A stretch of 64,000 nt of DNA from an uncultured Acidobacteriia bacterium (GTDB taxonomy: Bacteria; Acidobacteriota; Terriglobia; Bryobacterales; Bryobacteraceae), in contig CAIKMJ010000008.1 of the NCBI GenBank assembly GCA_903828455.1, positions 62,001 to 126,000 on the forward strand, in the 5' to 3' direction. Shown piece by piece: positions 1 to 64,000 of the stretch. The notes below the pieces were generated by a model. The model did not search any database, had not been told where the DNA came from, and saw only the letters and a list, made by a program, of their open reading frames with translations. The translations under genes and the position numbers were made by a program. Numbering within the stretch: position 1 is the first letter of the stretch; the number at the start of each line of letters is the position of its first letter.

Positions 1-909
1 GCTGAACAGCAGGAGCAGTGGCGCGATGTAGGTGACCAGCATCCCAAGCACGGTTCCCGCAAGCAGCAGCAGCGAATGATCGAGTTGCGCGAAGGCGGCG
101 CGGGCGATCATGCGGCGGATTTCGCGGGCGGGCCCGTAGGAGCGGATGCTGGCGAGATCCATGGGCGTGGTGCCGAGCCAGAGGCGGCCGCCGGTGGCGC
201 GGATGCGGGCGGCGAGCGTGCAGTCGTCAATCAGCGCGTTGCGGATGCTTTCGATGCCGCCCGCGCGGGAGAGAGCATCGGCGCGGATGAGCATGCAGCC
301 CCCGGCAGCGGCGGCGAGGCGCCCGGAGGCGACCCACGCAGGCGGATAGAGCTTGAAGAAGAAAAACACGAAAGCCGGGATGAGGAACTTTTCGGCCGAC
401 GAAGCCGTGGAGAGGCGCACCATGATGCTGACGAGATCGTAGCCGGATTCGGCTTTGGCGAGCAGGGCGGCGAGGAGGCGCGGATCGGCGTACTCGATGT
501 CGGCGTCCGTGAGGAGGAAGTAGTCAGGCGCGGCTGGCTCGGAGTGAATGCCGTTGGCGACGGCCCACAGTTTCCCCTTCCAGCCGTCGGGGCGCGCCGG
601 CACGCGGATGACGAGGGTGGCGCCGGCGGCGCGGGCGGCGTCGGCGGTGCGGTCCGAACTCTCATCGTCGGCAACGACGATTCGCAGGCTGCCGGGGAAA
701 TTCTGCCGGAGAAGGGAACTGACGGTCAGGCCGATCGTCTCCTGCTCATCGCGAGCGGGAATGACGGCGGTGATGCGGGCGGGCCCGGGAGGCGAAGCGG
801 GCACGGCGAGGCGCTCGCGCAGTCGCCAGAAGCGGCCGCGGAAGAGGGCGAGGAAGATCCAGATGGCGAGCGAAAGGGCTCCTGCCAGGCGTGCGGCGAT
901 GACGAACAT
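1..909 (-). CDS. hpnB: Hopene-associated glycosyltransferase HpnB-like (3' end cut by window)
   Basis: Family 2 glycosyltransferase; 303 residues are visible and the reading frame runs off the left edge without a stop. An N-terminal membrane segment (about residues 5-22) is followed by the nucleotide-sugar domain: VIPARDEQETIG, VADDESSDRTADAA, GWKGKLWAVANG, then LLTDADI (the DxD-type motif), LIPAFVFFFFKLYP, AAAGGCMLIR and LIDDCTLAARI. These blocks match what I know of the hopene-associated HpnB family. Its exact reaction is not settled, but it is linked to hopanoid side-chain or glycolipid formation at the inner membrane. The start ATG is at 907-909. The next gene starts divergently about 100 bp away, so both may share this promoter region. 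No other hopanoid gene is in the window. Confidence 0.85.
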   Translation of the reverse strand, partial: MFVIAARLAGALSLAIWIFLALFRGRFWRLRERLAVPASPPGPARITAVIPARDEQETIGLTVSSLLRQNFPGSLRIVVADDESSDRTADAARAAGATLVIRVPARPDGWKGKLWAVANGIHSEPAAPDYFLLTDADIEYADPRLLAALLAKAESGYDLVSIMVRLSTASSAEKFLIPAFVFFFFKLYPPAWVASGRLAAAAGGCMLIRADALSRAGGIESIRNALIDDCTLAARIRATGGRLWLGTTPMDLASIRSYGPAREIRRMIARAAFAQLDHSLLLLAGTVLGMLVTYIAPLLLLFS

Positions 910-1016
910 CCTTACTCATCATGCACAATGCCGCACGAACGATGCACAATACCGCGGCGCGCGGCGCACCACAACCGAAAGCAAACGGCTCATCGGATAC
1001 TGGGGGCGGAGGCCTC

Positions 1017-1730
1017 ATGTCGTCCAACCTTTCCATCTCCGAAACTCCGCTGGCCGCGGCCGAGGCGTGCGGGGCGCGAATCTTCCGGCTGCTCGAAGGT
1101 GCGCGGAAGCGGCGCGGGCGGGCGTTTCTGGCGGTATCGGGAGGCTCCACGCCAAAGATGATGTTCGAATGGATGGCGCGGCAGGGCTTTGACTGGAGCG
1201 GCGTGGAACTGTTTCAGGTGGATGAGCGCTGCGTGCCGCCCGATCATCAGCTGAGCAATTACCGGATGATGCGGGAAGCGCTGCTGGATGCTGCCGCGAT
1301 TCCGGCGGCGCAGGTGCACCGGATTGCCGGCGAGGCTGAGCCAGCTGTGAGCGCCTCACAATATGAGGCCGAGATCCGTCACGTACTCGGCGCCGGAGCC
1401 GGTGAGATTCCGGTGTTCGACGTGATTCATCGGGGCATGGGCGGCGATGCGCACACGGCGAGTTTGTTTCCCGGTGAGCCTTTAATTGCGGATCGCGCGG
1501 GAGTGGTGGCGGCAGTTTGGGCGGAAAGCATGCAGCAGCATCGCGTAACGCTCTTGCCCGCGGTGCTGGAGGCGGCGCGGCATTCGCTGTGCCTTGCTTG
1601 TGGCGCTGACAAGGCGGGGCCGCTGAAAAGCGTACTGCAGGGCGAGTCCGATCCGTTGCGCTTCCCCTCCCAAATTGCGGCAGCGCGCACGGAGTGGTTT
1701 CTGGACAGAGCGGCAGCCGCGGCGCTGTAA
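1017..1730 (+). CDS. pgl: 6-phosphogluconolactonase
   Basis: Hydrolyses 6-phosphoglucono-1,5-lactone to 6-phosphogluconate in the oxidative pentose phosphate pathway; cytoplasmic. The 237-residue length is normal for the DevB/SOL family. Diagnostic blocks are LAVSGGSTPKMMFE near the N terminus, VELFQVDERCVPPDHQLSN in the middle, and GMGGDAHTASLFPG. The last carries the G-D-G-H-type catalytic region; here it reads MGGDAH where many relatives have GMGxDGH. I chose the ATG at 1017 because a GGAGG lies a few bases upstream. An in-frame ATG at 921 would add 32 low-complexity residues. The gene ends 4 bp before the stop of the convergent J-domain gene. No zwf or gnd is adjacent. Confidence 0.88.
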   Translation: MSSNLSISETPLAAAEACGARIFRLLEGARKRRGRAFLAVSGGSTPKMMFEWMARQGFDWSGVELFQVDERCVPPDHQLSNYRMMREALLDAAAIPAAQVHRIAGEAEPAVSASQYEAEIRHVLGAGAGEIPVFDVIHRGMGGDAHTASLFPGEPLIADRAGVVAAVWAESMQQHRVTLLPAVLEAARHSLCLACGADKAGPLKSVLQGESDPLRFPSQIAAARTEWFLDRAAAAAL

Positions 1731-1734
1731 AAGT

Positions 1735-2853
1735 TTAGTCGATGCGGCGCTTCAGGACGGCGGTGCCGGAGACCAGTCCCTGCTGGCTGCCGAGTTCGCT
1801 GGCGGTCCACTCCACGCGTAACTGATTTTCGCTGGTCAGCTTCAGCGTCACTTCACCTCTGGCGCCACCCACGCCGACCCACGTGTAGGGGCCGGCGGAC
1901 CCGGCCGGACCGCGGAAAGTGAAATTGACGTCGGGTGAAATGGCGCGGTCGACAATCTGAAACCGGGAACGATACCGTCCATTCACCACTCCGTTTGCTT
2001 CGACAATGGTGGCTTCAATAAATTCGGGAGGATAGAGCTCCTGATTCTTGTTCTCCTGACCCATGGAAGGCCTCACATAAAACCAGAAGCCCGCGAGGCC
2101 GGGCGGGAGCGCGGGCTTAGCCGTGCTCCCCGCAACCGGGAGCGCGTGGGCGGGCGCCGGGGCGGCTGCGACGTGAGCGACCGCCGGCAGTTCCGTGGCG
2201 GAAGTAAAGGGCCAGGCCGAAGCCGCATGTGCAGGCAGCTGTGCGGGGGCGGTGGATTCGGAACGCGTGGCGCGCGCGCTGCGAAGATTGTCGAGTTCCC
2301 GGATGGCGGCGTCGCGTTCGACCTCCATGGCGCGGAGGTCGGCGCGCAGGCGGGAGACTTCAAGCGAGTCGCCGCGGGCGGGCGGAAGGCGATCGTACGA
2401 AGTATGAGCATCCTCGTACGTGTCCCGTGGCTCGCGGACAACTTCGCGGATCACCTCGCGCGGCCGGTTCTGCAGGGAATTTGCGTTGTCCCACCACAGT
2501 AAGCCGAGCAGCGCGAGACCGACAAACACGGCGCCAAGCCACACGCCGTAGCTGGACCGTTGCGCCTGAACGATGACGGGGTGGGGTCGCACCATGAGGG
2601 CGGTCGGTACGTCCTCCGCCATCTCGTCGTAGCGGCGGCGGCGTTCCGGGTCGGAAAGCACGGAATAGATGCGGTTCAGTTTGCGCATCTGTCGCTCGGC
2701 GATGCTCTTGAGGTGGGGGTCGGTCTGCTGGTCCGGATGCATCATCCGGGCGAGGGCGCGGAAGGCATCGCGGATCTCCTCGGCAGTGGCCTCAGGACTC
2801 ACGCCAAGTTCTTCGTAGTACGAAATGTCTCCAGCCCGATGATTTGCCTGCAT
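1735..2853 (-). CDS. Membrane-anchored J-domain (DnaJ-like) protein
   Basis: Predicted Hsp70 co-chaperone of 372 residues, recognised only by its J domain. The N terminus (about residues 11-78) is a J domain with the HPD tripeptide at 39-41 that stimulates Hsp70 ATPase activity, followed by RIYSVLSDPERRRRYDEM. A single membrane segment lies at about 103-121 (LGAVFVGLALLGLLWW). Next comes a charged probable coiled coil (about 165-195), an Ala/Pro-rich stretch and a C-terminal beta-rich domain I do not recognise. There are no zinc-finger or substrate-binding domains of canonical DnaJ, so this is a specialised type III J protein. I prefer the ATG at 2853; a TTG at 2871 would add six residues. 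The 3' end nearly touches pgl (convergent). Confidence 0.8.
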   Translation of the reverse strand: MQANHRAGDISYYEELGVSPEATAEEIRDAFRALARMMHPDQQTDPHLKSIAERQMRKLNRIYSVLSDPERRRRYDEMAEDVPTALMVRPHPVIVQAQRSSYGVWLGAVFVGLALLGLLWWDNANSLQNRPREVIREVVREPRDTYEDAHTSYDRLPPARGDSLEVSRLRADLRAMEVERDAAIRELDNLRSARATRSESTAPAQLPAHAASAWPFTSATELPAVAHVAAAPAPAHALPVAGSTAKPALPPGLAGFWFYVRPSMGQENKNQELYPPEFIEATIVEANGVVNGRYRSRFQIVDRAISPDVNFTFRGPAGSAGPYTWVGVGGARGEVTLKLTSENQLRVEWTASELGSQQGLVSGTAVLKRRID

Positions 2854-2944
2854 GCCGCGTGACACCAGCAAAATGAAGTGCCGGATTCCAGTTTATGGCA
2901 TGCGGTTGTAATACTGCAAAATCTATGGAAAGGCGAATGAAATG

Positions 2945-3038
2945 TGGCGGAAGCCAGTGGGGGTCGAACCCACCCGCGGCAAATCAGCCGCACGCCGGGT
3001 TTGAAGTCCGGGCCCGGCACCGGCCAGGATTGGCTTCC
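2945..3038 (-). tRNA. selC: tRNA-Sec (selenocysteine), anticodon TCA
   Basis: A 94-nt cloverleaf including an encoded CCA. The acceptor stem has 8 bp (GGAAGCCA with TGGCTTCC), the D stem 6 bp, the T arm is GTGGG-TTCGACC-CCCAC, and there is a long variable arm with a GCGGC/GCCGC stem. The anticodon loop is CTTCAAA with anticodon TCA at 3002-3004, which reads UGA. The long acceptor and D stems plus the extra arm are hallmarks of bacterial tRNA-Sec and exclude an ordinary serine or leucine tRNA. The innermost anticodon-stem pair appears as A.C rather than A-U. No selA, selB or selD gene lies in the window. The tRNA sits 37 bp downstream of the PEP-CTERM gene on the same strand. Confidence 0.9.
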
Positions 3039-3074
3039 ATTTCAGGACAATGCGGAACCGGTGTATGTTCCCGG

Positions 3075-4154
3075 TCAGAGCTTTCCGCGGAGACGCTTTC
3101 CGAATACCGCGAAAGATACGAAGCCCGCGGCGAGCAGACCGAACGTCCCGGGCTCCGGCGCCACAATCTGGTTGTAACCGATGGCGTTCAGGACAGCGAC
3201 TTCCGGCCTCGGGTAAGCATTGCCGTTCGTGCCGACGTCGGTCGAAATATCCAGCGTTACGTCCGGCGAGGCTTCCCCGTCCTGCACCAGATAGGGGTAG
3301 AGATTCAGCCAGTCGCCGTAGTCCTGACCATTCGGCGAATTGTTGTAGTCGGCGATATCGGTCACGCCGCCGTTGATGGAGAAGTACGCCGAGGTTCCGT
3401 TGGCGGCATTCAGGAAACTGCGGACGCCCGCGGCGGAGTAGCGGAACAGGTCGGCCGGAGATGCGTTGGTGCCGAGCGGGCTGCACTGGTCATAGGCGGC
3501 ACTGCTTCGGGTGCCGATGCAGGAAATGGTGCCGAGTACTTCGTCGGTCTCATGTTCCACGACCGAATAAAAATCAATCTGGTATGGCGGGGCGGAAGGC
3601 GGCGGCGAAGTTGGAGAATCCGGAAAATAAAACGCCCCGGCGGTGTTGGAAATGGTAATCACGCCGTCGTAGCAGCCCGAGTTGCCGAGCACGCAGCTCG
3701 TCGCGCCATCTGCCTGGATTCCCGCGGTATTGGCGCCACTTGTGTGGATGCTGAGCGCATTGGCCAGAGCCGGCGTGATGCTGACGGTGTTATCGCTCTG
3801 CGCTCCGAGCGGATCTCCGCTGCTGCCGAGACTGGCAAGCGCGGTCGGGTCGTCGGTGTGCGCGGCGAGGGCGTTGTAATACGTCGAATAAGAAATTGCC
3901 GTCAGCGGCGTGCTGCTCTGTCCAACCCCGGTGTTGCCGTACGTGATATAGATGTCGGCCGACATGGAACTGGTGAAAATGCTGCTGTAGATGCCGGAAA
4001 CCGAGGAACCGTTGATGGCTGCGCAGGTTGTCGTGCCAATGGTCGGATCGCAGGTATAGAGAAGACTGGCAAAGCCCGGGACAGAAGTAATGAACAAAGC
4101 AAGAATCAGCGTGCCGAGGCGTGGCAGCGTACCGGTACGTGGACGCGGGGTCAT
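3075..4154 (-). CDS. PEP-CTERM sorted protein, metalloprotease-like
   Basis: Exported protein of 359 residues. It has a signal peptide (about residues 1-29) and a classic PEP-CTERM tail: PEP at 333-335, a hydrophobic segment and a basic end (GKRLRGKL). Such tails target proteins to the PEP-CTERM/exosortase pathway linked to exopolysaccharide. In the middle is VVEHETDEVLG (HETDEVLG at 201-208), which recalls the zinc-binding HExxHxxG of NF038122-type secreted metalloproteases. Here the second histidine position is Glu, so activity is doubtful. The serine/threonine/glycine-rich composition suggests an extracellular location. I chose the ATG at 4154 because the signal peptide follows at once. 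No exosortase gene is visible. Confidence 0.72.
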   Translation of the reverse strand: MTPRPRTGTLPRLGTLILALFITSVPGFASLLYTCDPTIGTTTCAAINGSSVSGIYSSIFTSSMSADIYITYGNTGVGQSSTPLTAISYSTYYNALAAHTDDPTALASLGSSGDPLGAQSDNTVSITPALANALSIHTSGANTAGIQADGATSCVLGNSGCYDGVITISNTAGAFYFPDSPTSPPPSAPPYQIDFYSVVEHETDEVLGTISCIGTRSSAAYDQCSPLGTNASPADLFRYSAAGVRSFLNAANGTSAYFSINGGVTDIADYNNSPNGQDYGDWLNLYPYLVQDGEASPDVTLDISTDVGTNGNAYPRPEVAVLNAIGYNQIVAPEPGTFGLLAAGFVSFAVFGKRLRGKL

Positions 4155-4191
4155 CTGTAACTGAGTATAACTGTTAGCTATCGATATACGC

Positions 4192-4962
4192 TCAGTTTTT
4201 CGCAGCTCTGGAGGCCTGGAACCACACAAGGATGGGTGATAGTTCACTATCTTTATACGAGGCAATTGCGGAAGCGTGGCGCCATGGGGAAGCTTCGCCG
4301 ATGCGGATATCTGAGGCCGCAACGGTGCGCAGCACGGGCGGGGCAACCGTAAGATCGTAAAACACCACGGATTGCGCTTTGCGGCTCAGGATCAGAGCCG
4401 GCATGGATTCTCCCGCCACCGTGACGTTGAGAACATTCGGCGTGGCGAGCGCACGCAGCGCCGAAACGTCGGCCGGAATCTTCGCGATGGGCGCGGCGAC
4501 GGGGATGCCGACGCCGTCGACTTCATGACACGTGGAGCAGCGTCCGAATGAGCGGGTGGCGTCGTAGAACAAAGCGCGGCCACGGGCGGCTTCGCCGGTG
4601 AGCTTCGCAGTGGCGGGAGTTGAACTGACCGCGGCGCCGAGGCTCGGGCTCACGATGCCGTTGAGCGAGGCCACGTAGGCGATCACCGCAGCGCGGTCCG
4701 CCGCCGAAATTCCGCTGTTGAATGCCGGCATTGATGTCCCCGGAACGCCGCGCGTGACGACTCCGGTGATGTAGGCCTGATCGAAGCCCCTTCCCGAAAG
4801 CCTCGGCGCACTGCCGGCCGCACCGGACTCGCCGTGACAGTAGCCGGTGCAGGTGGCGGCATAGACGGCCTGGCCCTTTTTCAGAACAGTGGCGAGATCC
4901 TGCGCGGGCAGAAGGCCGGCAAGAAGCGTGATCAGCAGCAGCGTCTTCGGCAGACGGTTCAT
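4192..4962 (-). CDS. Diheme c-type cytochrome, partner of the PQQ dehydrogenase
   Basis: Periplasmic electron carrier of 256 residues with a signal peptide (about 1-20, ending LLPAQ). The first cytochrome c domain has an unusual CTGYCH site, with three residues between the cysteines instead of two. The second has a canonical CSTCHE. Downstream sequence such as LATPNVLNVTVAGESMPAL may supply an axial ligand. The start codon overlaps the dehydrogenase stop (ATGA, 4959-4962), so the two are translationally coupled. The natural inference is that this protein takes electrons from reduced PQQ. The CX3CH-like first site may bind heme abnormally or use a dedicated lyase; this is worth noting if the protein is modelled. 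Confidence 0.8.
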   Translation of the reverse strand: MNRLPKTLLLITLLAGLLPAQDLATVLKKGQAVYAATCTGYCHGESGAAGSAPRLSGRGFDQAYITGVVTRGVPGTSMPAFNSGISAADRAAVIAYVASLNGIVSPSLGAAVSSTPATAKLTGEAARGRALFYDATRSFGRCSTCHEVDGVGIPVAAPIAKIPADVSALRALATPNVLNVTVAGESMPALILSRKAQSVVFYDLTVAPPVLRTVAASDIRIGEASPWRHASAIASYKDSELSPILVWFQASRAAKN

Positions 4963-6635
4963 TTTGTGGCCTCCGGAAGCGCGAAGACAACGAGCGTGGA
5001 ACCGTTTCGCCAGCTCTGATCCGGAAACAGATTGGACGCGAAGCCGCCCGTGATGCCCTGCTGCCAGCCGGTTGTTTCGGCAACATATTGGCGGCCGTTG
5101 ACCGAATACGAGATGGCCGCGCCGCGGTTGCCGGCGCCGGTCTGGAACTTCCACAGCTTCTCGCCGGTGCGGGCATCGAGCGCGAAGAAGTAGCCGTCGG
5201 GGTCGCCGGTAAATACGAGATTGCCGGCGGTGGCGAGCATAGACGAGAGCAGCAGATATTTGTACGGCACCGTCCAGATGCGCTTGCCGGTAACCGGGTC
5301 CCACGCATCGATGTGACTGGCGTCGCTGTGGCCGGGCGCGACTTTCAGCGGGTGTCCGCCGTTCATATAGCGCTTGCCCTCTTCGGGCGGCAGATCGGTG
5401 GAACTGATGGCGTTGCAGGTTTCCACCGTCGGGATGTAGAGATAGCCGGTTTGCGGCGAGTAAGCCATCGCGTTCGAACTCTTGGCGCCGACCGAACTGG
5501 GGCAGACGTCGACGACCGTGCCGGGTTTCGGGTCCTTGCGCCCGATGAGTTTGCCGTCTTCGGTGACGCCGGCAATCCAGGTGGACATTTCAGGTACGTT
5601 GAAGACGCCGAGGTGTTCGCCCGTAACGCGGTCGAGGACCGTGGTCAGACCGCTCTTGTTCATGTGCGCCAGGATGCGGCGCGGCTGTCCCTTAACGACG
5701 CGGTCCATGAGGATGACTTCATAGGCGGAGTCGAAATCCCAGAGGTCGTCGGGGACCTCCTGGTAGTGCCATTTCAGTTTGCCGGTGTCGGCATCGAGCG
5801 CCACGATGCTGGCCGTGTAGAGGTTGGGGTACTTCGAGGCATCGCCGGAGCGATCGCCGTCGTAGAAGTCGGAAGCGGCATTGCCGGTGCCCCAATAGAC
5901 GGTGTTGAGGTCGGCGTCGAACGAGCCGGTCATCCAGGGGGCGCCGCCGCCGAACTTCCAGCTGTCGCCCTTCCATGTTTCATTGCCTTTTTCGCCGGGG
6001 CCGGGAATCACATACCACCGCCAGGCGAGACGTCCGTTGCTGATGTGGAAGGCTGTGAGGTAGCCGCGATGAGCGATCTCGCCACCGTTACCACCGATGA
6101 TGACTTTGTCGCCGGCGATCAGCGGCGCGGCACCGAGGTTGCAGCCACACTGGCGGGGATCGTCGACCGCGACCTTCCACGCCTCGCGGCCGGTCTTTTG
6201 GTCGAGCGCGACGAGGTAGCTGTCTTTGGTGCCGAAGATGACCTTGCCGCCGCCGACGGCGACGCCGCGGTTGAGGATGAAATCGGCGTGAGTGCCGGGC
6301 GTGCCGGAGCGCGGCTCGCCGTATTTGTACTGCCAGATGACGTCGCCGGTTGCGGCGTTGAGGGCGAACACCTGGGCGCGCGCGGAGATCAGATACATCA
6401 CGCCGTCGACGACGATTGGCGTGGCCTGGAGATTGTCGGCGTAGTCGCCCGTCTGGAAGAGCCAGGCGGGAGCGAGGCCACGCACGTTGGAGGTGTTGAC
6501 CTGATCGAGCGCCGAGTAGCGCCAGGCGGATTGCTGGCCGCCGTTATGGGGCCAGTCGGCGCGGGTGGCTCCGTCGAGGGGCGTCTGCGCCTGCGCCGTT
6601 GTGGCGATCAGAATCAAAAGCAGCCATCTCGTCAC
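4959..6635 (-). CDS. PQQ-dependent (quinoprotein) alcohol dehydrogenase, lanthanide-type active site
   Basis: Periplasmic methanol/ethanol-family quinoprotein of 558 residues with a signal peptide (1-16, ending AQA) and an eight-bladed propeller showing repeated W-docking motifs (ALNAATGDVIWQY, ALDQKTGREAW, ALDADTGKLKWHY). Active-site candidates are E186 (GGNGGEIAHRGYL), N252 (YWGTGNAASD), the catalytic D300 and D302 in LWDFDS. An Asp two residues after the catalytic Asp marks lanthanide-binding members such as XoxF and ExaF. The adjacent-cysteine pair usual near the active site is absent; a CGC at 163-165 is the nearest substitute. The start is GTG at 6633-6635 with GGAGGAAG upstream. It is coupled to the diheme cytochrome gene and preceded by an intrinsic terminator. 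Confidence 0.88.
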   Translation of the reverse strand: MTRWLLLILIATTAQAQTPLDGATRADWPHNGGQQSAWRYSALDQVNTSNVRGLAPAWLFQTGDYADNLQATPIVVDGVMYLISARAQVFALNAATGDVIWQYKYGEPRSGTPGTHADFILNRGVAVGGGKVIFGTKDSYLVALDQKTGREAWKVAVDDPRQCGCNLGAAPLIAGDKVIIGGNGGEIAHRGYLTAFHISNGRLAWRWYVIPGPGEKGNETWKGDSWKFGGGAPWMTGSFDADLNTVYWGTGNAASDFYDGDRSGDASKYPNLYTASIVALDADTGKLKWHYQEVPDDLWDFDSAYEVILMDRVVKGQPRRILAHMNKSGLTTVLDRVTGEHLGVFNVPEMSTWIAGVTEDGKLIGRKDPKPGTVVDVCPSSVGAKSSNAMAYSPQTGYLYIPTVETCNAISSTDLPPEEGKRYMNGGHPLKVAPGHSDASHIDAWDPVTGKRIWTVPYKYLLLSSMLATAGNLVFTGDPDGYFFALDARTGEKLWKFQTGAGNRGAAISYSVNGRQYVAETTGWQQGITGGFASNLFPDQSWRNGSTLVVFALPEATK

Positions 6636-6654
6636 AGCGTGCTTCCTCCGTCTG

Positions 6655-6712
6655 CAAAAATTGCCAATGCGCCATCATATCCCTTTCCGGGAGCCGATGG
6701 CGCATTGGCGAT
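6655..6712 (-). terminator. Intrinsic terminator after the 6719-7984 gene
   Basis: A perfect 14-bp inverted repeat (6663-6676 with 6696-6709), extendable to about 17 bp with a G.U pair, encloses a 19-nt loop. Read on the minus strand it is followed at once by AATTTTT. It begins 7 nt after the stop of the diheme cytochrome/DUF gene and lies before the Shine-Dalgarno of the PQQ dehydrogenase. It therefore ends or attenuates transcription between them. Confidence 0.85.
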
Positions 6713-6718
6713 GTACGG

Positions 6719-7984
6719 TTATTTTGTGATTTTGGCCGGCGCCACGGCGGGCTTGGCCGGCGCCACTGGCTTGGCGAACTTCGCTGCGTCGATCGCCACG
6801 TTCGGCTTCACGTCTTCGAGGCTGAACATAGACTGGCCGTCGGTCCACGTGAGATTCCACTGGAACGGAATTTTCACGCCGGCGACTTCGCGGTAGTCGG
6901 CGTAATCCACCTGAACGGGAACGGAACCGACCACGGTTTTGCTGAAGCGCACCATGCGGATCAGCAGACCGGATTCCTTGTCGAAAAACAGCTTAACGCG
7001 GCTGGCGCCGGCGGTGGCCTCAAGTACGTCCACGGCCTTATCGTCGATCGTGGTGGTGGGGAAGCCGGTGCGCATCCTGGTGAGCGCCTGCTTCAGTTTG
7101 GCGGGAAAGGCGAGGGCGGATTCGAGCTTCACGCCGTCCATGTCGCCGCCGGGAACAAGCTGGAGTACGGAAACCGGTTTATCCGGACCCATGATCCAGG
7201 CATTGTGCGCGTCGTACGTCGTGACCTGGTCGCCGTTTTGCGTGTGAATGTTGACGCTGTGTTCGCCGGAGGCTTTGGCGTAAATGTCGAATTTGACTCC
7301 GCCGTGGTAGCTGTCGAAGCCTTCGTAGTGGCCGGTACCGGCAAAGCTGGTGAGGGTGGCAAGCTTCTGCTCGCCGCCAATGGCATTGAGGTAGCGGTTC
7401 AGCATGTCGTCCGCACTCGGAGCGGACGATGCGCGCGAACTCCGCTCCACATCGTTCGGATCTTCCGGCGAGGCTTCGCTGTACTGTTCGAGCAGACTTG
7501 GAATCGACTTGGGCGTGGGCCCGCCGCGGTGGCACGTGTAGCACGTGATCACCTGCGCGCCGCCAAACTGAGCCTTATTGATTGCGTTCACCATGGTCAC
7601 CATGCGGCGGGAGGTGTTCTTGACCGGGATGTCGTCGGCGTAACGTTCCCAGTTGCCGGCAACGGCGTTGCCGTGGCAATTGGTGCAGTTATAGCCGAGC
7701 GAGGCCGAGAAAAAGCCCATGGTCTCCATGAACTGGTTGACCGGAATTCCACGGAGCACCTTTACGTTGGTGAAGACGTCTTCCGCCATCAGAGGCTTGT
7801 CAGTAGCCGCAGCCGCTTTGCCTGCCGCCGACGACGGGCTGGCCGTTGCGGGCGAGGCTTTCGGTGCCGGCGGCTTTGTTGCTGCCGGCGGCTTGGGTGC
7901 CGCCGCGGTCTGGCTGTAAAGTGGCGAGAGGCCCAGGGCCAGACACAATCCTGCCGTCAGAATTCGACCTGCTTCAAACTTCAT
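6719..7984 (-). CDS. Diheme cytochrome c protein of the 'reaction-center cytochrome c' family with C-terminal beta domain
   Basis: Exported protein of 421 residues: signal peptide (about 1-25), an Ala/Pro/Lys-rich linker (to about 62), then a cytochrome domain with two sites, CTNCHG and CYTCHR. This domain is of the kind annotated as photosynthetic reaction-center cytochrome c subunit in many acidobacterial genomes, although no photosystem is present. The C-terminal half (about 190-400) is a beta-rich domain with LPGGDMDG-like and YREVAGVKIPFQW elements, resembling lipoprotein-localisation-type folds. I chose the ATG at 7984, preceded by GGAG. Strong intrinsic terminators flank the gene on both sides, so it may be its own transcription unit. 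Function in electron transfer is inferred from the heme sites and the PQQ neighbour. Confidence 0.75.
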   Translation of the reverse strand: MKFEAGRILTAGLCLALGLSPLYSQTAAAPKPPAATKPPAPKASPATASPSSAAGKAAAATDKPLMAEDVFTNVKVLRGIPVNQFMETMGFFSASLGYNCTNCHGNAVAGNWERYADDIPVKNTSRRMVTMVNAINKAQFGGAQVITCYTCHRGGPTPKSIPSLLEQYSEASPEDPNDVERSSRASSAPSADDMLNRYLNAIGGEQKLATLTSFAGTGHYEGFDSYHGGVKFDIYAKASGEHSVNIHTQNGDQVTTYDAHNAWIMGPDKPVSVLQLVPGGDMDGVKLESALAFPAKLKQALTRMRTGFPTTTIDDKAVDVLEATAGASRVKLFFDKESGLLIRMVRFSKTVVGSVPVQVDYADYREVAGVKIPFQWNLTWTDGQSMFSLEDVKPNVAIDAAKFAKPVAPAKPAVAPAKITK

Positions 7985-8026
7985 GATTTCTCCATTATTG
8001 CGGCCGGGAAGTATGCGGCCGAAGTC

Positions 8027-8064
8027 AAAAAAATCGGGACCAGCAGATGATCCCGCTGGTCCCG
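8027..8064 (-). terminator. Intrinsic terminator after the 8086-8949 gene
   Basis: A perfect 10-bp stem (8035-8044 with 8055-8064, CGGGACCAGC/GCTGGTCCCG) with a 10-nt loop. On the minus strand it is followed by ATTTTTTT (A run at 8027-8033 on the plus strand). This is a textbook rho-independent terminator for transcription coming from 9353 toward 8086. It separates that pair from the downstream cytochrome gene. Confidence 0.9.
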
Positions 8065-8085
8065 TTAAATCGGTGAGACGGGACT

Positions 8086-8949
8086 TTACCGCTGCAGATG
8101 ATGATCCGAATTCATTAGACGGTGCGCATCGTCCTCGCGGCATGCCGGCGATTCTTCGAGCGGAGAATTATCCGGAGGGATGACGCGAGCGTAGTTCGTC
8201 CAGGGCTTAACCAGAACTTCGGGATCGTCAACAGTTGCCTGATAGATCAGGTTGCCTTCCTTCGACAGCCAGAGGCGCTCGATCACGTGCATTTTGTCGG
8301 AGTGCATGTAGCCGTTTTCGCCGAACCAGGTGTCATCCACGAAGTTGACCGAATCCACGACAAATACGTCCTTGTCCCAGGTGCCGATGGCTTCGCCGTA
8401 GGCCGAGGGATTGGCTCGGGGATCGTGCTTGCGGCCGTCGGTCGGAATGATCCGGAACGTGTTGCCGGAAATGTCCTCATAGAAGAAGATCGTCTCCGTG
8501 GGAAGCTGAACGATCTTGCGCGGCGACCCGATGCGCGGGGTGCCGGGCTTTTCGCAATAAAACACCGGATCGACCTTGCTTTCGTTGGTGAAAAGTTCCT
8601 TCACCTTCGGCAGGTACTCGGGTTTATACGTGGGACCCTTCTCCCAGGGCAGGGCGCCGGGCACGTCGTTGTTGATGGCGTGGCGCGCGCTCTGGTCATA
8701 GTGGACGCGATCGACCTTGCCGTCGATCACCTTCTGGAAGTCGGCATGCGGAAGGTCGATGCCGAACGTCCAGTTGCCGCTCAGATCGGGGTGGCCGTCG
8801 GCGGTGCGACGGATTTTGGCCGGAGCGGCGGTCGCCGTCTTCGCGGCAGTTGTGGGTTTAGCAGCGGGCGCCTGCGCGAAGGTCAGCGCAGCCGGCAGCA
8901 GCAGAACGGAGGTCAGCGCAAACGCTCTTGTCTGAATCAGGTTCTTCAT
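8086..8949 (-). CDS. Secreted conserved protein of unknown function
   Basis: Exported protein of 287 residues with a clear signal peptide (about 1-25, ending TFAQA) and an Ala/Thr/Lys-rich linker. The body starts with RTADGHPDLSGNWTFG, a motif I associate with a family of secreted acidobacterial proteins often found beside DUF6152 genes. Later blocks include CEKPGTPRIGSPRKIVQ, IFFYEDISGNTFRIIPTDGR and DDTWFGENGYMHSDKMHVIERL. No catalytic motif is recognised. Its start overlaps the stop of the DUF6152 gene (ATGA), so the two are translated together. The context (PQQ dehydrogenase, cytochromes) suggests a periplasmic role in oxidative metabolism, but this is inference only. Confidence 0.7.
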   Translation of the reverse strand: MKNLIQTRAFALTSVLLLPAALTFAQAPAAKPTTAAKTATAAPAKIRRTADGHPDLSGNWTFGIDLPHADFQKVIDGKVDRVHYDQSARHAINNDVPGALPWEKGPTYKPEYLPKVKELFTNESKVDPVFYCEKPGTPRIGSPRKIVQLPTETIFFYEDISGNTFRIIPTDGRKHDPRANPSAYGEAIGTWDKDVFVVDSVNFVDDTWFGENGYMHSDKMHVIERLWLSKEGNLIYQATVDDPEVLVKPWTNYARVIPPDNSPLEESPACREDDAHRLMNSDHHLQR

Positions 8950-9353
8950 TTTGATCCACCACCTTGACCGTCTTCGGTTGAATATCTGTTGCCGTCGGCG
9001 AACGTGATCGCCTTCAGATAGGCGTACTTCGAGCCATCGAGGGCCGTCACCACTTCAACGGACACGCTCTTGCCCACGGCTGCCACGAAATCGGCCCGCG
9101 TGACGCCGACCTTCGTGTAGTAGCGCGGCGGCTGGCTTTCCACCATCCAGTGAGCGACGGCGCCATCGGCTTCCTTCACATCCAGTTCAATATTGATGTG
9201 GGGATTGACCCAATTCACTTTCGTGAGCGTGCCTTTCAGCGTCACGGTCTTCTTCATGTCGAAGATCGCCGACGGGGCGTGATGCGCGAGCAGTGGCGCG
9301 ACGGGGGCCAAAAGGGCGGCTCCAAGAAGGGCAATGTGGATTCGATGTTTCAA
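8946..9353 (-). CDS. DUF6152 family secreted protein
   Basis: Small exported protein of 135 residues. The signal peptide (about 1-23) is followed by the DUF6152 hallmark HHAPSAIFDMKKTVTLKGTL and KVNWVNPHINIELDV. The H-H pair just after the signal cleavage region and the NPH motif are typical of this family, whose function is unknown; metal binding has been considered plausible because of the histidines. Translation starts at TTG (9351-9353), supported by TGGAGGT about 9 nt upstream. It is the first gene of the minus-strand pair and overlaps the next gene by 4 nt. Confidence 0.8.
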   Translation of the reverse strand: MKHRIHIALLGAALLAPVAPLLAHHAPSAIFDMKKTVTLKGTLTKVNWVNPHINIELDVKEADGAVAHWMVESQPPRYYTKVGVTRADFVAAVGKSVSVEVVTALDGSKYAYLKAITFADGNRYSTEDGQGGGSK

Positions 9354-9401
9354 GCGGCTACTACCTCCAGACTGGTGGCCATGTCACGAACGGCCAATGA
9401 A

Positions 9402-9407
9402 ATTATA
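9402..9407 (-). promoter_or_regulatory. Putative -10 element for the DUF6152 operon
   Basis: A perfect TATAAT on the minus strand lies about 49 nt upstream of the TTG start, in a locally AT-rich patch of an otherwise GC-rich divergent intergenic region (9354-9579). I find no good -35 at standard spacing, so this is a weak promoter call. On the plus side of the same region a TATAGT (9542-9547) precedes the AAGGAG that serves the arylsulfotransferase-like gene. Confidence 0.35.
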
Positions 9408-9579
9408 TTCCAATCTCAACTGCGATGCATTCGCCAGCCATCAGGTTTTTCAAATCGCCCCGGCGTGCGCGTGCCGAATGCCCGATAGCGTCGTGCCGGC
9501 GGGTGCCCCGCGCGGCGGTGGCAAACGCGGGAAAAACTCGATATAGTTTCATTCGGACTTCAAGGAGCATTCGCCAGAC

Positions 9580-10785
9580 ATGACCAACCAGACTCTTCGC
9601 CGCCGCACCGGAACCGCCGCCGCAGCTTTGTTGCTGGCCGCCGCCGCGGCGTTCGCTTATCCAATTGTCTTCAAGACCGGGGTGACCATTTCCAGGCCCG
9701 GGGTGCAGCCGGGGTACCTTGTGATCGGCGCGCCGGACGGCAACGCTTATGCGATCGACGTGAAGGGCGAGGTCGCCGGGAAATGGTCGGCTCCGGCGCC
9801 GTTTAACGGAATGGGATACACGCGCCCGCTGGAAAACGGGAATCTGCTCGCCAAATCCGGCAAGTCCGTCTTTGAACTGGATCAGGCCGGCAAGGTGGTC
9901 TGGCAGTACACGGAAAAAGAGGGCCGGACGCTGCACCACGATCAGGACCGGATGGCGAACGGAAACACCTTGATCGTCTGCTACAAGGAGTTCATGAAGC
10001 CCGCCATCTCGAAGCTGCTGCTGAAGGATGACTGCCTGATCGAAGTCGACAAGACGGGCAAGGTGGTCTGGGAATGGCAGACGACGGACCATTTCGATGA
10101 ACTGGGGCTTTCCGATGCGGTGAAGGCCGAAGTTATGAACGGCTACGGCGAAAAGGTGACGCTGGCCATGGGCGCCTCACCCCACACCGAAGGCCTCGAC
10201 TGGGGACACATGAACGCCGCCAGCGAAATCCCGGCAACCACCGGACTAACCGATCCCCGCTTCAAGCCGGGCAACATTGTGGTGAGCTTCCGGCCGCTCA
10301 GTACGCTGGTGGTGATCGATAAAGAGACGAAGAAGATCGTCTGGAAGATTAACAACGTCAGCATCGGGCAGCACAACGTACATTTCCTGCCGGCGGGCGT
10401 GCCGGGCACCGGCCATATGCTGCTGTTCGACAACGGCTACAACAGCGTGGGCGCCAATCCGCGGCATCAGGAAGTCCGGCCGAATTCGGCGGCCGTGGAA
10501 GTCGACCCGATGACGGGCAAGATCGTTTGGCAGTACACGGCGGAAATGAGTAAGCTGCCGATCTGGACCTTCTTCAGCGACCACGCGGGCGGCGTGCAGC
10601 GGCAACCGAACGGCAATACGCTGATCTGCGAAGCCGTCAATGGCCGCGTCTTCGAAGTGACGCCGGCCGGCGAGATTGTGTGGGAGTACGTCGACCCGTT
10701 CGTCAAGATGGTCAACGGTATTCCCGATACGCAGCTTTACCGGGCGGCCAAGGTGCCGGAGAGCTGGCTGAAGCACCGGATGTAA
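9580..10785 (+). CDS. Arylsulfotransferase (ASST)-like beta-propeller protein
   Basis: Exported protein of 401 residues: signal peptide (about 1-27, ending AFAY), then a propeller with recurring blade motifs (VFELDQAGKVVWQYTEKEGR, LIEVDKTGKVVWEW, VFEVTPAGEIVWEYVDPF). The blocks HHDQDRMANGNTLIV, HNVHFLPAG and GHMLLFDNGYN are characteristic of the Arylsulfotran_2 family, where histidines line the active site. Known ASSTs transfer sulfate between phenols in the periplasm, but many family members are untested. An AAGGAG lies about 14 nt before the ATG. It is divergent from the DUF6152 operon and close to the PQQ locus; an alternative reading as a structural PQQ-like propeller cannot be excluded. 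Confidence 0.7.
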   Translation: MTNQTLRRRTGTAAAALLLAAAAAFAYPIVFKTGVTISRPGVQPGYLVIGAPDGNAYAIDVKGEVAGKWSAPAPFNGMGYTRPLENGNLLAKSGKSVFELDQAGKVVWQYTEKEGRTLHHDQDRMANGNTLIVCYKEFMKPAISKLLLKDDCLIEVDKTGKVVWEWQTTDHFDELGLSDAVKAEVMNGYGEKVTLAMGASPHTEGLDWGHMNAASEIPATTGLTDPRFKPGNIVVSFRPLSTLVVIDKETKKIVWKINNVSIGQHNVHFLPAGVPGTGHMLLFDNGYNSVGANPRHQEVRPNSAAVEVDPMTGKIVWQYTAEMSKLPIWTFFSDHAGGVQRQPNGNTLICEAVNGRVFEVTPAGEIVWEYVDPFVKMVNGIPDTQLYRAAKVPESWLKHRM

Positions 10786-10804
10786 TCGCGCCGGTCCGCG
10801 CATC

Positions 10805-10879
10805 GGCCCAGGGCAGTCTCGGCCAGGGCAGACTGGGCCAGGGCAGACTGGGCCAAAACACGCTGGCCCAGGGTAGGCT
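10805..10879 (+). repeat. Five 15-bp tandem repeats between two genes
   Basis: Five consecutive 15-nt units with consensus GGGCCAGGGCAGACT, diverged mainly in unit 4, fill most of the gap between the ASST-like gene and the methyltransferase. If the upstream reading frame were used they would encode LGQGR-type pentapeptides. I regard them as non-coding because a good start codon follows at 10893. Confidence 0.85.
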
Positions 10880-10892
10880 GGGAAGAATTCTT

Positions 10893-11507
10893 ATGTCTGC
10901 CCTGCGGGAACAATTCGGCCAGATCGACATTTATCTTTTCGACCAGCTTCTGAAGGGCCGCATCGCGCCGGGGATGCGCATTGCAGATGCCGGCTGCGGA
11001 ACCGGGCGGAACCTCGTCTACCTGCTGCGCGAGGGCTACGAAGTGTTCGGTGCGGATGCCGACGCGGCAGCGGTGGAGCATGTTCGCGCGCTCGCCCGAA
11101 AGCTGGCGCCGGGCCTGCCGGAAACGAATTTCCGCGTGGAAACCGTCGAGAACATGTCGTTTGGCGACGCCTGTGCCGATGTCGTGATCAGTAATACGGT
11201 TCTGCATCTGGCCGCCGGCGATGCGCAGTTCGAAGCCATGCTGCAGGGAACGTGGCGTCTGCTGAAACCGGGCGGGCTGCTTTTCTGCCGGCTGGCGTCG
11301 ACGATCGGCATGGAGAGCCAGTTCGTGCAGATCGCCGGACGCCGCTACCGCTCGCCGGACGGAGCGGAGCGCTATCTGGTGGACGCCGCGCTGCTCGCTG
11401 CCCTGACCGAACGGCTGGGCGGCGAAATGATCGAGCCGCTGAAGACCACGGTGGTGCAAAATCAGCGGTCGATGACAACGTGGGTGGTGAGGAAGAAAGC
11501 AGCCTGA
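10893..11507 (+). CDS. Class I SAM-dependent methyltransferase
   Basis: Cytoplasmic methyltransferase of 204 residues. Motif I is IADAGCGTGRNLVYLL (about 30-45), followed by an acidic strand end VFGADADAAAVEH that binds the ribose of S-adenosylmethionine. Post-I sequence VETVENMSFGDACADVVISNTVLHL and LLKPGGLLFCRLAS complete the Rossmann-like Methyltransf_11/25 pattern. The substrate cannot be predicted. The start ATG at 10893 has GGGAAG upstream; the open frame extends back through the 15-bp repeats and into the preceding gene, but that part looks like repeat expansion. Length is short but complete for the family. The following membrane glycosyltransferase is 64 nt downstream and may be co-transcribed. 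Confidence 0.82.
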   Translation: MSALREQFGQIDIYLFDQLLKGRIAPGMRIADAGCGTGRNLVYLLREGYEVFGADADAAAVEHVRALARKLAPGLPETNFRVETVENMSFGDACADVVISNTVLHLAAGDAQFEAMLQGTWRLLKPGGLLFCRLASTIGMESQFVQIAGRRYRSPDGAERYLVDAALLAALTERLGGEMIEPLKTTVVQNQRSMTTWVVRKKAA

Positions 11508-11571
11508 CCGTACACGGTGAAAGCGATCCCACAATGAACGCCATCGCCGAGTCTGCCGGAATAGCCTGGTA

Positions 11572-13218
11572 ATGACTATCCGGAAAAATATACGCGGCGG
11601 CTTGTATCTCGCGCTGTTTTTTCTTTGCGCGGCAGCTCTGCAGTGGCACGCGGGGGCGTTCCGGGCAGAATTCAGTTCCGATCCGGATGAGCCGGCACAC
11701 TACGTCACCGGCTTGCTGTTCCGCGACTACGTGGCTGCCGGATTTCCCGGCGCGCCGTTGCAGTATGCCCGCAATTACTACCTTCACTATCCAAAAGTCG
11801 CGATAGGCCATTGGCCGCCGCTCTTCTATTTGTTGCAGGCGGCGTGGACGCTGATCTTCACGCCTTCCCGTATATCGGTCATGCTTTTCCTGGCCGCGCT
11901 GACGGCGGCCGTAGGTTGGTTCACATGGTCGATACTGAGGGCGCGGTTTTCGCCCGGCGTCAGTGTTGGCGCCGTGTTGATCCTGCTTTCGCTGCCGGCA
12001 TTTCAGGAATACAGCCACGACGTGATGGCGGAAATGCTGATGGCATTGTTGGTACTGCTGGCCGTGATCGCTTACGGTTCTTACATTGACAGCGGGCGGT
12101 GGCAGGCGGCGGCGTGGTTCGGAATCTGGTCCGCGCTGGCGCTGCTGACGAAAGGCTCCGGCATACAACTGGCCTTTATCCCGCCGCTGACGTTAGCGAT
12201 TACCGGGCGGTGGCGGCTCCTGCGACGCTTCTCCTTCTGGCTCCCGGCCGGAATTGTTCTCGTTCTGGCGCTGCCGTGGTATGCGTACGTGCCTGACGCG
12301 CAGCATGAGTCGGTTGCGCGATTCGGGGGCGTGGCGGTGGAGTATTCGAGGTTCACCGAGTCGATCGCGCTGTGGGGCGAGTTCCTTGGTCTGATCCCGT
12401 CGCTGGCCGCGCTGGCGGGCGTTGCGGTGGTGATTGCCGCAATCCGTAAGAGGACGATCCAGGGCGTCTGGATAGCACTGATGGCGGCGCTGCTGGGCGC
12501 GTATACGACGCGATTGTTCCTCGGTGCGTTTGAGGCGCGGCATCTGGTGGTCAGCCTGCCGCTTCTGCTGATATTCGCGGCGGCGGGGTGGGACCGCATT
12601 TTCGATCGTGACTTGTTACGGCGGTGGCGCTCGGGTGGCACTTCGCGCAGCGTCGCAGCGGCGGTCGCGGCGGTGGCCGTTGCCGGCTTGATCGGATTCA
12701 ACATCAGCCGCAGTCACGCCAAAACACACTTCGGCTATGCGGAGCTGGCCCAGGAGTTGCTGGCGCAGCATCGCTTTCGGAGTTCGGTGCTCCTCGTCTG
12801 CAGCGACTCCACGGGCGAAGGCATGCTGATTTCGGAAACGGCCATGCACGAGCAGAGACCCGGACACATCATTCTTCGTGCCAGCAAAATGCTGGCGTCG
12901 AGCGACTGGATGGGGTACGACTACCGGCCGCTATTCGACGATCTGGAGCAGCAGTTGCGGCTGGTGGAAGCAATCCCGGCGGGCGTGATCGTGATCGACG
13001 ACGCCGGGCGCAATACGCCCCACGGCCGCTTGCTGTATCAGGGAATCATTTCGCATCCGGAGAAATGGCAGCGAGTGGATTTGCCAGCAGGGAACAACCG
13101 CGACGAATCGCCGGCGGCGAATATTCTTGTTTACGAACTGCGCGGACAGGAGCGGATGCCGGCCGGAAAGATTAAGATCCCGATGCGGTTCAAAGGCTAC
13201 GGGGATATGGGGAATTAG
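11572..13218 (+). CDS. Polytopic membrane glycosyltransferase, PMT/ArnT-like (GT-C fold)
   Basis: Inner-membrane protein of 548 residues with about ten hydrophobic segments between residues 8 and 385, then a soluble periplasmic C terminus. The first external loop carries SSDPDEPAHYVTG, where the acidic pair is the usual GT-C catalytic signature. HYPKVAIGHWPPLFYLLQ matches the early conserved block of dolichyl-phosphate-mannose-type transferases (PMT_2). Such enzymes use polyprenyl-phosphate sugars as donors; the acceptor here is unknown. A 12-codon open frame (11534-11572) ends in TAATG overlapping this start, which would couple translation. No lipid A or protein O-glycosylation genes are adjacent. 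Confidence 0.75.
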   Translation: MTIRKNIRGGLYLALFFLCAAALQWHAGAFRAEFSSDPDEPAHYVTGLLFRDYVAAGFPGAPLQYARNYYLHYPKVAIGHWPPLFYLLQAAWTLIFTPSRISVMLFLAALTAAVGWFTWSILRARFSPGVSVGAVLILLSLPAFQEYSHDVMAEMLMALLVLLAVIAYGSYIDSGRWQAAAWFGIWSALALLTKGSGIQLAFIPPLTLAITGRWRLLRRFSFWLPAGIVLVLALPWYAYVPDAQHESVARFGGVAVEYSRFTESIALWGEFLGLIPSLAALAGVAVVIAAIRKRTIQGVWIALMAALLGAYTTRLFLGAFEARHLVVSLPLLLIFAAAGWDRIFDRDLLRRWRSGGTSRSVAAAVAAVAVAGLIGFNISRSHAKTHFGYAELAQELLAQHRFRSSVLLVCSDSTGEGMLISETAMHEQRPGHIILRASKMLASSDWMGYDYRPLFDDLEQQLRLVEAIPAGVIVIDDAGRNTPHGRLLYQGIISHPEKWQRVDLPAGNNRDESPAANILVYELRGQERMPAGKIKIPMRFKGYGDMGN

Positions 13219-13232
13219 CGAGTTGCTGTCCG

Positions 13233-14078
13233 TTATGGGTCAAGAGCCGTCCCGCTCTCTCCGACCGCTTCCGGCAGGCGGCGAACTTTGATCGCCAGCG
13301 CAAGCGTGGCGGCAAGTGTGAGGGCACCGGTCACCGTGTGTGCGGACGTGGCGATGATCTGAATCGCGGGGTCGATATCGAGCGACTGCAGGATCAATAC
13401 GGAAAATCCCAGCAGCATCTGCACGGCAATCAGAATGGCGAGCAGGATTCCCGCCGGCTGCAGTTCCGGATGTTCCTCGCGAAGGATCAGCGTCAATGCC
13501 ACGGCCAGAAACAGCGCCGTGACGAGCGCCCAGATGATGTGCGGAGCAGCCTCGACCGCACCATGCCGGTGCGCCGCACCGAGTGCCACCTGGGAAAGGA
13601 CTACGGCAGGACTCGCCGTGGCAAGAAATCGCACCCGAGACGCGCTTTCCGGATTTAGCGGGGCGGGCCCGCGAAGGGCGCTCGTGGCGGTCAGAATTGC
13701 AATCGCGACCACTCCGGAAAAGAAGAGTTGCGCGAGCAAAGCGTGCAGAATTCGCATTGGCGCCGGAACCGTATCGCCGACAAAATACGGCAGACCCTGA
13801 ATGAGGCTGACCGCGAATGTTGCCCATCCCAGTTGACGGAGCCGCACTCGATCCCCCCCGCGCCAAAGTCCGATCGCGAGGCCCCCGACCAGTAGCGTTA
13901 AAGCGGCTCCGAGCCATGGGTGCCATTGCCCCAAATCATACAGAGGCCGATTCTCGTTACTGGTTACCGCCGGTCCGGTGACCAATAGCGCAGCGGTTAG
14001 TAAGACCACCAGGATGGCGTATCGATGCATCCGGCGGGCATGGGTTTCTTCCAAAGTCACAACTTGATTGTCAGCCAT
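13233..14078 (-). CDS. ctaA: Heme A synthase-like membrane protein (COX15/CtaA family)
   Basis: Membrane protein of 281 residues with about eight transmembrane helices. Conserved histidines sit at helix ends as in CtaA: HPWLGAALTL, HALLAQLFFSG, ALGAAHRHGAVEAAPHIIWAL and HTVTGALTL, which in the family ligate heme. CtaA converts heme O to heme A for aa3-type oxidases. Neither oxidase subunits nor ctaB lie nearby, so the product may serve an oxidase elsewhere or a relative of CtaA with a different role. ATG at 14078. The gene diverges from the electron-transfer operon across 294 bp, in which I see no clear promoter or other gene. Confidence 0.75.
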   Translation of the reverse strand: MADNQVVTLEETHARRMHRYAILVVLLTAALLVTGPAVTSNENRPLYDLGQWHPWLGAALTLLVGGLAIGLWRGGDRVRLRQLGWATFAVSLIQGLPYFVGDTVPAPMRILHALLAQLFFSGVVAIAILTATSALRGPAPLNPESASRVRFLATASPAVVLSQVALGAAHRHGAVEAAPHIIWALVTALFLAVALTLILREEHPELQPAGILLAILIAVQMLLGFSVLILQSLDIDPAIQIIATSAHTVTGALTLAATLALAIKVRRLPEAVGESGTALDP

Positions 14079-14372
14079 TTCGCGAAAGCTTTCGGGTGTC
14101 CTGCAAGCGACTGGCCGAATGAGTGTGCGCAATTCGCAATACGAATTCAGATAACGAGGCCTCTTCGTAGCCTCGGCCGGAGTTGTCATTGCTGCGCGGC
14201 TTGCCGCACTCGAGGCCGCGGATGCGTGCGCCGTTTCGCGCATGGCGCTGCGGAACGGCCGAAAAAGCCACGCAATCGTAACAATTCGTTGGCTTTAATG
14301 CCTACGTCCTTCCTGGCCTCGCATTTGCCCTGCTTTCTTCACTGCTTCGTATCAGGAAAGGCTTTGAGGGCA

Positions 14373-16031
14373 ATGAGAATGAATACCGCGGCACGGACTC
14401 TGCTGAAACTGTTCACGGCATCGATCGTTCCGGCATGCTTGCTGGTTCTGCTCCCGCAAAAAGGCGCGGCGATTCCGGCATTCTCCCGCATGTACTCGAC
14501 CTCCTGCATGACGTGCCACGTGGACTTCCCCAAACTAAACGACTTCGGCAAGGCTTTTAAGGACGCCGGCTTCAAATTTCCAAAAGATGACGAAGACCAG
14601 CTCAAAGTGGCGCCGGTCATGTTGGGCGCGGATGCGCAAAAGCAGAATTTCCCCAACTCCGTCTGGCCTGGTTCGATTCCGGGCATGCCCCCCATCGGTC
14701 TGCGTTTCAACACCTTCTTCCAGCTGACCGGAGCGAACCGGAACAACTTCAACTCTCTGACTGCGCCCGGCAGCGTGCCGCAGGTCATTCCCGGCGCGGA
14801 TTTTTCGAGCGGTTACTTCAGCATCTTCACCGCAGGGAACTTCGGCAGCGGAATCGCTTTCTGGGTGGATGACGACATCAGCGTGGGCGGCAGCAACGGC
14901 GCGGGCGGGCTCGGCGACGCGTACCTGAAGTTCGTCAACGTGAGCCGTTTTCTGAAGCTGCCCACCGATTCGCTCTCCGTTCGGGTCGGACAGTTCGAAC
15001 TCGACCTGCCGGTGACGCAGGCGCGCAGTTACAATCTCAGCCCGTACGACATCTATCAGCAGGCCAACATTGGCGCGGTGAATTCCATGGTGTCGCTGCA
15101 GCAGAACGTGGCGAATCAGTTCACGTTCGCCAGCGCGGCGAAAGGAGTTGAACTGAGCGGTGGGCATCAGTATGGCGGGTATCATTACTCGCTGGCGGTG
15201 GTCGATCAGAATACCGCGGCAATCGATCAGTCCTCTAATTCCAGTCCCTACGTGCCGTCTGCTACCGGCGGCGCAAGCGGCGGGGCCGGCTTCGGCTCCA
15301 GTTCGCCCTTCAAGACGTTCTATGGGCGCTACTCTTACCGGTTCAACCTGGAGCACGATTCCGAAAGCCGGCACGCCGTGCAGGCCGCCGGAACCACGGG
15401 GCCGCACGACCATACCTCGCTGACATTCGGCTCGTTCTACCTGTACGGGAAATCGCTGCAGCAGTTTTCCGGAGCCACCGTTTCCGGATCCAGTCTGGCG
15501 CTCAGCGCACAGGAGCCGTACTACCGCGCGGGTGGAGACTTCAATTTCAACTACCGCCGACTCAATGCCTACGGCGTATTTATGCACGGCCGCGATCAGA
15601 ACCTGCTGCCGATCGACGGCGGCGGCAACCTGATTCCTCTGCCGCTCGCATCGGAGGGCCCGCTGCCTGTCGGCTTTCTTAAGAGCGTTCCGGCCAGTTT
15701 CAGCGGCGGTTTTGTCCAGACGGACTTTATGATCTTCCCGTGGATGATGGCCATCGGCCGCTGGGATGGCGTGAACTCCACGGCGGACCGAATCAACGGC
15801 CTTGCGCTGTCAACCGCCACGCCGTTCTTCGCGCCGCTTCACTCCACGCGGAACCGCTTCACTCCGGGTGTGCAGATCCTGATTCATCCGAATATTAAGT
15901 TCTCGTTCGAATATCAGTTCCGGCCGCAGCAAACTACGGTCATCGAAGCCGACGGGAAGACCGGGAACCTTGTCGCGGTCAATCCGTTCCGGGTGAACAC
16001 AGCGCTGTTCGGCCTTGAATTTGTTTATTAG
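14373..16031 (+). CDS. Cyc2-like fused monoheme cytochrome c-outer membrane porin
   Basis: Predicted outer-membrane protein of 552 residues. After a signal peptide (about 1-33) the mature N terminus reads AIPAFSRMYSTSCMTCHVDF, with one heme c site (C45, C48, H49), then PKLNDFGKAFKDAGFKFP. The rest (about 80-552) is a beta barrel: alternating polar/hydrophobic strands such as GLRFNTFFQLTG, FYGRYSYRFNLEH and IKFSFEYQFRP, ending in the barrel-type aromatic terminus FVY. A single N-terminal heme fused to a porin is the architecture of Cyc2, the Fe(II)-oxidising protein of acidithiobacilli and Zetaproteobacteria. A broader family of similar cytochrome-porins of unknown substrate exists. GAGGG precedes the ATG at 14373. 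First gene of the nine-gene operon. Confidence 0.75.
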   Translation: MRMNTAARTLLKLFTASIVPACLLVLLPQKGAAIPAFSRMYSTSCMTCHVDFPKLNDFGKAFKDAGFKFPKDDEDQLKVAPVMLGADAQKQNFPNSVWPGSIPGMPPIGLRFNTFFQLTGANRNNFNSLTAPGSVPQVIPGADFSSGYFSIFTAGNFGSGIAFWVDDDISVGGSNGAGGLGDAYLKFVNVSRFLKLPTDSLSVRVGQFELDLPVTQARSYNLSPYDIYQQANIGAVNSMVSLQQNVANQFTFASAAKGVELSGGHQYGGYHYSLAVVDQNTAAIDQSSNSSPYVPSATGGASGGAGFGSSSPFKTFYGRYSYRFNLEHDSESRHAVQAAGTTGPHDHTSLTFGSFYLYGKSLQQFSGATVSGSSLALSAQEPYYRAGGDFNFNYRRLNAYGVFMHGRDQNLLPIDGGGNLIPLPLASEGPLPVGFLKSVPASFSGGFVQTDFMIFPWMMAIGRWDGVNSTADRINGLALSTATPFFAPLHSTRNRFTPGVQILIHPNIKFSFEYQFRPQQTTVIEADGKTGNLVAVNPFRVNTALFGLEFVY

Positions 16032-16041
16032 AAAGGGTTCC

Positions 16042-16629
16042 ATGTCGATCACTTCGAAACTGCTTACGACTCTCGCCGTACTCTCCGCCACTGCCGCCTT
16101 GTTGTCGGCAGGTGAAATCAGCGGGAAAGTTACCGCCGGAAAGGGCGCCTCTGTGGTTTACGTAGAGGCCGTGGCGGGAAAGACCTTTCCTGTTCCCGAT
16201 AAGCCTTTGCAGATGGACCAGAAGTCGCTGCTGTTTCAGCCGCATCTGCTCGTTGTGCCCGTTGGCGCCACCGTGGAGTTTCTGAACAGCGATAAGGTGG
16301 CCCACAATATCTTCTGGCCGGCTATCAACGGCAACAAGAAGCTCGGTCACAACATGGGCACGTGGCCAACCGGCGAGAAGCGTGCCTTTAAGTTCGAAAC
16401 AACCGGGATCGTCCCGCTGCTGTGTAATGTGCATCCGGAAATGTCCGGTTACATCATTGTTAGTCCGACGCCATTCTATGCGGAAAGCGACGCAGCAGGG
16501 GCCTTCAGGATAACCAACGTACCGGACGGCACTTATACAGTTACGGCCTGGCACGAAGGATACAAGACTCAGTCGAAGCCTGTAACGGTAAGTGGTTCCG
16601 CTACAGCTGACTTCACGCTGGCCAAGTAA
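16042..16629 (+). CDS. Periplasmic type-1 copper protein (cupredoxin) with carboxypeptidase-regulatory-like domain
   Basis: Exported protein of 195 residues with a signal peptide (about 1-23). The cupredoxin domain has the complete type-1 copper ligand set: H88 in SDKVAHNIFW, then C128, H131 and M134 in LLCNVHPEMSGY. Residues 143-195 (ESDAAGAFRITNVPDGTYTV...) form a small carboxypeptidase-regulatory/transthyretin-like domain common in surface or periplasmic proteins. It starts 10 nt after the cytochrome-porin stop, so the two are co-expressed. By position it is a candidate soluble shuttle between the outer-membrane heme and the inner-membrane complex, analogous to rusticyanin. Sequence gives no redox potential, and similarity to rusticyanin itself is not evident. 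Confidence 0.82.
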   Translation: MSITSKLLTTLAVLSATAALLSAGEISGKVTAGKGASVVYVEAVAGKTFPVPDKPLQMDQKSLLFQPHLLVVPVGATVEFLNSDKVAHNIFWPAINGNKKLGHNMGTWPTGEKRAFKFETTGIVPLLCNVHPEMSGYIIVSPTPFYAESDAAGAFRITNVPDGTYTVTAWHEGYKTQSKPVTVSGSATADFTLAK

Positions 16630-16656
16630 GTCCCGGCGCAATCGGGAAACGCCATC

Positions 16657-18576
16657 GTGCTGAACCGCTTCGAAAGCAAGAGAGTCGACCGGGACTGGCT
16701 GGAAAGCAACTTTCCGTGCATGATGGCCTGTCCTGCCGGCACCAACGCCGGCCGGTACGTGGCGCTGATCGCAGAAGGCCGGTTCGAAGAAGCGTATCGC
16801 TATGCGCGCGATCCCAATCCAATGGCCAGCATCTGCGGGCGTGTCTGTGCGCACCCCTGCGAAACAGCCTGCCGTCGCGGGGCCATCGACGAACCGATCT
16901 CGATTCGGGCACTGAAGCGTTTTCTGACCGAGCGTTACGGTCCCGAGTCGCGCCAACCGCTTGAGCCGCGGAAGGCGCCGGTTGGCGCGATGCCGTTCCG
17001 TGTTGCCATCGTCGGCAGCGGTCCTGTGGGGCTCTCGGCAGCTCACGATCTGGCGCTGCTTGGCTACACCGTCACGATTTTTGAAGCCGCTCCGGTTGCT
17101 GGAGGAATGCTCAGCCTCGGGATTCCCGAATATCGGTTGCCGCGCAGCGTTGTGGAGGCGCAGATTCGGGAGATTCTGGATGCGGGCGGGGTCGAGCTGA
17201 AACTCAACCAGGCCGCGGGGCGCGATTTCACGATACGCAGCCTGCGTGAACAGGGTTACGATGCGGTGATTCTCGCAGTAGGAGCGCATCGCAGCCGCGA
17301 CCTTTCCATTCCCGGCGTCGATCTGGACGGCGTTCACAAAGGCATCGACTTCCTCCTCAATGCCAATCTCGGCTACCGGTTCGACATCGGCAAGAAGGTC
17401 GTCGTCATCGGCGGCGGCAACGTCGCAATGGACGTGGCGCGTTCAGCCGCCCGAGAAGTGTTGAAACAGCATCAACCCGGGGACGCGGTACCCAACAACG
17501 CAAACCTGACTGCTCTTGCGACGCACGAGATGATGGACATCTCGCTTTCAGCCCTGCGGCTCGGCGCTCGCGAGGTCAGCATAGTTTGCCTCGAACGCCG
17601 CGACGAAATGCCCGCTGCTCATGAGGAGATTGAAGAGGCCGAGGTCGAGGGGATCCACATGCGCGATGGCAGTGGCCCGAAGCGGGTGATCGGCCGGGAC
17701 GGTAAGGTGATTGGCCTCGAAACAGTCCGCACCCGATCGGTATTCGATGCGTCGGGCCGCTTCAATCCCACGTTCGAGGAAAACAGCGAATCGGTCATCG
17801 AGTGCGACACCGTCATTCTGGCCATCGGGCAAGCCCCGCGACTCGACTTTTTGTCGCCCGAAGACGGTGTCGAAATCTCCGCCCGCGGCCTGATTCACGT
17901 GGATCGCGACACCTTGATGACCTCCGCTCCGGGCGTCTTTGCCGGCGGAGACTGCGCGTTCGGCCCCCGCCTCATCATCGACAGCGTGGGCGACGGCAAG
18001 CGCATTGCTGCCTCCATCGATCGTTACCTCACGGGTCGCGAACACAGTCTTCCGGAGATCGAAGTGGAACTCCTCGAACACCACCGGATGTTCGGCGATT
18101 ACATGAACATCGGCCGTCAGGCCGTTCCCATGGTCCCGCTTGAGCGCCGCACCGGCGTTACCGAAGTCGAAGCCGGCTACGACGAAGCCGCCGCCATGCG
18201 GGAGGCGCGTCGCTGCCTGCGTTGCTGGATCAACACTGTCTTCGAGGGCAACGAACCGGATGGCTCGCAGTGCATCCTGTGCGGCGGCTGCGTGGATATC
18301 TGCCCGGAAAGCTGCATCCAGCTGGTGCCGCTTGAAAGCGTGCAGTTTCCCGAAGACGTATTGCGCGAGATTCAGTCGTCGCCATCTCTCTTCCATGTGG
18401 AACTGGATGACGTCGCGGCCGGGGAACTGGGGCAGATCACCGGCTCCGTGATGTTGAAGGATGAAACCCGCTGCATTCGCTGCGGTTTGTGCGCCGAGCG
18501 CTGCCCGGTCGGGATGATCACGATGGAGGCGTACTCACTGCGTCCGGTCGATTCGGGAGGAGTGGAGGCGAGATGA
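16657..18576 (+). CDS. GltD-like FAD/NAD(P) oxidoreductase with N- and C-terminal iron-sulfur domains
   Basis: Cytoplasmic flavoprotein of 639 residues, longer than glutamate synthase small subunit (about 470-490). The N terminus has the GltD cysteine cluster (CMMACPAGTN; ICGRVCAHPCETACRRG, about 21-74). FAD-binding VAIVGSGPVGLSAAHDLA is at about 115, NAD(P)-binding VVVIGGGNVAMDVARSA at about 248, and the FAD closing motif TSAPGVFAGGDCAFGP follows. The C terminus adds a two-cluster ferredoxin domain (CILCGGCVDICPESC and CIRCGLCAERCPVGM). GTG start at 16657. It overlaps the Rieske gene by ATGA, so it is probably a subunit or partner of the Rieske/cytochrome b complex that links quinones or ferredoxin to NAD(P)H. 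No gltB is present. Confidence 0.85.
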   Translation: MLNRFESKRVDRDWLESNFPCMMACPAGTNAGRYVALIAEGRFEEAYRYARDPNPMASICGRVCAHPCETACRRGAIDEPISIRALKRFLTERYGPESRQPLEPRKAPVGAMPFRVAIVGSGPVGLSAAHDLALLGYTVTIFEAAPVAGGMLSLGIPEYRLPRSVVEAQIREILDAGGVELKLNQAAGRDFTIRSLREQGYDAVILAVGAHRSRDLSIPGVDLDGVHKGIDFLLNANLGYRFDIGKKVVVIGGGNVAMDVARSAAREVLKQHQPGDAVPNNANLTALATHEMMDISLSALRLGAREVSIVCLERRDEMPAAHEEIEEAEVEGIHMRDGSGPKRVIGRDGKVIGLETVRTRSVFDASGRFNPTFEENSESVIECDTVILAIGQAPRLDFLSPEDGVEISARGLIHVDRDTLMTSAPGVFAGGDCAFGPRLIIDSVGDGKRIAASIDRYLTGREHSLPEIEVELLEHHRMFGDYMNIGRQAVPMVPLERRTGVTEVEAGYDEAAAMREARRCLRCWINTVFEGNEPDGSQCILCGGCVDICPESCIQLVPLESVQFPEDVLREIQSSPSLFHVELDDVAAGELGQITGSVMLKDETRCIRCGLCAERCPVGMITMEAYSLRPVDSGGVEAR

Positions 18577-19067
18577 GCGAAAACGAAGATGCCATAACAA
18601 AGGAAACAATCCCCGATGGCAATACACGCCGTGATGCTTTCGTGAAGATAGGAGTCGGCTCGCTGTGCGTCGCCTGTTCGGGAGCCGCCGTATTCGGCTA
18701 TGACTTTCTTTCGCCAAATGTTCTTTACGAGCCCTCGCCGGTAGCCAACGCCGGAAAGATCGGGAAGTTTCCACCGGATAGTGTGACGCAGGATGCTCAG
18801 TCGGGCATTTACATTGTTCACGCAGCCGAAGGTATCTACGCCATGTCGGCAGTATGTACTCATCTGGGTTGTCTGACGGCGTGGAAACCGGAACTGGGAA
18901 TTATTGCGTGTCCTTGTCACGGCAGTAAGTTCGGGCGGGACGGCGTCAAACTCGAAGGTCCGGCGCCGCGCCCGCTCGAATGGCTGAAGGCCTCGATCAG
19001 CGACGAGGGCGATCTTCTCGTCGACCGTTCCGCTCCTCTGTCCGAAAAACAATTTGTGAGAACCTGA
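18573..19067 (+). CDS. Rieske [2Fe-2S] protein of a cytochrome bc-type complex
   Basis: Membrane-anchored iron-sulfur subunit of 164 residues. An N-terminal segment with a twin-arginine-like NTRRDAFVK and a hydrophobic anchor (about 25-45) precedes the Rieske fold. Cluster ligands are C95/H97 in CTHLGC and C113/H116 in CPCHGSKF, with C100 and C115 placed for the stabilising disulfide seen in high-potential quinol-oxidising Rieske proteins. It receives electrons from quinol at the Qo site. The start overlaps the flavoprotein stop, and the stop is 1 bp before the cytochrome b gene. Length matches the short Rieske subunits of b6f-like complexes. Confidence 0.93.
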
Positions 19068-19068
19068 C

Positions 19069-19815
19069 ATGGCCGCCACTCTGAGTCAACAGCTGACAGC
19101 TCTGCGCAGGACGCGCGTCTGGCGTTCTGTCTTCCGCGGCGGAAACGGGACCAGCAATCTGGACCGCGCTTTGGCTGTTCAGCAGAACTTATTTCTGCAT
19201 CTCAGCTCTGTCAAAGTAAGGAAACGCTCCCTGGCATTCCGCGTCACGTGGTTTCTGGGCACCTTGTGCATGGGCGCTCTGATGATTCTGGTCGCAACCG
19301 GAATTCCGCTGATGCTTTACTATCATCCGTCGGTTCCGCAGGCGTATGCGGATATGAAGGATCTGCAATCGGTCGTTTCGGCGGGTGTGTTTCTGCGCAA
19401 TCTGCATCGCTGGTCGGCGCACGCGATGGTCCTGCTGGTCTTCGCCCATATGTTCAAGGTGTTCTATCGGGGGGCTTACAGGCCGCCGCGGGAATTCAAC
19501 TGGGTTGTCGGCGTTATCCTGCTGATTGTCACTTTGCTGCTGAGTTACACGGGTTATCTGCTGCCGTGGGACCAGCTGGCGTTTTGGGCAATTACTGTTG
19601 GCTCGAACTTACTTTCCTCGGTGCCGGTGATCGGGCCGAAAGTAAGGTTTCTCATGCTCGGAGGCAACACAGTCAACGCCAATGCGTTGTTGCGGTTCTA
19701 CGTTCTGCACTGCGTCATTCTGCCACTTACGGCGGCGACGTTCGTCGCTGTTCACTTCTGGCGGATCCGCAAGGACGGCGGAATCTACCCGGGAAAGGAT
19801 CACAAACATGCCTGA
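19069..19815 (+). CDS. Cytochrome b, N-terminal part (b6-type split cytochrome b)
   Basis: Inner-membrane diheme subunit of 248 residues with four transmembrane helices. Heme ligand pairs are H113/H127 in helix 2 ([16 protein letters not shown]; spacing 14) and H214/H229 in helix 4 (spacing 15). The 15-residue spacing in helix 4 and the split from the C-terminal half are features of cytochrome b6 rather than of mitochondrial-type cytochrome b. [13 protein letters not shown] marks the Qo-proximal loop. It oxidises and reduces quinones, probably menaquinone in this phylum. The stop codon lies within a 15-bp tandem duplication that also holds the start of the next gene. Confidence 0.93.
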
Positions 19816-19834
19816 TCCAAACATGCCTGATTCC
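19804..19834 (+). repeat. 15-bp tandem duplication spanning the cytochrome b stop and next start
   Basis: Two copies of AAACATGCCTGATYCC (15 and 16 nt). The first holds the stop TGA (19813-19815) of cytochrome b and the ATG (19808) of the following gene. The second repeats both in the same frame, giving the latter protein the N terminus [10 protein letters not shown]. Confidence 0.85.
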
Positions 19835-20533
19835 AACGATTTTATTGCCGGAATGAATTCGGACAGCCGCAAGTCGCCCGTGCGCGTCGCCTTTGTCACA
19901 CGGCGCACTTCGGCGCAGGTAAAGGCCCGGGATGACGGCGGCACAGTAATGGTTTTTCCCGAAGCGCTCTTCCGCGGCGCCGTCGCGATCGAATTGCTGC
20001 TCCTCGTGCTCGTAGTGTTTTCCCTGTTTTGGGACGCGCCGCTCGAAGAACTGGCCAATCCGCTGCTCACTCCCAATCCCGCCAAGGCGCCCTGGTACTT
20101 TCTGGGACTGCAGGAGTTACTGCATTACTTCCCGCCGGTCGTGGCGGGCGTGCTGATTCCAGGACTTGTAGTTACCGCGCTGATCGCGATCCCATATTTC
20201 CAGATCAACATCGAAGGCGAAGGCTTATGGTCGCGGAATCGTACATTGCGTCTGCGGATGGTCAGAATCACGCTGGTCCTTTTCATATTGTTCCTTGCCT
20301 CGTTTCATGTCTGGGTAGCGCTGGCGCCAACGCTGCTGATGGTCGGGCTGATGCTTTATTCCGCGACTGAGCGCCACGACGCCGGGCGCTTTCATCGCTG
20401 GCTGGCGTCGAAGCCGCTGAGCTTCTGGATCATGTCCTGGTTTCTGCTTTCGTCGGCCGTACTGACGCTGATCGGAACATTCTTCCGCGGCCCCGGCTGG
20501 TCCTTTGTCATGCCGTGGAGCGGACAGATATGA
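19808..20533 (+). CDS. Cytochrome b, C-terminal part (subunit IV-like)
   Basis: Inner-membrane subunit of 241 residues with an N-terminal soluble region of about 50 residues, then four hydrophobic segments. The Qo-site region reads [21 protein letters not shown], where APWY stands in place of the PEWY motif of most bc complexes. This variant is familiar from b6f-like complexes of several non-photosynthetic phyla. Start at 19808, with a second in-frame ATG at 19823 created by the 15-bp duplication; either could be used. It overlaps cytochrome b by 8 nt and the octaheme cytochrome by 4 nt (ATGA). With Rieske and cytochrome b it forms the quinol-oxidising core. Confidence 0.9.
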
Positions 20534-22593
20534 GTGTTCGCGGGAGAATCGCGGCCGCGAAAGCCTTTCTGTTTGGAGACAGCGCCCGCGCGTTTGGAAC
20601 GCTCAGTCTTGCACTGCTCGCGCTTCTCACGGTTGTTCCTGCGCGTGATTACTTTCGTGACTGGCGCGGCGTTCAGAAACAGTATCTTCAGCTGATTCAC
20701 GGCCGAAACGATGCTCCCGCGCTGACCCGGCACTTTCAGGGCGGCGTGCAGCAGATCTGGCTTCCCGAAATCGGCGTGGTGGATCGCTGCACGACCTGCC
20801 ATGTCGGGCTGAAAGAGTCGACGCTGACTGACGTGCGAACGCAGCCTTTCCGGCCGCACCCGCCGGTGCCGCACTCGCTCACCGAGTTTGGCTGCGTACT
20901 TTGCCATCGGGGCCAGGGCACGGCGACGAGCGTTGCCGACGCGCACAACAGCAGCAGTTCATGGGAAGAGCCGATTCTTCCGGCGCGGTATCTGGAGTCC
21001 GGCTGCGGGCAATGCCACATACAGCCGCTGACCGGAACGCCGAAACTGAATCAGGGCCGGGAACTTCTTGCGCGCTACGGCTGCGTCCGCTGTCACACGA
21101 TGAGGGCGCCCGATGGCACGAAGCGAACGGGGACGGACGAGCCCCCTTCGCTCGAACACATTGCTGACAAGACGTCGCGGGAGTGGATAGCCGCGTGGCT
21201 CAGGGATCCGCAGGCGTACGCGGGTTCGGCAACGATGCCGAATTTCCAGCTGAAGGACGATGAGATTCGTGATATCGCGGCATTTCTTATAGCGCAGAGC
21301 CAGCCTTATCGCAGCCAAAAGGCCTCCGAGCCCGCGCCGGTGCCTTCGCAGGACGATGCCGTGATTCAGCAGGGCGCAAGCCTGTACGGGGAATCGTTCT
21401 GTGCGTCGTGCCACGCGGTGCAGAATGCCGCCGGACTGCTCGTGGGAGGCAATCTGGGGCCTGAACTGACGCGCGTCGGTTCCAAAGTGAAGATCGACTG
21501 GCTGGCCGACTGGCTGCGCAATCCGGCCATTTACGACCCCGCCAGTGCCATGCCGCATTATCGTTTCGATGCGAAGCAGATCGGGCTGCTGGTGACATTT
21601 CTCTCCAGTAAGACCGACTCCGATTTCACCGGCACCGCGAAAGCCGCGGCGGCGGAACCAAAACAGATCGAGCGCGGCAGAATACTTGTCATCGAACGCG
21701 GCTGCGCGTCATGCCATGCAATCAACGGGCTGAAAGCACCCGAAGACTTCGCGCCGGAACTGACTGAAGTCGGCAGCCGGCCTCTCAGCAGAATTCTGTT
21801 TGCGCCCGGAGTGCCGAATACGCTGCCCGACTACATTGCCGCCAGGATTCGCGATCCCCGCTCCTTCGGCGACACTCTGAAGATGCCGCGCTTTTCTCTG
21901 CCTCAGCCGCAGGTCGATGCCATTGTGACCGCATTGCTGGCGCAAACTGCACGAGCCGAAACGCTTCCGGCATCAATGCGCATACCGGCACGGAAGCCTT
22001 CGGATTACCGTCCGGCGGGCAGGGCGGGCAAGTTGATGGATGAAATGCGCTGCTTCAGTTGCCACATCATAAACGGCCGCGGCGGCACCATGGCGCCGGA
22101 ACTGACTTACGAGGGAACTTCCGTGCAGCGCGCCTGGCTGGTGAACTTCCTGAAGAATCCCAACACCCTGCGCCCTGCCTTGATTCGCCGTATGCCGCGG
22201 TTTAACGTTACTGACGCAGAGGCCAATACTCTGGCCGACTACATCATGACGGCCTGGCAGACGCCGGACTTCGAAGGCGACGCGTCGGACGATCTCCGTT
22301 TTACAGCCGCCGATGTGCAGTCCGGCAGGGAACTGTTCTATAACAAGTACGCCTGCCAGTCCTGCCATATCATCGATCAAAGTAAAGACAAGGGCTATGT
22401 GGGGCCGACTCTGACCCAGGTCGGATCGCGGCTCACCGCGCCGTGGATTCTGCACTGGCTCCGGAATGCGCAAACGCTGCGGCCCGGTTCGCTGGAACCC
22501 GTCTGGAATATGAACGATGCGGATGCGAGGTCAATCACTGCCTTTCTGATGGCGCAGAAGGGTGCACCGGTGAAGGAGGCGGCCCGCAAATGA
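20530..22593 (+). CDS. Membrane-anchored octaheme cytochrome c
   Basis: Protein of 687 residues with an uncleaved N-terminal anchor (about 22-38) and a periplasmic body with eight CxxCH sites at about residues 87, 122, 159, 185, 291, 392, 508 and 609. The last five are in repeated monoheme cytochrome c modules of about 100 residues. Each module has a G-x-x-L/Y entry helix, a P-E-L-T-x-V/E-G segment and a distal methionine in M-P-x-F/Y (TMPNF, AMPHY, KMPRF, RMPRF). The first three or four hemes form a different, tighter N-terminal cluster. By position it replaces cytochrome c1 as electron acceptor of the Rieske protein. It could pass electrons to or from the copper protein and the lipoprotein cytochrome. 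Confidence 0.9.
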   Translation: MSVRGRIAAAKAFLFGDSARAFGTLSLALLALLTVVPARDYFRDWRGVQKQYLQLIHGRNDAPALTRHFQGGVQQIWLPEIGVVDRCTTCHVGLKESTLTDVRTQPFRPHPPVPHSLTEFGCVLCHRGQGTATSVADAHNSSSSWEEPILPARYLESGCGQCHIQPLTGTPKLNQGRELLARYGCVRCHTMRAPDGTKRTGTDEPPSLEHIADKTSREWIAAWLRDPQAYAGSATMPNFQLKDDEIRDIAAFLIAQSQPYRSQKASEPAPVPSQDDAVIQQGASLYGESFCASCHAVQNAAGLLVGGNLGPELTRVGSKVKIDWLADWLRNPAIYDPASAMPHYRFDAKQIGLLVTFLSSKTDSDFTGTAKAAAAEPKQIERGRILVIERGCASCHAINGLKAPEDFAPELTEVGSRPLSRILFAPGVPNTLPDYIAARIRDPRSFGDTLKMPRFSLPQPQVDAIVTALLAQTARAETLPASMRIPARKPSDYRPAGRAGKLMDEMRCFSCHIINGRGGTMAPELTYEGTSVQRAWLVNFLKNPNTLRPALIRRMPRFNVTDAEANTLADYIMTAWQTPDFEGDASDDLRFTAADVQSGRELFYNKYACQSCHIIDQSKDKGYVGPTLTQVGSRLTAPWILHWLRNAQTLRPGSLEPVWNMNDADARSITAFLMAQKGAPVKEAARK

Positions 22594-23330
22594 AACGAAC
22601 GGGAATGCGGGCGTCGTTCCTGGTGTTGTGCGCGGCACTGCTGACCATCAGCGCATGCACGAGGCACTCCGGCGCTCCCGGCGTGACGCCCAGGGCATTC
22701 GGCACCGCATTAGTTTCGGTAAGCGGAGAAAAGCAGTTCGCCGGCGTAGGATCGCAACTGGAACAACCGCTCGTCTTGCAGGTGAACGACGCGAAGGGCG
22801 TCGCGGTGGCCGGTGCGGTGGTTCGGTTATCGGCGGCGGGCGGTGCCTTTGCTACTCCGCGTGAGGGACTCACCGGACCGGACGGGCAGTTCACGGCCAC
22901 CATCACTCTCGGCGGTGCGGGCGGGCATTATCAAATTGTGGCTTCGAGCCCGACGGCGTCCGGCCAGCAGATATTCATGCGCGTCGATGAAAGCGCGCTC
23001 GGCTATCAGGAGATGCTGGGCGCAAAGCTGAATGAGATTCACTGTATCCGCTGTCACGATCCGGAATCCACGGCCGAGCGGGTTTCGAACATGGATAACC
23101 TGACGGCGAAGCCCCACGCGTTTACCGACGGCGCTGTTCTGAATCCAATGTCTGCAGCAGATCTGACGTCGATTATTAGTCACGGCGGAGTAGCCGTGAA
23201 CAAATCCGCCGAGATGCCTCCCTATGGGAGTATGCTGACGAAACAGGAGATCGCCGCGCTGGTGGCGTTTCTCCGGGCCGTAGCAGATCCGCCGTATCTG
23301 GCGCAGGGAGTCAACTATGCGAGTAACTAA
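22590..23330 (+). CDS. Lipoprotein with Ig-like domain and monoheme cytochrome c
   Basis: Predicted lipoprotein of 246 residues: signal peptide with lipobox TISAC (lipidated C23), an Ig-like domain of the bacterial Big type (about 38-130, VLQVNDAKGVAVAGAVVRLS...GPDGQFTATITLGG), and a C-terminal cytochrome c domain with CIRCH at 152-156 and a possible distal Met in SAEMPPYGSML. The lipid anchor would hold the heme at the outer or inner membrane. It overlaps the octaheme gene by ATGA. The last codons and stop lie in a 16-bp tandem duplication that also provides the start of the next gene. Confidence 0.82.
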   Translation: MKRTGMRASFLVLCAALLTISACTRHSGAPGVTPRAFGTALVSVSGEKQFAGVGSQLEQPLVLQVNDAKGVAVAGAVVRLSAAGGAFATPREGLTGPDGQFTATITLGGAGGHYQIVASSPTASGQQIFMRVDESALGYQEMLGAKLNEIHCIRCHDPESTAERVSNMDNLTAKPHAFTDGAVLNPMSAADLTSIISHGGVAVNKSAEMPPYGSMLTKQEIAALVAFLRAVADPPYLAQGVNYASN

Positions 23331-23347
23331 GTATGCGAGTAACTAAG
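23316..23347 (+). repeat. 16-bp tandem duplication creating a stop/start junction
   Basis: Two perfect copies of TATGCGAGTAACTAAG. Copy one encodes the C terminus YASN and stop of the lipoprotein cytochrome. Copy two, read in another frame, supplies ATG and the first codons (MRVTK) of the downstream gene. Nothing separates the copies. Confidence 0.95.
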
Positions 23348-24628
23348 CCAATCGTGGAGCGCGCCGCAATTGCCCTGCTTGCGCTGGCATTCTCCGCGCC
23401 CGCGCAGGTATTGGCGCCGGCCGAGATCAGCGATCCGCAAATGCGTGAGCTTCAGCAGAAATATCTGGCGGATCTGAAGCTCATAACGCAGGCCGCTGCC
23501 ATGCACAGCTTCCCGTTCCATTTTTACTTCAGCCGCACTCTGGATCTGCAGGAGAAGGATCAGGCCTCCAGCGATCAGCGGTCCATCCAGTTCGATCGCT
23601 ATAAAAACCAGGTGGTGCTCAAGATCACCGGCAACTATTTCGCTTCTTACTCCACCGAACTGATGAACTCAGAAGACCGCGCGCGCCAGACTTATCGAGA
23701 CGTGATGATGCCGCTGTTGCAGAGCCTTCCGCCTGCGCTGCTGAAGACCGATGAACTGCAGGCATTCGCATTTGAGATCTCTCATCACGTGCGAAAAAAA
23801 GTTCTGGGCGTTTCTTCCGAGGGCGTGGAAAACGTAGTGCTGATTCTTCCCCGCGTTTCCGCCGCTCGTTTCGCGCAGGCGGCAAGCACCTCCGCACAGG
23901 AAGCCGCGCTGGCGGAAGGTGAGGTGTTTCTCAATGCCGCGCCGCTGTCGCTGTGGGCGCATCCGCAGCAGATGACCTCGTCCGCCAGCGGAGCGGCCTT
24001 CGTGGCGAAAGCGCTCACGGCAACTCCCGCGGCTTCGCCGGGTTTGATGAGAGACGGCGCTCCGCAGTCCACCGCAAAGGCTGCGCCGATCGCAACTCCG
24101 TCAGCACCTGCTCCGGTACGCGACACCTCGCCTGACGCGATTCGCGGCGTTCAGAAGAGCTATCAGGAAAGCCTCGACCGCATGGTCCAGGATCTGAACA
24201 CACAGGCACATTTCGTGCGTTACGCGCCGCCGGCATTTATTCCGTTCCACAAGGGCCTGTTCCTGCAGCTATCAGTTACCACCACCCTGCCGGACGGAGC
24301 CGGCGGTTCGCAATATCGGCTGGCTGCGCTCGCGTTCGACCAGCACATTGCGCATCTGATTCGCCCGGTGCTTGCGGCGCTCAAAGAAGATCGCGGTGAC
24401 TTCGACGGAGTCAACTTCAGTTCTTCGATTCGATTGGGCGGCGCGACGGCAACCGACAGCGGGGCGACCGCGGTGGAGTTTATTTTCCCGCTTCACATGC
24501 TGCGCAGTTACGAGCAGTTCGATTGCACCGGGCAGGACCTCATCGACACCGGCTATGTCTTGATTAACGGAGAACGAGTCAGTCTGAATCTGCAGGCGGC
24601 CGAAACCGGATTCCAGATCAGACCGTAA
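23333..24628 (+). CDS. Secreted protein of unknown function, last gene of the electron-transfer operon
   Basis: Exported protein of 431 residues with a signal peptide (about 1-24, ending SAPAQ). I do not recognise a family. It appears to hold two related alpha/beta regions (about 35-170 and 270-430) joined by an Ala/Pro/Ser-rich linker (about 215-265). The regions share traits: AAAMHSFPFHFYFSRTLDLQ versus NTQAHFVRYAPPAFIPFHKG, and a late segment ending in FIFPLHMLRSYEQFDCTGQD. There is no heme site. It starts 2 bp after the preceding stop and is clearly in the operon, so a periplasmic assembly or structural role for the electron-transfer system is a fair guess, not more. Confidence 0.65.
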   Translation: MRVTKPIVERAAIALLALAFSAPAQVLAPAEISDPQMRELQQKYLADLKLITQAAAMHSFPFHFYFSRTLDLQEKDQASSDQRSIQFDRYKNQVVLKITGNYFASYSTELMNSEDRARQTYRDVMMPLLQSLPPALLKTDELQAFAFEISHHVRKKVLGVSSEGVENVVLILPRVSAARFAQAASTSAQEAALAEGEVFLNAAPLSLWAHPQQMTSSASGAAFVAKALTATPAASPGLMRDGAPQSTAKAAPIATPSAPAPVRDTSPDAIRGVQKSYQESLDRMVQDLNTQAHFVRYAPPAFIPFHKGLFLQLSVTTTLPDGAGGSQYRLAALAFDQHIAHLIRPVLAALKEDRGDFDGVNFSSSIRLGGATATDSGATAVEFIFPLHMLRSYEQFDCTGQDLIDTGYVLINGERVSLNLQAAETGFQIRP

Positions 24629-24656
24629 ACCGTCGCGTTGGATGCTAGGGTGAAGA

Positions 24657-24731
24657 TGGAGCGGGAGACCGGGATCGAACCGGCGACGTTCAGCTTGGGA
24701 AGCTGACATTCTACCGCTGAATTACTCCCGC
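24657..24731 (-). tRNA. tRNA-Gly, anticodon CCC
   Basis: A 75-nt cloverleaf with encoded CCA. The acceptor stem is GCGGGAG/CTCCCGC, the D arm has AGCGGTAGAAT, the anticodon stem-loop is TCAGC-TTCCCAA-GCTGA with CCC at 24697-24699, and the T arm is GCCGG-TTCGATC-CCGGT with one imperfect pair. It lies between the electron-transfer operon and the convergent ferredoxin reductase gene. It would decode GGG codons. Confidence 0.93.
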
Positions 24732-24787
24732 TCAGGGCCGCTGCGGCGGTCGGCCAACTTCATCATATACCAGCGCCGTGCAAAACG

Positions 24788-26026
24788 TCACGTACGCGAC
24801 GCCGCAGCCGTCTTCAGATCGAATCCCGGATCGCCCGCCTCCGCCCCCGTGATCTCCACCCCGGCCACCAGCAGCTTCCGCGCCACAAGATGATCGCCCG
24901 GCCGGTTGATCGAATCCACCGCCAGCAGCTTGCCTTCGCGGAAATAGAATACGGAAAACCTTCGCGACGCAGCCTCGCCGCGCACCACCACCTCATCGAA
25001 GCCCGAAGAAAGGCCCGCCATCTGGAGCTTCAGATCGAACTGATCGGTCCAGAACCATGGCACTGCGTCGTAGGGCGCGCGCTTGCCGGCGATTGTCGCG
25101 GCCACGCAGCGCGCCTGATCCACACCGTTCTGCACGGACTCAATGCGCGCCAATCCCCCCGCAAAACGGTTCGGGTGCCACGCGCAGTCCCCGATCGCGT
25201 AAATCCCCGGCGCGCCGGTCTCCAGATATTCATCGACTCGGATCCCGTTGCCGACCTCCAGTCCGGCGCGGGCGGCCAACTCCATGTTCGGCACCACGCC
25301 GATCCCCACCACCACCAGCTCCGCCGCATACATGCTGCCGTCGCTCAGGTGAGCAAACTCCACCGACGCTGCACCGCGCAACTCCGTCACCGCCGCGTTG
25401 AAGGCAAAGCGCACGCCGCGCGCCTCATGTGTCTCCTGAAAAAACGCAGAAATCACGGGCGCCACCACACGCGGCATCACGCGCGACTGCGCCTCCACCA
25501 CCACCACCTCGCGCCCCTGCGCCGCGGCGATAGCAGCCATCTCGAGCCCGATAAATCCGCCTCCGATGATCACAACTCTGCGGGCCGCTTCGAGCCGCTC
25601 CTGGATCGCCACGGCCTCATCCACGCTTCGCAGATAGCAAACGCCGGGCAGTTCCGCGCCGGGCACCGTGAGCCGGCGGTTGCGGGCTCCGGTGGCGAGG
25701 ATGAGGGAATCGAACGGAAGCCTTTCGCCCGAGGCAAGAACCACCGCGCGACCCGCCGTCTCAATCGCCTCGATCCGCTCACCCATTCGCAGTTCGATGC
25801 GCTGCGCTTCATAGAACGACTCAGGCCGCAGGGGAAGGGAATCGGGATCCATCTTCCCCGCCATAAAATCCTTCGAAAGCGGCGGGCGCTGGTAGGGAAT
25901 GTGGGGCTCGTCGCCGATCAGCGTAATCGGCCCGTCGTAGCCTTCCGTCCGCAGTGAGAAGGCGGCCTGAAATCCGGACTGGCCGGCTCCGGCGATCACA
26001 ACTCCCGCGCGGCCCGCGCCGTCCAT
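24788..26026 (-). CDS. NAD(P)H-ferredoxin reductase of the putidaredoxin/rubredoxin reductase type
   Basis: FAD-dependent pyridine nucleotide-disulfide superfamily enzyme of 412 residues, usual length for this class. FAD motif VVIAGAGQSGFQAAFSLR is at the N terminus, the conserved PYQRPPLSK follows, NAD motif VVIIGGGFIGLEMAAIAA is at about 150, and the second FAD motif GIYAIGDCAWHPN is at about 275. The reductase C-terminal domain follows (VPWFWTDQFDLKLQMAG). It has no redox-active CxxC, so it is a one-electron ferredoxin reductase rather than a disulfide reductase. It starts 1 nt after the stop of a [2Fe-2S] ferredoxin gene; together they form a NADH-to-ferredoxin chain for an oxygenase or P450. 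None is encoded in the window. Confidence 0.88.
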   Translation of the reverse strand: MDGAGRAGVVIAGAGQSGFQAAFSLRTEGYDGPITLIGDEPHIPYQRPPLSKDFMAGKMDPDSLPLRPESFYEAQRIELRMGERIEAIETAGRAVVLASGERLPFDSLILATGARNRRLTVPGAELPGVCYLRSVDEAVAIQERLEAARRVVIIGGGFIGLEMAAIAAAQGREVVVVEAQSRVMPRVVAPVISAFFQETHEARGVRFAFNAAVTELRGAASVEFAHLSDGSMYAAELVVVGIGVVPNMELAARAGLEVGNGIRVDEYLETGAPGIYAIGDCAWHPNRFAGGLARIESVQNGVDQARCVAATIAGKRAPYDAVPWFWTDQFDLKLQMAGLSSGFDEVVVRGEAASRRFSVFYFREGKLLAVDSINRPGDHLVARKLLVAGVEITGAEAGDPGFDLKTAAASRT

Positions 26027-26027
26027 C

Positions 26028-26381
26028 TTACTGTTGATTCGGGGGCGTGGTGACGCGCAGCCCGTTGAGCGCTTTGGTGAGTTTCAACTGGCACGCCAGA
26101 CGGCTGTTCGCCTGTCTGGGCGCGGCGGTGTTGCCCAGCATTTCTTCTTCATTTTCGGCAATGGGCTCAAGCTGACCCAGAAACGCCTCGTCCACATAGA
26201 CGTGGCACGTGGCGCACATGCAAGATCCGCCGCACTCGGCCACAATGCCTTCAATGTTGTTGGCGACGGCCCCCTCCATCACCGTATTCTCAACGGGCAC
26301 GGCAACCTCGCGCACCGCGCCGTTGTGCGAAACGTAGGTGACCGAAACGGTTTCCTTTGGTTTTTTGCTGAAGAAGCTCAT
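26028..26381 (-). CDS. Adrenodoxin-type [2Fe-2S] ferredoxin
   Basis: Soluble ferredoxin of 117 residues. Cluster ligands are in CGGSCMCATCH (C-x5-C-x2-C arrangement) plus the distal Cys in SRLACQL, the standard adrenodoxin/putidaredoxin set. The acidic helix after the cluster loop (IAENEEEMLG) is the usual docking surface for reductase and P450. The N terminus has a basic start (MSFFSKKPKE). Spacing to the reductase is 1 nt, so the pair is one functional unit. An upstream membrane-protein pair 62 bp away on the same strand probably belongs to the same transcript. Confidence 0.92.
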   Translation of the reverse strand: MSFFSKKPKETVSVTYVSHNGAVREVAVPVENTVMEGAVANNIEGIVAECGGSCMCATCHVYVDEAFLGQLEPIAENEEEMLGNTAAPRQANSRLACQLKLTKALNGLRVTTPPNQQ

Positions 26382-26443
26382 GGAATCGTCGTCCGCGCGC
26401 GGACAAATTCGATGTTATCGCGCGGCCTTCGCCGGAACCGCCT

Positions 26444-27430
26444 TTACCGTCCGAGATGCACCTGCATCATCGGGAGCACCACCGCAACAGCGAGGATCAC
26501 CCCCAGCCACATCGTCACCCTGCCGAACCTCGCCGCCCCGTTGCTGCCAATCACCGGCACCAGCAGCCAGCGCCCGGCGGCCGCGATATGCACGAACAGA
26601 GCCGCCACCGCCACCGCATAAAACGGCATCAGCCGCGCATTGTTCGCCGACGTCATCATGCCGAAACGCCCGTCCCCCGTGCTCACGCTGAAAAGCGGAT
26701 CGGCCCCGCGCAGCAGCCGTTCCACAATCACCATGTATCCGGCGTGGTCCAGCAGGAAGACGCCGAGGTACGCGCCCGACAGAATCTGCACATTGCGCAA
26801 AAACGTGCTCCGCTGCAACATGCGCGATCCCGCCACCAGGCGCGCGCCGGTCGCAACCTGCGTCAGCACCGCCGCCAGCAACAACACTTCCACCGGACGC
26901 ACCCGGTAGATTCGCCGCATCGCCTTCATCGCCGCATCGCTGGCCGCAAACGACCACAACGCAACCGCATGATTCGCGACATGCGCCACCGCGAAGCTCA
27001 TCAGCACCAGCGCCGACGCGATATGAACCTTATGCGTCCCAACGTCCGACGCGATGCGAACCTCGCGCAGCGCCACAAAGCGCAGCGAAAACACACCGGC
27101 CAGCAGCAGCCACCAGACGCCATCGCGCAGGGGCAACCACCCGGCCAGACTCAGCCCCGTGTCGATGGCAACGAAGAGCGCCGGACTGATCGCGCCCAGC
27201 ACCGCCTCCCGCCCGACCGCCCGTCGCACCGGTTGCGCAACGTTCTGCGTCGGCAGTTGATGCAGACACAGCATTGCCATCGCCGCCGGCAGACATGCCG
27301 CAGACAGCAGCAAAAAGCCCGCGGTCCGCACGGCCAGCGCATCGGAATGCCCGGCCACCGAATGCATGGCGCGGATGAAAAACGGATAGCCGGCCAGCGC
27401 AAGCCAGAGAATGCTTCGCGCCGCCCTCAC
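26444..27430 (-). CDS. Polytopic membrane protein with conserved-looking histidines
   Basis: Integral membrane protein of 328 residues with about nine hydrophobic helices and almost no soluble domain. I recognise no family with confidence. Histidines inside or at the ends of helices (KVHIASALVLMSFAVAHVAN, GVFLLDHAGYMVIVE, FVHIAAAGRW) recall b-type heme binding in succinate-dehydrogenase-like anchors. Position upstream of a ferredoxin/reductase pair would fit a redox role. The start is GTG (27428-27430) overlapping the preceding stop as GTGA. It could equally be an unrelated transporter-like protein. Confidence 0.6.
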   Translation of the reverse strand: MRAARSILWLALAGYPFFIRAMHSVAGHSDALAVRTAGFLLLSAACLPAAMAMLCLHQLPTQNVAQPVRRAVGREAVLGAISPALFVAIDTGLSLAGWLPLRDGVWWLLLAGVFSLRFVALREVRIASDVGTHKVHIASALVLMSFAVAHVANHAVALWSFAASDAAMKAMRRIYRVRPVEVLLLAAVLTQVATGARLVAGSRMLQRSTFLRNVQILSGAYLGVFLLDHAGYMVIVERLLRGADPLFSVSTGDGRFGMMTSANNARLMPFYAVAVAALFVHIAAAGRWLLVPVIGSNGAARFGRVTMWLGVILAVAVVLPMMQVHLGR

Positions 27431-27768
27431 TGCGGATTCGCCGCGCCGCCGCCGCTGTCGCGTCCGCCTGCACGCGGCAGCCAGTCCAGCCCGCTCGCCG
27501 CCGCAATCACCACGAACACCAGTCTTCGCAGCAACGGCGACCCCGCCAGAATCAGGACCCCGTAAATCACGCTGAAGACGGAACGGATCACATAACTCGT
27601 TCGATAAGACGGAAACAGCAGCGGACCCCGCGGGATCCGGTATCCGGCACCGAAGATCAGGACGTAGCCAAGCACCAGCGCAATCGCAAAGTCCCGCCCC
27701 GACAGCAGATATGCGGCGCCAATCAGCTCGATCAGTCCGGCCACGTAAAGCGCAACGCGCACGTTCAT
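27427..27768 (-). CDS. Small membrane protein
   Basis: Membrane protein of 113 residues with about four hydrophobic segments (VALYVAGLIELIGAAYLL, FAIALVLGYVLIFGAGY, VIRSVFSVIYGVLILAG and LVFVVIAAASGL) and a Gly/Asp-rich C terminus. No motif is recognised. First gene of the four-gene minus-strand unit that continues with the polytopic protein, ferredoxin and reductase. Its ATG is only 25 bp from the divergent uvrA start, so the uvrA and operon promoters must overlap each other or lie within the coding starts. Confidence 0.6.
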   Translation of the reverse strand: MNVRVALYVAGLIELIGAAYLLSGRDFAIALVLGYVLIFGAGYRIPRGPLLFPSYRTSYVIRSVFSVIYGVLILAGSPLLRRLVFVVIAAASGLDWLPRAGGRDSGGGAANPQ

Positions 27769-27793
27769 CTGAAATTCCTTCGCTTAAGCTACC

Positions 27794-30709
27794 ATGCTCC
27801 GAACCGGCCTGCGGAAGCCACTTGTTAAACTCGATTCATCCCGGCTTCTCTCAACGCAGGGCCTCCACATTCCCTTGATTCCCGAATCCACACACGGAGA
27901 GATTGTCGTTCGCGGGGCTCACCTGCACAATCTCAAAAATCTCACCCTCTCGCTGCCGCACAACCAGCTCACCGTCATCACCGGCGTCTCCGGCTCCGGC
28001 AAATCATCGCTCGCCTTCGATACGATTTACGCCGAAGGTCAGCGCCGCTACGTTGAATCGCTTTCCGCCTACGCCCGCCAGTTCCTCGAACGCATGGAAA
28101 AGCCGGCCGTGGATGAGATCGACGGCATTGCGCCCGCCATCGCCATCCGGCAGAAGAACTCCACCCGGAATCCGCGTTCCACTGTCGCCACCTCGACCGA
28201 AATTCACGACTTCATGCGCCTCCTGTGGGCGCGCGCCGGCACCACCTTCTGCCCGGTCTGCGGACGCGAAGTCGGCAAGGACACGGTCGATCAGGTTGCC
28301 AAAGCCATCCTGGCGCAGCCGCAGGGCACGCGCTACTACGTCTTGTTTCCCGTGCACCATGAAGCCGGTCACATCCCGAAAGACCGCCTGATCGAACTCC
28401 GCAGCCGCGGCTTCAATCGCCTGTGGCAGGCCGGCAAGGTCTACGAATTTTCTACCCCCGAGTCGCTGCTCGATATCGACTGGTCGCATCCCGTGGAAGT
28501 CCTCGCCGACCGCATCGCGATCTCGGCCGACCTGCATGCGCGCATCGTCGATACCGTCGAATCCTGCTACCGCGAATCGGGCGAAGTGGTCTTCCTCGAC
28601 GCCGCCACCAGCGCCCGCCTGCTCTACAGCGAGCGCTTCATGTGCAAGTACGACAACCTCGGGTTTCGCGAACCCGATCCCATTCTGTTCAGCTTCAACA
28701 GCCCCGCCGGCGCATGCCCGCGCTGCCAGGGCTTCGGCAACACCATCGACTATTCCCTCGAACTGATCGTGCCCAATCAGGGCCTGTCGCTCAACGATGG
28801 CGCCATTGAACCGTGGACCAAACCGAAGGGCAGGGAATGGCTCCGCGACTTCCGCGCAAAGGCCGCCGGCCGCGTGCGCTTCGACGTGCCCTTCTGCGAT
28901 CTGACCGACGCCGAGCGCCATCTGGTGCTCGAAGGCGAAAAGAAGATCGACGGCGTCCGCCAGTTCTTCGCCTATCTCGAAACCAAAAAGTACAAGCTGC
29001 ACGTCCGCGTCTTCCTCAGCCGTTATCGCGGCTACGCGCGCTGCCCGGAGTGCGCCGGCGCGCGGCTGCGCAGGGAATCGCTGAACGTACGCGTGGGCGG
29101 CCGCACCATTGCCGAAGTCGCGCGCATGAATATCGCCGAAGCCCTGCACTTCTTTGCGGCGCTGGAACTGTCGCCGGAAAAGCAGGCGATCGCCGGCAAG
29201 GTGCTCGTCGAAATCGGCCAGCGGCTGAAGTTTCTCAATGACGTCGGCCTCGAATACCTCACGCTGGATCGCCTTTCCTCCACGCTCTCCGGCGGCGAGG
29301 CGCAGCGGATTCAGCTCGCCACCTGCCTCGGCTCGCGTCTGGTCGGCGCCTGCTACGTGCTCGATGAACCATCCATCGGCCTGCATACCCGCGATACCGA
29401 ACGGCTCGTTCAGATCCTCGCCGAACTCCGCGACCTCGGCAACACCATCCTCGTCGTCGAACACGATCCCGACGTGATGCGTGCCGCCGACCGCATCGTC
29501 GACCTCGGCCCCGGCGCGGGCGAAAACGGCGGCCGCATCATCTTCGAAGGCGACTACCAGGCGCTGCTCGCCCCGGGCAACGCTTCGCTCACCGGCAAGT
29601 ATCTGCGCGGCGAACTCGTCGTCTCAAAGCCGCGCATGCGCCGCGACCCCAATCCTCGCCGCATGCTGCGCTTCTTCGGTGCCCATCTGCATAATCTGAA
29701 GAACCTCGATGTCACGATTCCTCTCGGCCTGCTTGCCGTCGTCACCGGCGTCTCCGGCTCCGGCAAGTCCACCCTGGTTCACGACGTGATCTACCGTTCG
29801 CTCCAGGCGCGTCTGCAGCAAGCCGAATCCGGCGTATCCGAACCGGCGACATCCGAACCGGCCAAAGATGAGGATCTCGACGATTCCGACGCACCTCGCC
29901 TCGCCTGCCGGCACATCGAAGGCGCCGACGGCATTCACGACGTCGTGATGATCGATCAGGCACCCATCGGCCGCACCCCGCGTTCGAATCCGGTGACTTA
30001 CATCAAGGCCTTCGACATCGTCCGCAGCCTCTACTCCGCCACGCGCGATGCCGAAAAGCGCGGCTACACGGCCGGACACTTCTCCTTCAACGTACCCGGC
30101 GGGCGCTGCGAAACCTGCCAGGGCGATGGCACCGTCACGGTGGAAATGCAGTTCCTCGCCGACGTCGAGCTCGTTTGCGACGACTGCAAAGGCACTCGCT
30201 TCAAGGCGGCGATTCTGGACATTCGCTACAAAGGCCTCAACATCCACGAAGCCCTGCAGCTCACCGTCTCCGAAGCACTGCGCTTCTTCCACGACACGCC
30301 GCGGCTCGTCTCCAAACTGGCGCTGCTCGAAGAGGTCGGCCTCGGCTATCTTCGCCTGGGCCAGTCCGCCACAACGCTCTCCGGCGGCGAGGCGCAGCGC
30401 GTCAAACTTGCCGCCCACCTGGCGCAATCGAGCAACAGCGGCACGCTCTTCATCTGCGATGAGCCCACCACGGGCCTTCACTTCGACGACATCCGGAAGC
30501 TGCTCACCGCCTTCGAACGACTCATCGACAGCGGCGGCTCGCTCCTCGTCATCGAACACAATCTGGAAGTCATTCAGGCCGCGGACTGGGTCATCGACCT
30601 CGGCCCCGAAGGCGGCTCCGGCGGCGGCCGCATCGTCGCCGAAGGCACGCCCGGAGACATCGCCCGCGTCGCGGCATCGCACACCGGGCGCTATCTGCGC
30701 AAACGCTAG
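27794..30709 (+). CDS. uvrA: Excinuclease ABC subunit A
   Basis: DNA damage recognition ATPase of nucleotide excision repair, 971 residues. Two ABC ATPase modules are present: Walker [10 protein letters not shown] (about 64) and GVSGSGKST in the second half, with signatures [15 protein letters not shown] and [15 protein letters not shown]. The UvrA hallmark [18 protein letters not shown] follows the first Walker region. The C-terminal zinc module is intact (CETCQGDG...CDDCKGTRF). The first zinc module has only three of four cysteines: the first pair reads MCKYDN where CxxC is expected, and CPRC follows. The ATG at 27794 gives about 30 extra N-terminal residues before the conserved core; a later TTG start is possible. 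The stop overlaps the convergent Hsp70-like gene (CTAG). Confidence 0.95.
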
Positions 30710-31995
30710 CCGAAGACGCCCTGCAGCGCCAGTCCCCGGGCCACCGAAGTGAACTCATCGCCCGTCTGAATCTTCGCCGCCCCGAACCGCTCTTCGAAGA
30801 TCCGCCGCACCGCGGGCACGAAACTCGTACCGCCCGTCAGGAACACGCGGTCCACCTGTCCGGGCTCAACCTTGTGCGCTCCGAGCAGCCCGTCCACGCA
30901 TCCCCGGATCCGCTCCAGCTCCTCGCCGATCCACAGTTCGAAATCGCTGCGCTTCACCGTCGCATCCAGCGACACATCGCCGTCGGAAAAACGGAACATC
31001 GCTTCCGTATGCGACGACAGATCGCGCTTCACCGCCTGCACCGACTGATGCAGCCGATACCCCAGGTCTTCGCGAATCAGATGCAGCAGCGCCGCGATCT
31101 TCTCCGGCTCCAGCGCCTGCGCCTGCACCACCCGGATCATCTCCATCGTGTCCTTCGTCTTGAGGAACGACAAGTGATGCCACCGCTCCAGCTTCGCGTA
31201 AATCCACACCGGCACCGGCAGCAGCTTGTCTACCGATCGCAGCTGCGTTCCGGCTCCCAGCGCCGGCGAGACCAAATGATGGATGATCTTCGCATCGAAC
31301 GTGTCGCCTGCCAGCCCCAGCCCCGCGTGGCCCAGCAGATCCTGCTTCTTCCGCCCCCGTTTGCGCACCCCCGGCCCCACGCGGATCAGCGTGAAGTCGC
31401 TCGTGCCGCCGCCGAAATCGCCAATCAGCAGCAGTTCATCGCGCTCCAGTGTCGATTCGTAGTGATACGCGGCGCCGACCGGTTCCAGCTGAAAGCTCAC
31501 CTTGTCGAAACCGGCCACGCGAAACGCCTCGCGCAGCCGTCCCTCGGCATGGCGATTGTCGGCCTCCTTTTCCGCCCCCACAAACTCCACCGGCCGCCCG
31601 ACAACAGCCTCTCCGATACTCACCCCGAACTGCGCCTCGGCATGGCCCTTCAGGTCGCGAAGGATGCGTGAAACCAGCTCCTCCAGCGTGTGCATGCGAC
31701 CGAAAATCTCCGTGCCCTTGAGCGTCCGGCTGGTCAAAAATGATTTGAGCGACTGAATCAGCCGCCCTTTGTCATCCGCATCCAGATAGCGTTCAATCCC
31801 GGCCGGCCCGCTCCAGGACTTCACTACGTTGCGGCCGTGTACTTTCTCCTGCTCCAGATACAGCAGCGACCGGTAGGAATCCGTCATCGTTCCGGCGAAC
31901 GGAAACACTGCCATCCGCACCTCGCCACCGGGCAAGGCCAGCGCGACCGAGCTGTTCGACGTGCCGAAATCTATACCGATAGCGTTATGGCGCAT
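30706..31995 (-). CDS. Hsp70-like ATPase, YegD family
   Basis: Actin-fold ATPase of 429 residues. Phosphate-1 motif IGIDFGTSNSSVAL is at the N terminus, phosphate-2 LLLIGDFGGGTSDFTLI at about 190, and the adenosine motif DRVFLTGGTSFVPAVRRIF near the C terminus. The usual Hsp70 substrate-binding and lid domains are missing, which places it with YegD-like putative chaperones. The clients are unknown. It is encoded alone on the minus strand, convergent and overlapping by 4 nt with uvrA. The DHH phosphoesterase gene starts upstream on the same strand. Confidence 0.85.
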   Translation of the reverse strand: MRHNAIGIDFGTSNSSVALALPGGEVRMAVFPFAGTMTDSYRSLLYLEQEKVHGRNVVKSWSGPAGIERYLDADDKGRLIQSLKSFLTSRTLKGTEIFGRMHTLEELVSRILRDLKGHAEAQFGVSIGEAVVGRPVEFVGAEKEADNRHAEGRLREAFRVAGFDKVSFQLEPVGAAYHYESTLERDELLLIGDFGGGTSDFTLIRVGPGVRKRGRKKQDLLGHAGLGLAGDTFDAKIIHHLVSPALGAGTQLRSVDKLLPVPVWIYAKLERWHHLSFLKTKDTMEMIRVVQAQALEPEKIAALLHLIREDLGYRLHQSVQAVKRDLSSHTEAMFRFSDGDVSLDATVKRSDFELWIGEELERIRGCVDGLLGAHKVEPGQVDRVFLTGGTSFVPAVRRIFEERFGAAKIQTGDEFTSVARGLALQGVFG

Positions 31996-32067
31996 GTATC
32001 CTGTTCGAAAAAAGTGCAGAGAACGCCGCGGCGCCGCGGCATAGGTCAGCCGGTTGGAAAGATCCGG

Positions 32068-33021
32068 CTAGTTTCGCAGTTCGACCGCAATCTCGGCCGC
32101 GATCCGCCGTGCCTCTTCCACCTGCCCCGGTTCGAGGCTGATGGCTCCCACGCGCGCGTGTCCGCCGCCGCCGTATCGCTCGCAGATCGCCGCAAGATTA
32201 TGCCGCGGCTCCTCCGGCGCCCACGGATTCGACCCCACCGAGATCTTCGTCCGGAACGTCGACGGGCTCACCGCCACCGTGTACGTGCTGCGCGGATACA
32301 AATAATACGGGATGAACTTGTTGTAGCCCTCGAGGTCGTAGCCCGTCAGGTCGAACGTAATCACGCCCCCCGATTCCGTGGCGTGCTGCCGGATGATCCC
32401 GAGCGACTTCACATGCCGCTCGTACAACGGCTGATAGATCGCCTGAATCTCCGGCTGCTCGATAATCTCGGCCAGCGGCATCCGCTGCATGTCCTGGATG
32501 ATCCGCTGCACCGTCTCCGAGCCCTTCGAGCCTTCAATCACCAGCGTCAGCTTCATCGCCGGCGCGCCCAGTTCCACCGCCGTCTTCGGATCCGAATACT
32601 GCGCTCCGTCGATGATGTTCGCCCAGTGCACCAGATCGTCGAGATCCGGCGCCGCGAAGCCCCACCTCTCGCGCGCCATTTTACAAATGTAAGCCGTGCA
32701 CGATTTAAACGTCGGATCGTACATCTTCTGCGGCGTCTTCGTGGCTTCGTAATACCGTTGGTCTTCCGCCGTCAGAAACGCGCTCAGGTGGTGATCGAAC
32801 CACCACGTCAGCCGCGGATTGTTGGAGAACTTGAAGTCGACAATGGCATTCTCGTCGCCGTCAAACAGCGAATCCTCAAAAATCTGGGAAGCCCGGTGGG
32901 CCATGCCCGTATAGACGAATTCCGCATCGGGGTGGAATGCCCCGCGCAGGAAGCGGCTGAAGAACGCGGCCGAGGCGGCGCCGTCGAAACAGTGGTCGTG
33001 ATAGAGGACTCTTACGCGCAT
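32068..33021 (-). CDS. DHH-family phosphoesterase
   Basis: Metal-dependent phosphoesterase of 317 residues. The DHH domain shows the aspartate motifs HDHCFDGAASAAFF near the N terminus and VDFKF, then FDHHLSAF (the DHH triad). The C-terminal DHHA1-like part has RYGGGGHARVGAISL, the GGGH substrate-binding motif. Relatives cleave oligoribonucleotides, cyclic dinucleotide products or polyphosphate; the sequence alone does not decide which. I chose the ATG at 33021; the open frame extends 27 residues further without family resemblance. The start is 74 bp from the divergent MFS gene. Confidence 0.85.
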   Translation of the reverse strand: MRVRVLYHDHCFDGAASAAFFSRFLRGAFHPDAEFVYTGMAHRASQIFEDSLFDGDENAIVDFKFSNNPRLTWWFDHHLSAFLTAEDQRYYEATKTPQKMYDPTFKSCTAYICKMARERWGFAAPDLDDLVHWANIIDGAQYSDPKTAVELGAPAMKLTLVIEGSKGSETVQRIIQDMQRMPLAEIIEQPEIQAIYQPLYERHVKSLGIIRQHATESGGVITFDLTGYDLEGYNKFIPYYLYPRSTYTVAVSPSTFRTKISVGSNPWAPEEPRHNLAAICERYGGGGHARVGAISLEPGQVEEARRIAAEIAVELRN

Positions 33022-33095
33022 TCTTTGCAACAGGGTGGAAAACTTTCCATCGTGCCTGAATATCGCCGGAAAAGCAACTGTTACGATCAAAAAAG

Positions 33096-34361
33096 ATGGC
33101 AACCTCGGCGGGAACAGGCATCTGGAGGTCCCTCCGCTACCGTAATTTTCAGCTTTTCTTCACCGGACAGCTCATTTCGCTGATCGGCAGCTGGATGCAG
33201 ACCGTAGCGGTGTCCTGGCTCGTCTACCGGCTCACCGGCTCCTCGGCCCAGCTCGGCCTCATCAACTTCGCCGGCCAGATCCCCATCTTCCTGCTGTCCC
33301 CCATCGCCGGCTACGCTGCGGACCGCTTCCAGCGCCTCCGCGTCGTCATGATCACCCAGACCACGGCCATGATCCTCTCCGCCGTTCTCGCCACCCTCAC
33401 CCTGAGCGGCTGGATCCGCCTCTGGGAACTCTACCTTCTCGCCACCATGATGGGCATCACCAGCGCGTTCGATGTCCCGGCCCGGCAATCGCTCTTCGTC
33501 GACATGGTGGGCCGCGAGGACCTCATGAACGCCATCGCGCTGAACGCCTCCATCTACAACAGCGCGCGCATGGTGGGTCCGGCCATCGCCGGCATCCTCG
33601 TGGCGCGCATCGGCGAAGGCTGGTGCTTCGCCCTCAACGCCGCCAGCTTCGTCGCCGTGCTCATCGCGCTGCGGCTCATGAACGTGCCGCCCGCCGGCTA
33701 CCACCGGCCCGTCGGCTCGCCCTGGCAGACCATTCGCGAAGGCGTGCTGTATTCGGCCCGAACCACGCCCTTCCGCGAACTCCTGTCGCTGCTCGCGGTG
33801 GTGAGCTTCTTCGGCACCCCGTATCTCGTCCTCATGCCCATCTTTGCCGATCGCATTCTCCACTCCGGCGCCGAAGGCTTCGGCGTCCTCATGGCGTCCT
33901 GCGGCGGCGGCGCGCTCGGCGGCGCGCTGCTCATGGCCTCGCGCACCCAGTTGCGGCAGTTCCCCGGCTGGACCTTTTTCGCCACCATGTCCTTTCCCCT
34001 CGCGCTGGCCGTCTTCACCTGGTCGAGCGGCTTCCGGCTCTCCTGCTGGATGGCCGGCGCCTGCAGCTGCGCCATCATGATCCAGCTCAATTCCACCAAC
34101 ACGCTCATGCAGTCCATCGTTCCCGACCGCCTGCGCGGCCGCATCGTCAGCCTCTATTCGATGATGTATCTCGGCGTTGCCCCGCTCGGCGCCGCCGCCG
34201 CCGGCTTCGTCGCCGAATCGCTCGGGCCGCGCCGCACGCTCGCCGTCGGCGCCGTGGTCTGCATTCTCGCCGGCCTGCTGTTCCTGACTCGCATCGCGGC
34301 CGTTCGCGCCAGCGTGGGCAAAATGATTCAGGAACGCGATCGCGCCTTTGCCGAAGCATGA
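33096..34361 (+). CDS. MFS transporter (EntS/MFS_3-like)
   Basis: Major facilitator superfamily protein of 421 residues with twelve predicted helices. The N terminus SLRYRNFQLFFTGQLISLIGSWMQ and the loop 2-3 element SPIAGYAADRFQRLRVV are typical of the MFS_3/EntS group, exporters of siderophores or drugs. FDVPARQSLFVDMVGREDLMNAIAL is another group marker. The substrate is not predictable, and no siderophore synthesis genes are in the window. The stop overlaps a possible ATG (34358) in the next gene's frame, suggesting co-transcription with the glycoside hydrolase downstream. Confidence 0.9.
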   Translation: MATSAGTGIWRSLRYRNFQLFFTGQLISLIGSWMQTVAVSWLVYRLTGSSAQLGLINFAGQIPIFLLSPIAGYAADRFQRLRVVMITQTTAMILSAVLATLTLSGWIRLWELYLLATMMGITSAFDVPARQSLFVDMVGREDLMNAIALNASIYNSARMVGPAIAGILVARIGEGWCFALNAASFVAVLIALRLMNVPPAGYHRPVGSPWQTIREGVLYSARTTPFRELLSLLAVVSFFGTPYLVLMPIFADRILHSGAEGFGVLMASCGGGALGGALLMASRTQLRQFPGWTFFATMSFPLALAVFTWSSGFRLSCWMAGACSCAIMIQLNSTNTLMQSIVPDRLRGRIVSLYSMMYLGVAPLGAAAAGFVAESLGPRRTLAVGAVVCILAGLLFLTRIAAVRASVGKMIQERDRAFAEA

Positions 34362-34399
34362 CGACTCACCGCCCGCGCGGCATAATAAGGGGTCGATTC

Positions 34400-35401
34400 A
34401 TGCGTTCATCCGGCCGCTTCATCCTCCTCGCGACTCTGTTCGCGACTCTGCTCGCACGCCGTCCGCTATCCGCCGCGGACAACCCGCTCGCCAGTGTCCG
34501 CAGTTTCATGTACCAGCTGCAGGATTTGGAAACTCCCGCCGCCATCGACGCCCTCGCTCGCTCACCCTACGACCTCCTCATCGTGGAACCGACCTTCACC
34601 ATGACTGGCGATGAGCACTTCGACGCCTCCGCCCTCGTCGCAAAACTCAAAGCCGGCAAACCGGGCCGCCTCGTCGTTGCCTACATCGACATCGGCGAGG
34701 CCGAAGACTTCCGCACCTACTGGCCAGCGCTTTCGCAGTCGGCGAAAGCAGCCAAAGGCCAGCCCGCAGTCATCCTCGGACCCGACCCGGACGGCTGGCA
34801 GAACGACTTCTCCGTCGCCTTCTGGGACCCGCGCTGGCAGTCCATTTGGCTCGGCGAAAACGGTCTGCTGAAACAAGTGATGGCGGCCGGCTTCGACGGC
34901 GTTTATCTGGACTGGGTCGAGGCTTACGACGAAAAAGCCGTTGTCGCCGAGGCGCGGAAACAGAAAGTAAATCCAACCGCCGCGATGGTCGATTTCATCG
35001 CCGCCATCCGCCGCCAGGTCCTCGCCTCTCAGCCACGCGGCGTCGTAATCGCGCAGAACGCGCCTGACCTCATCGATGACGATCCTCGTTACGCCGCCTT
35101 GATCGACGGTGTCGGCTTCGAAGACACCTGGTTTTCCGGTGCCGCCGATGCCGCGTGGGACGACCCGAAGGGTGGCGACATCGCCAATCGCGGCAAGGGC
35201 GAGGATTCACCCGCCGGCCGCCTCCGGCAGTATCGAAAATTTCAGCGCGCCGGCCTCGCGGTCTTCACCATCGATTATTGCCTCCAGCCGCAGAACGCCG
35301 CCCGTGTCTACGCCGAGGCCGCCAGGGCCGGCCTGATTCCGCTCGTCACGCGCGTCTCTCTGGAACGGCTCACCACCACGCCGCCGCCCGGGCTCCCCTA
35401 G
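34400..35401 (+). CDS. Secreted GH114-like putative glycoside hydrolase (TM1410/MJ1477 type)
   Basis: Exported protein of 333 residues with a signal peptide (about 1-26, ending SAADN). The TIM-barrel shows VRSFMYQLQDLE, VVAYIDIGEAEDFRTYW and the central GFDGVYLDWVEAYDE, whose acidic residues are the usual catalytic candidates in the endo-alpha-1,4-polygalactosaminidase (GH114) clan. A late VFTIDYCLQP completes the pattern. AAGGGG precedes the ATG at 34400; an in-frame ATG at 34358 overlaps the MFS stop but would put 14 residues before the signal peptide. Followed directly by the GH9 gene, so this is a small polysaccharide-degradation cluster. Confidence 0.78.
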   Translation: MRSSGRFILLATLFATLLARRPLSAADNPLASVRSFMYQLQDLETPAAIDALARSPYDLLIVEPTFTMTGDEHFDASALVAKLKAGKPGRLVVAYIDIGEAEDFRTYWPALSQSAKAAKGQPAVILGPDPDGWQNDFSVAFWDPRWQSIWLGENGLLKQVMAAGFDGVYLDWVEAYDEKAVVAEARKQKVNPTAAMVDFIAAIRRQVLASQPRGVVIAQNAPDLIDDDPRYAALIDGVGFEDTWFSGAADAAWDDPKGGDIANRGKGEDSPAGRLRQYRKFQRAGLAVFTIDYCLQPQNAARVYAEAARAGLIPLVTRVSLERLTTTPPPGLP

Positions 35402-35418
35402 TGTCGTCCGCCATCGCC

Positions 35419-37377
35419 ATGGTCCGTCGTCTCACGCTTCTGCTCTGCGCTGCGTACTCGCTGCACGCCGCCGATGCCGCCGCCCTCGTCCGCATCAGCC
35501 AGGTCGGCTACACCCCGCAGTCCGGCAAGCACGCCCGCCTCATGTCGAAGGTCGCCGAATCCGGCGCAACGTTTCGCGTTGTCTCTTCCGGCGGCGCCGC
35601 GCGTTCCAACGAGACCGCGGTCTTCTCGGCCGCAATCGGCAAGCCGCTGGGCGGATGGAATGCCGCCTGGCCGTTTGTTTACGATCTCGATTTCTCCTCG
35701 CTCCGCACGCCCGGCGAATACACCATACGGATCGAAGGCCCCGCGCCCGCCGAATCCCCCGCATTTCCTCTCACCTCCGGCGCCGACATCTACACACCGC
35801 TGCTGCGCAACTCACTCGGCTTTTTCCAGACACAGCGCGACGGCCCCGACGTTCCACCCGGCCCGCTGCACCGCAAGCCCGCTCACCTCGCCGATAAGGA
35901 AGCGTTCGTCTACCGCACCCCTTCGTTTCATGGAAACGCGCTCGCGGGCGAACTCCAGCGCGTCGGCGGCCCCGTCGACGTCTCCGGCGGCTGGTCCGAT
36001 GCCGGCGATTACCTCAAGTTCGTCCAAACCACCAGCTACGTCACCGCCATGATGCTGCAGGGCATTCGCGACTACCCCGCGCAACTTGGCCGCGGCGGCC
36101 TTGCCGATTTCACCTCCGAAGCCCGCTTCGGTCTCGACTGGCTCCTGAAGATGTGGAACGCCGATTCCGCCACGCTCTACCTGCAGGTCGGCATCGGCGA
36201 AGGCAACGCCCGCCTCATCGGCGATCACGACATCTGGCGTCTCCCGGAAGCCGACGATCATAGCGACGCTTCAGTCGACGCCCCCGCCGGCTCGCCCCGC
36301 TTCTTCATCCGGCACCGTCCCGTCTTCGCCGCCGAATCCATTCGCGGCAAAATCAGCCCGAACCTCGCCGGACGCCTCGCCGCCTCTTTTGCCCTCGGCT
36401 ACCAGGTCTTCCGCGACGAAGACCCCGCCTGGGCCGCGCGCCTGCTGGCTGCCGCCCGCCAGATCTTCGATCTCGCCGCCACCGCGAACGTCACCCGCCT
36501 CACCACCACCTATCCGCACTCCTTCTATCCCGAAGAACAATGGCGCGACGATCTCGAATGGGGCGCCGTCGAACTCCATCTTGCCCTCGCCGCCGGCGCC
36601 CACGATACCGGCGTGCACGATGTCGGCGTGCACGATGCCGGCGCCCACGATGCCGACGCCGCCCGCTACCTCCGGCTCGCCGCTCACTGGGCCCGTGAAT
36701 ACGCCGCGTCCCGCAACCAGGATTCGCTCAATCTGTACGATGTCAGCGGAATCGCCCACTTCGAATTGTGCCGCGCCATGGAACGCGCTCCGTCGGGCAC
36801 GGCTCTCGAAATCTCGCGCGACGCTCTCATCGCGCAGCTCAAGGCACGTCTCGACATCGCCGCCGCACGCTCCCGCAAAGATCCGTTCGCTCTCGGCTTT
36901 CCTTACAACGGCGGCGACCTCACCCCGCACGCCATCGGCCTCGCTCTCGAAGCCGGCTTCTACGATCAGCTCACCGGCACCGCAACCTTCGCCGATTTCT
37001 CCTCGCAGCAAACCGCTTTCGTGCTCGGCGCCAACGCCTGGGGCACGTCCTTCATCGTGGGTGCCGGCGCGGTCTTTCCGCTTCACCTGCATCACCAGCT
37101 CGCGAATCTCTCCGGTCAGCTCGATGGCACCGCGCCGCTGTTGCCCGGTGCCGTGGTGGATGGCCCGGCCGCCAATCGCGCGCCCGTTGACGAACTTCCG
37201 GACGGAGCGCACCAGTCCCGCTGGCCCGGCGGCCTCGACCCGTTCGCCGCCTTCAACCGTCCCGGCGCATATTACGCCGATGAATCCGGCAACTGGGCAT
37301 CGGTCGAACCGGCCCTCGACTACACCATTCCCTCGGTGCTCTTATTCGCCCGCCGCATCGCGGCTGCCGGCCCTTAA
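35419..37377 (+). CDS. Glycoside hydrolase family 9 (endoglucanase-like) with N-terminal Ig-like domain
   Basis: Exported enzyme of 652 residues: signal peptide (about 1-20), CelD_N-type Ig-like domain (about 23-115, starting LVRISQVGYTPQSGK), then the (alpha/alpha)6 catalytic domain. Catalytic aspartates are D194 and D197 in GWSDAGDYLK, and the acid Glu is E630 in VEPALDYTIP. GAHQSRWPGG replaces the usual histidine-containing block. GH9 enzymes cleave beta-1,4-glucans and related polymers outside the cell. Four 15-bp repeats insert the pentapeptides HDTGV, HDVGV, HDAGA and HDADA at about residues 395-414. Start is ATG 35419, or GTG 35401, which overlaps the preceding stop. The stop overlaps the convergent aldose epimerase by 4 nt. 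Confidence 0.85.
   Translation: MVRRLTLLLCAAYSLHAADAAALVRISQVGYTPQSGKHARLMSKVAESGATFRVVSSGGAARSNETAVFSAAIGKPLGGWNAAWPFVYDLDFSSLRTPGEYTIRIEGPAPAESPAFPLTSGADIYTPLLRNSLGFFQTQRDGPDVPPGPLHRKPAHLADKEAFVYRTPSFHGNALAGELQRVGGPVDVSGGWSDAGDYLKFVQTTSYVTAMMLQGIRDYPAQLGRGGLADFTSEARFGLDWLLKMWNADSATLYLQVGIGEGNARLIGDHDIWRLPEADDHSDASVDAPAGSPRFFIRHRPVFAAESIRGKISPNLAGRLAASFALGYQVFRDEDPAWAARLLAAARQIFDLAATANVTRLTTTYPHSFYPEEQWRDDLEWGAVELHLALAAGAHDTGVHDVGVHDAGAHDADAARYLRLAAHWAREYAASRNQDSLNLYDVSGIAHFELCRAMERAPSGTALEISRDALIAQLKARLDIAAARSRKDPFALGFPYNGGDLTPHAIGLALEAGFYDQLTGTATFADFSSQQTAFVLGANAWGTSFIVGAGAVFPLHLHHQLANLSGQLDGTAPLLPGAVVDGPAANRAPVDELPDGAHQSRWPGGLDPFAAFNRPGAYYADESGNWASVEPALDYTIPSVLLFARRIAAAGP
36601..36660 (+). 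repeat. Four in-frame 15-bp tandem repeats inside the GH9 gene
   Basis: Four units of CACGATGYCGGCGYS encode HD-x-(G/D)-(V/A) pentapeptides in a loop of the GH9 catalytic domain. The units differ by few bases, so the expansion is recent. The reading frame is kept because the unit is a multiple of three. Confidence 0.9.
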
Positions 37378-38348
37378 AAACCTTCCGCCCGTATGCGGAA
37401 AGCTTCGCGCCACTCGCCGCCCGCCTCCACGCTCTGCAACCCCTCGTACTTGCCTTCCGCCGCCAGATTGATGCCGTTGGTCACCGTCGCCATCGGCTCC
37501 ACGCAAACGAACTCCTTGCCCGGCGGCGCATACACAATCGCCACCGTGTAGCGCGGCCCGAACTCCACGTGAATCTTCCGCCCGCCGCCCGCTATCGTGA
37601 ACTGTGCAAGCCCGTCGGCGCCGCGCCCGAGGTCGATAAAGCCGTCGTCCAGCGCGTGCTCATCCAGCCGTACCCACTCGGGCAATGCATTCGGCGTGAA
37701 AGCGCCGGTCGCCAGCAGTCGCCCGTCCGCATCCACATGGCTTTTGGCCGGCACCCGCACCGCAATCTCCTCGCGCGCCACTCCCGCCAGCGTGAAGTAC
37801 GGATGAAAACCGATCGCCACCGGCATGGCCTCAGTCCCCTTGTTGCGTATCGTCGTGATGACCTCCAGCGCGCCATCCGCCAGCCGGTACGTCATCTCGT
37901 ATTCATGCGCAAAAGGCCACAGCGCCATCATTTCCGGATGCTCCGCAAAGTCGAAGCGGCTCGTCACCGACGCCGACTCCGCGCCGCCCGCCACCCTCGT
38001 CACCTGCCACGTCACCGGCGAGTACAGCAGTCCGTGAATCGGCAACCCATTCGCATCGCGATGCAGCTCCGCCCCGTCCAGCGAATGCCACGCTCCTTTA
38101 ACGCGATAGCCGCCATCCAGCCGGTTGCCCCACGGCGCCAGAAACGGAATGCCGTTCAGCGACGGCTTTTCAGCAATCGGCGCGCTGTCATCCCACGGAA
38201 ACCACAGAATGTTCGTGCCATGCACCCGCACCGCGCTCGCGCGATTCCCGTACTCCGGCAGGATCCGCGCTTCCACGCCAGCCTCGCGATCCGACAGTGT
38301 CACGCCATGCTCTCGATAAACCGCCTCGTAACGTGAACCTGTCATCAT
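37374..38348 (-). CDS. Aldose 1-epimerase family protein
   Basis: Galactose-mutarotase-like enzyme of 324 residues that interconverts alpha and beta anomers of sugars. Conserved blocks are FLAPWGNRLDGGYRVKG, LPIHGLLYSPVTW (histidine candidate for the general acid), VAIGFHPYFTL (second histidine) and a late VCVEPMATVTNGINL carrying the catalytic Glu. It has no signal peptide, so it is cytoplasmic and could act on sugars released by the adjacent glycosidases. Two adjacent ATGs (38348 and 38345) are possible starts. It is divergent, 38 bp apart, from the TPR protein gene. Confidence 0.88.
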   Translation of the reverse strand: MMTGSRYEAVYREHGVTLSDREAGVEARILPEYGNRASAVRVHGTNILWFPWDDSAPIAEKPSLNGIPFLAPWGNRLDGGYRVKGAWHSLDGAELHRDANGLPIHGLLYSPVTWQVTRVAGGAESASVTSRFDFAEHPEMMALWPFAHEYEMTYRLADGALEVITTIRNKGTEAMPVAIGFHPYFTLAGVAREEIAVRVPAKSHVDADGRLLATGAFTPNALPEWVRLDEHALDDGFIDLGRGADGLAQFTIAGGGRKIHVEFGPRYTVAIVYAPPGKEFVCVEPMATVTNGINLAAEGKYEGLQSVEAGGEWREAFRIRAEGF

Positions 38349-38386
38349 ACTTTGAGTGTCTCAAACGTAGAATGGTTCTAGCCGCG

Positions 38387-39598
38387 ATGAACGCTCCCCG
38401 CCTGATGCTGGCCGTCACGCTCCTGCTCGCCCCGGCGCTGCGCGGCGCCGACACCGCTGCCTTCATCGAACAGGGCAACGACGCCTTCTACAACCTCGAC
38501 TACGATACGGCCCGCGCCATGTACGAAAAGGCCGTCGCCGCCGAGCCCGAAAACCCGAAATTCCACAACTATCTCGCCCAGTCTCTCCTCACAAAGGAAA
38601 TGTTCCGCAACGGCGCGCTCGAAAGTGAACTCGTCAGCGGCAACAACTCCTTCATCCGCCGCCCGAAGCTCGAACCGCCCGCCGATGTCGAACTGCGTTT
38701 CTTTGCCGAAATCGACCGCGCCATGGCCCTCTCCCAGGCCCGCATCGCCAAAAATCCCCGCGACACCTTCGCCCTCCATCACCTCAGCGTGTCCTACGCC
38801 CTGCGCGCCAACTACGGCTTTCTCGTGCGCAAGAGCTGGCGCGCCTCGCTCTACGATTCCAGCCTCGCCCGCAAGTACGACGCCCAGGTGACCGAACTCG
38901 ATCCCAACAACTACGATGCCCGCCTGCTGCAGGGCGGCTACGACTACATCGTCGGCAACCTCTCCTGGGCCATGCGCGCTCTCGGCTTCATCGCCGGTTA
39001 TCACGGCGACAAGATGCGCGGCCTCCACACCATCGAAGAGGTGGCGCAGAAGGGCAATGAAAACCGCATCGACGCCGAAATCGTCCTCTGCGCCCTCTAT
39101 CGCCGCGAAGGCCAGGCGACGCGCGCCGTCCCCCTGGTCTCGAATCTGATTCAGCGCTTTCCGCGAAACTACATTCTGCGCTTTGAAATCGCCCAGATGT
39201 TCGCCTCGCTCGGGCGGCGTTCCGAAGCCCTCGCCGCCGTTGCCGAAATCGCCCGCATGAAACGCGCCGGTGCCGCCGGCTTCGACCGTCTGCCCTGGGA
39301 AAAGATCTACTACGAGACCGGCAACCTGCAATTCTGGTTCGACGATTACGATCACGCCCTCGAAAATCTGAAGAAGGTCACCGCCTCCCCCGAACAGCTC
39401 CGTGAGCTCGATCTCAACACCGGCGCTCTCGCCTTCATGCGCCAGGGCCAGATCTACGATCTCCAGAACCGCCACAACCTCGCCATTCCCGCCTACCAGC
39501 AGGCCGTGAGGTTTGCCCCCGATGCCGATGCCGCCCGTGAATCGCAGCACTACATCGCGACCCCCTACTCGCGGCCTCATCCTCCCGCGCACTCCTGA
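38387..39598 (+). CDS. Secreted tetratricopeptide-repeat protein
   Basis: Protein of 403 residues with a short signal peptide (about 1-21, ending LRGAD), then helical TPR units: AAFIEQGNDAFYNLDYDTARAMYEKAVAAEPENPKFH (about 23-57), further units at about 140-190, 225-275 and a last one near 370. No enzymatic motif is present. It likely mediates protein-protein contacts in the periplasm. An ATG at 38372 would add five residues. Its last codons and stop are the first unit of a four-copy 14-bp repeat that runs on beyond the gene. Confidence 0.75.
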   Translation: MNAPRLMLAVTLLLAPALRGADTAAFIEQGNDAFYNLDYDTARAMYEKAVAAEPENPKFHNYLAQSLLTKEMFRNGALESELVSGNNSFIRRPKLEPPADVELRFFAEIDRAMALSQARIAKNPRDTFALHHLSVSYALRANYGFLVRKSWRASLYDSSLARKYDAQVTELDPNNYDARLLQGGYDYIVGNLSWAMRALGFIAGYHGDKMRGLHTIEEVAQKGNENRIDAEIVLCALYRREGQATRAVPLVSNLIQRFPRNYILRFEIAQMFASLGRRSEALAAVAEIARMKRAGAAGFDRLPWEKIYYETGNLQFWFDDYDHALENLKKVTASPEQLRELDLNTGALAFMRQGQIYDLQNRHNLAIPAYQQAVRFAPDADAARESQHYIATPYSRPHPPAHS

Positions 39599-39646
39599 CC
39601 GCGCACTCCTGACCGCGCGCTCCTGACCGCGCACTCCTGACCGCGC
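39585..39646 (+). repeat. Four 14-bp tandem copies of a gene 3' end with its stop codon
   Basis: CCGCGCACTCCTGA occurs four times (39585, 39599, 39613 with one change, 39627). Unit one encodes the last residues AHS and the stop TGA (39596-39598) of the TPR protein. The other three lie in the following intergenic region. Confidence 0.95.
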
Positions 39647-39723
39647 TATGATTCCTGAACACTCCGCCCGCGGCCCGGCTTCGCTCGCCTCGCGTCACGG
39701 CCACCCGCCGGCGGAACAGAAAC

Positions 39724-40605
39724 ATGAAACGAGCGCGCCAGATCGCGACCGCCGGCATGGCCATCAGCGCCGGCCTCGCCGCCATGAAGCTCACCTTCGG
39801 CTGGATGGCCCATTCGGCCGCCCTCACCGCCGACGGCTTCGAATCGGCCGCCGACGTCTTCGCCTCCGGTGTCGTTCTCGCCGGCCTGATCGTGGCCTCC
39901 CGCCCCGCCGACGACAATCATCCCTACGGTCACGGCCGCGTCGAAACCCTCGCCGGACTCTGGGTCGGCTTCATGCTCTTTGGCGCCGGACTGCTGATCG
40001 CCTGGCACGGACTCACCGGCTCGGCCGAAGCCGGCCAGCCGCCGCACCACTACGCCATCTGGCCCCTGCTCATCTCCATCGCCGTGAAGCTCGCCTTCGT
40101 GGGCGTGAAACGCCGGGAAGGGAAGCGCATCGGCAGCGCGGCGCTGGTGGCCGACGCCGCCCACGACTCCATCGATATCCTCTCCGGCATCGTCGCTTTC
40201 GGCGCACTCTCCCTCGCCCTCTACGATCCTGCCCGCTTCCTGCGCGCCGATCACATCGGCGCCTTCGGCGTCGGCCTCATCGTTCTCGTCACCGCCGTGC
40301 GCGTGATGCGCGACGCCTCGCTCCACCTCATGGACACCATGCCGGACGATTCCGCCCTCGCCGAAATCCGCTCCGTTGCGCTGCGCGTGCCGCAGGTCTC
40401 CGGCGTCGAAAAATGCTACGCCCGCAAGACCGGCCTGCGCTATCACGTCGACCTCCATCTCGAAGTCGATCCGCAGATGACCGTGCGGGCCTCGCACGAC
40501 ATCGCCACCCACGTCCGCGACCGCATCCGCGAGGAACTGCCCTGGGTGGCCGACGTCCTCGTCCACGTGGAACCGTGGCCCGGGCCGTCGCCGCCACCCG
40601 TTTGA
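39724..40605 (+). CDS. Cation diffusion facilitator (CDF) metal transporter
   Basis: Inner-membrane metal/proton antiporter of 293 residues with six helices. Metal-site motifs are HSAALTADGFESAADV (helix 2) and ADAAHDSIDILSGIV (helix 5, HxxxD). The usual first Asp position of the helix 2 motif is retained, and the helix 5 HD pair suggests Zn(II) or a similar cation. A cytoplasmic C-terminal domain (about 205-285) shows VSGVEKCYARKTGLRYHVDLHLEVDP, the ferredoxin-like fold that dimerises and senses metal. It stands alone between the TPR repeat region and the convergent AAA+ gene. Confidence 0.9.
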   Translation: MKRARQIATAGMAISAGLAAMKLTFGWMAHSAALTADGFESAADVFASGVVLAGLIVASRPADDNHPYGHGRVETLAGLWVGFMLFGAGLLIAWHGLTGSAEAGQPPHHYAIWPLLISIAVKLAFVGVKRREGKRIGSAALVADAAHDSIDILSGIVAFGALSLALYDPARFLRADHIGAFGVGLIVLVTAVRVMRDASLHLMDTMPDDSALAEIRSVALRVPQVSGVEKCYARKTGLRYHVDLHLEVDPQMTVRASHDIATHVRDRIREELPWVADVLVHVEPWPGPSPPPV

Positions 40606-40617
40606 TTGGCCGCCGCT

Positions 40618-41802
40618 TCAGCGCGTCCTGAGCCCGCGCGCGCTCGCCGCCCGCGGCTTCTCGATTTCCGCCCGCGCCATCGCCGCCGCGCTCTTCTCGG
40701 TGAACTGCGGCGGCTCGATCATCGTCGCCATCGCACTGAGCGGCACATCTTCCGCCTCCTGGATGAAGACCAGCCCGTCGCTCTCTTCATCGAAGTCCAC
40801 CCGCAGCACATCGCCGCCGCCCACCTGTCCGGATGCGATCAGATTCGACAGCGGATGCACCAGCTCGCGCTCCATCGCGCGCTTCAGATGCCGCGCCCCG
40901 TACTTCAGATCCGTTCCCTCGCGAAGCAGATAACTCCGCGCCCCGGCCGTCAGATTGAAAACGAACGGCGCCGCGCTGCCCGAATTGAAAATACGCTGCT
41001 GCAGGAAGCCGATTTCGATATTCAGAATCCGGTCCAGCTCCGCGCTGCCCAGCGGACGGAACACCGCCACCTTATCGATCCGGTTCATGAACTCCGGCGT
41101 AAACCGCCGGCGCGCCGCCTCGGCCCCGGCCCGCGCCAGTTTCTGATACAGCGCCTCGTCCGCCTCGCCCTCGGCCTGCCGCCGCTCGCTTTCCGACGTG
41201 GCGAAGCCAACGCCGGGCCGCAGGATCGAGTTCATCTCCGCCGCCCCCAGATTGCTCGTCAGAAAGATCATGGCGCGCGAAAAATCCACCCGCCGGTTGT
41301 CACCGAGCGTCAGCGTCGCCTTGTCCAGAATCCCCAGCAGCAGGTTCCACAGCGCGTCGCTCGCCTTCTCGATCTCGTCGAACAACACGAAGCTGACCTT
41401 CATCTGCTCGGTGTGGAACTGATTCAGCACCTCCTGGCTCAGCAGCGGATGCGTCTCGCGATGCCCCAGATATCCGGGAGGCGATCCGATCAGCTTCGCA
41501 ATCTCGTGGCTGTGCTGGAACTCGGCGCAATCCACCTTCAGCACCGCCCGCGGATCGCCCACCAGCGTCTCCGCCAGCGCCTCCACCAGGCGCGTCTTGC
41601 CCGTGCCCGTCGGCCCGAGGAACAACAGATTTCCAATCGGCCGCCCCGCGGTCGTCATCCCCGCCACAAAGGTCTGATAGATGTTGACGATCTGGTCGAT
41701 CGGCTCATCCTGCCCGATGACCAGTCTGCGCAGCGCTGTCGAAAGCCGCGTCGCTTCCAGTCCCGTCTGCGACGGATCCAGTTTTCTGTTCAGGCGAACC
41801 AT
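40618..41802 (-). CDS. AAA+ ATPase resembling the second ATPase domain of ClpA/ClpB
   Basis: Single-domain AAA+ protein of 394 residues. Walker A LFLGPTGTGKTRLVEAL (about 60-76), pore-loop-like GSPPGYLGH, Walker B SFVLFDEIEKA, sensor-1 IFLTSNLGA, arginine-finger region RFTPEFMNRIDKVAVF and the C-terminal ClpB_D2-small domain (YGARHLKRAMEREL) are all present. It lacks the N domain, the first ATPase domain and the middle coiled coil of ClpB, and shows no ClpP-docking loop that I can identify. AGGAGG lies just before the ATG at 41802. The region upstream (41803-42097) contains no gene that I can support. Confidence 0.85.
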   Translation of the reverse strand: MVRLNRKLDPSQTGLEATRLSTALRRLVIGQDEPIDQIVNIYQTFVAGMTTAGRPIGNLLFLGPTGTGKTRLVEALAETLVGDPRAVLKVDCAEFQHSHEIAKLIGSPPGYLGHRETHPLLSQEVLNQFHTEQMKVSFVLFDEIEKASDALWNLLLGILDKATLTLGDNRRVDFSRAMIFLTSNLGAAEMNSILRPGVGFATSESERRQAEGEADEALYQKLARAGAEAARRRFTPEFMNRIDKVAVFRPLGSAELDRILNIEIGFLQQRIFNSGSAAPFVFNLTAGARSYLLREGTDLKYGARHLKRAMERELVHPLSNLIASGQVGGGDVLRVDFDEESDGLVFIQEAEDVPLSAMATMIEPPQFTEKSAAAMARAEIEKPRAASARGLRTR

Positions 41803-42070
41803 ACTGTGCCTCCTGGCGGACCGATCTGCTTCCGCCACGCAATCCTGCACAGGCACGCCCGGTGCCATCTGAATATGTCTTAACCTCACGATCCCTCCAT
41901 CGTGTTCTTTCGTCCGGATTCTCTTCTTCGTTCGGCCCGTCCCATGCAACCGCCGCGCGTCCCCGACGCACTGCGTTCCCCGTGCATAGCCCGTCCCTTT
42001 GCGTTCCGCCAGCTTTGCTTACTTCATGCGATTCACCTTGCCCCCGTCACTGCCCCAATCACGTCGCCCG

Positions 42071-42105
42071 CTACTCCCCCCATTACTTCTCCCCCAACTA
42101 CTTCT
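42071..42105 (-). repeat. Imperfect tandem copies of the SDR 3' end, each with an in-frame stop
   Basis: On the minus strand the gene ends GGGGAAGAAGTAG (stop at 42098-42100), and is followed by GGGGGAGAAGTAA (stop 42083-42085) and GGGGGGAGTAG (stop 42071-42073). Stops are 15 and 12 nt apart and in the same frame. The copies are diverged. Confidence 0.6.
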
Positions 42106-42838
42106 TCCCCGGAATCGAGGGCCGAATCTCCACCCGGCTCACCGTCGTCCGGCGCGGCATCCGCAGCAGCGTCACCACCACGTCGGCAACATCTTCGGGC
42201 GCAATCTTCCACTCGTCTCCCTGCCTCGACCCGGCCGCGCCGCCAAAATCGGTGTCCACGCTGCCCGGCATGATGCTCGAAACCCGCACGCCTTCTTTGC
42301 GGTGATCGAGCATCATGGCTTCGGAAAACCCGTTCAGCCCGAACTTGGTCGCGTTATATCCCGCCCCGCCCGCAAAGGCGTTGACAGCCGCAAGTGAACT
42401 GATATTGATGATGTCCCCGCCTGCCGCATTCTTCCGGAATATCGGCAAAATTTCGTGGCAGCAGTAGTACACGCCGGTCAGGTTCAGCCCCAGCATCTTT
42501 TCCCACTCCTCCGGCGCCAGCTCCGCCACGCTCCGGAAGACCCCCGCGCCCGCATTGTTCACCAGAATGTCGACGCCGCCAAAGCGCTCCTCCACCCCGC
42601 CCATGAATCGCCGCACATCCTCCAGCTTCGAAACATCCGCCACCGCGCCGAACACTTCGCCCAGCCCGGCCATCTCCCGCGCCGCGCCATCCACCCGCCC
42701 CGCATCCACCCCGCAGATCGCCACCCGCGCCCCCTCCCGCAGCAACCGCTCCGCAATCGCCCGCCCGATGCCCCGCGTCGCGCCCGTCACAATCGCCGCC
42801 TTGCCCGCAATTCCGTCCTGTATTTTGTTTTCTTTCAT
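42098..42838 (-). CDS. Short-chain dehydrogenase/reductase
   Basis: Classical SDR of 246 residues. Cofactor motif AIVTGATRGIGRAIAERL (TGxxxGIG) is at about 15-32, the NNAG motif is LVNNAGAGVF, and the catalytic Ser/Tyr/Lys are in INISSLAAVN and YNATKFGLNGF, with VRVSSIMPGSVDTDF after. Cytoplasmic NAD(P)-dependent oxidoreductase; substrate unknown. FabG-like in length, but the local context (AAA+ ATPase, unknown protein) gives no pathway. The C terminus ends in a lysine pair coded within an imperfect tandem duplication. Confidence 0.9.
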   Translation of the reverse strand: MKENKIQDGIAGKAAIVTGATRGIGRAIAERLLREGARVAICGVDAGRVDGAAREMAGLGEVFGAVADVSKLEDVRRFMGGVEERFGGVDILVNNAGAGVFRSVAELAPEEWEKMLGLNLTGVYYCCHEILPIFRKNAAGGDIINISSLAAVNAFAGGAGYNATKFGLNGFSEAMMLDHRKEGVRVSSIMPGSVDTDFGGAAGSRQGDEWKIAPEDVADVVVTLLRMPRRTTVSRVEIRPSIPGKK

Positions 42839-42902
42839 GACCTCATCCTAAGTCCGCCGTTCCGCTCGACTTGAGCCGTCCGGTGCCGTACCATTGAAGG
42901 GA

Positions 42903-44291
42903 ATGCATGAAGGCTTAACTCCCGCATGGCGCGCATGGCTGGAAAAACAACATTCCGCGTTTCTGGATGAACTCGCTTCGCGCATCTCCGCCGAGATCGA
43001 TCGCGCCTCGGGCGATGCCGTCGCCACCGCGCGCGCCGAAGTCGAACAACGCGTTGCCGAGACGCGCGAACAGGCCCGCCTCACCGCGGACCGTGCCGAA
43101 CGCCTCCACCTCCAGGCCATGCAGGCCGCCACCGACGCCCATTCCCGCGAGCTGCAGGAAGCCCTGCGCAAAGCCGCCGACCAGCAGGCCCGTGAACTGC
43201 AGGCCCTCACCGAACAGCACGCCCGCACCCGCAACGTCACGCCCGAGCAGCTCTCCCAGGCCCGCACCGCCGCCGCCGACGTGCTCCACCAGTCCGTCCG
43301 CCGCCTGCGCCAGACCACCGGCGACGTCGAAGTCCTCGGCGTTCTCAACGAACTCTGCGCCCCGTTTTCCCGCCAGTCGGTGGTGGTGGTGTTTGAAAAC
43401 AACCAGGCGCACGCCGTCGCCATGCGCGGCCTCTCGGGTTCCGCCTCCGATTCCGAACTTTCCTTCGAAATCGCCGCCGCCCCCGCCGTCGTCGCCGCCA
43501 TTGAAAGCCGCGATCCCGTTGTCGCGCTGCTGACTCCCGGTGAACTCTCCGCGCCGCTCGCCGAAGCCTTCGGCGGCGACCCCGCCTCGCGCGTCTCCCT
43601 GTTTCCGATCCTCACCGATTCTTCCGTCGTCGCCATGGCGATCGCGGTCGGCCCCGTCTCCGCTCCCAGCGTCGAACTGCTGTGCGACGCCGCCGGCATG
43701 CGCCTCGAGTCCATCGAGCAGCCTTCGCCACACGCCACCGACTCGCCGTTCGCCGACTACGCCGCTCCGCCCGCCCCGCCGGCGCGCGCTCCCGAGCCCA
43801 TCCCCGCGTATGTGCCGGCGCCCCCGCCGCCCGCTCCCCGGCCGCCACTCGAACCTGAGGAGCCTCTTCTCGCCGGGCCCTATATTCCGCGTGCCGCCCG
43901 CGCTCTCGGCGGTGTCAGCGCGCCGGTCGCGCCCGTTTCCGCACCGTCCCCCTCTACTCGCCCCGCGCCCGCGGCCGCGTCAGGGCCTCCCGCGTGGGAA
44001 CAGCTCGACGCCGATGAACAGCGAATCCACCTCCAGGCCCAGCGCATGGCGCGCGTCCGCACCGCCGAGATGCGGCTGTATCAGAACGATGCCCTCCACC
44101 GCGGCTCCGGCTCCGGCAGCATCTACAGCATGCTGAAGCCGCAGATCGACGCCGCCCGTTCCGAATATCTGGAGCGCTATATTTCGCTTTCCCCCACGAT
44201 GGTCGACTACCTGCACCTCGAAATCGTTCGCACCCTCGCCAGGGGTGACGAGCGCCTGCTCGGACCGGACTACCCCGGCCCCATGGTGTAA
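42903..44291 (+). CDS. Coiled-coil protein with GAF-like domain and proline-rich linker
   Basis: Cytoplasmic protein of 462 residues without signal peptide. Residues 1-110 are a long Ala/Glu/Arg-rich coiled coil. Residues 125-270 resemble a GAF-type sensor fold (DVLGVLNELCAPFSRQSVVVVFENNQAHAVAMRG...AIAVGPVSAPSVELL). A Pro/Ala-rich linker (about 275-385) with PAPPPPAPRPPLEPEEP follows, then a conserved-looking C terminus (AQRMARVRTAEMRLYQNDALHRG...SLSPTMVDYLHLEIVRTLA). The family is not identified with certainty, but similar architectures exist in acidobacteria. ATG at 42903; a TTG nine bases earlier is also possible. Convergent with the kinase gene. Confidence 0.65.
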   Translation: MHEGLTPAWRAWLEKQHSAFLDELASRISAEIDRASGDAVATARAEVEQRVAETREQARLTADRAERLHLQAMQAATDAHSRELQEALRKAADQQARELQALTEQHARTRNVTPEQLSQARTAAADVLHQSVRRLRQTTGDVEVLGVLNELCAPFSRQSVVVVFENNQAHAVAMRGLSGSASDSELSFEIAAAPAVVAAIESRDPVVALLTPGELSAPLAEAFGGDPASRVSLFPILTDSSVVAMAIAVGPVSAPSVELLCDAAGMRLESIEQPSPHATDSPFADYAAPPAPPARAPEPIPAYVPAPPPPAPRPPLEPEEPLLAGPYIPRAARALGGVSAPVAPVSAPSPSTRPAPAAASGPPAWEQLDADEQRIHLQAQRMARVRTAEMRLYQNDALHRGSGSGSIYSMLKPQIDAARSEYLERYISLSPTMVDYLHLEIVRTLARGDERLLGPDYPGPMV

Positions 44292-44310
44292 GTCGTCAGT
44301 CTGACTCCGT

Positions 44311-44347
44311 ACCGTCTGCGCGCGAACCGTCTGCGCGCGAACCGTCT
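44311..44347. repeat. 15-bp tandem repeat between convergent genes
   Basis: ACCGTCTGCGCGCGA is present twice in full (44311-44325 and 44326-44340) and a third time as the partial ACCGTCT. It fills part of the 87-bp gap between the coiled-coil gene and the kinase gene. Confidence 0.9.
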
Positions 44348-44378
44348 CACTGCGGACCCGGCGCGCCGTCCCGCGAGG

Positions 44379-46529
44379 TTATTTCGGGATGCTGATGGTC
44401 TGCGGGCCGTCCACGAATACAGCGAACTTCGTTCCCTGCACGGCCGCCGCGCTCGCGTTGCCGATCTTGGCGGCATCCAGCACCCGCTTATTCGGCCCGC
44501 CGTCGTTTTCCCGCCGCATCCGCACTTTCAGTTCGATGCCGCCCACGCCGGTCACTCTGCTCACCGTAAAGCTCAGCTTGCCGCCGCCCTTTTTCGGGAC
44601 CTCGGAAATTTCACCCGTAATCGCCGTTCCTTTTGCGACCACTAAGGTATCGCCCACTCGCAGGTCTTCGGAGGCGTTGAAGTGGACAGGTGTTCCTTGT
44701 TTGGCGTTGATCGGGATGTCGTTCGCCAGCGTCATACGGAACGTCGCTGCGTCACTGATCGTGACCGGTGCCGCCGCTGCTGACGATGCCGCCGCTGCGG
44801 CCTGCCGCTTCGTCGGCTTGGCCGCGCCCTGCTGCGTCGACCCCTGCTGCGTCGACCCCTGCTGCGGCGCTCCCTGCTGCGGCGCTCCCTGTATCGGTGG
44901 AGTGATCGCCACGCGGTTCATTTCCGAACCAGCAGCGCCGCCCCCCACCGCCGACGTCGTAGTTGGCGTTGCCGGAACCGTTGGCGCGGCGGCCGGCGTC
45001 GCACCGGACTTTGTTACCGTTTGCGCTGCAGCCGTTTGCGCTGCTGCCGGCTGCGCTGTCGCCGCCTGAGATGTTGTCCCCTGCGCTGTCGCCCCCTGCG
45101 CTGTCGCCCCCTGCGCTGCCGCCCCCGGCGCAACCACCCGCGGCGCGCGATGCGGATCGCGCATCTGCTCGATGATCGCCTCCGACACACCGCCCCGGCT
45201 CAGCCGGATCAGTTCCGCGCTCGACAAATTGAAACTTGTGCTTTTCGCGCTGCGGATCTGATCCAGAATCAGCGTCGCCGGAACTTTGGCCTTCACCAGC
45301 TCGAGCACCGAATCGTTATTGACCGTCTCTTCCGCGGGCGCCCCCTGTGTGCCCGCAGTGGGTGTGCTCGCAGTGGGTGTGCCCGCCCCCTGTGTGCCCG
45401 CAGTGGGTGTGCCCGCCGCCGCTTCTTTCGCTGCCTGTGCCAGCGCCTGAGGCTGTGCCTCCTCGGCGGACCTGCCTGCCGGCTGCTGCTTCATCATCCA
45501 GAATCCGCCGCCCGCCGCCGCCAGCAGCACCGCCGCCGCAATGCCGACCATCGGCCCTGAACTCTTCTTCGCCGCCACCGCCGGCAACTGCGTCGTGTCG
45601 GCCTTGCTTCCGCCCGGCAAATCCGTCGCCGATGCCGCCGGCTTTACTCCGTAAAGCGTTCCCGACTCCGATTCCCGCACCAGACCAGCCAGCGCCGCAT
45701 GCACTTCCCGCATCCTCTGCCAACGGTCATCGGGATTCTTCCTCAGGCACTGCCCCACCAGCGATTCCAGCTGCGCCGGCACATCCGGGGCCACCTCCGC
45801 CATGGGCTTGACGTCATCCCGCAGAATCGCCGAAAGCGTCGACAACCCCGAGTCGCCTTCAAACGCCCTTCGCCCGGTAAGCATCTCGTAGAACACCGCG
45901 CCGAATGAGAATATGTCCGAACGCGCATCCACTTTCTTGCCTTCCGCCTGCTCCGGCGACATGTAGCGCACCGTGCCCATGATCGCGCCTTCCACCGTCA
46001 GCGCCGTCGCCGCCGACAGCGTCGGCGAATCCTCATCCGGCGTCGCCGCCACGCCCGCCCCGGTCAGTTTGGCCAGACCGAAATCGAGTACTTTCACGAG
46101 GCCCGAATCCGTCACCCGGATATTTGCCGGCTTCAGGTCGCGATGCACAATACCGGCCGCGTGCGCCGCGCTCAGCGCATCGGAAATCTGCAGCGCGAAT
46201 TTCAGCGCCTGTGGAACACGCAGCCCGCCCGCGGGGATCAGGTCGTTCAGCGACCTGCCGGCCAGGTATTCCATCACGATAAACTCGCTGTCGCCCTCCG
46301 TCACCATGTCGTAAATCGTGATGATGTTGGGATGATTCAGCGCCGATGCCGCCTGCGCTTCCTGCCGGAAACGCCGCCGGTGTTCGGGGTCTCCCGCCCT
46401 CGCGCTCGGCAGAACCTTGATCGCCACAAACCGCCCGAGATTGGTGTCCTGGGCCTTGTAAACTTCCCCCATGCCGCCGGATCCCAGCTTTTCGACAAAC
46501 TGATAATGTCCAACCGTCCGGCCAATCAT
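44379..46529 (-). CDS. Membrane-spanning serine/threonine protein kinase (PknB-like)
   Basis: Hanks-type kinase of 716 residues. Kinase domain (about 8-270): GSGGMGEV, catalytic Lys in FVAIKVL, HRDLKPANIRV, DFGLAKL and GTVRYMSPEQ. One transmembrane helix (about 323-341, MVGIAAAVLLAAAGGGFW) separates it from a periplasmic part. That part begins with low-complexity repeats of Gly/Thr/Ala/Gln/Pro and contains a small helical module (DSVLELVKAKVPATLILDQI), more AQGAT- and QQGST-type repeats, and a C-terminal beta domain (KGTAITGEISEVPKKGGGK...) that may be the sensor. ATG at 46529. It is divergent from the lytic transglycosylase gene, so cell-wall signalling is a reasonable hypothesis. Confidence 0.9.
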   Translation of the reverse strand: MIGRTVGHYQFVEKLGSGGMGEVYKAQDTNLGRFVAIKVLPSARAGDPEHRRRFRQEAQAASALNHPNIITIYDMVTEGDSEFIVMEYLAGRSLNDLIPAGGLRVPQALKFALQISDALSAAHAAGIVHRDLKPANIRVTDSGLVKVLDFGLAKLTGAGVAATPDEDSPTLSAATALTVEGAIMGTVRYMSPEQAEGKKVDARSDIFSFGAVFYEMLTGRRAFEGDSGLSTLSAILRDDVKPMAEVAPDVPAQLESLVGQCLRKNPDDRWQRMREVHAALAGLVRESESGTLYGVKPAASATDLPGGSKADTTQLPAVAAKKSSGPMVGIAAAVLLAAAGGGFWMMKQQPAGRSAEEAQPQALAQAAKEAAAGTPTAGTQGAGTPTASTPTAGTQGAPAEETVNNDSVLELVKAKVPATLILDQIRSAKSTSFNLSSAELIRLSRGGVSEAIIEQMRDPHRAPRVVAPGAAAQGATAQGATAQGTTSQAATAQPAAAQTAAAQTVTKSGATPAAAPTVPATPTTTSAVGGGAAGSEMNRVAITPPIQGAPQQGAPQQGSTQQGSTQQGAAKPTKRQAAAAASSAAAAPVTISDAATFRMTLANDIPINAKQGTPVHFNASEDLRVGDTLVVAKGTAITGEISEVPKKGGGKLSFTVSRVTGVGGIELKVRMRRENDGGPNKRVLDAAKIGNASAAAVQGTKFAVFVDGPQTISIPK
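44824..44895 (-). repeat. 15-bp tandem repeats encoding QQGST/QQGAP in the kinase
   Basis: Four consecutive 15-nt units encode QQGAP, QQGAP, QQGST and QQGST in the periplasmic linker of the kinase. Two more arrays in the same gene, near 45065-45125 (AQGAT-type) and 45340-45420 (TAGTQGAGTPTAS-type), have similar 15-bp or related periodicity. Confidence 0.85.
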
Positions 46530-46549
46530 CGCGAGCGCAGAACTCCCCT

Positions 46550-46578
46550 TTGACTCATTACAACACAGGGGATAAATC
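46550..46578 (+). promoter_or_regulatory. Putative sigma-70-type promoter for the transglycosylase gene
   Basis: TTGACT (46550-46555) and TAAATC (46573-46578) are separated by 17 bp, with the likely transcript start about 25 nt before the GTG start. The -35 fits well and the -10 poorly. Confidence 0.3.
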
Positions 46579-46610
46579 AGGTAACGGCAAAATGGTGTAG
46601 CTTGGAATTG

Positions 46611-48848
46611 GTGCGGCGCTTCATTCCAGTCTTGTTTTTGTGTACGGCAGCCTTCGCCGCCGATCCCATCCTCAACGAATTCAGCCAGGGCATCGCGGCC
46701 TATAATTCCCGCGAATATTCCGCCGCCGCCCGCCACCTGAAAGCCGCCCGCCAGATCCCCGAACTCTCCGACTACGTCACTTACTACCTCAGCTCTTCCC
46801 TCCAGCAGCTCAACGACTACGCCGGAGCCCTCACCATCCTCGAAGCCTGGCGCAAACACCCCATCGCTTCTTCCCCCTTCGCCGGCCGCATCACCGTCCT
46901 TCACTCCCGCGTCCTGCTCGATACGAAGGACCCCGCCTCCATCGCCCGCTCCCTCGCCATCCTCACCACCGATTACGACCGTCTCCAGCAACCCGACGGC
47001 GACTTCGCCCTCGGCCTCTCCTATGAAGCCCGTAACGACGCCGCGAAGAACGACCTCGTTCAGGCCGCCCGCTCCTACCAGCGCGTCTACTACAACGCGC
47101 CCTCCAACGACCTGACGCCTTCCGCCACCGCGGCCCTCGATCGCCTCCGCGCCGCTCTCGGCGACACCTTCCCCAAACCCTCCGCCCGCCAGCAACTCGA
47201 CCGGGCAGGGAAGTGGCTCGCCGCCCGCCAGTACCTCATCGCCCGCCAGGAATACGCCGCCCTCGCCGAATCCCTCACCGGTCCGGATCGCGACGAAGCC
47301 GCCCTCGGCGTCGGCATCGCTCTTTATGACAGCGGGGATTTTGCCGCCGCCTCCCGCAGCCTCGGCTCGGTCCGTCTCACCACGCCGGACATCGAAGCCG
47401 AGCGGCTCTTCTATCTCGCCGAATGCGCTCGCCGCACCACCGACGACCCGGCTCTTATCGACGTCGTCCGCCAGCTCAGCGAACGCTTCCCCCAGTCTCC
47501 CTGGCGCCTGAAGGCTCTCGTCGCCGCCGGCGGCCGCTTCGTGAACGCCGGCAACCGCGACCGCTACGAGGAAATGTATCGCGCCGCCACCGAAGCCTTC
47601 CCCAATGACCCGGCCACTTCACCGGCCCACTGGAAGCTCACCTGGGACGCCTGGCTCGAAGATAAGCCCGACCGCGTCTTCCTGCTGCGCGAACAGATCG
47701 AGCGCTTCCCCGAAGACGGCCGCGCCTCCAGCGCTCTCTACTATCTCGGCCGCGCCGCCGAAAACGACGACAGATTCTCCGCCGCCCGCGCCTACTTCGA
47801 TCGCCTCAGCGCACAGTTCCCGCACTACTTCTACACCGTTCTCGCCCGCCAGCGCAGCAAGCTGGAGCAGATCGCCAAAGCGCAGCCCGATGCCGCCGTT
47901 CGCGCCTGGCTCAACACCATCCGCTGGCCCGAACACCGCGACCTCACCGCCGAAGAGCCCAGCCCCGCCACTCAGGCCCGCATCGCCCGCACCCGCCTTC
48001 TCGCCGAGGCCGATCAGTTCGATCTCGCCGAAGCCGAAGCCCGCTACGGCGCCCACTCGGACGGCGAACAGTCCCATCTCCTCGCCGTGGAAATGGCCCG
48101 CCTCGAACCCACCCCCTTCCGCGCCCTTCACATCATGAAGAGCCTGAGTGCCGACTATCTCTCCATCCCCACCGCCAGCGCCCCCGCCTCCTTCTGGCAG
48201 ATGCTCTTCCCGCTGCCCTATAAAGACGATCTCTTCCGCAACGCCACCGCCCGCGATCTCGACCCCTGGTCCGTCGCCGGCCTCATCCGCCAGGAATCCG
48301 AATTCAACCCCGGCGCCAAATCCCGCGCCAATGCTTATGGACTGATGCAGTTGCTGCCCGTCACCGGCCGCGAAATGGCCCGGAAAGAGGGCCTCTCCGT
48401 CGCCACCGCCTCGCTGCTCAACCCGGTCACCAACATCCGCCTCGGTACCGAATACCTGCGCACCCAGCTCAGCCGCTGGATGGGCGACTGGTTCCAGACC
48501 CTCGCCGCCTACAACGCCGGCCCCACCCACGTCCACGAATGGGTCACCAGCGGCATGTTCCGGGAACCCGCCGAATTCGTCGAAAGCATCCCGTTCAATG
48601 AGACCCGCGAATACGTCCAGGCGGTTCTCCGCAACGCCGAAATGTACCGGGAAATCTATGCCGGCAAGCCAGCCCCGCCCGCCGCCGCCAAACCGGTCGC
48701 CGCCGCCAAACCCGCCACCGTCACAAAGGCTGCCCCGAAGCCGGCGGTGAAGAAGACCGTTGCAACCGCGAAACCTCCCATCGCGCCCCTCGCGAAAAAG
48801 TCCGCCGCCGTTCACCGCGCCGCGCCCCTCCGCCACAATCCCGCGTAG
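46611..48848 (+). CDS. Soluble-type lytic murein transglycosylase (Slt70-like)
   Basis: Periplasmic peptidoglycan-cleaving enzyme of 745 residues. After a signal peptide (about 1-17) a long superhelical alpha domain built of TPR-like units (about 20-520) forms the doughnut typical of Slt70. The SLT catalytic domain (about 555-690) contains LIRQESEFNPGAKSRANAYG with the catalytic Glu, LMQLLPVTG, and TLAAYNAGPTHVHEW. The tail is Ala/Pro/Lys-rich. The start is probably GTG at 46611; TTG codons at 46602 and 46608 are in frame. It cuts the glycan between MurNAc and GlcNAc, producing anhydro-muropeptides. It is divergent from a transmembrane Ser/Thr kinase. Confidence 0.88.
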   Translation: MRRFIPVLFLCTAAFAADPILNEFSQGIAAYNSREYSAAARHLKAARQIPELSDYVTYYLSSSLQQLNDYAGALTILEAWRKHPIASSPFAGRITVLHSRVLLDTKDPASIARSLAILTTDYDRLQQPDGDFALGLSYEARNDAAKNDLVQAARSYQRVYYNAPSNDLTPSATAALDRLRAALGDTFPKPSARQQLDRAGKWLAARQYLIARQEYAALAESLTGPDRDEAALGVGIALYDSGDFAAASRSLGSVRLTTPDIEAERLFYLAECARRTTDDPALIDVVRQLSERFPQSPWRLKALVAAGGRFVNAGNRDRYEEMYRAATEAFPNDPATSPAHWKLTWDAWLEDKPDRVFLLREQIERFPEDGRASSALYYLGRAAENDDRFSAARAYFDRLSAQFPHYFYTVLARQRSKLEQIAKAQPDAAVRAWLNTIRWPEHRDLTAEEPSPATQARIARTRLLAEADQFDLAEAEARYGAHSDGEQSHLLAVEMARLEPTPFRALHIMKSLSADYLSIPTASAPASFWQMLFPLPYKDDLFRNATARDLDPWSVAGLIRQESEFNPGAKSRANAYGLMQLLPVTGREMARKEGLSVATASLLNPVTNIRLGTEYLRTQLSRWMGDWFQTLAAYNAGPTHVHEWVTSGMFREPAEFVESIPFNETREYVQAVLRNAEMYREIYAGKPAPPAAAKPVAAAKPATVTKAAPKPAVKKTVATAKPPIAPLAKKSAAVHRAAPLRHNPA

Positions 48849-48901
48849 CTCCTCGCCCCGCGCGCGCCCCGTCCCGCCCGTCGCGTGAGAGCATATTCTT
48901 C

Positions 48902-50122
48902 ATGGCCTCCGCCACCTCCACCCGCTCGTTCCGCTCCCTCCGCACCCGCGACTTCACCGAATCCGTCATCCGCGAAATGACCCGCCTCTCCATCCAGCAC
49001 GGCGCCGTCAACCTCTCTCAGGGCTTCCCCGATTTCCCCGCGCCCGTCGACCTCAAACAAGCCGCCATCGACGCCATCCTCGCCGACCACAACCAGTACT
49101 CCATCACCTGGGGCGTCAAACCCTTCCGCCAGGCCATCGCCGACAAATACAAACGCACCTACAACCTCGACTTCGACCCCGAACGCGAAATCACCGTCTC
49201 CTGCGGCGCCACCGAAGGCCTCATCTCCTCACTCCTCTCCGTCACCGACCCCGGCGACGAAATCATCGTCTTCGAACCCTTCTACGAGAGCTACCACCCC
49301 GACACGCTCCTCTGCGGCGCCACCCGCAAACTCGTCCGCCTCCACCCTCCCGCCGCCCCCGGCGAGCCCTGGCGCCTCGACCCCGACGCCCTCCGCGCCG
49401 CCTTCTCCCCCCGCACCAAAGCCATCATCCTCAACTCCCCCCACAACCCCACCGGCAAAGTCTTCTCGCTCGATGAACTCACCCTCATCTCACAACTCTG
49501 CCAGGAGTTCGACGCCCTCGCCGTCACCGACGAAATCTACGAACACATCACCTTCGACGGCCACCGCCACATCCCCATCATCAGCCTCCCCGGCATGCGC
49601 CACCGCACCATCCTCGTCAACAGCATGAGCAAGACCTTCTCCGCCACCGGCTGGCGCGTCGGCTGGATCATCGCCTCGGCCTCGCTCACCGACGGCGTCC
49701 GCAAGGTCCACGACTTCCTCACCGTCTGCGCCGCCACGCCCCTCCAATACGCCGGCATGGCCATGCTCAACGGCTCCGGCAACTATTACGACTCCCTTTC
49801 CGAGCACTACGACGGCCGCCGCCGCGCCGCCATCTCGATGCTCGAAGCCGCCGGCTTCCGCTGCTTCAACCCCGCCGGCGCCTACTACGTCATGACCGAC
49901 ATCTCGGCCCTGCTCGGCAACGGCCAAAACGGCGGCGCCACCAGCGACGTCGAACTCGCCCGCTATCTCGTCGAACACATCGGCGTCGCCGCCGTCCCCG
50001 GTTCCAGCTTCTATTTCGATCGTTTGCACGGTTCCGCACAACTGCGGTTTTGTTTCTGCAAGAAATATGAGACACTTTCCGCAGCGGGCGACAAACTCCG
50101 CGGTTTGTCGCGACTCTCGTAA
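48902..50122 (+). CDS. Class I/II pyridoxal-phosphate aminotransferase
   Basis: Aminotransferase of 406 residues in the fold-type I family. NLSQGFPDFPAP near the N terminus, NQYSITWGVKPFRQAIA, the NPTGKVF block, DEIYEHITFDG and the PLP lysine in VNSMSKTFSATGWRVGW identify it. The pattern fits the methionine/kynurenine/glutamine transaminase subgroup (YbdL, KAT-like), which accept aromatic amino acids and methionine. Length is normal. It stands between the transglycosylase and a small unknown gene, 50 bp upstream of the latter, with no pathway partner visible. Confidence 0.9.
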   Translation: MASATSTRSFRSLRTRDFTESVIREMTRLSIQHGAVNLSQGFPDFPAPVDLKQAAIDAILADHNQYSITWGVKPFRQAIADKYKRTYNLDFDPEREITVSCGATEGLISSLLSVTDPGDEIIVFEPFYESYHPDTLLCGATRKLVRLHPPAAPGEPWRLDPDALRAAFSPRTKAIILNSPHNPTGKVFSLDELTLISQLCQEFDALAVTDEIYEHITFDGHRHIPIISLPGMRHRTILVNSMSKTFSATGWRVGWIIASASLTDGVRKVHDFLTVCAATPLQYAGMAMLNGSGNYYDSLSEHYDGRRRAAISMLEAAGFRCFNPAGAYYVMTDISALLGNGQNGGATSDVELARYLVEHIGVAAVPGSSFYFDRLHGSAQLRFCFCKKYETLSAAGDKLRGLSRLS

Positions 50123-50172
50123 GCAATTCAATCAGACCCCGGGTTTCGATCTAACGGAAAGGGCAAAGCGTT

Positions 50173-50553
50173 ATGTTGCCGGAATTTTTCGTGGAAGAAA
50201 CCGTCGTACGTGAAGCCGGCGAAAGCCCGGTCTTCGACTGCGGCGAGCATGCGGATCAGAATCTTCTCCTGACGCTCGGCATCACCCATGCCACCGAGCA
50301 GGAGAGCATCGAAGTGACCATCTTCGATTCCAAAGACGGTTTGCGCTGGCGGCCCATCCCCATTGCGCACTTCTCCCCCAAGTACTATTGCGGGACTTAC
50401 CAGCTCAACCTGCCGGCCCCGCACGGGCGTTATCTGAAGGCGGTCTGGCGCGTCGAACGCTGGGGCGCCGGCGGCGCACGGCCGTACTTCGGCCTGCACC
50501 TCAAATGCACCCAGCCCCACACGGCACGCGCCCTCACGCACGCCGCCGGCTGA
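50173..50553 (+). CDS. Small conserved protein of unknown function
   Basis: Cytoplasmic protein of 126 residues without signal peptide or motif that I know. The sequence (FFVEETVVREAGESPVFDCGEHADQNLLLTLGITHATEQESIEVTIF...) looks like an all-beta jelly-roll or C2-like fold and ends in a disordered tail. GGAAAGGG lies upstream of the ATG. I support it as a real gene from ribosome-binding site, codon use and composition only. A long non-coding repeat-rich stretch follows. Confidence 0.6.
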   Translation: MLPEFFVEETVVREAGESPVFDCGEHADQNLLLTLGITHATEQESIEVTIFDSKDGLRWRPIPIAHFSPKYYCGTYQLNLPAPHGRYLKAVWRVERWGAGGARPYFGLHLKCTQPHTARALTHAAG

Positions 50554-51097
50554 AGCCGCTATCGGCGACCAATCCCGTCAGTTCACGCGCCGAAGATTTA
50601 TTGCGCCCGCAGCATCAGTCACTTACCGTCGCGCCCCGCCGCGGCCGCCATTCCGCGTGCTACTGTCTGTCCAGGAAACGAGTCCACACCGTGCTCGTTT
50701 CCCGGCGCATTTTTCTTTCGGGGAAAAAGCGTCATCTGGAAAGCGCCATCCGGAAGCAACGACGACGCGAGTCCGTTGCGCGCGATTCAGACCTGACGAG
50801 CGCACAGGACGAAAGTCCGTTGTGCGCGATACAGGCATTCGGTGGAACCGGGCTCCCGGCGGTTGTCATGCCCGTCGGGACAAGCCTCCGGAGCCTTGCC
50901 GTCCGGTTCATGTCGGGTAGTTCCTTTCCACGCGGAACGAGCGGGTGGACGCAGCTTGCGGGACTTGGCGGCCCCGCAAATTGCCGAAGCCCGCTCCGCA
51001 GCGTGCCGCGCTCCCGCCAGTCTCAGCCCGAAGTCTCGGCCCGAAGTCTCGGCCCGAAGTGTCGGCCGAATTCGCTGCCCGGATCGGCGCGCGAAAT
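50554..51097. other. Non-coding stretch with short degenerate repeats
   Basis: No gene is supported here: open frames are short, lack ribosome-binding sites and translate to Arg/Ser-rich low-complexity strings. It contains a four-copy 13-bp tandem array (51019-51069, AGTCTCGGCCCGA) and pairs of diverged phrases, for example GAGTCCGTTGCGCGCGAT near 50770 and AAGTCCGTTGTGCGCGAT near 50815. It reads like an old repeat graveyard leading into the 37-bp array. Confidence 0.6.
51019..51069. repeat. Four 13-bp tandem repeats
   Basis: AGTCTCAGCCCGA, AGTCTCGGCCCGA twice, and a shortened AGTGTCGGCCGA follow one another without gaps. Confidence 0.9.
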
Positions 51098-51345
51098 TGG
51101 CTTCGTTTTTCAACTCGCCGGTCGCCGGATGACTGGCTTCGTTTTTTCGAATGACTCGGCAACGCCAGGGTGGGTTCGTTTTTTCAAATTGCTCTGCGAC
51201 GCGAACGTGGCTTCGTTTTTTCAACTCGCCGGCCGCCGGATGCGTGGCTTCGTTTTTTCGAATAACTCGGCGACGCGAACGTGGGTTCGTTTTTTCAAAA
51301 TTGCTCCGCGCCGCCAAATTGGCTTCGAACGTGCAAAATCGCCGA
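51098..51345. repeat. 37-bp-period repeat array with A-B-C higher-order structure
   Basis: Six units start at 51098, 51134, 51171, 51208, 51245 and 51282 (36, 37, 37, 37, 37, 38 nt); a seventh degenerate copy starts at 51320. Each begins with the core TGGSTTCGTTTTTTC and continues with about 22 nt of GC-rich sequence of one of three types. A = AACTCGCCGGYCGCCGGATG, B = GAATRACTCGGCRACGC, C = AAATTGCTCYGCGMCGC. The order is A B C A B C, a 110-bp unit duplicated once. The poly-T core is AT-rich in a GC-rich genome. The array abuts the 3' end of the LytTR regulator gene. Confidence 0.92.
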
Positions 51346-52206
51346 CTACAAATTCAACATCTCGCGCAGCCGCTTACTCTGCATCCGGCTCACCGGAATC
51401 TCGGTCGCCTTCTTATCGTCCATCTTCAGCTGGAAGCTCGACTTAAACCACGGCACCACTTCGCGGATCTTATGTATATTCACCACAAACGACCGGTGCG
51501 CCCGCCAGAAAACTCCCGGGTCCAGCGACGCCTGCAACTCCTCCAGCGTCCGGAAATTCGCCTGGCCCTCCGCCTGGCCCGTCACCAGCGTAATCACCCC
51601 GTCGTCGATCGTCGCGTAAATCAACTCCTGCGGATCCACAATCAGATTCCGCGCGCCGCTCTTCAGCAGCAGTTTATTGAAGGATGGCGCAACTCTCGCC
51701 GCCGCCCCCAGCCCGGCGGGCAGGGAAGTGGCTTCGTTTTTTCGTTCCCCCCCCGGTTCCTGCGCCTGCCCCTCCTGCAACGCCTTCTCCGCCAGCAGCC
51801 GCCGCGCCCTCGCCACGGACTCCTCCAGCCGCTCCCGCTCCACCGGCTTCAGAATGTAATCCATCGCCTCCAGCCGGAAAGCCTCCACCGCAAACTGATC
51901 GTAAGCCGTCGAAAAAATCACATGCGGCGGCTCGATCCCTCGCTCCCGCAGCTTCCGCACCACGCTCAGCCCGTCGAGCCCCGGCATCTGTATATCGAGG
52001 AACGCCACCGCCGGCTCCAGCTTTTCAATCGCCTCCAGCGCATCCACGCCATTGGCCACCTGCGCCACCACCTCGACGCCGCCAATCTCGCCCAGCAGAA
52101 AATTCAGCTCATCGCGCGCCAGCTGTTCATCGTCGGCAATAATCGCACTGATTGCCCCAGCGCTGTTCGCGTTGTCCTGCCGGGCCGGTGTCGCGCGGGA
52201 TCGCAT
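51346..52206 (-). CDS. LytTR-family response regulator
   Basis: Two-component transcription regulator of 286 residues. The receiver domain (about 20-135) has acidic D25/D26, phospho-acceptor D71 (AFLDIQMPG), T100 and K120 (YILKPVERERL). The DNA-binding LytTR domain (about 177-286) has IYATIDDGVITLVTG, FWRAHRSFVVNIHKI and VSRMQSKRLREML. The linker includes ERKNEAT (154-160), coded by a copy of the poly-T repeat core from the neighbouring array. ATG at 52206 without Shine-Dalgarno; a TATAAT (52216-52221) sits so close that the mRNA could be leaderless. No histidine kinase gene is adjacent; it diverges from the inositol phosphate synthase gene. Confidence 0.92.
   Translation of the reverse strand: MRSRATPARQDNANSAGAISAIIADDEQLARDELNFLLGEIGGVEVVAQVANGVDALEAIEKLEPAVAFLDIQMPGLDGLSVVRKLRERGIEPPHVIFSTAYDQFAVEAFRLEAMDYILKPVERERLEESVARARRLLAEKALQEGQAQEPGGERKNEATSLPAGLGAAARVAPSFNKLLLKSGARNLIVDPQELIYATIDDGVITLVTGQAEGQANFRTLEELQASLDPGVFWRAHRSFVVNIHKIREVVPWFKSSFQLKMDDKKATEIPVSRMQSKRLREMLNL
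51729..51744 (-). repeat. Copy of the array core inside the LytTR gene
   Basis: TGGCTTCGTTTTTTCG, identical to the core of units A and B of the array about 450 bp away, is embedded in the coding linker between receiver and LytTR domains. It is read through in frame. Confidence 0.85.
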
Positions 52207-52215
52207 GAAGCTGCT

Positions 52216-52221
52216 ATTATA
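52216..52221 (-). promoter_or_regulatory. Putative -10 box of the LytTR gene (leaderless)
   Basis: A perfect TATAAT ends 9 nt before the ATG, predicting a transcript start within a few bases of the start codon. No good -35 is present at 17 bp. Confidence 0.3.
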
Positions 52222-52226
52222 GCGAA

Positions 52227-52255
52227 TTGCGTTAATCCCAGTCCTTTCATACAAT
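52227..52255 (+). promoter_or_regulatory. Putative promoter of the inositol-phosphate synthase gene
   Basis: TTGCGT (52227-52232) and TACAAT (52250-52255) are spaced by exactly 17 bp, about 47 nt before the TTG start. The -10 matches consensus at five of six positions; the -35 at three. Confidence 0.4.
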
Positions 52256-52301
52256 TGCGCAAGCCGCTCCGAAAAGCGGCCTGCCAAAGGAGCTAACTCT
52301 T

Positions 52302-53648
52302 TTGTCCACAACGCACGACGCAGCGCCCCACGAATCGGCGCCCAGTCCTACCATTCAGCCCGCCGATGGCAAGCTCGGCATTCTCATCCCCGGCATGGGG
52401 GCTGTCACCACTACGTTTATTGCTGGTGTCGAAGCCATCCGCCGCGGCATGGCCCAGCCCATCGGCTCGGTGACCCAGCTCAGCACCATCCGGCTCGGTA
52501 AGCGCACCGACAACAACACGCCGAAGATCAAAGACTTCGTGCCCCTCGCCAAACTCGAAGACCTCGTCTTCGGCGGTTGGGACATCTACGAAGCCAACTG
52601 CTACGAGAGCGCCCTCAACGCCGGCGTGCTCGAAAAGACTCTGCTCGATTCCATCAAAGATCCCCTCTCGGCCATCAAGCCCATGCCGGCGGTCTTCGAC
52701 AAGAACTACGTCAAGCGCATCGACGGTCCCAACCAGAAGCCCAAAGGCTCCAAAATGGACCACGCCGAAATGCTCCTCGACGACATCAGGAACTTCAAGG
52801 AACGGACCGGTGCCTCGCGCCTCGCCATGATCTGGTGCGGCTCCACCGAAGTCTTCCATCGCCCCGCCGCCTGCCACCAGACCCTCGACGCCTTTGAAGA
52901 AGGTCTCCGCAAGAGCGACCCGGAAATTTCGCCCAGCCAGATCTACGCCTACGCCGCGCTGAAATCCGGCATCCCGTACGCCAACGGCGCGCCTCACCTC
53001 ACCGTCGACGCCCCGGCCCTCATGGACATGGCGCGCGACCGCAACATCTGTATCGCCGGCAAAGACTTCAAGACCGGCCAGACGCTCATGAAGACCCTCG
53101 TCGCGCCCGGCCTCAAGTCCCGCATGCTCGGCGTCTCCGGCTGGTTCAGCACCAACATCCTCGGCAACCGCGATGGCGAAGTGCTCGACGACCCCGGCTC
53201 CTTCAAGTCCAAAGAAGAGTCCAAGCTCTCGGCGCTCGAAATGATCCTGCAGCCCGACATGTATCCGGAGCTGTACGAACACATCTTCCATAAGGTCCGC
53301 ATCGAGTACTACCCGCCGCGCGGCGACGCCAAGGAAGGCTGGGACAACATCGACATCTTCGGCTGGCTCGGCTATCCCATGCAGATCAAGATCAACTTCC
53401 TCTGCCGCGATTCCATCCTCGCCGCGCCGCTCGTACTCGACATCATGCTCTTCATGGACCTCGCCCAGCGCTCCGGCATGCGCGGCGTTCAGGAGTGGCT
53501 CTCGTTCTTCTTCAAGGCCCCGATGACGGCTCCCGGCCTCTATCCCGAACACGATCTGTTCATTCAGCTCATGAAGCTGAAGAACACGCTGCGCTGGATG
53601 AAGGGCGAACAGCTCATCACGCACCTCGGCCGCGAATACTACGACTAA
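52302..53648 (+). CDS. ino1: Inositol-3-phosphate synthase
   Basis: Converts D-glucose 6-phosphate to 1D-myo-inositol 3-phosphate with enzyme-bound NAD; first step to inositol and inositol lipids. Protein of 448 residues. NAD-binding LGILIPGMGAVTTTFIAGVEAIRRG is near residue 25, followed by FGGWDIYEANCYESA, RLAMIWCGSTEVF, GIPYANGAPHLTVDAPALMDMA, the catalytic lysine region CIAGKDFKTGQTLMKT, and GWFSTNILGNRDG. The length and short form match prokaryotic enzymes. TTG start at 52302 with AGGAG upstream. The end product could be inositol phospholipid, which would be of interest in this phylum. A candidate promoter precedes it. Confidence 0.93.
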   Translation: MSTTHDAAPHESAPSPTIQPADGKLGILIPGMGAVTTTFIAGVEAIRRGMAQPIGSVTQLSTIRLGKRTDNNTPKIKDFVPLAKLEDLVFGGWDIYEANCYESALNAGVLEKTLLDSIKDPLSAIKPMPAVFDKNYVKRIDGPNQKPKGSKMDHAEMLLDDIRNFKERTGASRLAMIWCGSTEVFHRPAACHQTLDAFEEGLRKSDPEISPSQIYAYAALKSGIPYANGAPHLTVDAPALMDMARDRNICIAGKDFKTGQTLMKTLVAPGLKSRMLGVSGWFSTNILGNRDGEVLDDPGSFKSKEESKLSALEMILQPDMYPELYEHIFHKVRIEYYPPRGDAKEGWDNIDIFGWLGYPMQIKINFLCRDSILAAPLVLDIMLFMDLAQRSGMRGVQEWLSFFFKAPMTAPGLYPEHDLFIQLMKLKNTLRWMKGEQLITHLGREYYD

Positions 53649-53674
53649 GGCCGTTCGCCCTGGTCTGGTGACCC

Positions 53675-54679
53675 ATGCGTGTTCTCGTAATCGGCGGGAC
53701 GCTCTTCATCGGCAGGCTGCTCGTGAAACGTCTGCTCGCAGCCGGCCACGAGGTCACGCTCTTACATCGCCGCGCGGAACACCCGTTCGGCCGCAAAGTC
53801 AGGAACGCCGTCGCCGATCGCAATGACGCCGCGGCGGTTCGTTCCGCCCTCGCCGGCCTTCGCTTCGACGCCGTGTACGACATCGCCTACGACTGGGAGC
53901 GCGGCACCACCGCCCCCCAGGTCGAGGCCACCGCGAAAGCCATTCCCGGCGACCTGACTCGCTACATCTTCATGTCGAGCGTGGCCGCCTACGGCGACGG
54001 CCTCAATCACAATGAAGACGATCCGCTGGCGCCGGACAGTCATCCCGACGCCTACGTCCGGAACAAGGCGTCGAGCGAACGGGCGCTCTTCCGCCTCTAT
54101 CACGAACACCGCTTTCCGGTCGTCACGATGCGCCCGCCGTTCGTCTATGGACCGGACAACCCGTTTCATCGCGAGGCCTTTTTCTTCGACCGCCTCCGGC
54201 ACGACCGGCCCATCATCATCCCGGGCGACGGCAACCGGCTGATGCAGTTCGTCTATGTCGACGATCTTGTGAGTGCCTGCTTCAACGCGCTCACCACAGC
54301 CGCCGCGGTCGGAAAGGCCTTCAACGTGGCGGAAGAAAAGCCGGTCACGCAGGTTGAGTTCGTCAACGAACTGGCGCGCGCCGCCGGCAAGACGGCGTCA
54401 CTCGTCCGCGTGCCGAGAGAGATCATCGGCCGCCTTGGCGGCAACGCCTTTGCGCCGCCTTATTACTTCGGCCAGTATCTCGATCTGCCGCCGATTACCG
54501 AAGTCATTGGACGAGTCAAGCGCGTGCTGAACCTGTCCATCACACCCTTCGCCGCCGGCCTGAAAGAAAGCTTCCGGTCGTGGGCGAAACACCCGCACGC
54601 GAACGCACCGGAGTTCAGCTTCGACGATAAGCTGATCGCCGATGCAAAGGAGTCCGCGCGAATAACACCTGGCCCATAA
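53675..54679 (+). CDS. NAD-dependent epimerase/dehydratase family protein
   Basis: Extended SDR of 334 residues. Cofactor motif VLVIGGTLFIGRLLVKRLL (GGTxFIG) is at the N terminus. The characteristic serine/tyrosine/lysine triad appears only partly: FMSSVAAYGDG supplies Ser/Tyr, and AYVRNKASSERAL supplies Tyr and Lys (YxxxK). PPFVYGPDNPFHREAFFFDRL, FVYVDDLVSACF and NVAEEKPVTQVEF are also typical. The family includes UDP-sugar epimerases and RNA-binding homologues (CSP41 type); the GGTLFIG start resembles the latter. It is 26 bp downstream of the inositol-phosphate synthase gene, so it may be co-transcribed. Confidence 0.85.
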   Translation: MRVLVIGGTLFIGRLLVKRLLAAGHEVTLLHRRAEHPFGRKVRNAVADRNDAAAVRSALAGLRFDAVYDIAYDWERGTTAPQVEATAKAIPGDLTRYIFMSSVAAYGDGLNHNEDDPLAPDSHPDAYVRNKASSERALFRLYHEHRFPVVTMRPPFVYGPDNPFHREAFFFDRLRHDRPIIIPGDGNRLMQFVYVDDLVSACFNALTTAAAVGKAFNVAEEKPVTQVEFVNELARAAGKTASLVRVPREIIGRLGGNAFAPPYYFGQYLDLPPITEVIGRVKRVLNLSITPFAAGLKESFRSWAKHPHANAPEFSFDDKLIADAKESARITPGP

Positions 54680-54769
54680 GCCGTATATCGCCCGGATATC
54701 TTCATGTTTTCGGTATTCGAGCATTGCAGTCCGCCATAATTAATGCGATGGATCAGTCGAGGGCCGTCA

Positions 54770-55310
54770 TCGCCTATTTCACGCCTGCTCCAAAGCTCCT
54801 CGACCGTCGTCGCGCCCGGCGAATTGGTTTCGATCTTTGGAACCGGCATCGGGCCCGATACGAGGAACCACCGTTCAGTTCGATGGCGTTCCGGCGCCGA
54901 TTGTCTTCGCGTCGAAGAACCAGGTGAATGCGATCGTCCCGGCCGCCGTGGCCTCAAAGTGCGAGCCCCGGCTTCTTCACCTCCGATGGTTCCGGGACGG
55001 GGCAGGCCGCGGCCATCAATCACGACGGATCGCTGAACCGGCCGTCCCGCCCCGCGGCGCCGGCTTCGGTGATTGTGTTGTACGCCACCGGCGCCGGCAT
55101 CACGAGTCGGCCGGTCGCCGAAGGGCAGGTGATTGACCCCACGCTGTACTATCCCTCTGCGCCGGTGTACGTGCGGGTCGGTAAATTGCCGGCCGAGGTG
55201 CTGTATGCCGGTTCCGCGCCGCAACTCGTCAACGGGTGCTGCAGCTGAATGTTCGATTGCCACGCCGCCGGGCGTGACCATCGCCGTAGCAAGCGGCGCG
55301 GCTTATTTCA
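54770..55310 (+). pseudogene. Decayed TIGR03437 (Solibacter C-terminal) domain
   Basis: Conserved phrases of this domain occur in order but in different frames: VVAPGELVSIFGTGIGP, then FDGVPAPIVFASKNQVNAIV after a shift near 54870. After a second shift near 54955 come GFFTSDGSGTGQAAAINHDG, VIVLYATGAGITS and AEVLYAGSAPQLVNG. VLQLNVRLP follows after a shift near 55238 and PPGVTIAVASGAA after another near 55260. About 40-50 residues of the middle are missing. The upstream part of the original gene is absent, so this is a fragment. It lies between the epimerase and the sulfotransferase genes. The remaining 90 bp before it and 130 bp after hold nothing that I recognise. Confidence 0.85.
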
Positions 55311-55440
55311 GAGCACGCCAGGATAGCAGATCCGGGTGTTCCTGCGTGCACGATGAGGAAAATAGTTTTGGATGGCGCGGAGTTAAAAAAATGATAAAGG
55401 CTTTGCGAAACCTTTCAGTATTCGATGCGTTAATAGAAAT

Positions 55441-56376
55441 GTGAGTGCAAGCGTAACCGTCGATAACGGCAGGACTCGATTTATCGCCGTTCATTATCAC
55501 ATTTTCAAAAATGGTGGTACTACAATTGAAAGCGTATTGCGACGCGAATTCGGTCCCGGGTTCCGAACCCTGCACGGCGCCGCCGGGAATGCCATTCTGA
55601 GCGGTGAAGATCTGGCCGAGTTCCTGCTTGAAAACCCGACGGTGACTGCAGTTTCGAGTCATCATCTTCGATACCCGAAGCCCTCCATTCCGGGAGCGAT
55701 CATTTTCGATTGCTGTTTTTTGCGCCATCCGCTCGACAGACTCGTCTCGGTTTATTCGTACTACCGCAGCATCGATTCGGCAGAACCTCTGAGCCGGCTG
55801 GCGAGGCGGCTCACACAACGTGATTTCATCCGGCAGTTAATGGACGAGTCGCCTCATCAGGTGAGCAATGTTCAGGTCACTCAGTTGGCGCGATCCGGCG
55901 CCTTCTGCCGGCCCGCCAACGAAAAGGACCTGGAGCAGGCGGCGGAGTTCTTTTGCGATTCATCCATAGCCGGGCTCGTTGATATGTTCAGTGAGAGCCT
56001 AGTCGCGGCCGAATATTTCCTGCGGCCGGCATTCCCGGGCATCCGTCTGGACCATATCCCGCAGAATGTTACGCGAGCAACCCGGGTCTATAATCCCGAT
56101 CGGCTGCGGCGTCTGCAGGAGGAATTGGTTGACGAATGGGGCGCCGACTTGTACGAGGCGATCGTCCGACTGAATGAATTCGACCTCGAACTGTATCAGC
56201 GCGCGCAGAGTGAGGTACTTCGGCGGCTGTTTCTGGTGCCCGGATTTCAGGCGCGCGTCGATGACTTCCGGAAGAGGTGCGGTCTGCCGGTTGTACAGGA
56301 GGCGGTGCCGGCCCGGGTCAGGACGAAGAGCGGCCTGGTCGGAATGAAACCGGGCGACGTCACTCTTCGAATTTGA
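55441..56376 (+). CDS. Sulfotransferase family protein
   Basis: PAPS-dependent sulfotransferase-like protein of 311 residues. The 5'-phosphosulfate loop is HYHIFKNGGTTIESVL, related to the K-x-G-T/S loops of Sulfotransfer_2 enzymes. The 3'-phosphate binding motif is CCFLRHPLDRLVSVYSYYRS. The region between (FEFGPGF..., VSSHHLRY) is as in carbohydrate sulfotransferases. It is cytoplasmic and has no membrane helix. GTG start at 55441. The first 100 bp and the upstream 60 bp are more AT-rich than neighbours, and the gene follows a pseudogene, which suggests acquisition or rearrangement. Substrates are unknown; surface polysaccharide is likely for this family. Confidence 0.8.
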   Translation: MSASVTVDNGRTRFIAVHYHIFKNGGTTIESVLRREFGPGFRTLHGAAGNAILSGEDLAEFLLENPTVTAVSSHHLRYPKPSIPGAIIFDCCFLRHPLDRLVSVYSYYRSIDSAEPLSRLARRLTQRDFIRQLMDESPHQVSNVQVTQLARSGAFCRPANEKDLEQAAEFFCDSSIAGLVDMFSESLVAAEYFLRPAFPGIRLDHIPQNVTRATRVYNPDRLRRLQEELVDEWGADLYEAIVRLNEFDLELYQRAQSEVLRRLFLVPGFQARVDDFRKRCGLPVVQEAVPARVRTKSGLVGMKPGDVTLRI

Positions 56377-56585
56377 TTTGACATAATATGTGTTATCGGA
56401 ATCCCTCCGACTCGTGAACCCCTTGATGGAACGAGCCGCGAAGACGTTTCTTTTATAGAACGGGCTGGCTAACGTTCCGTTCGAAGCGGCGGCGGCGACG
56501 AACGCACCACCGCCACCGGAGCGTGGCCTCGTTGAGAATAAACTTTCCAGCGATGGGAAAAATCAAAAAGCCGCAGGCGGCAAAC

Positions 56586-56990
56586 TCACGACTGCAGCGC
56601 TGCTTCGATTCTTACCGATAGCTGCCGCACCGCCGATGACTGCGCGACTGCCTCGGCATAGCGAACCTGGAAATCGTTGCCGGCCGCGTCAGGTTTCAGA
56701 TCCGTAGCCACCTGCAACGCCAGGACGTCCGCTAATGCCTGATCGGCGGTGCTGCGCGGCGCAAGCGCCTCGTCGATCTCCACCACCAGACTCGAAATCG
56801 TCTTCAGCCACGCGAAGTGCTCGTGCCCGATGACGAGCTTGAGATATGCGCCGGGGCTCGGAATCGGCCCGTAGTTCCGCTCGTAGGTGATCCGTTCCCG
56901 ATCGAGCAGCAACTTGTGCTGCTCAAGGAGCAAATCCCGAACGCGGCCAAGCCGTTCCCGAGTAACAGCGCTAATCGGTTCGAGAGACAC
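56586..56990 (-). CDS. Small conserved protein of unknown function
   Basis: Cytoplasmic, mostly helical protein of 134 residues with no signal peptide. VRDLLLEQHKLLLDRERITYERNYGPIPSPGAYLKLVIGHEHFAWL is the striking part, with an H-E-H-F-A-W-L motif. I recognise no family name. Start GTG (56988-56990). It ends 209 bp from the sulfotransferase end in a convergent arrangement; that gap has an AT-rich patch (56377-56400) but no clear terminator. The FKBP gene stops 16 bp upstream of this start on the same strand, so they are probably co-transcribed. Confidence 0.62.
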   Translation of the reverse strand: MSLEPISAVTRERLGRVRDLLLEQHKLLLDRERITYERNYGPIPSPGAYLKLVIGHEHFAWLKTISSLVVEIDEALAPRSTADQALADVLALQVATDLKPDAAGNDFQVRYAEAVAQSSAVRQLSVRIEAALQS

Positions 56991-57006
56991 GGCAGTCGCT
57001 ACCCGG

Positions 57007-57774
57007 CTACTTACCGCGCGTCACGTCCAGCAGTTCGACTTCGAACACCAGCGCCGAGCCGCCCGGAATCCCCGGCGCGCCCTGTTCACCGTAGGCGAGC
57101 GCCGAAGGACAAACCAGCCGCGCCTTGCCGCCAACCTTCATCAGTTGAACGCCTTCGGTCCAGCACTTGATCACGCCGGACAGGATAAACGTAGCCGGCG
57201 TGCCGCGCTTATAGGAGCTGTCAAATTCGGTGCCATCCACCAGCGTGCCGCGATAATTCACTTTCACGTTGTCGGCAGCGCCGGGCGTCGCGCCGGTGCC
57301 GGCACGGAGTTCCTTGTAGATCAGGCCGGACGCCGTCTTCTTCGCACCAGGCTCGGCTGCCGCCTTCGTGAGGAAGGTGGCCGAAGCGGCCTTCTGCCGC
57401 GTTGCCGCCACGGCCGCGCGCGATGTTGCCAGTTGCTGGATCTTCGGTCCCCAGGTCTCAATGTCGACGGCCGGCTTCCCTGCCGCGGCGTCCGTCATCG
57501 CCCGCTTGACGATCTCGAGTTCAGCCGGAGTCAGTTCGAACTGGCCAAGCGAACGGGACACGGAAAGTCCCAGCGCATAAATGATCTTGTCGTTGTCGGT
57601 CATTGCTTTCGCATCACCCGCTTTCGCATCACCCGCGCCGGCAGGCTTGGCGGCGGACGCCGGCGCGGACGCGGCGGGCCTGGTCTGGCTGGCCGGGGCA
57701 GCCGGAGTCGCAGTCTTGGCAGCCGGGGTCTGAGCCCAGGCGGCAGCGGTCAAAAACAGCAGAAAAAAACGCAT
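57007..57774 (-). CDS. FKBP-type peptidyl-prolyl cis-trans isomerase (exported)
   Basis: Periplasmic proline isomerase and chaperone of 255 residues. The signal peptide is very short (about 1-14, ending AWAQ); an ATG at 57813 would give a longer one. An Ala/Pro/Lys linker with a small DAKAG repeat precedes the helical FKBP_N dimerisation domain (about 60-140). The FKBP domain (about 150-250) has VNYRGTLVDGTEFDSSYKRG, FILSGVIKCWTEGVQLMKVGGKARLVCPSALAYGEQG and LVFEVELLDV. The architecture matches Mip/FkpA proteins. In the active-site loop VIKCWTEGV has Cys where many have Gly. Confidence 0.9.
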   Translation of the reverse strand: MRFFLLFLTAAAWAQTPAAKTATPAAPASQTRPAASAPASAAKPAGAGDAKAGDAKAMTDNDKIIYALGLSVSRSLGQFELTPAELEIVKRAMTDAAAGKPAVDIETWGPKIQQLATSRAAVAATRQKAASATFLTKAAAEPGAKKTASGLIYKELRAGTGATPGAADNVKVNYRGTLVDGTEFDSSYKRGTPATFILSGVIKCWTEGVQLMKVGGKARLVCPSALAYGEQGAPGIPGGSALVFEVELLDVTRGK

Positions 57775-57841
57775 CGATCTCACCACCCCATTCGGGGCAA
57801 ATCTCCTGTTCATGCTAGCATTCGCGGATTTTTTCCCGCCG

Positions 57842-59095
57842 CTATTCATAGCGCAGGGCATCCACGGGGTCGAGCCGCGCCGCCTTCATGGCCGGCCAGA
57901 CGCCGAAGAAGAGCCCCACCGCCATGGAGACCAGAAATGCCGTCAGCACCGCCCACGCGGGCACGCTGCTCGGCAACGACGGCACCAGCGCGCCGACCAC
58001 GGTCACGAGCAGCACCGAAACCAGGATGCCGAGCAGACCGCCCGTGCTGGTCAGCGCCATCGCCTCGGCGAGAAACTGACCGATGATGTCCATGCGCCGC
58101 GCCCCGAGCGCCTTGCGGATGCCGATCTCGCGCGTCCGCTCCGTAACGCTCACCAGCATGATGTTCATCACGCCGATCCCGCCCACCAGCAGCCCCAGCC
58201 CCGAGATGGCAATCGCAATCAGGCCGATCAGCCCGGTAATGTTGTCGAACTGCTGAATGATCTGGTCCGGCGTCGAAATGGAAAAATCATCGGAGGCGTC
58301 CGATTTCAGATGGCGCGTGCGGCGCATCAGCGCGCGTACTTCCTCGTAGGCATCCTTGCGCTGCCCGGGCTTTGCCTTTGCCGTGATCATATAGCGGTCC
58401 ACCTGCGGATAGCGCAGCGTGGCCGTACGCAGCGGGATTTCCACCACGATGTCCTCGCCGTTCTCGCCGAAGAAGCCGCCCTTGGCCTTTTCGAACACGC
58501 CCACCACGCTGTACTCGGCGCCATCCATCATGAACGTTTTTCCGACCGCCTTGCCGTCGGGAAACAATGCCTGCGCGGTGTTGAAGCCCAGCACCGCGAC
58601 GTGCGCGGCGCGCTCCTCCTCGCCGGGCGTGATGAAGCGGCCCTGATCGAAGGCGCGCGGCGAAAGCGTCCCTTCGTTCGGCGTGACGCCGATGATGTTC
58701 AGGTTATCGGTCTCAAAGCCCGGCACCTTGGCTGTGATCAGCGTGCCGTTGGTCGAGGGCGGTATGTAGAGTTCGAGGCTCACGTCCTCCACCGTGCTGG
58801 CGAAGCGGCGAATGACGTCGGCGTATTCCGGGCGTATGGCGCGGCGCCTCCGCTCCTTGGGCGCCTCGCGGGTTTGCGTGGGGTCGCCGGAGGTTTTGAA
58901 GATGAAGACATTGTCCGGCCCGAGTTCATCGAAGAAGGTCACCACGCCCGCGCGCAGGCCGGTAAGAAGCGAGGCCACCGTCACCACCGTCGTGATGCCG
59001 ATAACGATGCCGAGGATGGTGAGCAGCGAACGGAAGCGGTTGGTCCAGACCGCCGACATCGCCATGGTGAAGTTTTCGCGCGGGGAAATGTTCAT
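57842..59095 (-). CDS. ABC transporter permease, MacB type (second of a pair)
   Basis: Permease of 417 residues with four membrane helices in the MacB arrangement: one after the N terminus (FRSLLTILGIVIGITTVVTVA), a large periplasmic MacB_PCD domain (about 50-275), and three at the C terminus (FDNITGLIGLIAIAISGLGLLVGGIGVMNIMLVSVTERTREIGIRKALGA and following). It has no ATPase domain. These proteins work by mechanotransmission, moving lipoproteins, antibiotics or peptides with an ATPase and often a periplasmic adaptor. ATG 59095. It follows a homologous permease gene by 17 bp. Confidence 0.9.
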   Translation of the reverse strand: MNISPRENFTMAMSAVWTNRFRSLLTILGIVIGITTVVTVASLLTGLRAGVVTFFDELGPDNVFIFKTSGDPTQTREAPKERRRRAIRPEYADVIRRFASTVEDVSLELYIPPSTNGTLITAKVPGFETDNLNIIGVTPNEGTLSPRAFDQGRFITPGEEERAAHVAVLGFNTAQALFPDGKAVGKTFMMDGAEYSVVGVFEKAKGGFFGENGEDIVVEIPLRTATLRYPQVDRYMITAKAKPGQRKDAYEEVRALMRRTRHLKSDASDDFSISTPDQIIQQFDNITGLIGLIAIAISGLGLLVGGIGVMNIMLVSVTERTREIGIRKALGARRMDIIGQFLAEAMALTSTGGLLGILVSVLLVTVVGALVPSLPSSVPAWAVLTAFLVSMAVGLFFGVWPAMKAARLDPVDALRYE

Positions 59096-59112
59096 CGCCT
59101 GATTCCCTGCCC

Positions 59113-60417
<1,305 letters not shown>

Positions 60418-60490
60418 GTGTTTTCAGCATATCCCAGTTAGAATACGAGTCTGGAGCGTTTCGCGTTCGGAATAACGCGCTGCATACAAA

Positions 60491-60853
60491 ATGGACAACC
60501 GCCTGTTGCGCCCGCTGCTCGTTGTGGAATCGCTGATTGCGATCGTGGCCGTGTTTACGCTGTGGGGCCAGGTGGGCGGTCAGTATCATCTGGACCTCAT
60601 GTTCTGGGCCTGGAAACTGGGGATTGGTCTTGCCGCCGCGGGACTGATTGTGGCGATCACCGCGGCGCTGGTGAAATCGGGCGGCGCAATCACGCGCGGC
60701 GTGCTGCTGCGTAGTTCGCTGCTGCTCATCGTCGCTGTTCTGGCCGGCGTCGTGACTTATTACTACCATCTGAACGAACCGCAGGATTCCGACAGCGACG
60801 ACGATACCGAGCAGACCACGGCGCTGCACCGGCCGGCGGTTCTCCGAACTTAG
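60491..60853 (+). CDS. Small membrane protein of unknown function
   Basis: Membrane protein of 120 residues with three predicted helices (LLRPLLVVESLIAIVAVFTLW, LGIGLAAAGLIVAITAALV, SLLLIVAVLAGVVTYYYHL) and a short acidic C terminus (DSDSDDDTEQ). I recognise no family. It is divergent from the MacB-type permeases by 73 bp and could be regulated with them. Its stop (60853) is immediately followed by the 21-bp repeat array that belongs to the convergent M13 peptidase gene end. Confidence 0.6.
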   Translation: MDNRLLRPLLVVESLIAIVAVFTLWGQVGGQYHLDLMFWAWKLGIGLAAAGLIVAITAALVKSGGAITRGVLLRSSLLLIVAVLAGVVTYYYHLNEPQDSDSDDDTEQTTALHRPAVLRT

Positions 60854-60854
60854 T

Positions 60855-60938
60855 TCGTTACCAGACCCGGCAGGCTCGTTACCAAACCCGGCAGGCTCAT
60901 TACCAGACCCGGCAGGCTCATTACCAAACCCGGCAGGC
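60855..60938 (-). repeat. Four 21-bp tandem copies of the M13 peptidase 3' end with stop codon
   Basis: Units at 60855, 60876, 60897 and 60918 (21 nt each) differ only at two positions. On the minus strand each encodes ACRVW and a stop. The unit at 60918-60938 is the true gene end. The other three occupy the whole convergent intergenic region. Confidence 0.95.
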
Positions 60939-62951
60939 CTGGCCTCCGCGCACCATCGGCATCGATTCCTTACAGCCCCACGCCTTCTGGAACTCCGGCA
61001 TGTTCGACACCGTGCCGTTCACGCGGAAGCGCGCAATTGCGTGCGGATCGGTTTGGGCGCGCAGGCGCTCCATCTCCGGCGTGTTATTCACGCACCAGAT
61101 CTGGCCGAAGCCGAGGAAGAACTGCTGCGCCTCGGTGTAGCCGTCCAGCTTCGGCAGCGTTTTTCCGGACAGACTGCTCATCAGCGCCATCCACGCGAGC
61201 CGCAGTCCGCCGTTATCGGCCGTATTTTCGCCGAGCGTCAGCTTGCCGTTCATGTGCAGGTCGCCGCCCAGATCGAAGCTGCTGTATTCATCGATCAGAC
61301 ACTGCGCGCGCTTCTCGAACGACTTGGCATCGCCTTCCGACCACCAGTCGTTCAGATTGCCGCGGGGATCGAACTGCCGGCCGGAATCGTCGAATCCATG
61401 TGTCAGTTCGTGGCCGATGACCGATCCGATCGCGCCGTAGTTCACCGCCATGCTCAGCCCTTTTTCATAGAACGGCGGCTGCAGAATACCGGCCGGGAAA
61501 TTGATGTTATTCATCAGCGGATCGTAGTAAGCGTTTACCGTGGGCGGCGTCATGCCCCATTCGAGGCGGTCGACCGGCTTGCCGATCTTCTGTAACTGCC
61601 GGTTGACTTCGAACTCATTGGACCGCACCGAATTTCCCAGCGCGTCGCCGCGCACGATGTTCAGCGCCGAATAATCGCGCCAGTTATCGGGATACCCGAT
61701 TTTATTGGTGATCGCGTGTAACTTCTCCAGCGCTTTCTTCCTTGTCGCGGGAGTCATCCAGGTCAGCTTGCTTAAATCCTGCTGCATGGCTTTTTCGATC
61801 TGGCTGACCATTTCGAGCGTATTCTTCTTCCCTTCCGCGCCGAAGGTAAGTTCCACATACGCCTTGCCGAGCGCTTCGCCGAGATCGCCATCCACGGCCG
61901 ACACGCAGCGCTTCCAGCGCGGCCGCTGTTCTTTTGCGCCGGTCAGGTACTTACCGAAGAAAGCGAAATTTTCGTCGCCGAACTTAGTCGGCAACATGGC
62001 GGCCTGCGAGTGCATCAGGTGGAAGGTCAGGTAGATCTTCCAGTCTTCGAGCGGAACGCTTTTCAGCATCTCCTCCTGCGCCTTGTGGAAGTCCGGCACC
62101 GCAACGTTGACGTCGCCGATCGCGGGTGCGGCCAGCGCGGCGAAGTACGCGGTCCAGTTGAACGAAGGCGAAAGCGCCTCGAACTCCGCCAGCTTCATCC
62201 TGTGATAAACGGCAGCCGGATCGCGCCGCGTCGTGATATCGAGCGAAGCCTTGGCCAGCGCGGTTTCGACGCGCATCACCGTTTCGGCCCGCGTCTGTGC
62301 CTCGGCCGCGGCCATGCCCAGCAGCTGGAACATGCGCGCGATATGCGCCACGTACTCTTTGCGCGTATCCACGGACCTGGCATCGTCGCGGAAATAGTAA
62401 TCCTTCTCGGGCAGCCCGATGCCGCCCTGATCGGCCTGCGCGATGACGGAGCTGGAGTCTTTGAAATCCTGCCCCGAGCCGAAGCCGAACAATACATCGA
62501 CAGCCATGCGGTGCAGGCGGCCGATGACGCCGGCCAGATCCGCATTACTCTTCATGCCGTTGATGCGGTCGAGTTCGGCCTGCAGCGGCGCGAGCCCTTT
62601 GGCGTTGATCCCGGCCTCATCCATGCAGCTGGCGAAGTAATCGCCGATCTTTTTCGTCTCGGCTGCGGGGGTGGCAGCGGCCTTTTCCAGAATCTGATGC
62701 AGAACCGCTTCGTTGCGATCGTCCAGCTCAGTGAAGCGGCCATAGGAGGAACGGTCGGCCGGGATTGGATTCGTCGCCAGCCAGGTGCCGCATGCGTACT
62801 GATAAAAGTCCTGGCAGGGGTTGGCCTTGCGGTCAATGGCGCCGAGGTCGAAGCCGCCTTTTGCGGCAGGGGCGGTCTGCGCCGCGAGCGCGGTGACGAA
62901 GAATGCGCCGGCCAGAGCGGCTTTGCAGGCGAAATCCGGAATGAGCCTCAT
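60921..62951 (-). CDS. M13-family zinc endopeptidase (neprilysin-like), exported
   Basis: Metallopeptidase of 676 residues with a signal peptide (about 1-25, ending LAAQT). The N-terminal domain starts NPCQDFYQYACGTWL. Zinc site GHELTHGFDD with a third ligand in GENTADNGG, plus the substrate-binding NAYYDPLMNNINFPAG, are canonical. The C-terminal CRVW, conserved in the neprilysin family, is present. Family members cleave short peptides outside the cytoplasm. ATG 62951 with signal peptide; the frame extends further without support. The last codons and stop are duplicated three more times downstream. The divergent DUF885 lipoprotein is also likely a peptidase-like protein. Confidence 0.93.
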   Translation of the reverse strand: MRLIPDFACKAALAGAFFVTALAAQTAPAAKGGFDLGAIDRKANPCQDFYQYACGTWLATNPIPADRSSYGRFTELDDRNEAVLHQILEKAAATPAAETKKIGDYFASCMDEAGINAKGLAPLQAELDRINGMKSNADLAGVIGRLHRMAVDVLFGFGSGQDFKDSSSVIAQADQGGIGLPEKDYYFRDDARSVDTRKEYVAHIARMFQLLGMAAAEAQTRAETVMRVETALAKASLDITTRRDPAAVYHRMKLAEFEALSPSFNWTAYFAALAAPAIGDVNVAVPDFHKAQEEMLKSVPLEDWKIYLTFHLMHSQAAMLPTKFGDENFAFFGKYLTGAKEQRPRWKRCVSAVDGDLGEALGKAYVELTFGAEGKKNTLEMVSQIEKAMQQDLSKLTWMTPATRKKALEKLHAITNKIGYPDNWRDYSALNIVRGDALGNSVRSNEFEVNRQLQKIGKPVDRLEWGMTPPTVNAYYDPLMNNINFPAGILQPPFYEKGLSMAVNYGAIGSVIGHELTHGFDDSGRQFDPRGNLNDWWSEGDAKSFEKRAQCLIDEYSSFDLGGDLHMNGKLTLGENTADNGGLRLAWMALMSSLSGKTLPKLDGYTEAQQFFLGFGQIWCVNNTPEMERLRAQTDPHAIARFRVNGTVSNMPEFQKAWGCKESMPMVRGGQACRVW

Positions 62952-63031
62952 ATGCCCGTATTGTGGCACGCCCCCGCCGGAACTGGAATTCAGCTTCACC
63001 GGCCGCCGCCAGTCCCGTATAATTTGGGGCA

Positions 63032-64000
63032 ATGACGCGATTCCCTGCCCTGCTCCTGCTCCTGGCGCTGGCCCTGTCGAACCTCGCCTGTTCCGGCAAG
63101 CCCGCCGCTTCAGACTTCCCGAAGATTGTGGAAGAGTTTACCTATCGCTCGCTGGCCTTTTCGCCCGTCGCCGCCAGCGCGCAGGGTCTGCATAAGTACA
63201 AGGATCAGGAGATGGACCGCGAGCTCGACGACGTCAGCTCGACCGCCATTGAGGCGCAGCGGAAGTTTTACAGCGATCTGCAGTCCCGCCTGCGCGCCTT
63301 CGATAAGAGCGCACTCACGGCGGAGGATCAGGCCGACTACGAAATTATCGACGCGCAGGTGGCTCTCGCGCTCTTCGATCTCGATTCGGCGCAATCCTGG
63401 AAGCACAGTCCGCAAAGCTACGTGGAGCTGCTGGGCTCGGCCATCTACAACCCGTTCATCCTCGAATACGCTCCGCTGCCGCAGCGCTTCGAACACATCA
63501 TTGCGCGCATCCAGCAGATTCCGGCCTTCATCGACGCCACCCAGAAGCAGCTTCTCGACGTGCCGCCGGAATGGGCCAAAGTGGCGAAGGAAGAGAACGA
63601 CGGCAATATCGAGCTGATCGACAAGACTCTGCGGGCCGCCGTTCCTCCGCAGCAAAAGGCCAATTACGATACGGCCGCGCGCGCCGCGCTCGAAGTGCTG
63701 CGCGACTTCAGCCGCTTCCTGACCACCGGCATCGGCAGCCGCACCCAGGGCAAGCCCGACTGGCGGCTCGGCGCCGATAAATATGCCACCAAGTTCCGCC
63801 TGACGCTGGCCACCGACCGCACGCCGGATCAGGTGCTCGCCGATGCCGAAGCCCGCCTGAACGCTGTCCGCGCGCAGATGCTGCAGCTTTCGCTGCCACT
63901 GCACGCCAGGTGGTTCGCGGCCCACAAAGATCACGCCGAACTGCAGGGCGACGCGCGCGTCAACGCGGTGGTGAAAGAGGTGCTCGACAAGATCGCCGAA
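63032..64000 (+). CDS. DUF885 family lipoprotein (3' end cut by window)
   Basis: Predicted lipoprotein; 323 residues are visible and the frame is open at the right edge. The signal sequence ends in a lipobox SNLAC (lipidated C20). The following helical sequence (FPKIVEEFTYRSLAFSPVAASAQGLHKYKDQEMDRELDDVS) matches the start of DUF885 proteins, putative M32-like zinc peptidases of unknown substrate; the zinc-binding HExxH would lie beyond the window. The ATG is preceded by GGGGC. It diverges from the M13 peptidase gene by 80 bp, so both may be controlled together. Confidence 0.82.
   Translation, partial: MTRFPALLLLLALALSNLACSGKPAASDFPKIVEEFTYRSLAFSPVAASAQGLHKYKDQEMDRELDDVSSTAIEAQRKFYSDLQSRLRAFDKSALTAEDQADYEIIDAQVALALFDLDSAQSWKHSPQSYVELLGSAIYNPFILEYAPLPQRFEHIIARIQQIPAFIDATQKQLLDVPPEWAKVAKEENDGNIELIDKTLRAAVPPQQKANYDTAARAALEVLRDFSRFLTTGIGSRTQGKPDWRLGADKYATKFRLTLATDRTPDQVLADAEARLNAVRAQMLQLSLPLHARWFAAHKDHAELQGDARVNAVVKEVLDKIAE

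Follow-up and report, generated by a model that had tools for sequence, protein, structure and literature searches.

A conserved acidobacterial operon joining a Cyc2-like cytochrome-porin and a cupredoxin to a putative NAD(P)-linked Rieske/cytochrome b complex

Introduction

Beyond a few model bacteria, it is poorly understood how outer-membrane conduits pass electrons on to the pools of quinone and NAD. The window, by which we mean the whole 64,000-nt stretch of DNA from a soil acidobacterium analysed here, raises this question in a compact form, since it carries genes for a cytochrome-porin, a Rieske/cytochrome b set and an NAD(P) oxidoreductase side by side. Do their products serve a single electron path, and in which direction would it run? 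A preliminary description had likened the locus to the chains of acidophilic iron oxidisers, and had held that an NAD(P) module sharing an operon with a b-type complex and an outer-membrane cytochrome was, to its knowledge, undescribed.

Results

The nine genes of the tightly packed run described initially were all found, on one strand, spanning 14373-24628 with gaps of at most 27 bp (Table 1). The gaps are 10 (CytPor/cupredoxin), 27 (cupredoxin/GltD-like), 1 (Rieske/cytochrome b N-half) and 2 (lipoprotein cytochrome/exported protein). Five ATGA-type overlaps had been reported, but there are four overlaps, of which three are ATGA (GltD-like/Rieske, cytochrome b C-half/octaheme and octaheme/lipoprotein cytochrome); the fourth, of 8 nt, lies between the cytochrome b halves. 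The GltD-like gene has a GTG start.

Table 1. Genes of the operon and their predicted products
Product	Coordinates	Strand	Length, families or motifs
CytPor, an exported fusion of a Cyc2-like monoheme c-type cytochrome with an outer-membrane beta-barrel	14373..16031	+	552 aa
Periplasmic type-1 cupredoxin with C-terminal carboxypeptidase-regulatory-like domain	16042..16629	+	PF00127, PF13620
GltD/NfnB-like FAD- and 4Fe-4S-containing NAD(P) oxidoreductase	16657..18576	+	639 aa; PF14691, PF07992, PF00037
Rieske 2Fe-2S protein	18573..19067	+	PF00355
Cytochrome b N-terminal half, b6-like	19069..19815	+	PF00033; four haem-ligand His
Cytochrome b C-terminal half, subunit IV-like	19808..20533	+	PF00032; Qo motif APWY
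Octaheme c-type cytochrome of the Rieske/b complex, likely periplasmic	20530..22593	+	eight CxxCH, cytochrome c domains
Monoheme cytochrome c, lipobox-like at the N-terminus, with a Big_1-like stretch	22590..23330	+	PF13442
Exported protein of unknown function, alpha/beta model	23333..24628	+	AlphaFold2

CytPor has a single CxxCH in its 552 aa, near the N-terminus (AIPAFSRMYSTSCMTCHVDFPKL), and PxL lies four residues downstream of it (CMTCH-VDF-PKL), as at the haem site of Cyc2. Its AIPAFSRMY agrees with the published Cyc2 motif AXPXFAR[QK][TY] at 5/7 fixed positions; among the Cyc2-like N-termini of relatives (n=84, chosen with a looser pattern) 28 match at 7/7, 42 at 6/7 and 14 at 5/7. The AlphaFold2 model is a beta-barrel of moderate confidence (mean pLDDT 63.7), and of its best 50 among 873 PDB structure matches almost every one is a named outer-membrane porin or channel, often OmpF, with OprO/OprP absent from these 50. 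No Pfam or NCBIfam family was matched at E <= 0.001, and the CytPor profile gave a chance-level match only against PDB sequences. In the window's genome CytPor is the sole match to this profile at E <= 1e-5. Cyc2 itself is a fused cytochrome-porin with a 16-stranded, OprO/OprP-like porin, and members assayed oxidise Fe(II) (Keffer 2021; PMC8406198); it shares with CytPor the one N-terminal CxxCH, AxPxF-R-x-Y and the PxL, and a porin barrel is predicted for CytPor, which differs in two fixed motif positions. The N-terminus of CytPor is thus Cyc2-like, in support of the initial reading of the locus.

The cupredoxin matched PF00127 with 24.9 bits against a cut-off of 21.2, and also PF13620, in a scan for which the translation was taken from 16036; its CNVHPEM presumably corresponds to a type-1 copper ligand loop. 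In the lipoprotein cytochrome PF13442 scored above its cut-off and Big_1 below. This gene is present in 70/70 full-view octaheme relatives (defined below), and that of the ninth, exported protein in just 26/70. For the ninth protein Pfam and NCBIfam likewise gave nothing at E <= 0.001; the model of the protein is a confident alpha/beta structure (mean pLDDT 83.0, pTM 0.51) for which Foldseek returned no fold at E <= 0.001 (best E 0.0066).

The Rieske protein, compared with solved structures only, best matches 9rk4 and 9rk3, the Rieske proteins of the anammox bacterium Kuenenia (E 3.8e-23 and 6.2e-22), followed by that of b6f (E 1.3e-17). The cytochrome b halves carry the Cytochrome_B and Cytochrom_B_C domains, and the best PDB matches of the N-half are cytochrome b6. 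Its His 113, 127, 214 and 229 are kept in 86, 86, 85 and 86 of 86 aligned sequences, and the Qo motif APWY of the C-half is conserved (80 sequences). At the position of the b6f haem-cN cysteine none of the 86 sequences has Cys; the window has Phe62, and the others have Tyr, Trp, Phe, Ala or Gly. The eight CxxCH of the octaheme protein were confirmed. In NCBIfam the halves come nearest to ExtP (260.2 bits, curated cut-off 290) and ExtQ (49 against 150), and the octaheme protein matches ExtS/QcrC weakly (ExtS 93.3 against 100), all below cut-off.

The GltD-like protein has the domains Fer4_20, Pyr_redox_2 and Fer4; the nearest NCBIfam family, NF009410, stays below cut-off. Against the PDB its profile best matches 9bov/9bp5, then 9n5u and 8oh5. 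In 77/85 octaheme-type GltD sequences Glu replaces the second Arg of the YRR of the three solved enzymes shown; of the remainder, seven were not matched by the pattern and one was a mis-hit. This Glu hints at a preference for NAD(H) over NADP, on our assumption that the Rossmann-fold rule applies.

In order to place the operon among its relatives, 120 GltD loci were fetched, six duplicates were dropped, and 83 of the 114 non-redundant loci had enough flank for a full view, 70 being of the octaheme type. GltD, Rieske and cytochrome b are together in 70/70, a cupredoxin lies within 2 kb in 69/70 and a Cyc2-like porin is present in 68/70. The loci were picked by GltD similarity, so conservation is measured among GltD carriers, and among these the outcome that the preliminary description had named as refuting its reading, porin and copper genes missing from nearly all relatives, did not occur. 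With its core in every one of these loci the gene order looks to be more than chance, and a chance neighbourhood or passenger was rejected for the core. The same order, which the preliminary description had proposed to look for in other Acidobacteriota, was found there (Geothrix isolates included) and also in Ignavibacteriales, Bacteroidetes, Marinimicrobia and others. The isolate names of many carriers refer to bog, palsa or fen (record titles).

Two of the 70 loci, L107 and L143, have no linked Cyc2-like gene; in the genome of L143 one lies on another contig, and a profile search of the genome of L107 found none. The other 13 full-view loci are not of the octaheme type and have the porin in just 3/13. 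In four distant loci (L061, L062, L141 and L152) the cupredoxin slot between porin and GltD is taken by a monoheme cytochrome c of ~140-160 aa. A Rieske/b/heptaheme/GltD set in a different layout occurs in L065, L067 and L069-L072. Two sister clusters, L066 and L067, were checked by Pfam and proved to hold COX1 and FixG-like genes. These swaps in the cupredoxin slot, together with the oxidase genes of the sister clusters, point to an exchangeable partner as recipient of the P-side output, and so lend support to the proposed wiring.

The whole-genome check for an aa3 oxidase and NDH-1, proposed in the preliminary description, showed two COX1-family genes and one NDH-1 49 kDa gene in the window's genome. 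An NrfD gene and a COX1 gene lie ~5 kb apart, and the genome has another cytochrome b besides that of the operon. Among 12 operon genomes, NDH-1 was found in 12/12, a COX1-family gene in 11/12, NrfD within 8 kb of COX1 in 9/12 and the RuBisCO large subunit in 1/12. The COX1 family also covers nitric oxide reductases. Since the genome also has NDH-1 and an NrfD gene near COX1, the operon complex looks dedicated rather than a general complex III; an ordinary complex III is unlikely in view of that NrfD gene and the second cytochrome b.

Discussion

NAD(P)-linked Rieske/cytochrome b complexes are already known from anammox bacteria, as Kuste4569-4574 and Kustd1480-1485 (PMC12954380), and an NAD(P) module in a b-type operon can no longer be called undescribed on that account. 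According to the available text of that report they comprise a split b6-like cytochrome b, a subunit IV-like protein, a hexa- or octaheme c and an NAD(P) oxidoreductase, and the operon has a split b6-like b with a subunit IV-like half, an octaheme c and an FAD/4Fe-4S NAD(P) oxidoreductase. The direct comparison was made via the Rieske proteins, which are the closest in the PDB; in addition the 9bov/9bp5 set includes the structural homolog that the anammox authors gave for Kuste4570 (PMC12954380), so that our GltD profile and Kuste4570 share a solved homolog. The same text names no Cyc2-like porin or cupredoxin in the anammox gene sets, gives Kuste4569-4574 an extra hydroxylamine-oxidoreductase-like octaheme, and models haem cN, for which the window lacks the cysteine. 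With this centre of the anammox path missing, the route from cytochrome b to GltD is less clear. The claim of novelty was thus half right: what may be new is the joining of a Cyc2-like porin and a cupredoxin to such a complex, a combination for which no description was found among the titles, openings of abstracts and passages covered by a literature search that stopped short of preprints and most subscription papers.

The analogy with acidophilic iron oxidisers holds at the level of the part list, which parallels the Cyc2/type-1 copper/bc1 chain. Acidithiobacillus ferrooxidans likewise has an outer-membrane monoheme cytochrome-porin, a periplasmic type-1 copper protein and a Rieske/b complex, with the NAD-related sdrA inside the pet operon (PMC10654088); it differs in its separate rus and pet operons, its cytochrome c1 and its route to NAD via NDH-1 (PMC8790237), whereas the window has one operon, a split b, an octaheme c and a GltD-like module, and its cupredoxin matches PF00127. 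Geobacter extHIJKLMNOPQS also clusters an outer-membrane protein and a multiheme c with Rieske and cytochrome b (ExtP, ExtQ); there, however, ExtI is porin-like and does not belong to the c-type cytochromes of the cluster, extH encodes a rhodanese, and the published list has no cupredoxin or NAD(P) gene (PMC5877670). No rhodanese-like ExtH was matched among the nine operon proteins (Pfam, NCBIfam), and membership in the ext (selenite/tellurite) operons was rejected on the missed ExtP, ExtQ and ExtS cut-offs.

Parts, motifs, conserved order and part swaps were observed directly; from them we infer that the products serve a single path and that cytochrome b is where GltD docks, and likewise which quinone is used and which way the electrons flow. 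The reading that we prefer, with about an even chance of being correct, is a dedicated anammox-type NAD(P)-linked Rieske/b complex that oxidises quinol outward, cupredoxin and Cyc2-like porin leading outside. Menaquinol would be oxidised at the Qo site, and its high-potential electron would pass through Rieske, the octaheme c and the cupredoxin (or lipoprotein c) to CytPor and on to an extracellular acceptor, e.g. Fe(III), Mn(IV) or humics. The low-potential electron would return over the b haems to quinone or, by bifurcation, enter the iron-sulfur clusters and FAD of a GltD-like module docked on the cytoplasmic side of cytochrome b, and reach NAD+. A stricter form of this reading, which we hold to be rather unlikely, is an electron-bifurcating complex in which the extracellular acceptor takes menaquinol's high-potential electron and so pays for uphill NAD+ reduction. 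Its acceptor module would be interchangeable: the proposed nitrite-linked octaheme in anammox, an oxidase in the sister clusters and the Cyc2-like porin in the window.

Inward flow, one of the two directions considered in the preliminary description, is somewhat less likely. Fe(II), Mn(II) or reduced humics would then donate electrons to CytPor, which would hand them by the cupredoxin to octaheme, Rieske and b, the complex running uphill to menaquinone, GltD and NAD+, with part going to an oxidase. The four loci in which a small monoheme cytochrome c stands in for the cupredoxin are in keeping with it, a swap that we take to resemble rusticyanin versus Cyc1, as are the COX1-family genes of the operon genomes. 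The parts also parallel Cyc2, rusticyanin, bc1 and the NADH-related sdrA of Acidithiobacillus (PMC10654088), and those Cyc2 proteins whose activity has been measured are oxidisers of Fe(II), the inward direction (PMC8406198), which counts against an outward path. On the other side, RuBisCO, the fixation route covered, was not found in 11/12 operon genomes, which weakens the need to make NADH uphill with electrons supplied from outside; the hosts include Geothrix, a genus listed among Fe(III) reducers (PMC6344600); and in two sister clusters the complex stands beside oxidase genes, which implies quinol oxidation. For A. ferrooxidans, outward flow through the Cyc2-rusticyanin-bc1 chain has itself been proposed when Fe(III) is reduced (PMC7735108, PMC8790237). 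We slightly favour outward quinol oxidation, with NAD as a second branch, over inward flow.

The GltD-like protein might instead feed NAD(P)H electrons to the b haems. The complex would then act as an NAD(P)H:extracellular-acceptor or NAD(P)H:quinone system that keeps redox balance or serves detoxification, comparable to the selenite/tellurite reduction suggested for Geobacter ext. GltD-type enzymes can run in both directions, the b halves are nearest to ExtP and ExtQ, and ExtS is among the better NCBIfam matches of the octaheme protein. This is nevertheless improbable, with all three Ext models below cut-off, NDH-1 in every operon genome and no NAD(P) gene in the published Geobacter cluster list (PMC5877670); the anammox authors judged such use wasteful and NADH dehydrogenases better suited (PMC12954380). 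Lastly, GltD could be a co-transcribed passenger, e.g. one that provides reductant for an unrelated cytoplasmic enzyme, the rest forming an ordinary menaquinol:cytochrome c branch with an outer-membrane outlet. The missing haem-cN cysteine fits this, but it is very improbable: GltD adjoins Rieske in 70/70 full-view octaheme loci of several phyla, with a 4-nt overlap in the window; its pairwise distances correlate with those of seven other proteins (Spearman 0.76-0.89 over 52 loci, shared descent included in the figures); and the anammox complexes contain such a protein (PMC12954380).

Should the preferred reading be true, bifurcation from quinol to NAD(P)H, as proposed for anammox bacteria, would extend to other phyla, and the operon would mark Acidobacteriota engaged in redox cycling of iron or humics. 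On the strictly bifurcating form, extracellular respiration would make NADH directly, without reverse complex I. The whole set lies in a single conserved operon of cultured Geothrix (L130, G. campi; L133, G. terrae), which opens the question to gene deletion.

The operon is patchily distributed, as the two genomes sampled from the window's own family (G187, G289) have no GltD match at E <= 1e-80. In the same class such a match is present in 11 genomes and missing in at least 18. Across the phylum, an ExtP-type cytochrome b (E <= 1e-50) occurs in 186/297 genomes against 76/297 for GltD, so many ExtP-type cytochromes b occur without a close GltD.

Operon organisation and immediate surroundings

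The gene labels of the preliminary description were borne out by family scans of the operon proteins, in which the Cyc2-like cytochrome-porin (CytPor) and the ninth protein gave no family match. The tight packing it described also held, as the intergenic gaps are 10, 27, 1 and 2 nt, but its five ATGA overlaps were reduced to four overlaps (4 nt GltD/Rieske, 8 nt between the cytochrome b genes b-N and b-C, 4 nt b-C/octaheme and 4 nt octaheme/lipoprotein) with three ATGA junctions. The predicted fold of the ninth protein is confident (mean pLDDT 83), with two halves alike in strand-helix order, and gave no clear PDB match.

Operon and other features located in the window
Feature	Position	Strand	Remark
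Nine-gene operon	14373-24628	+	all nine genes confirmed
Ninth protein	23333-24628	+	
Divergent operon neighbour	13233-14243	-	weak CtaA/COX15 likeness, 26.2 bits, under the 29.9 cut-off
tRNA-Gly (ccc)	24657-24731	-	immediately 3' of the operon, opposite strand
FAD/NAD ferredoxin-reductase-like gene adjoining 2Fe-2S ferredoxin-like gene	24788-26381	-	read from translations
Selenocysteine tRNA, anticodon tca	2945-3038	-	ARAGORN

The reductase-ferredoxin gene pair resembles a monooxygenase electron supply, and the selenocysteine tRNA suggests a selenoprotein system in this acidobacterium. Within 14000-26000, the region that holds the operon, GC skew changes sign from positive to negative.

Conservation of the gene cluster

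The closest named relatives of the GltD-like FAD/4Fe-4S NAD(P) oxidoreductase (GltD), at ~64-81% identity, belong to Bryobacterales, Acidobacteriaceae and other Acidobacteriota, which makes an acidobacterial host very likely. Of 297 genomes sampled from this phylum, 76 gave a GltD match at E <= 1e-80. We fetched 40 phylum places, mostly best-scoring and each of up to 20 kb, together with the 80 named loci listed by a genome-contig scan; 6 with a GltD identical to that of another locus were removed, leaving 114. A full view (from the middle of GltD, at least 3.5 kb upstream and at least 7.5 kb downstream) was available for 83 of these. The sample is biased in that GltD was the entry point for every locus, and the counts hold among GltD carriers only.

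An octaheme cytochrome of the window's type (8 CxxCH, >700 bits) was present in 70/83 full-view loci. GltD-Rieske-cytochrome b and the lipoprotein cytochrome were each kept in all 70, the cupredoxin lay within 2 kb upstream in 69 (farther off in L126), a Cyc2-like cytochrome-porin was found in 68 (57 upstream, 11 downstream) and the ninth gene in 26. The remaining 13 full-view loci have a more distant GltD, and their best match to the octaheme cytochrome carries 0-7 haems. The preliminary description had proposed a search for the same gene order in other Acidobacteriota, and here the octaheme type was recovered from 27 of the 40 phylum loci, one genome per locus. By record title, members of the 70 from beyond Acidobacteriota are Ignavibacteriales (L139), Bacteroidetes (L129), Marinimicrobia (L126, L128), Glassbacteria (L151) and Desulfobacterales (L143, which lacks a linked porin), among others; within the 70, Geothrix campi SG10 (L130) and G. 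terrae SG184 (L133) are represented by their duplicates L047 and L048. The operon is real and conserved, and is probably functional. The operon is adjoined in L079, L097, L098 and L144 by a divergent cluster that encodes cytochromes of 11 haems and of 5 or 6 haems.

A proposed NAD-linked core and its exchangeable partners

Across an alignment of 86 sequences (the window and 85 loci), the Rieske ligands and the Ser of CHGS are invariant, and the Tyr tied to redox tuning is replaced by Phe in 85, as in the Kustd1480 Rieske protein of the anammox bacterium Kuenenia (PMC12954380, excerpts). The four haem-b His are conserved in 86, 86, 85 and 86 sequences. Window Phe62 was aligned by HMMER to the b6 Cys, a column in which none of the 86 has Cys (Tyr 63, Trp 12, Phe 4, Ala 4, Gly 3). 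Among solved structures, the Rieske proteins nearest to the window's are 9rk4 and 9rk3, which correspond to Kuste4569 and Kustd1480. A GltD profile built from the window and 14 relatives best matched 9bov/9bp5, 9n5u and 8oh5 among solved structures; 9bp5 is a structural homologue of Kuste4570 found by the anammox authors (PMC12954380, excerpts).

In L061, L062, L141 and L152 a monoheme cytochrome c of ~140-160 aa replaces the cupredoxin between porin and GltD, as would be expected if this slot encodes a periplasmic carrier. The order Rieske-b-heptaheme-...-GltD was observed in L065, L067 and L069-L072; L067 additionally has COX1, FixG-like and P-type ATPase genes, and in L066 the complex is followed by DsbD-like, COX1, FixO and FixG-like genes (Pfam content was checked for L066 and L067, and L065 and L069-L072 were judged alike from ORF sizes). 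The cupredoxin replacement and the oxidase-paired clusters indicate that the P-side partner varies while the NAD-linked core is constant.

Two types of cytochrome-porin

The window's porin belongs to type A, with the N-terminus IPAF[AS]R.Y..(C..CH); among the 84 loci where a Cyc2-like N-terminus is present, 23 have type B, PS[FY]ARQTG..(C..CH), upstream or downstream. The two types are similar to the motif published for Cyc2, AXPXFAR[QK][TY] with CXXCH and PXL, the first part of which is called unique to Cyc2 (PMC8406198, excerpts). All seven fixed positions of the motif are matched by 28 of the 84 N-termini, six by 42 and five by 14; CytPor matches five. Given an alignment of CytPor with 26 of 41 candidate relatives, AlphaFold2 modelled it as a beta-barrel; confidence is moderate (63.7) and poor near the haem. 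At E <= 0.001 the model has 250 PDB matches. Outer-membrane porins or channels make up nearly all of the 50 listed, two of which bear the name of artificial metalloproteins.

When 13 genomes were searched with a type A profile, the operon's own copy, identified by coordinates, was the best match in 11, of which 5 have additional weaker matches; the window's genome has a single match. The best match in G302, the genome of L143, lies on a separate contig, and G308 (L107) gave no type A match genome-wide.

Host context, direction of electron flow and novelty

Twelve operon genomes were sampled for context, including the window's own (4.40 Mb, 80 contigs), to which alone the completeness figure of 98.6% refers. 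The COX1 family, which also takes in nitric oxide reductases, was found in 11/12, and the NDH-1 49 kDa family, which takes in hydrogenase relatives too, in 12/12. NrfD was likewise present in all 12, and in 9 of them it lies no more than 8 kb from COX1, which we take to be the pattern of alternative complex III beside an oxidase. The RuBisCO large subunit was found in one. Taken together, these observations make the operon look like an extra, dedicated complex in hosts mostly without RuBisCO.

Electrons may run outward through the operon, a direction to which we give about an even chance. The Cyc2 proteins tested so far oxidise Fe(II) (PMC8406198, excerpts), which speaks for inward flow, a direction we consider less probable, at roughly one chance in three. 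For Acidithiobacillus ferrooxidans on H2 or sulfur, however, Fe(III) reduction has been proposed to run through the same Cyc2-rusticyanin-bc1 chain, and acidophilic iron reducers are listed as including Acidobacteria (both PMC7735108 and PMC8790237, excerpts). Outward flow is favoured because most hosts lack RuBisCO and sister clusters pair the complex with oxidase genes.

The arrangement had been thought undescribed. For an NAD(P)-linked Rieske/cytochrome b complex this does not stand, since the anammox complexes Kuste4569-4574 and Kustd1480-1485 bring together a b6-like cytochrome b, subunit IV, a hexa-/octaheme c and an NAD(P) oxidoreductase, with NAD(P)H formation via bifurcation as their proposed role (PMC12954380, excerpts); the preliminary description made no reference to this earlier work. 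The combination with porin and cupredoxin was not found in the literature searched, which covered titles, the openings of abstracts and some excerpts, with preprints and most subscription journals outside its scope. The operon appears to be a new joining of two known kinds, an anammox-type NAD-linked Rieske/b complex and a Cyc2-type outer-membrane conduit.
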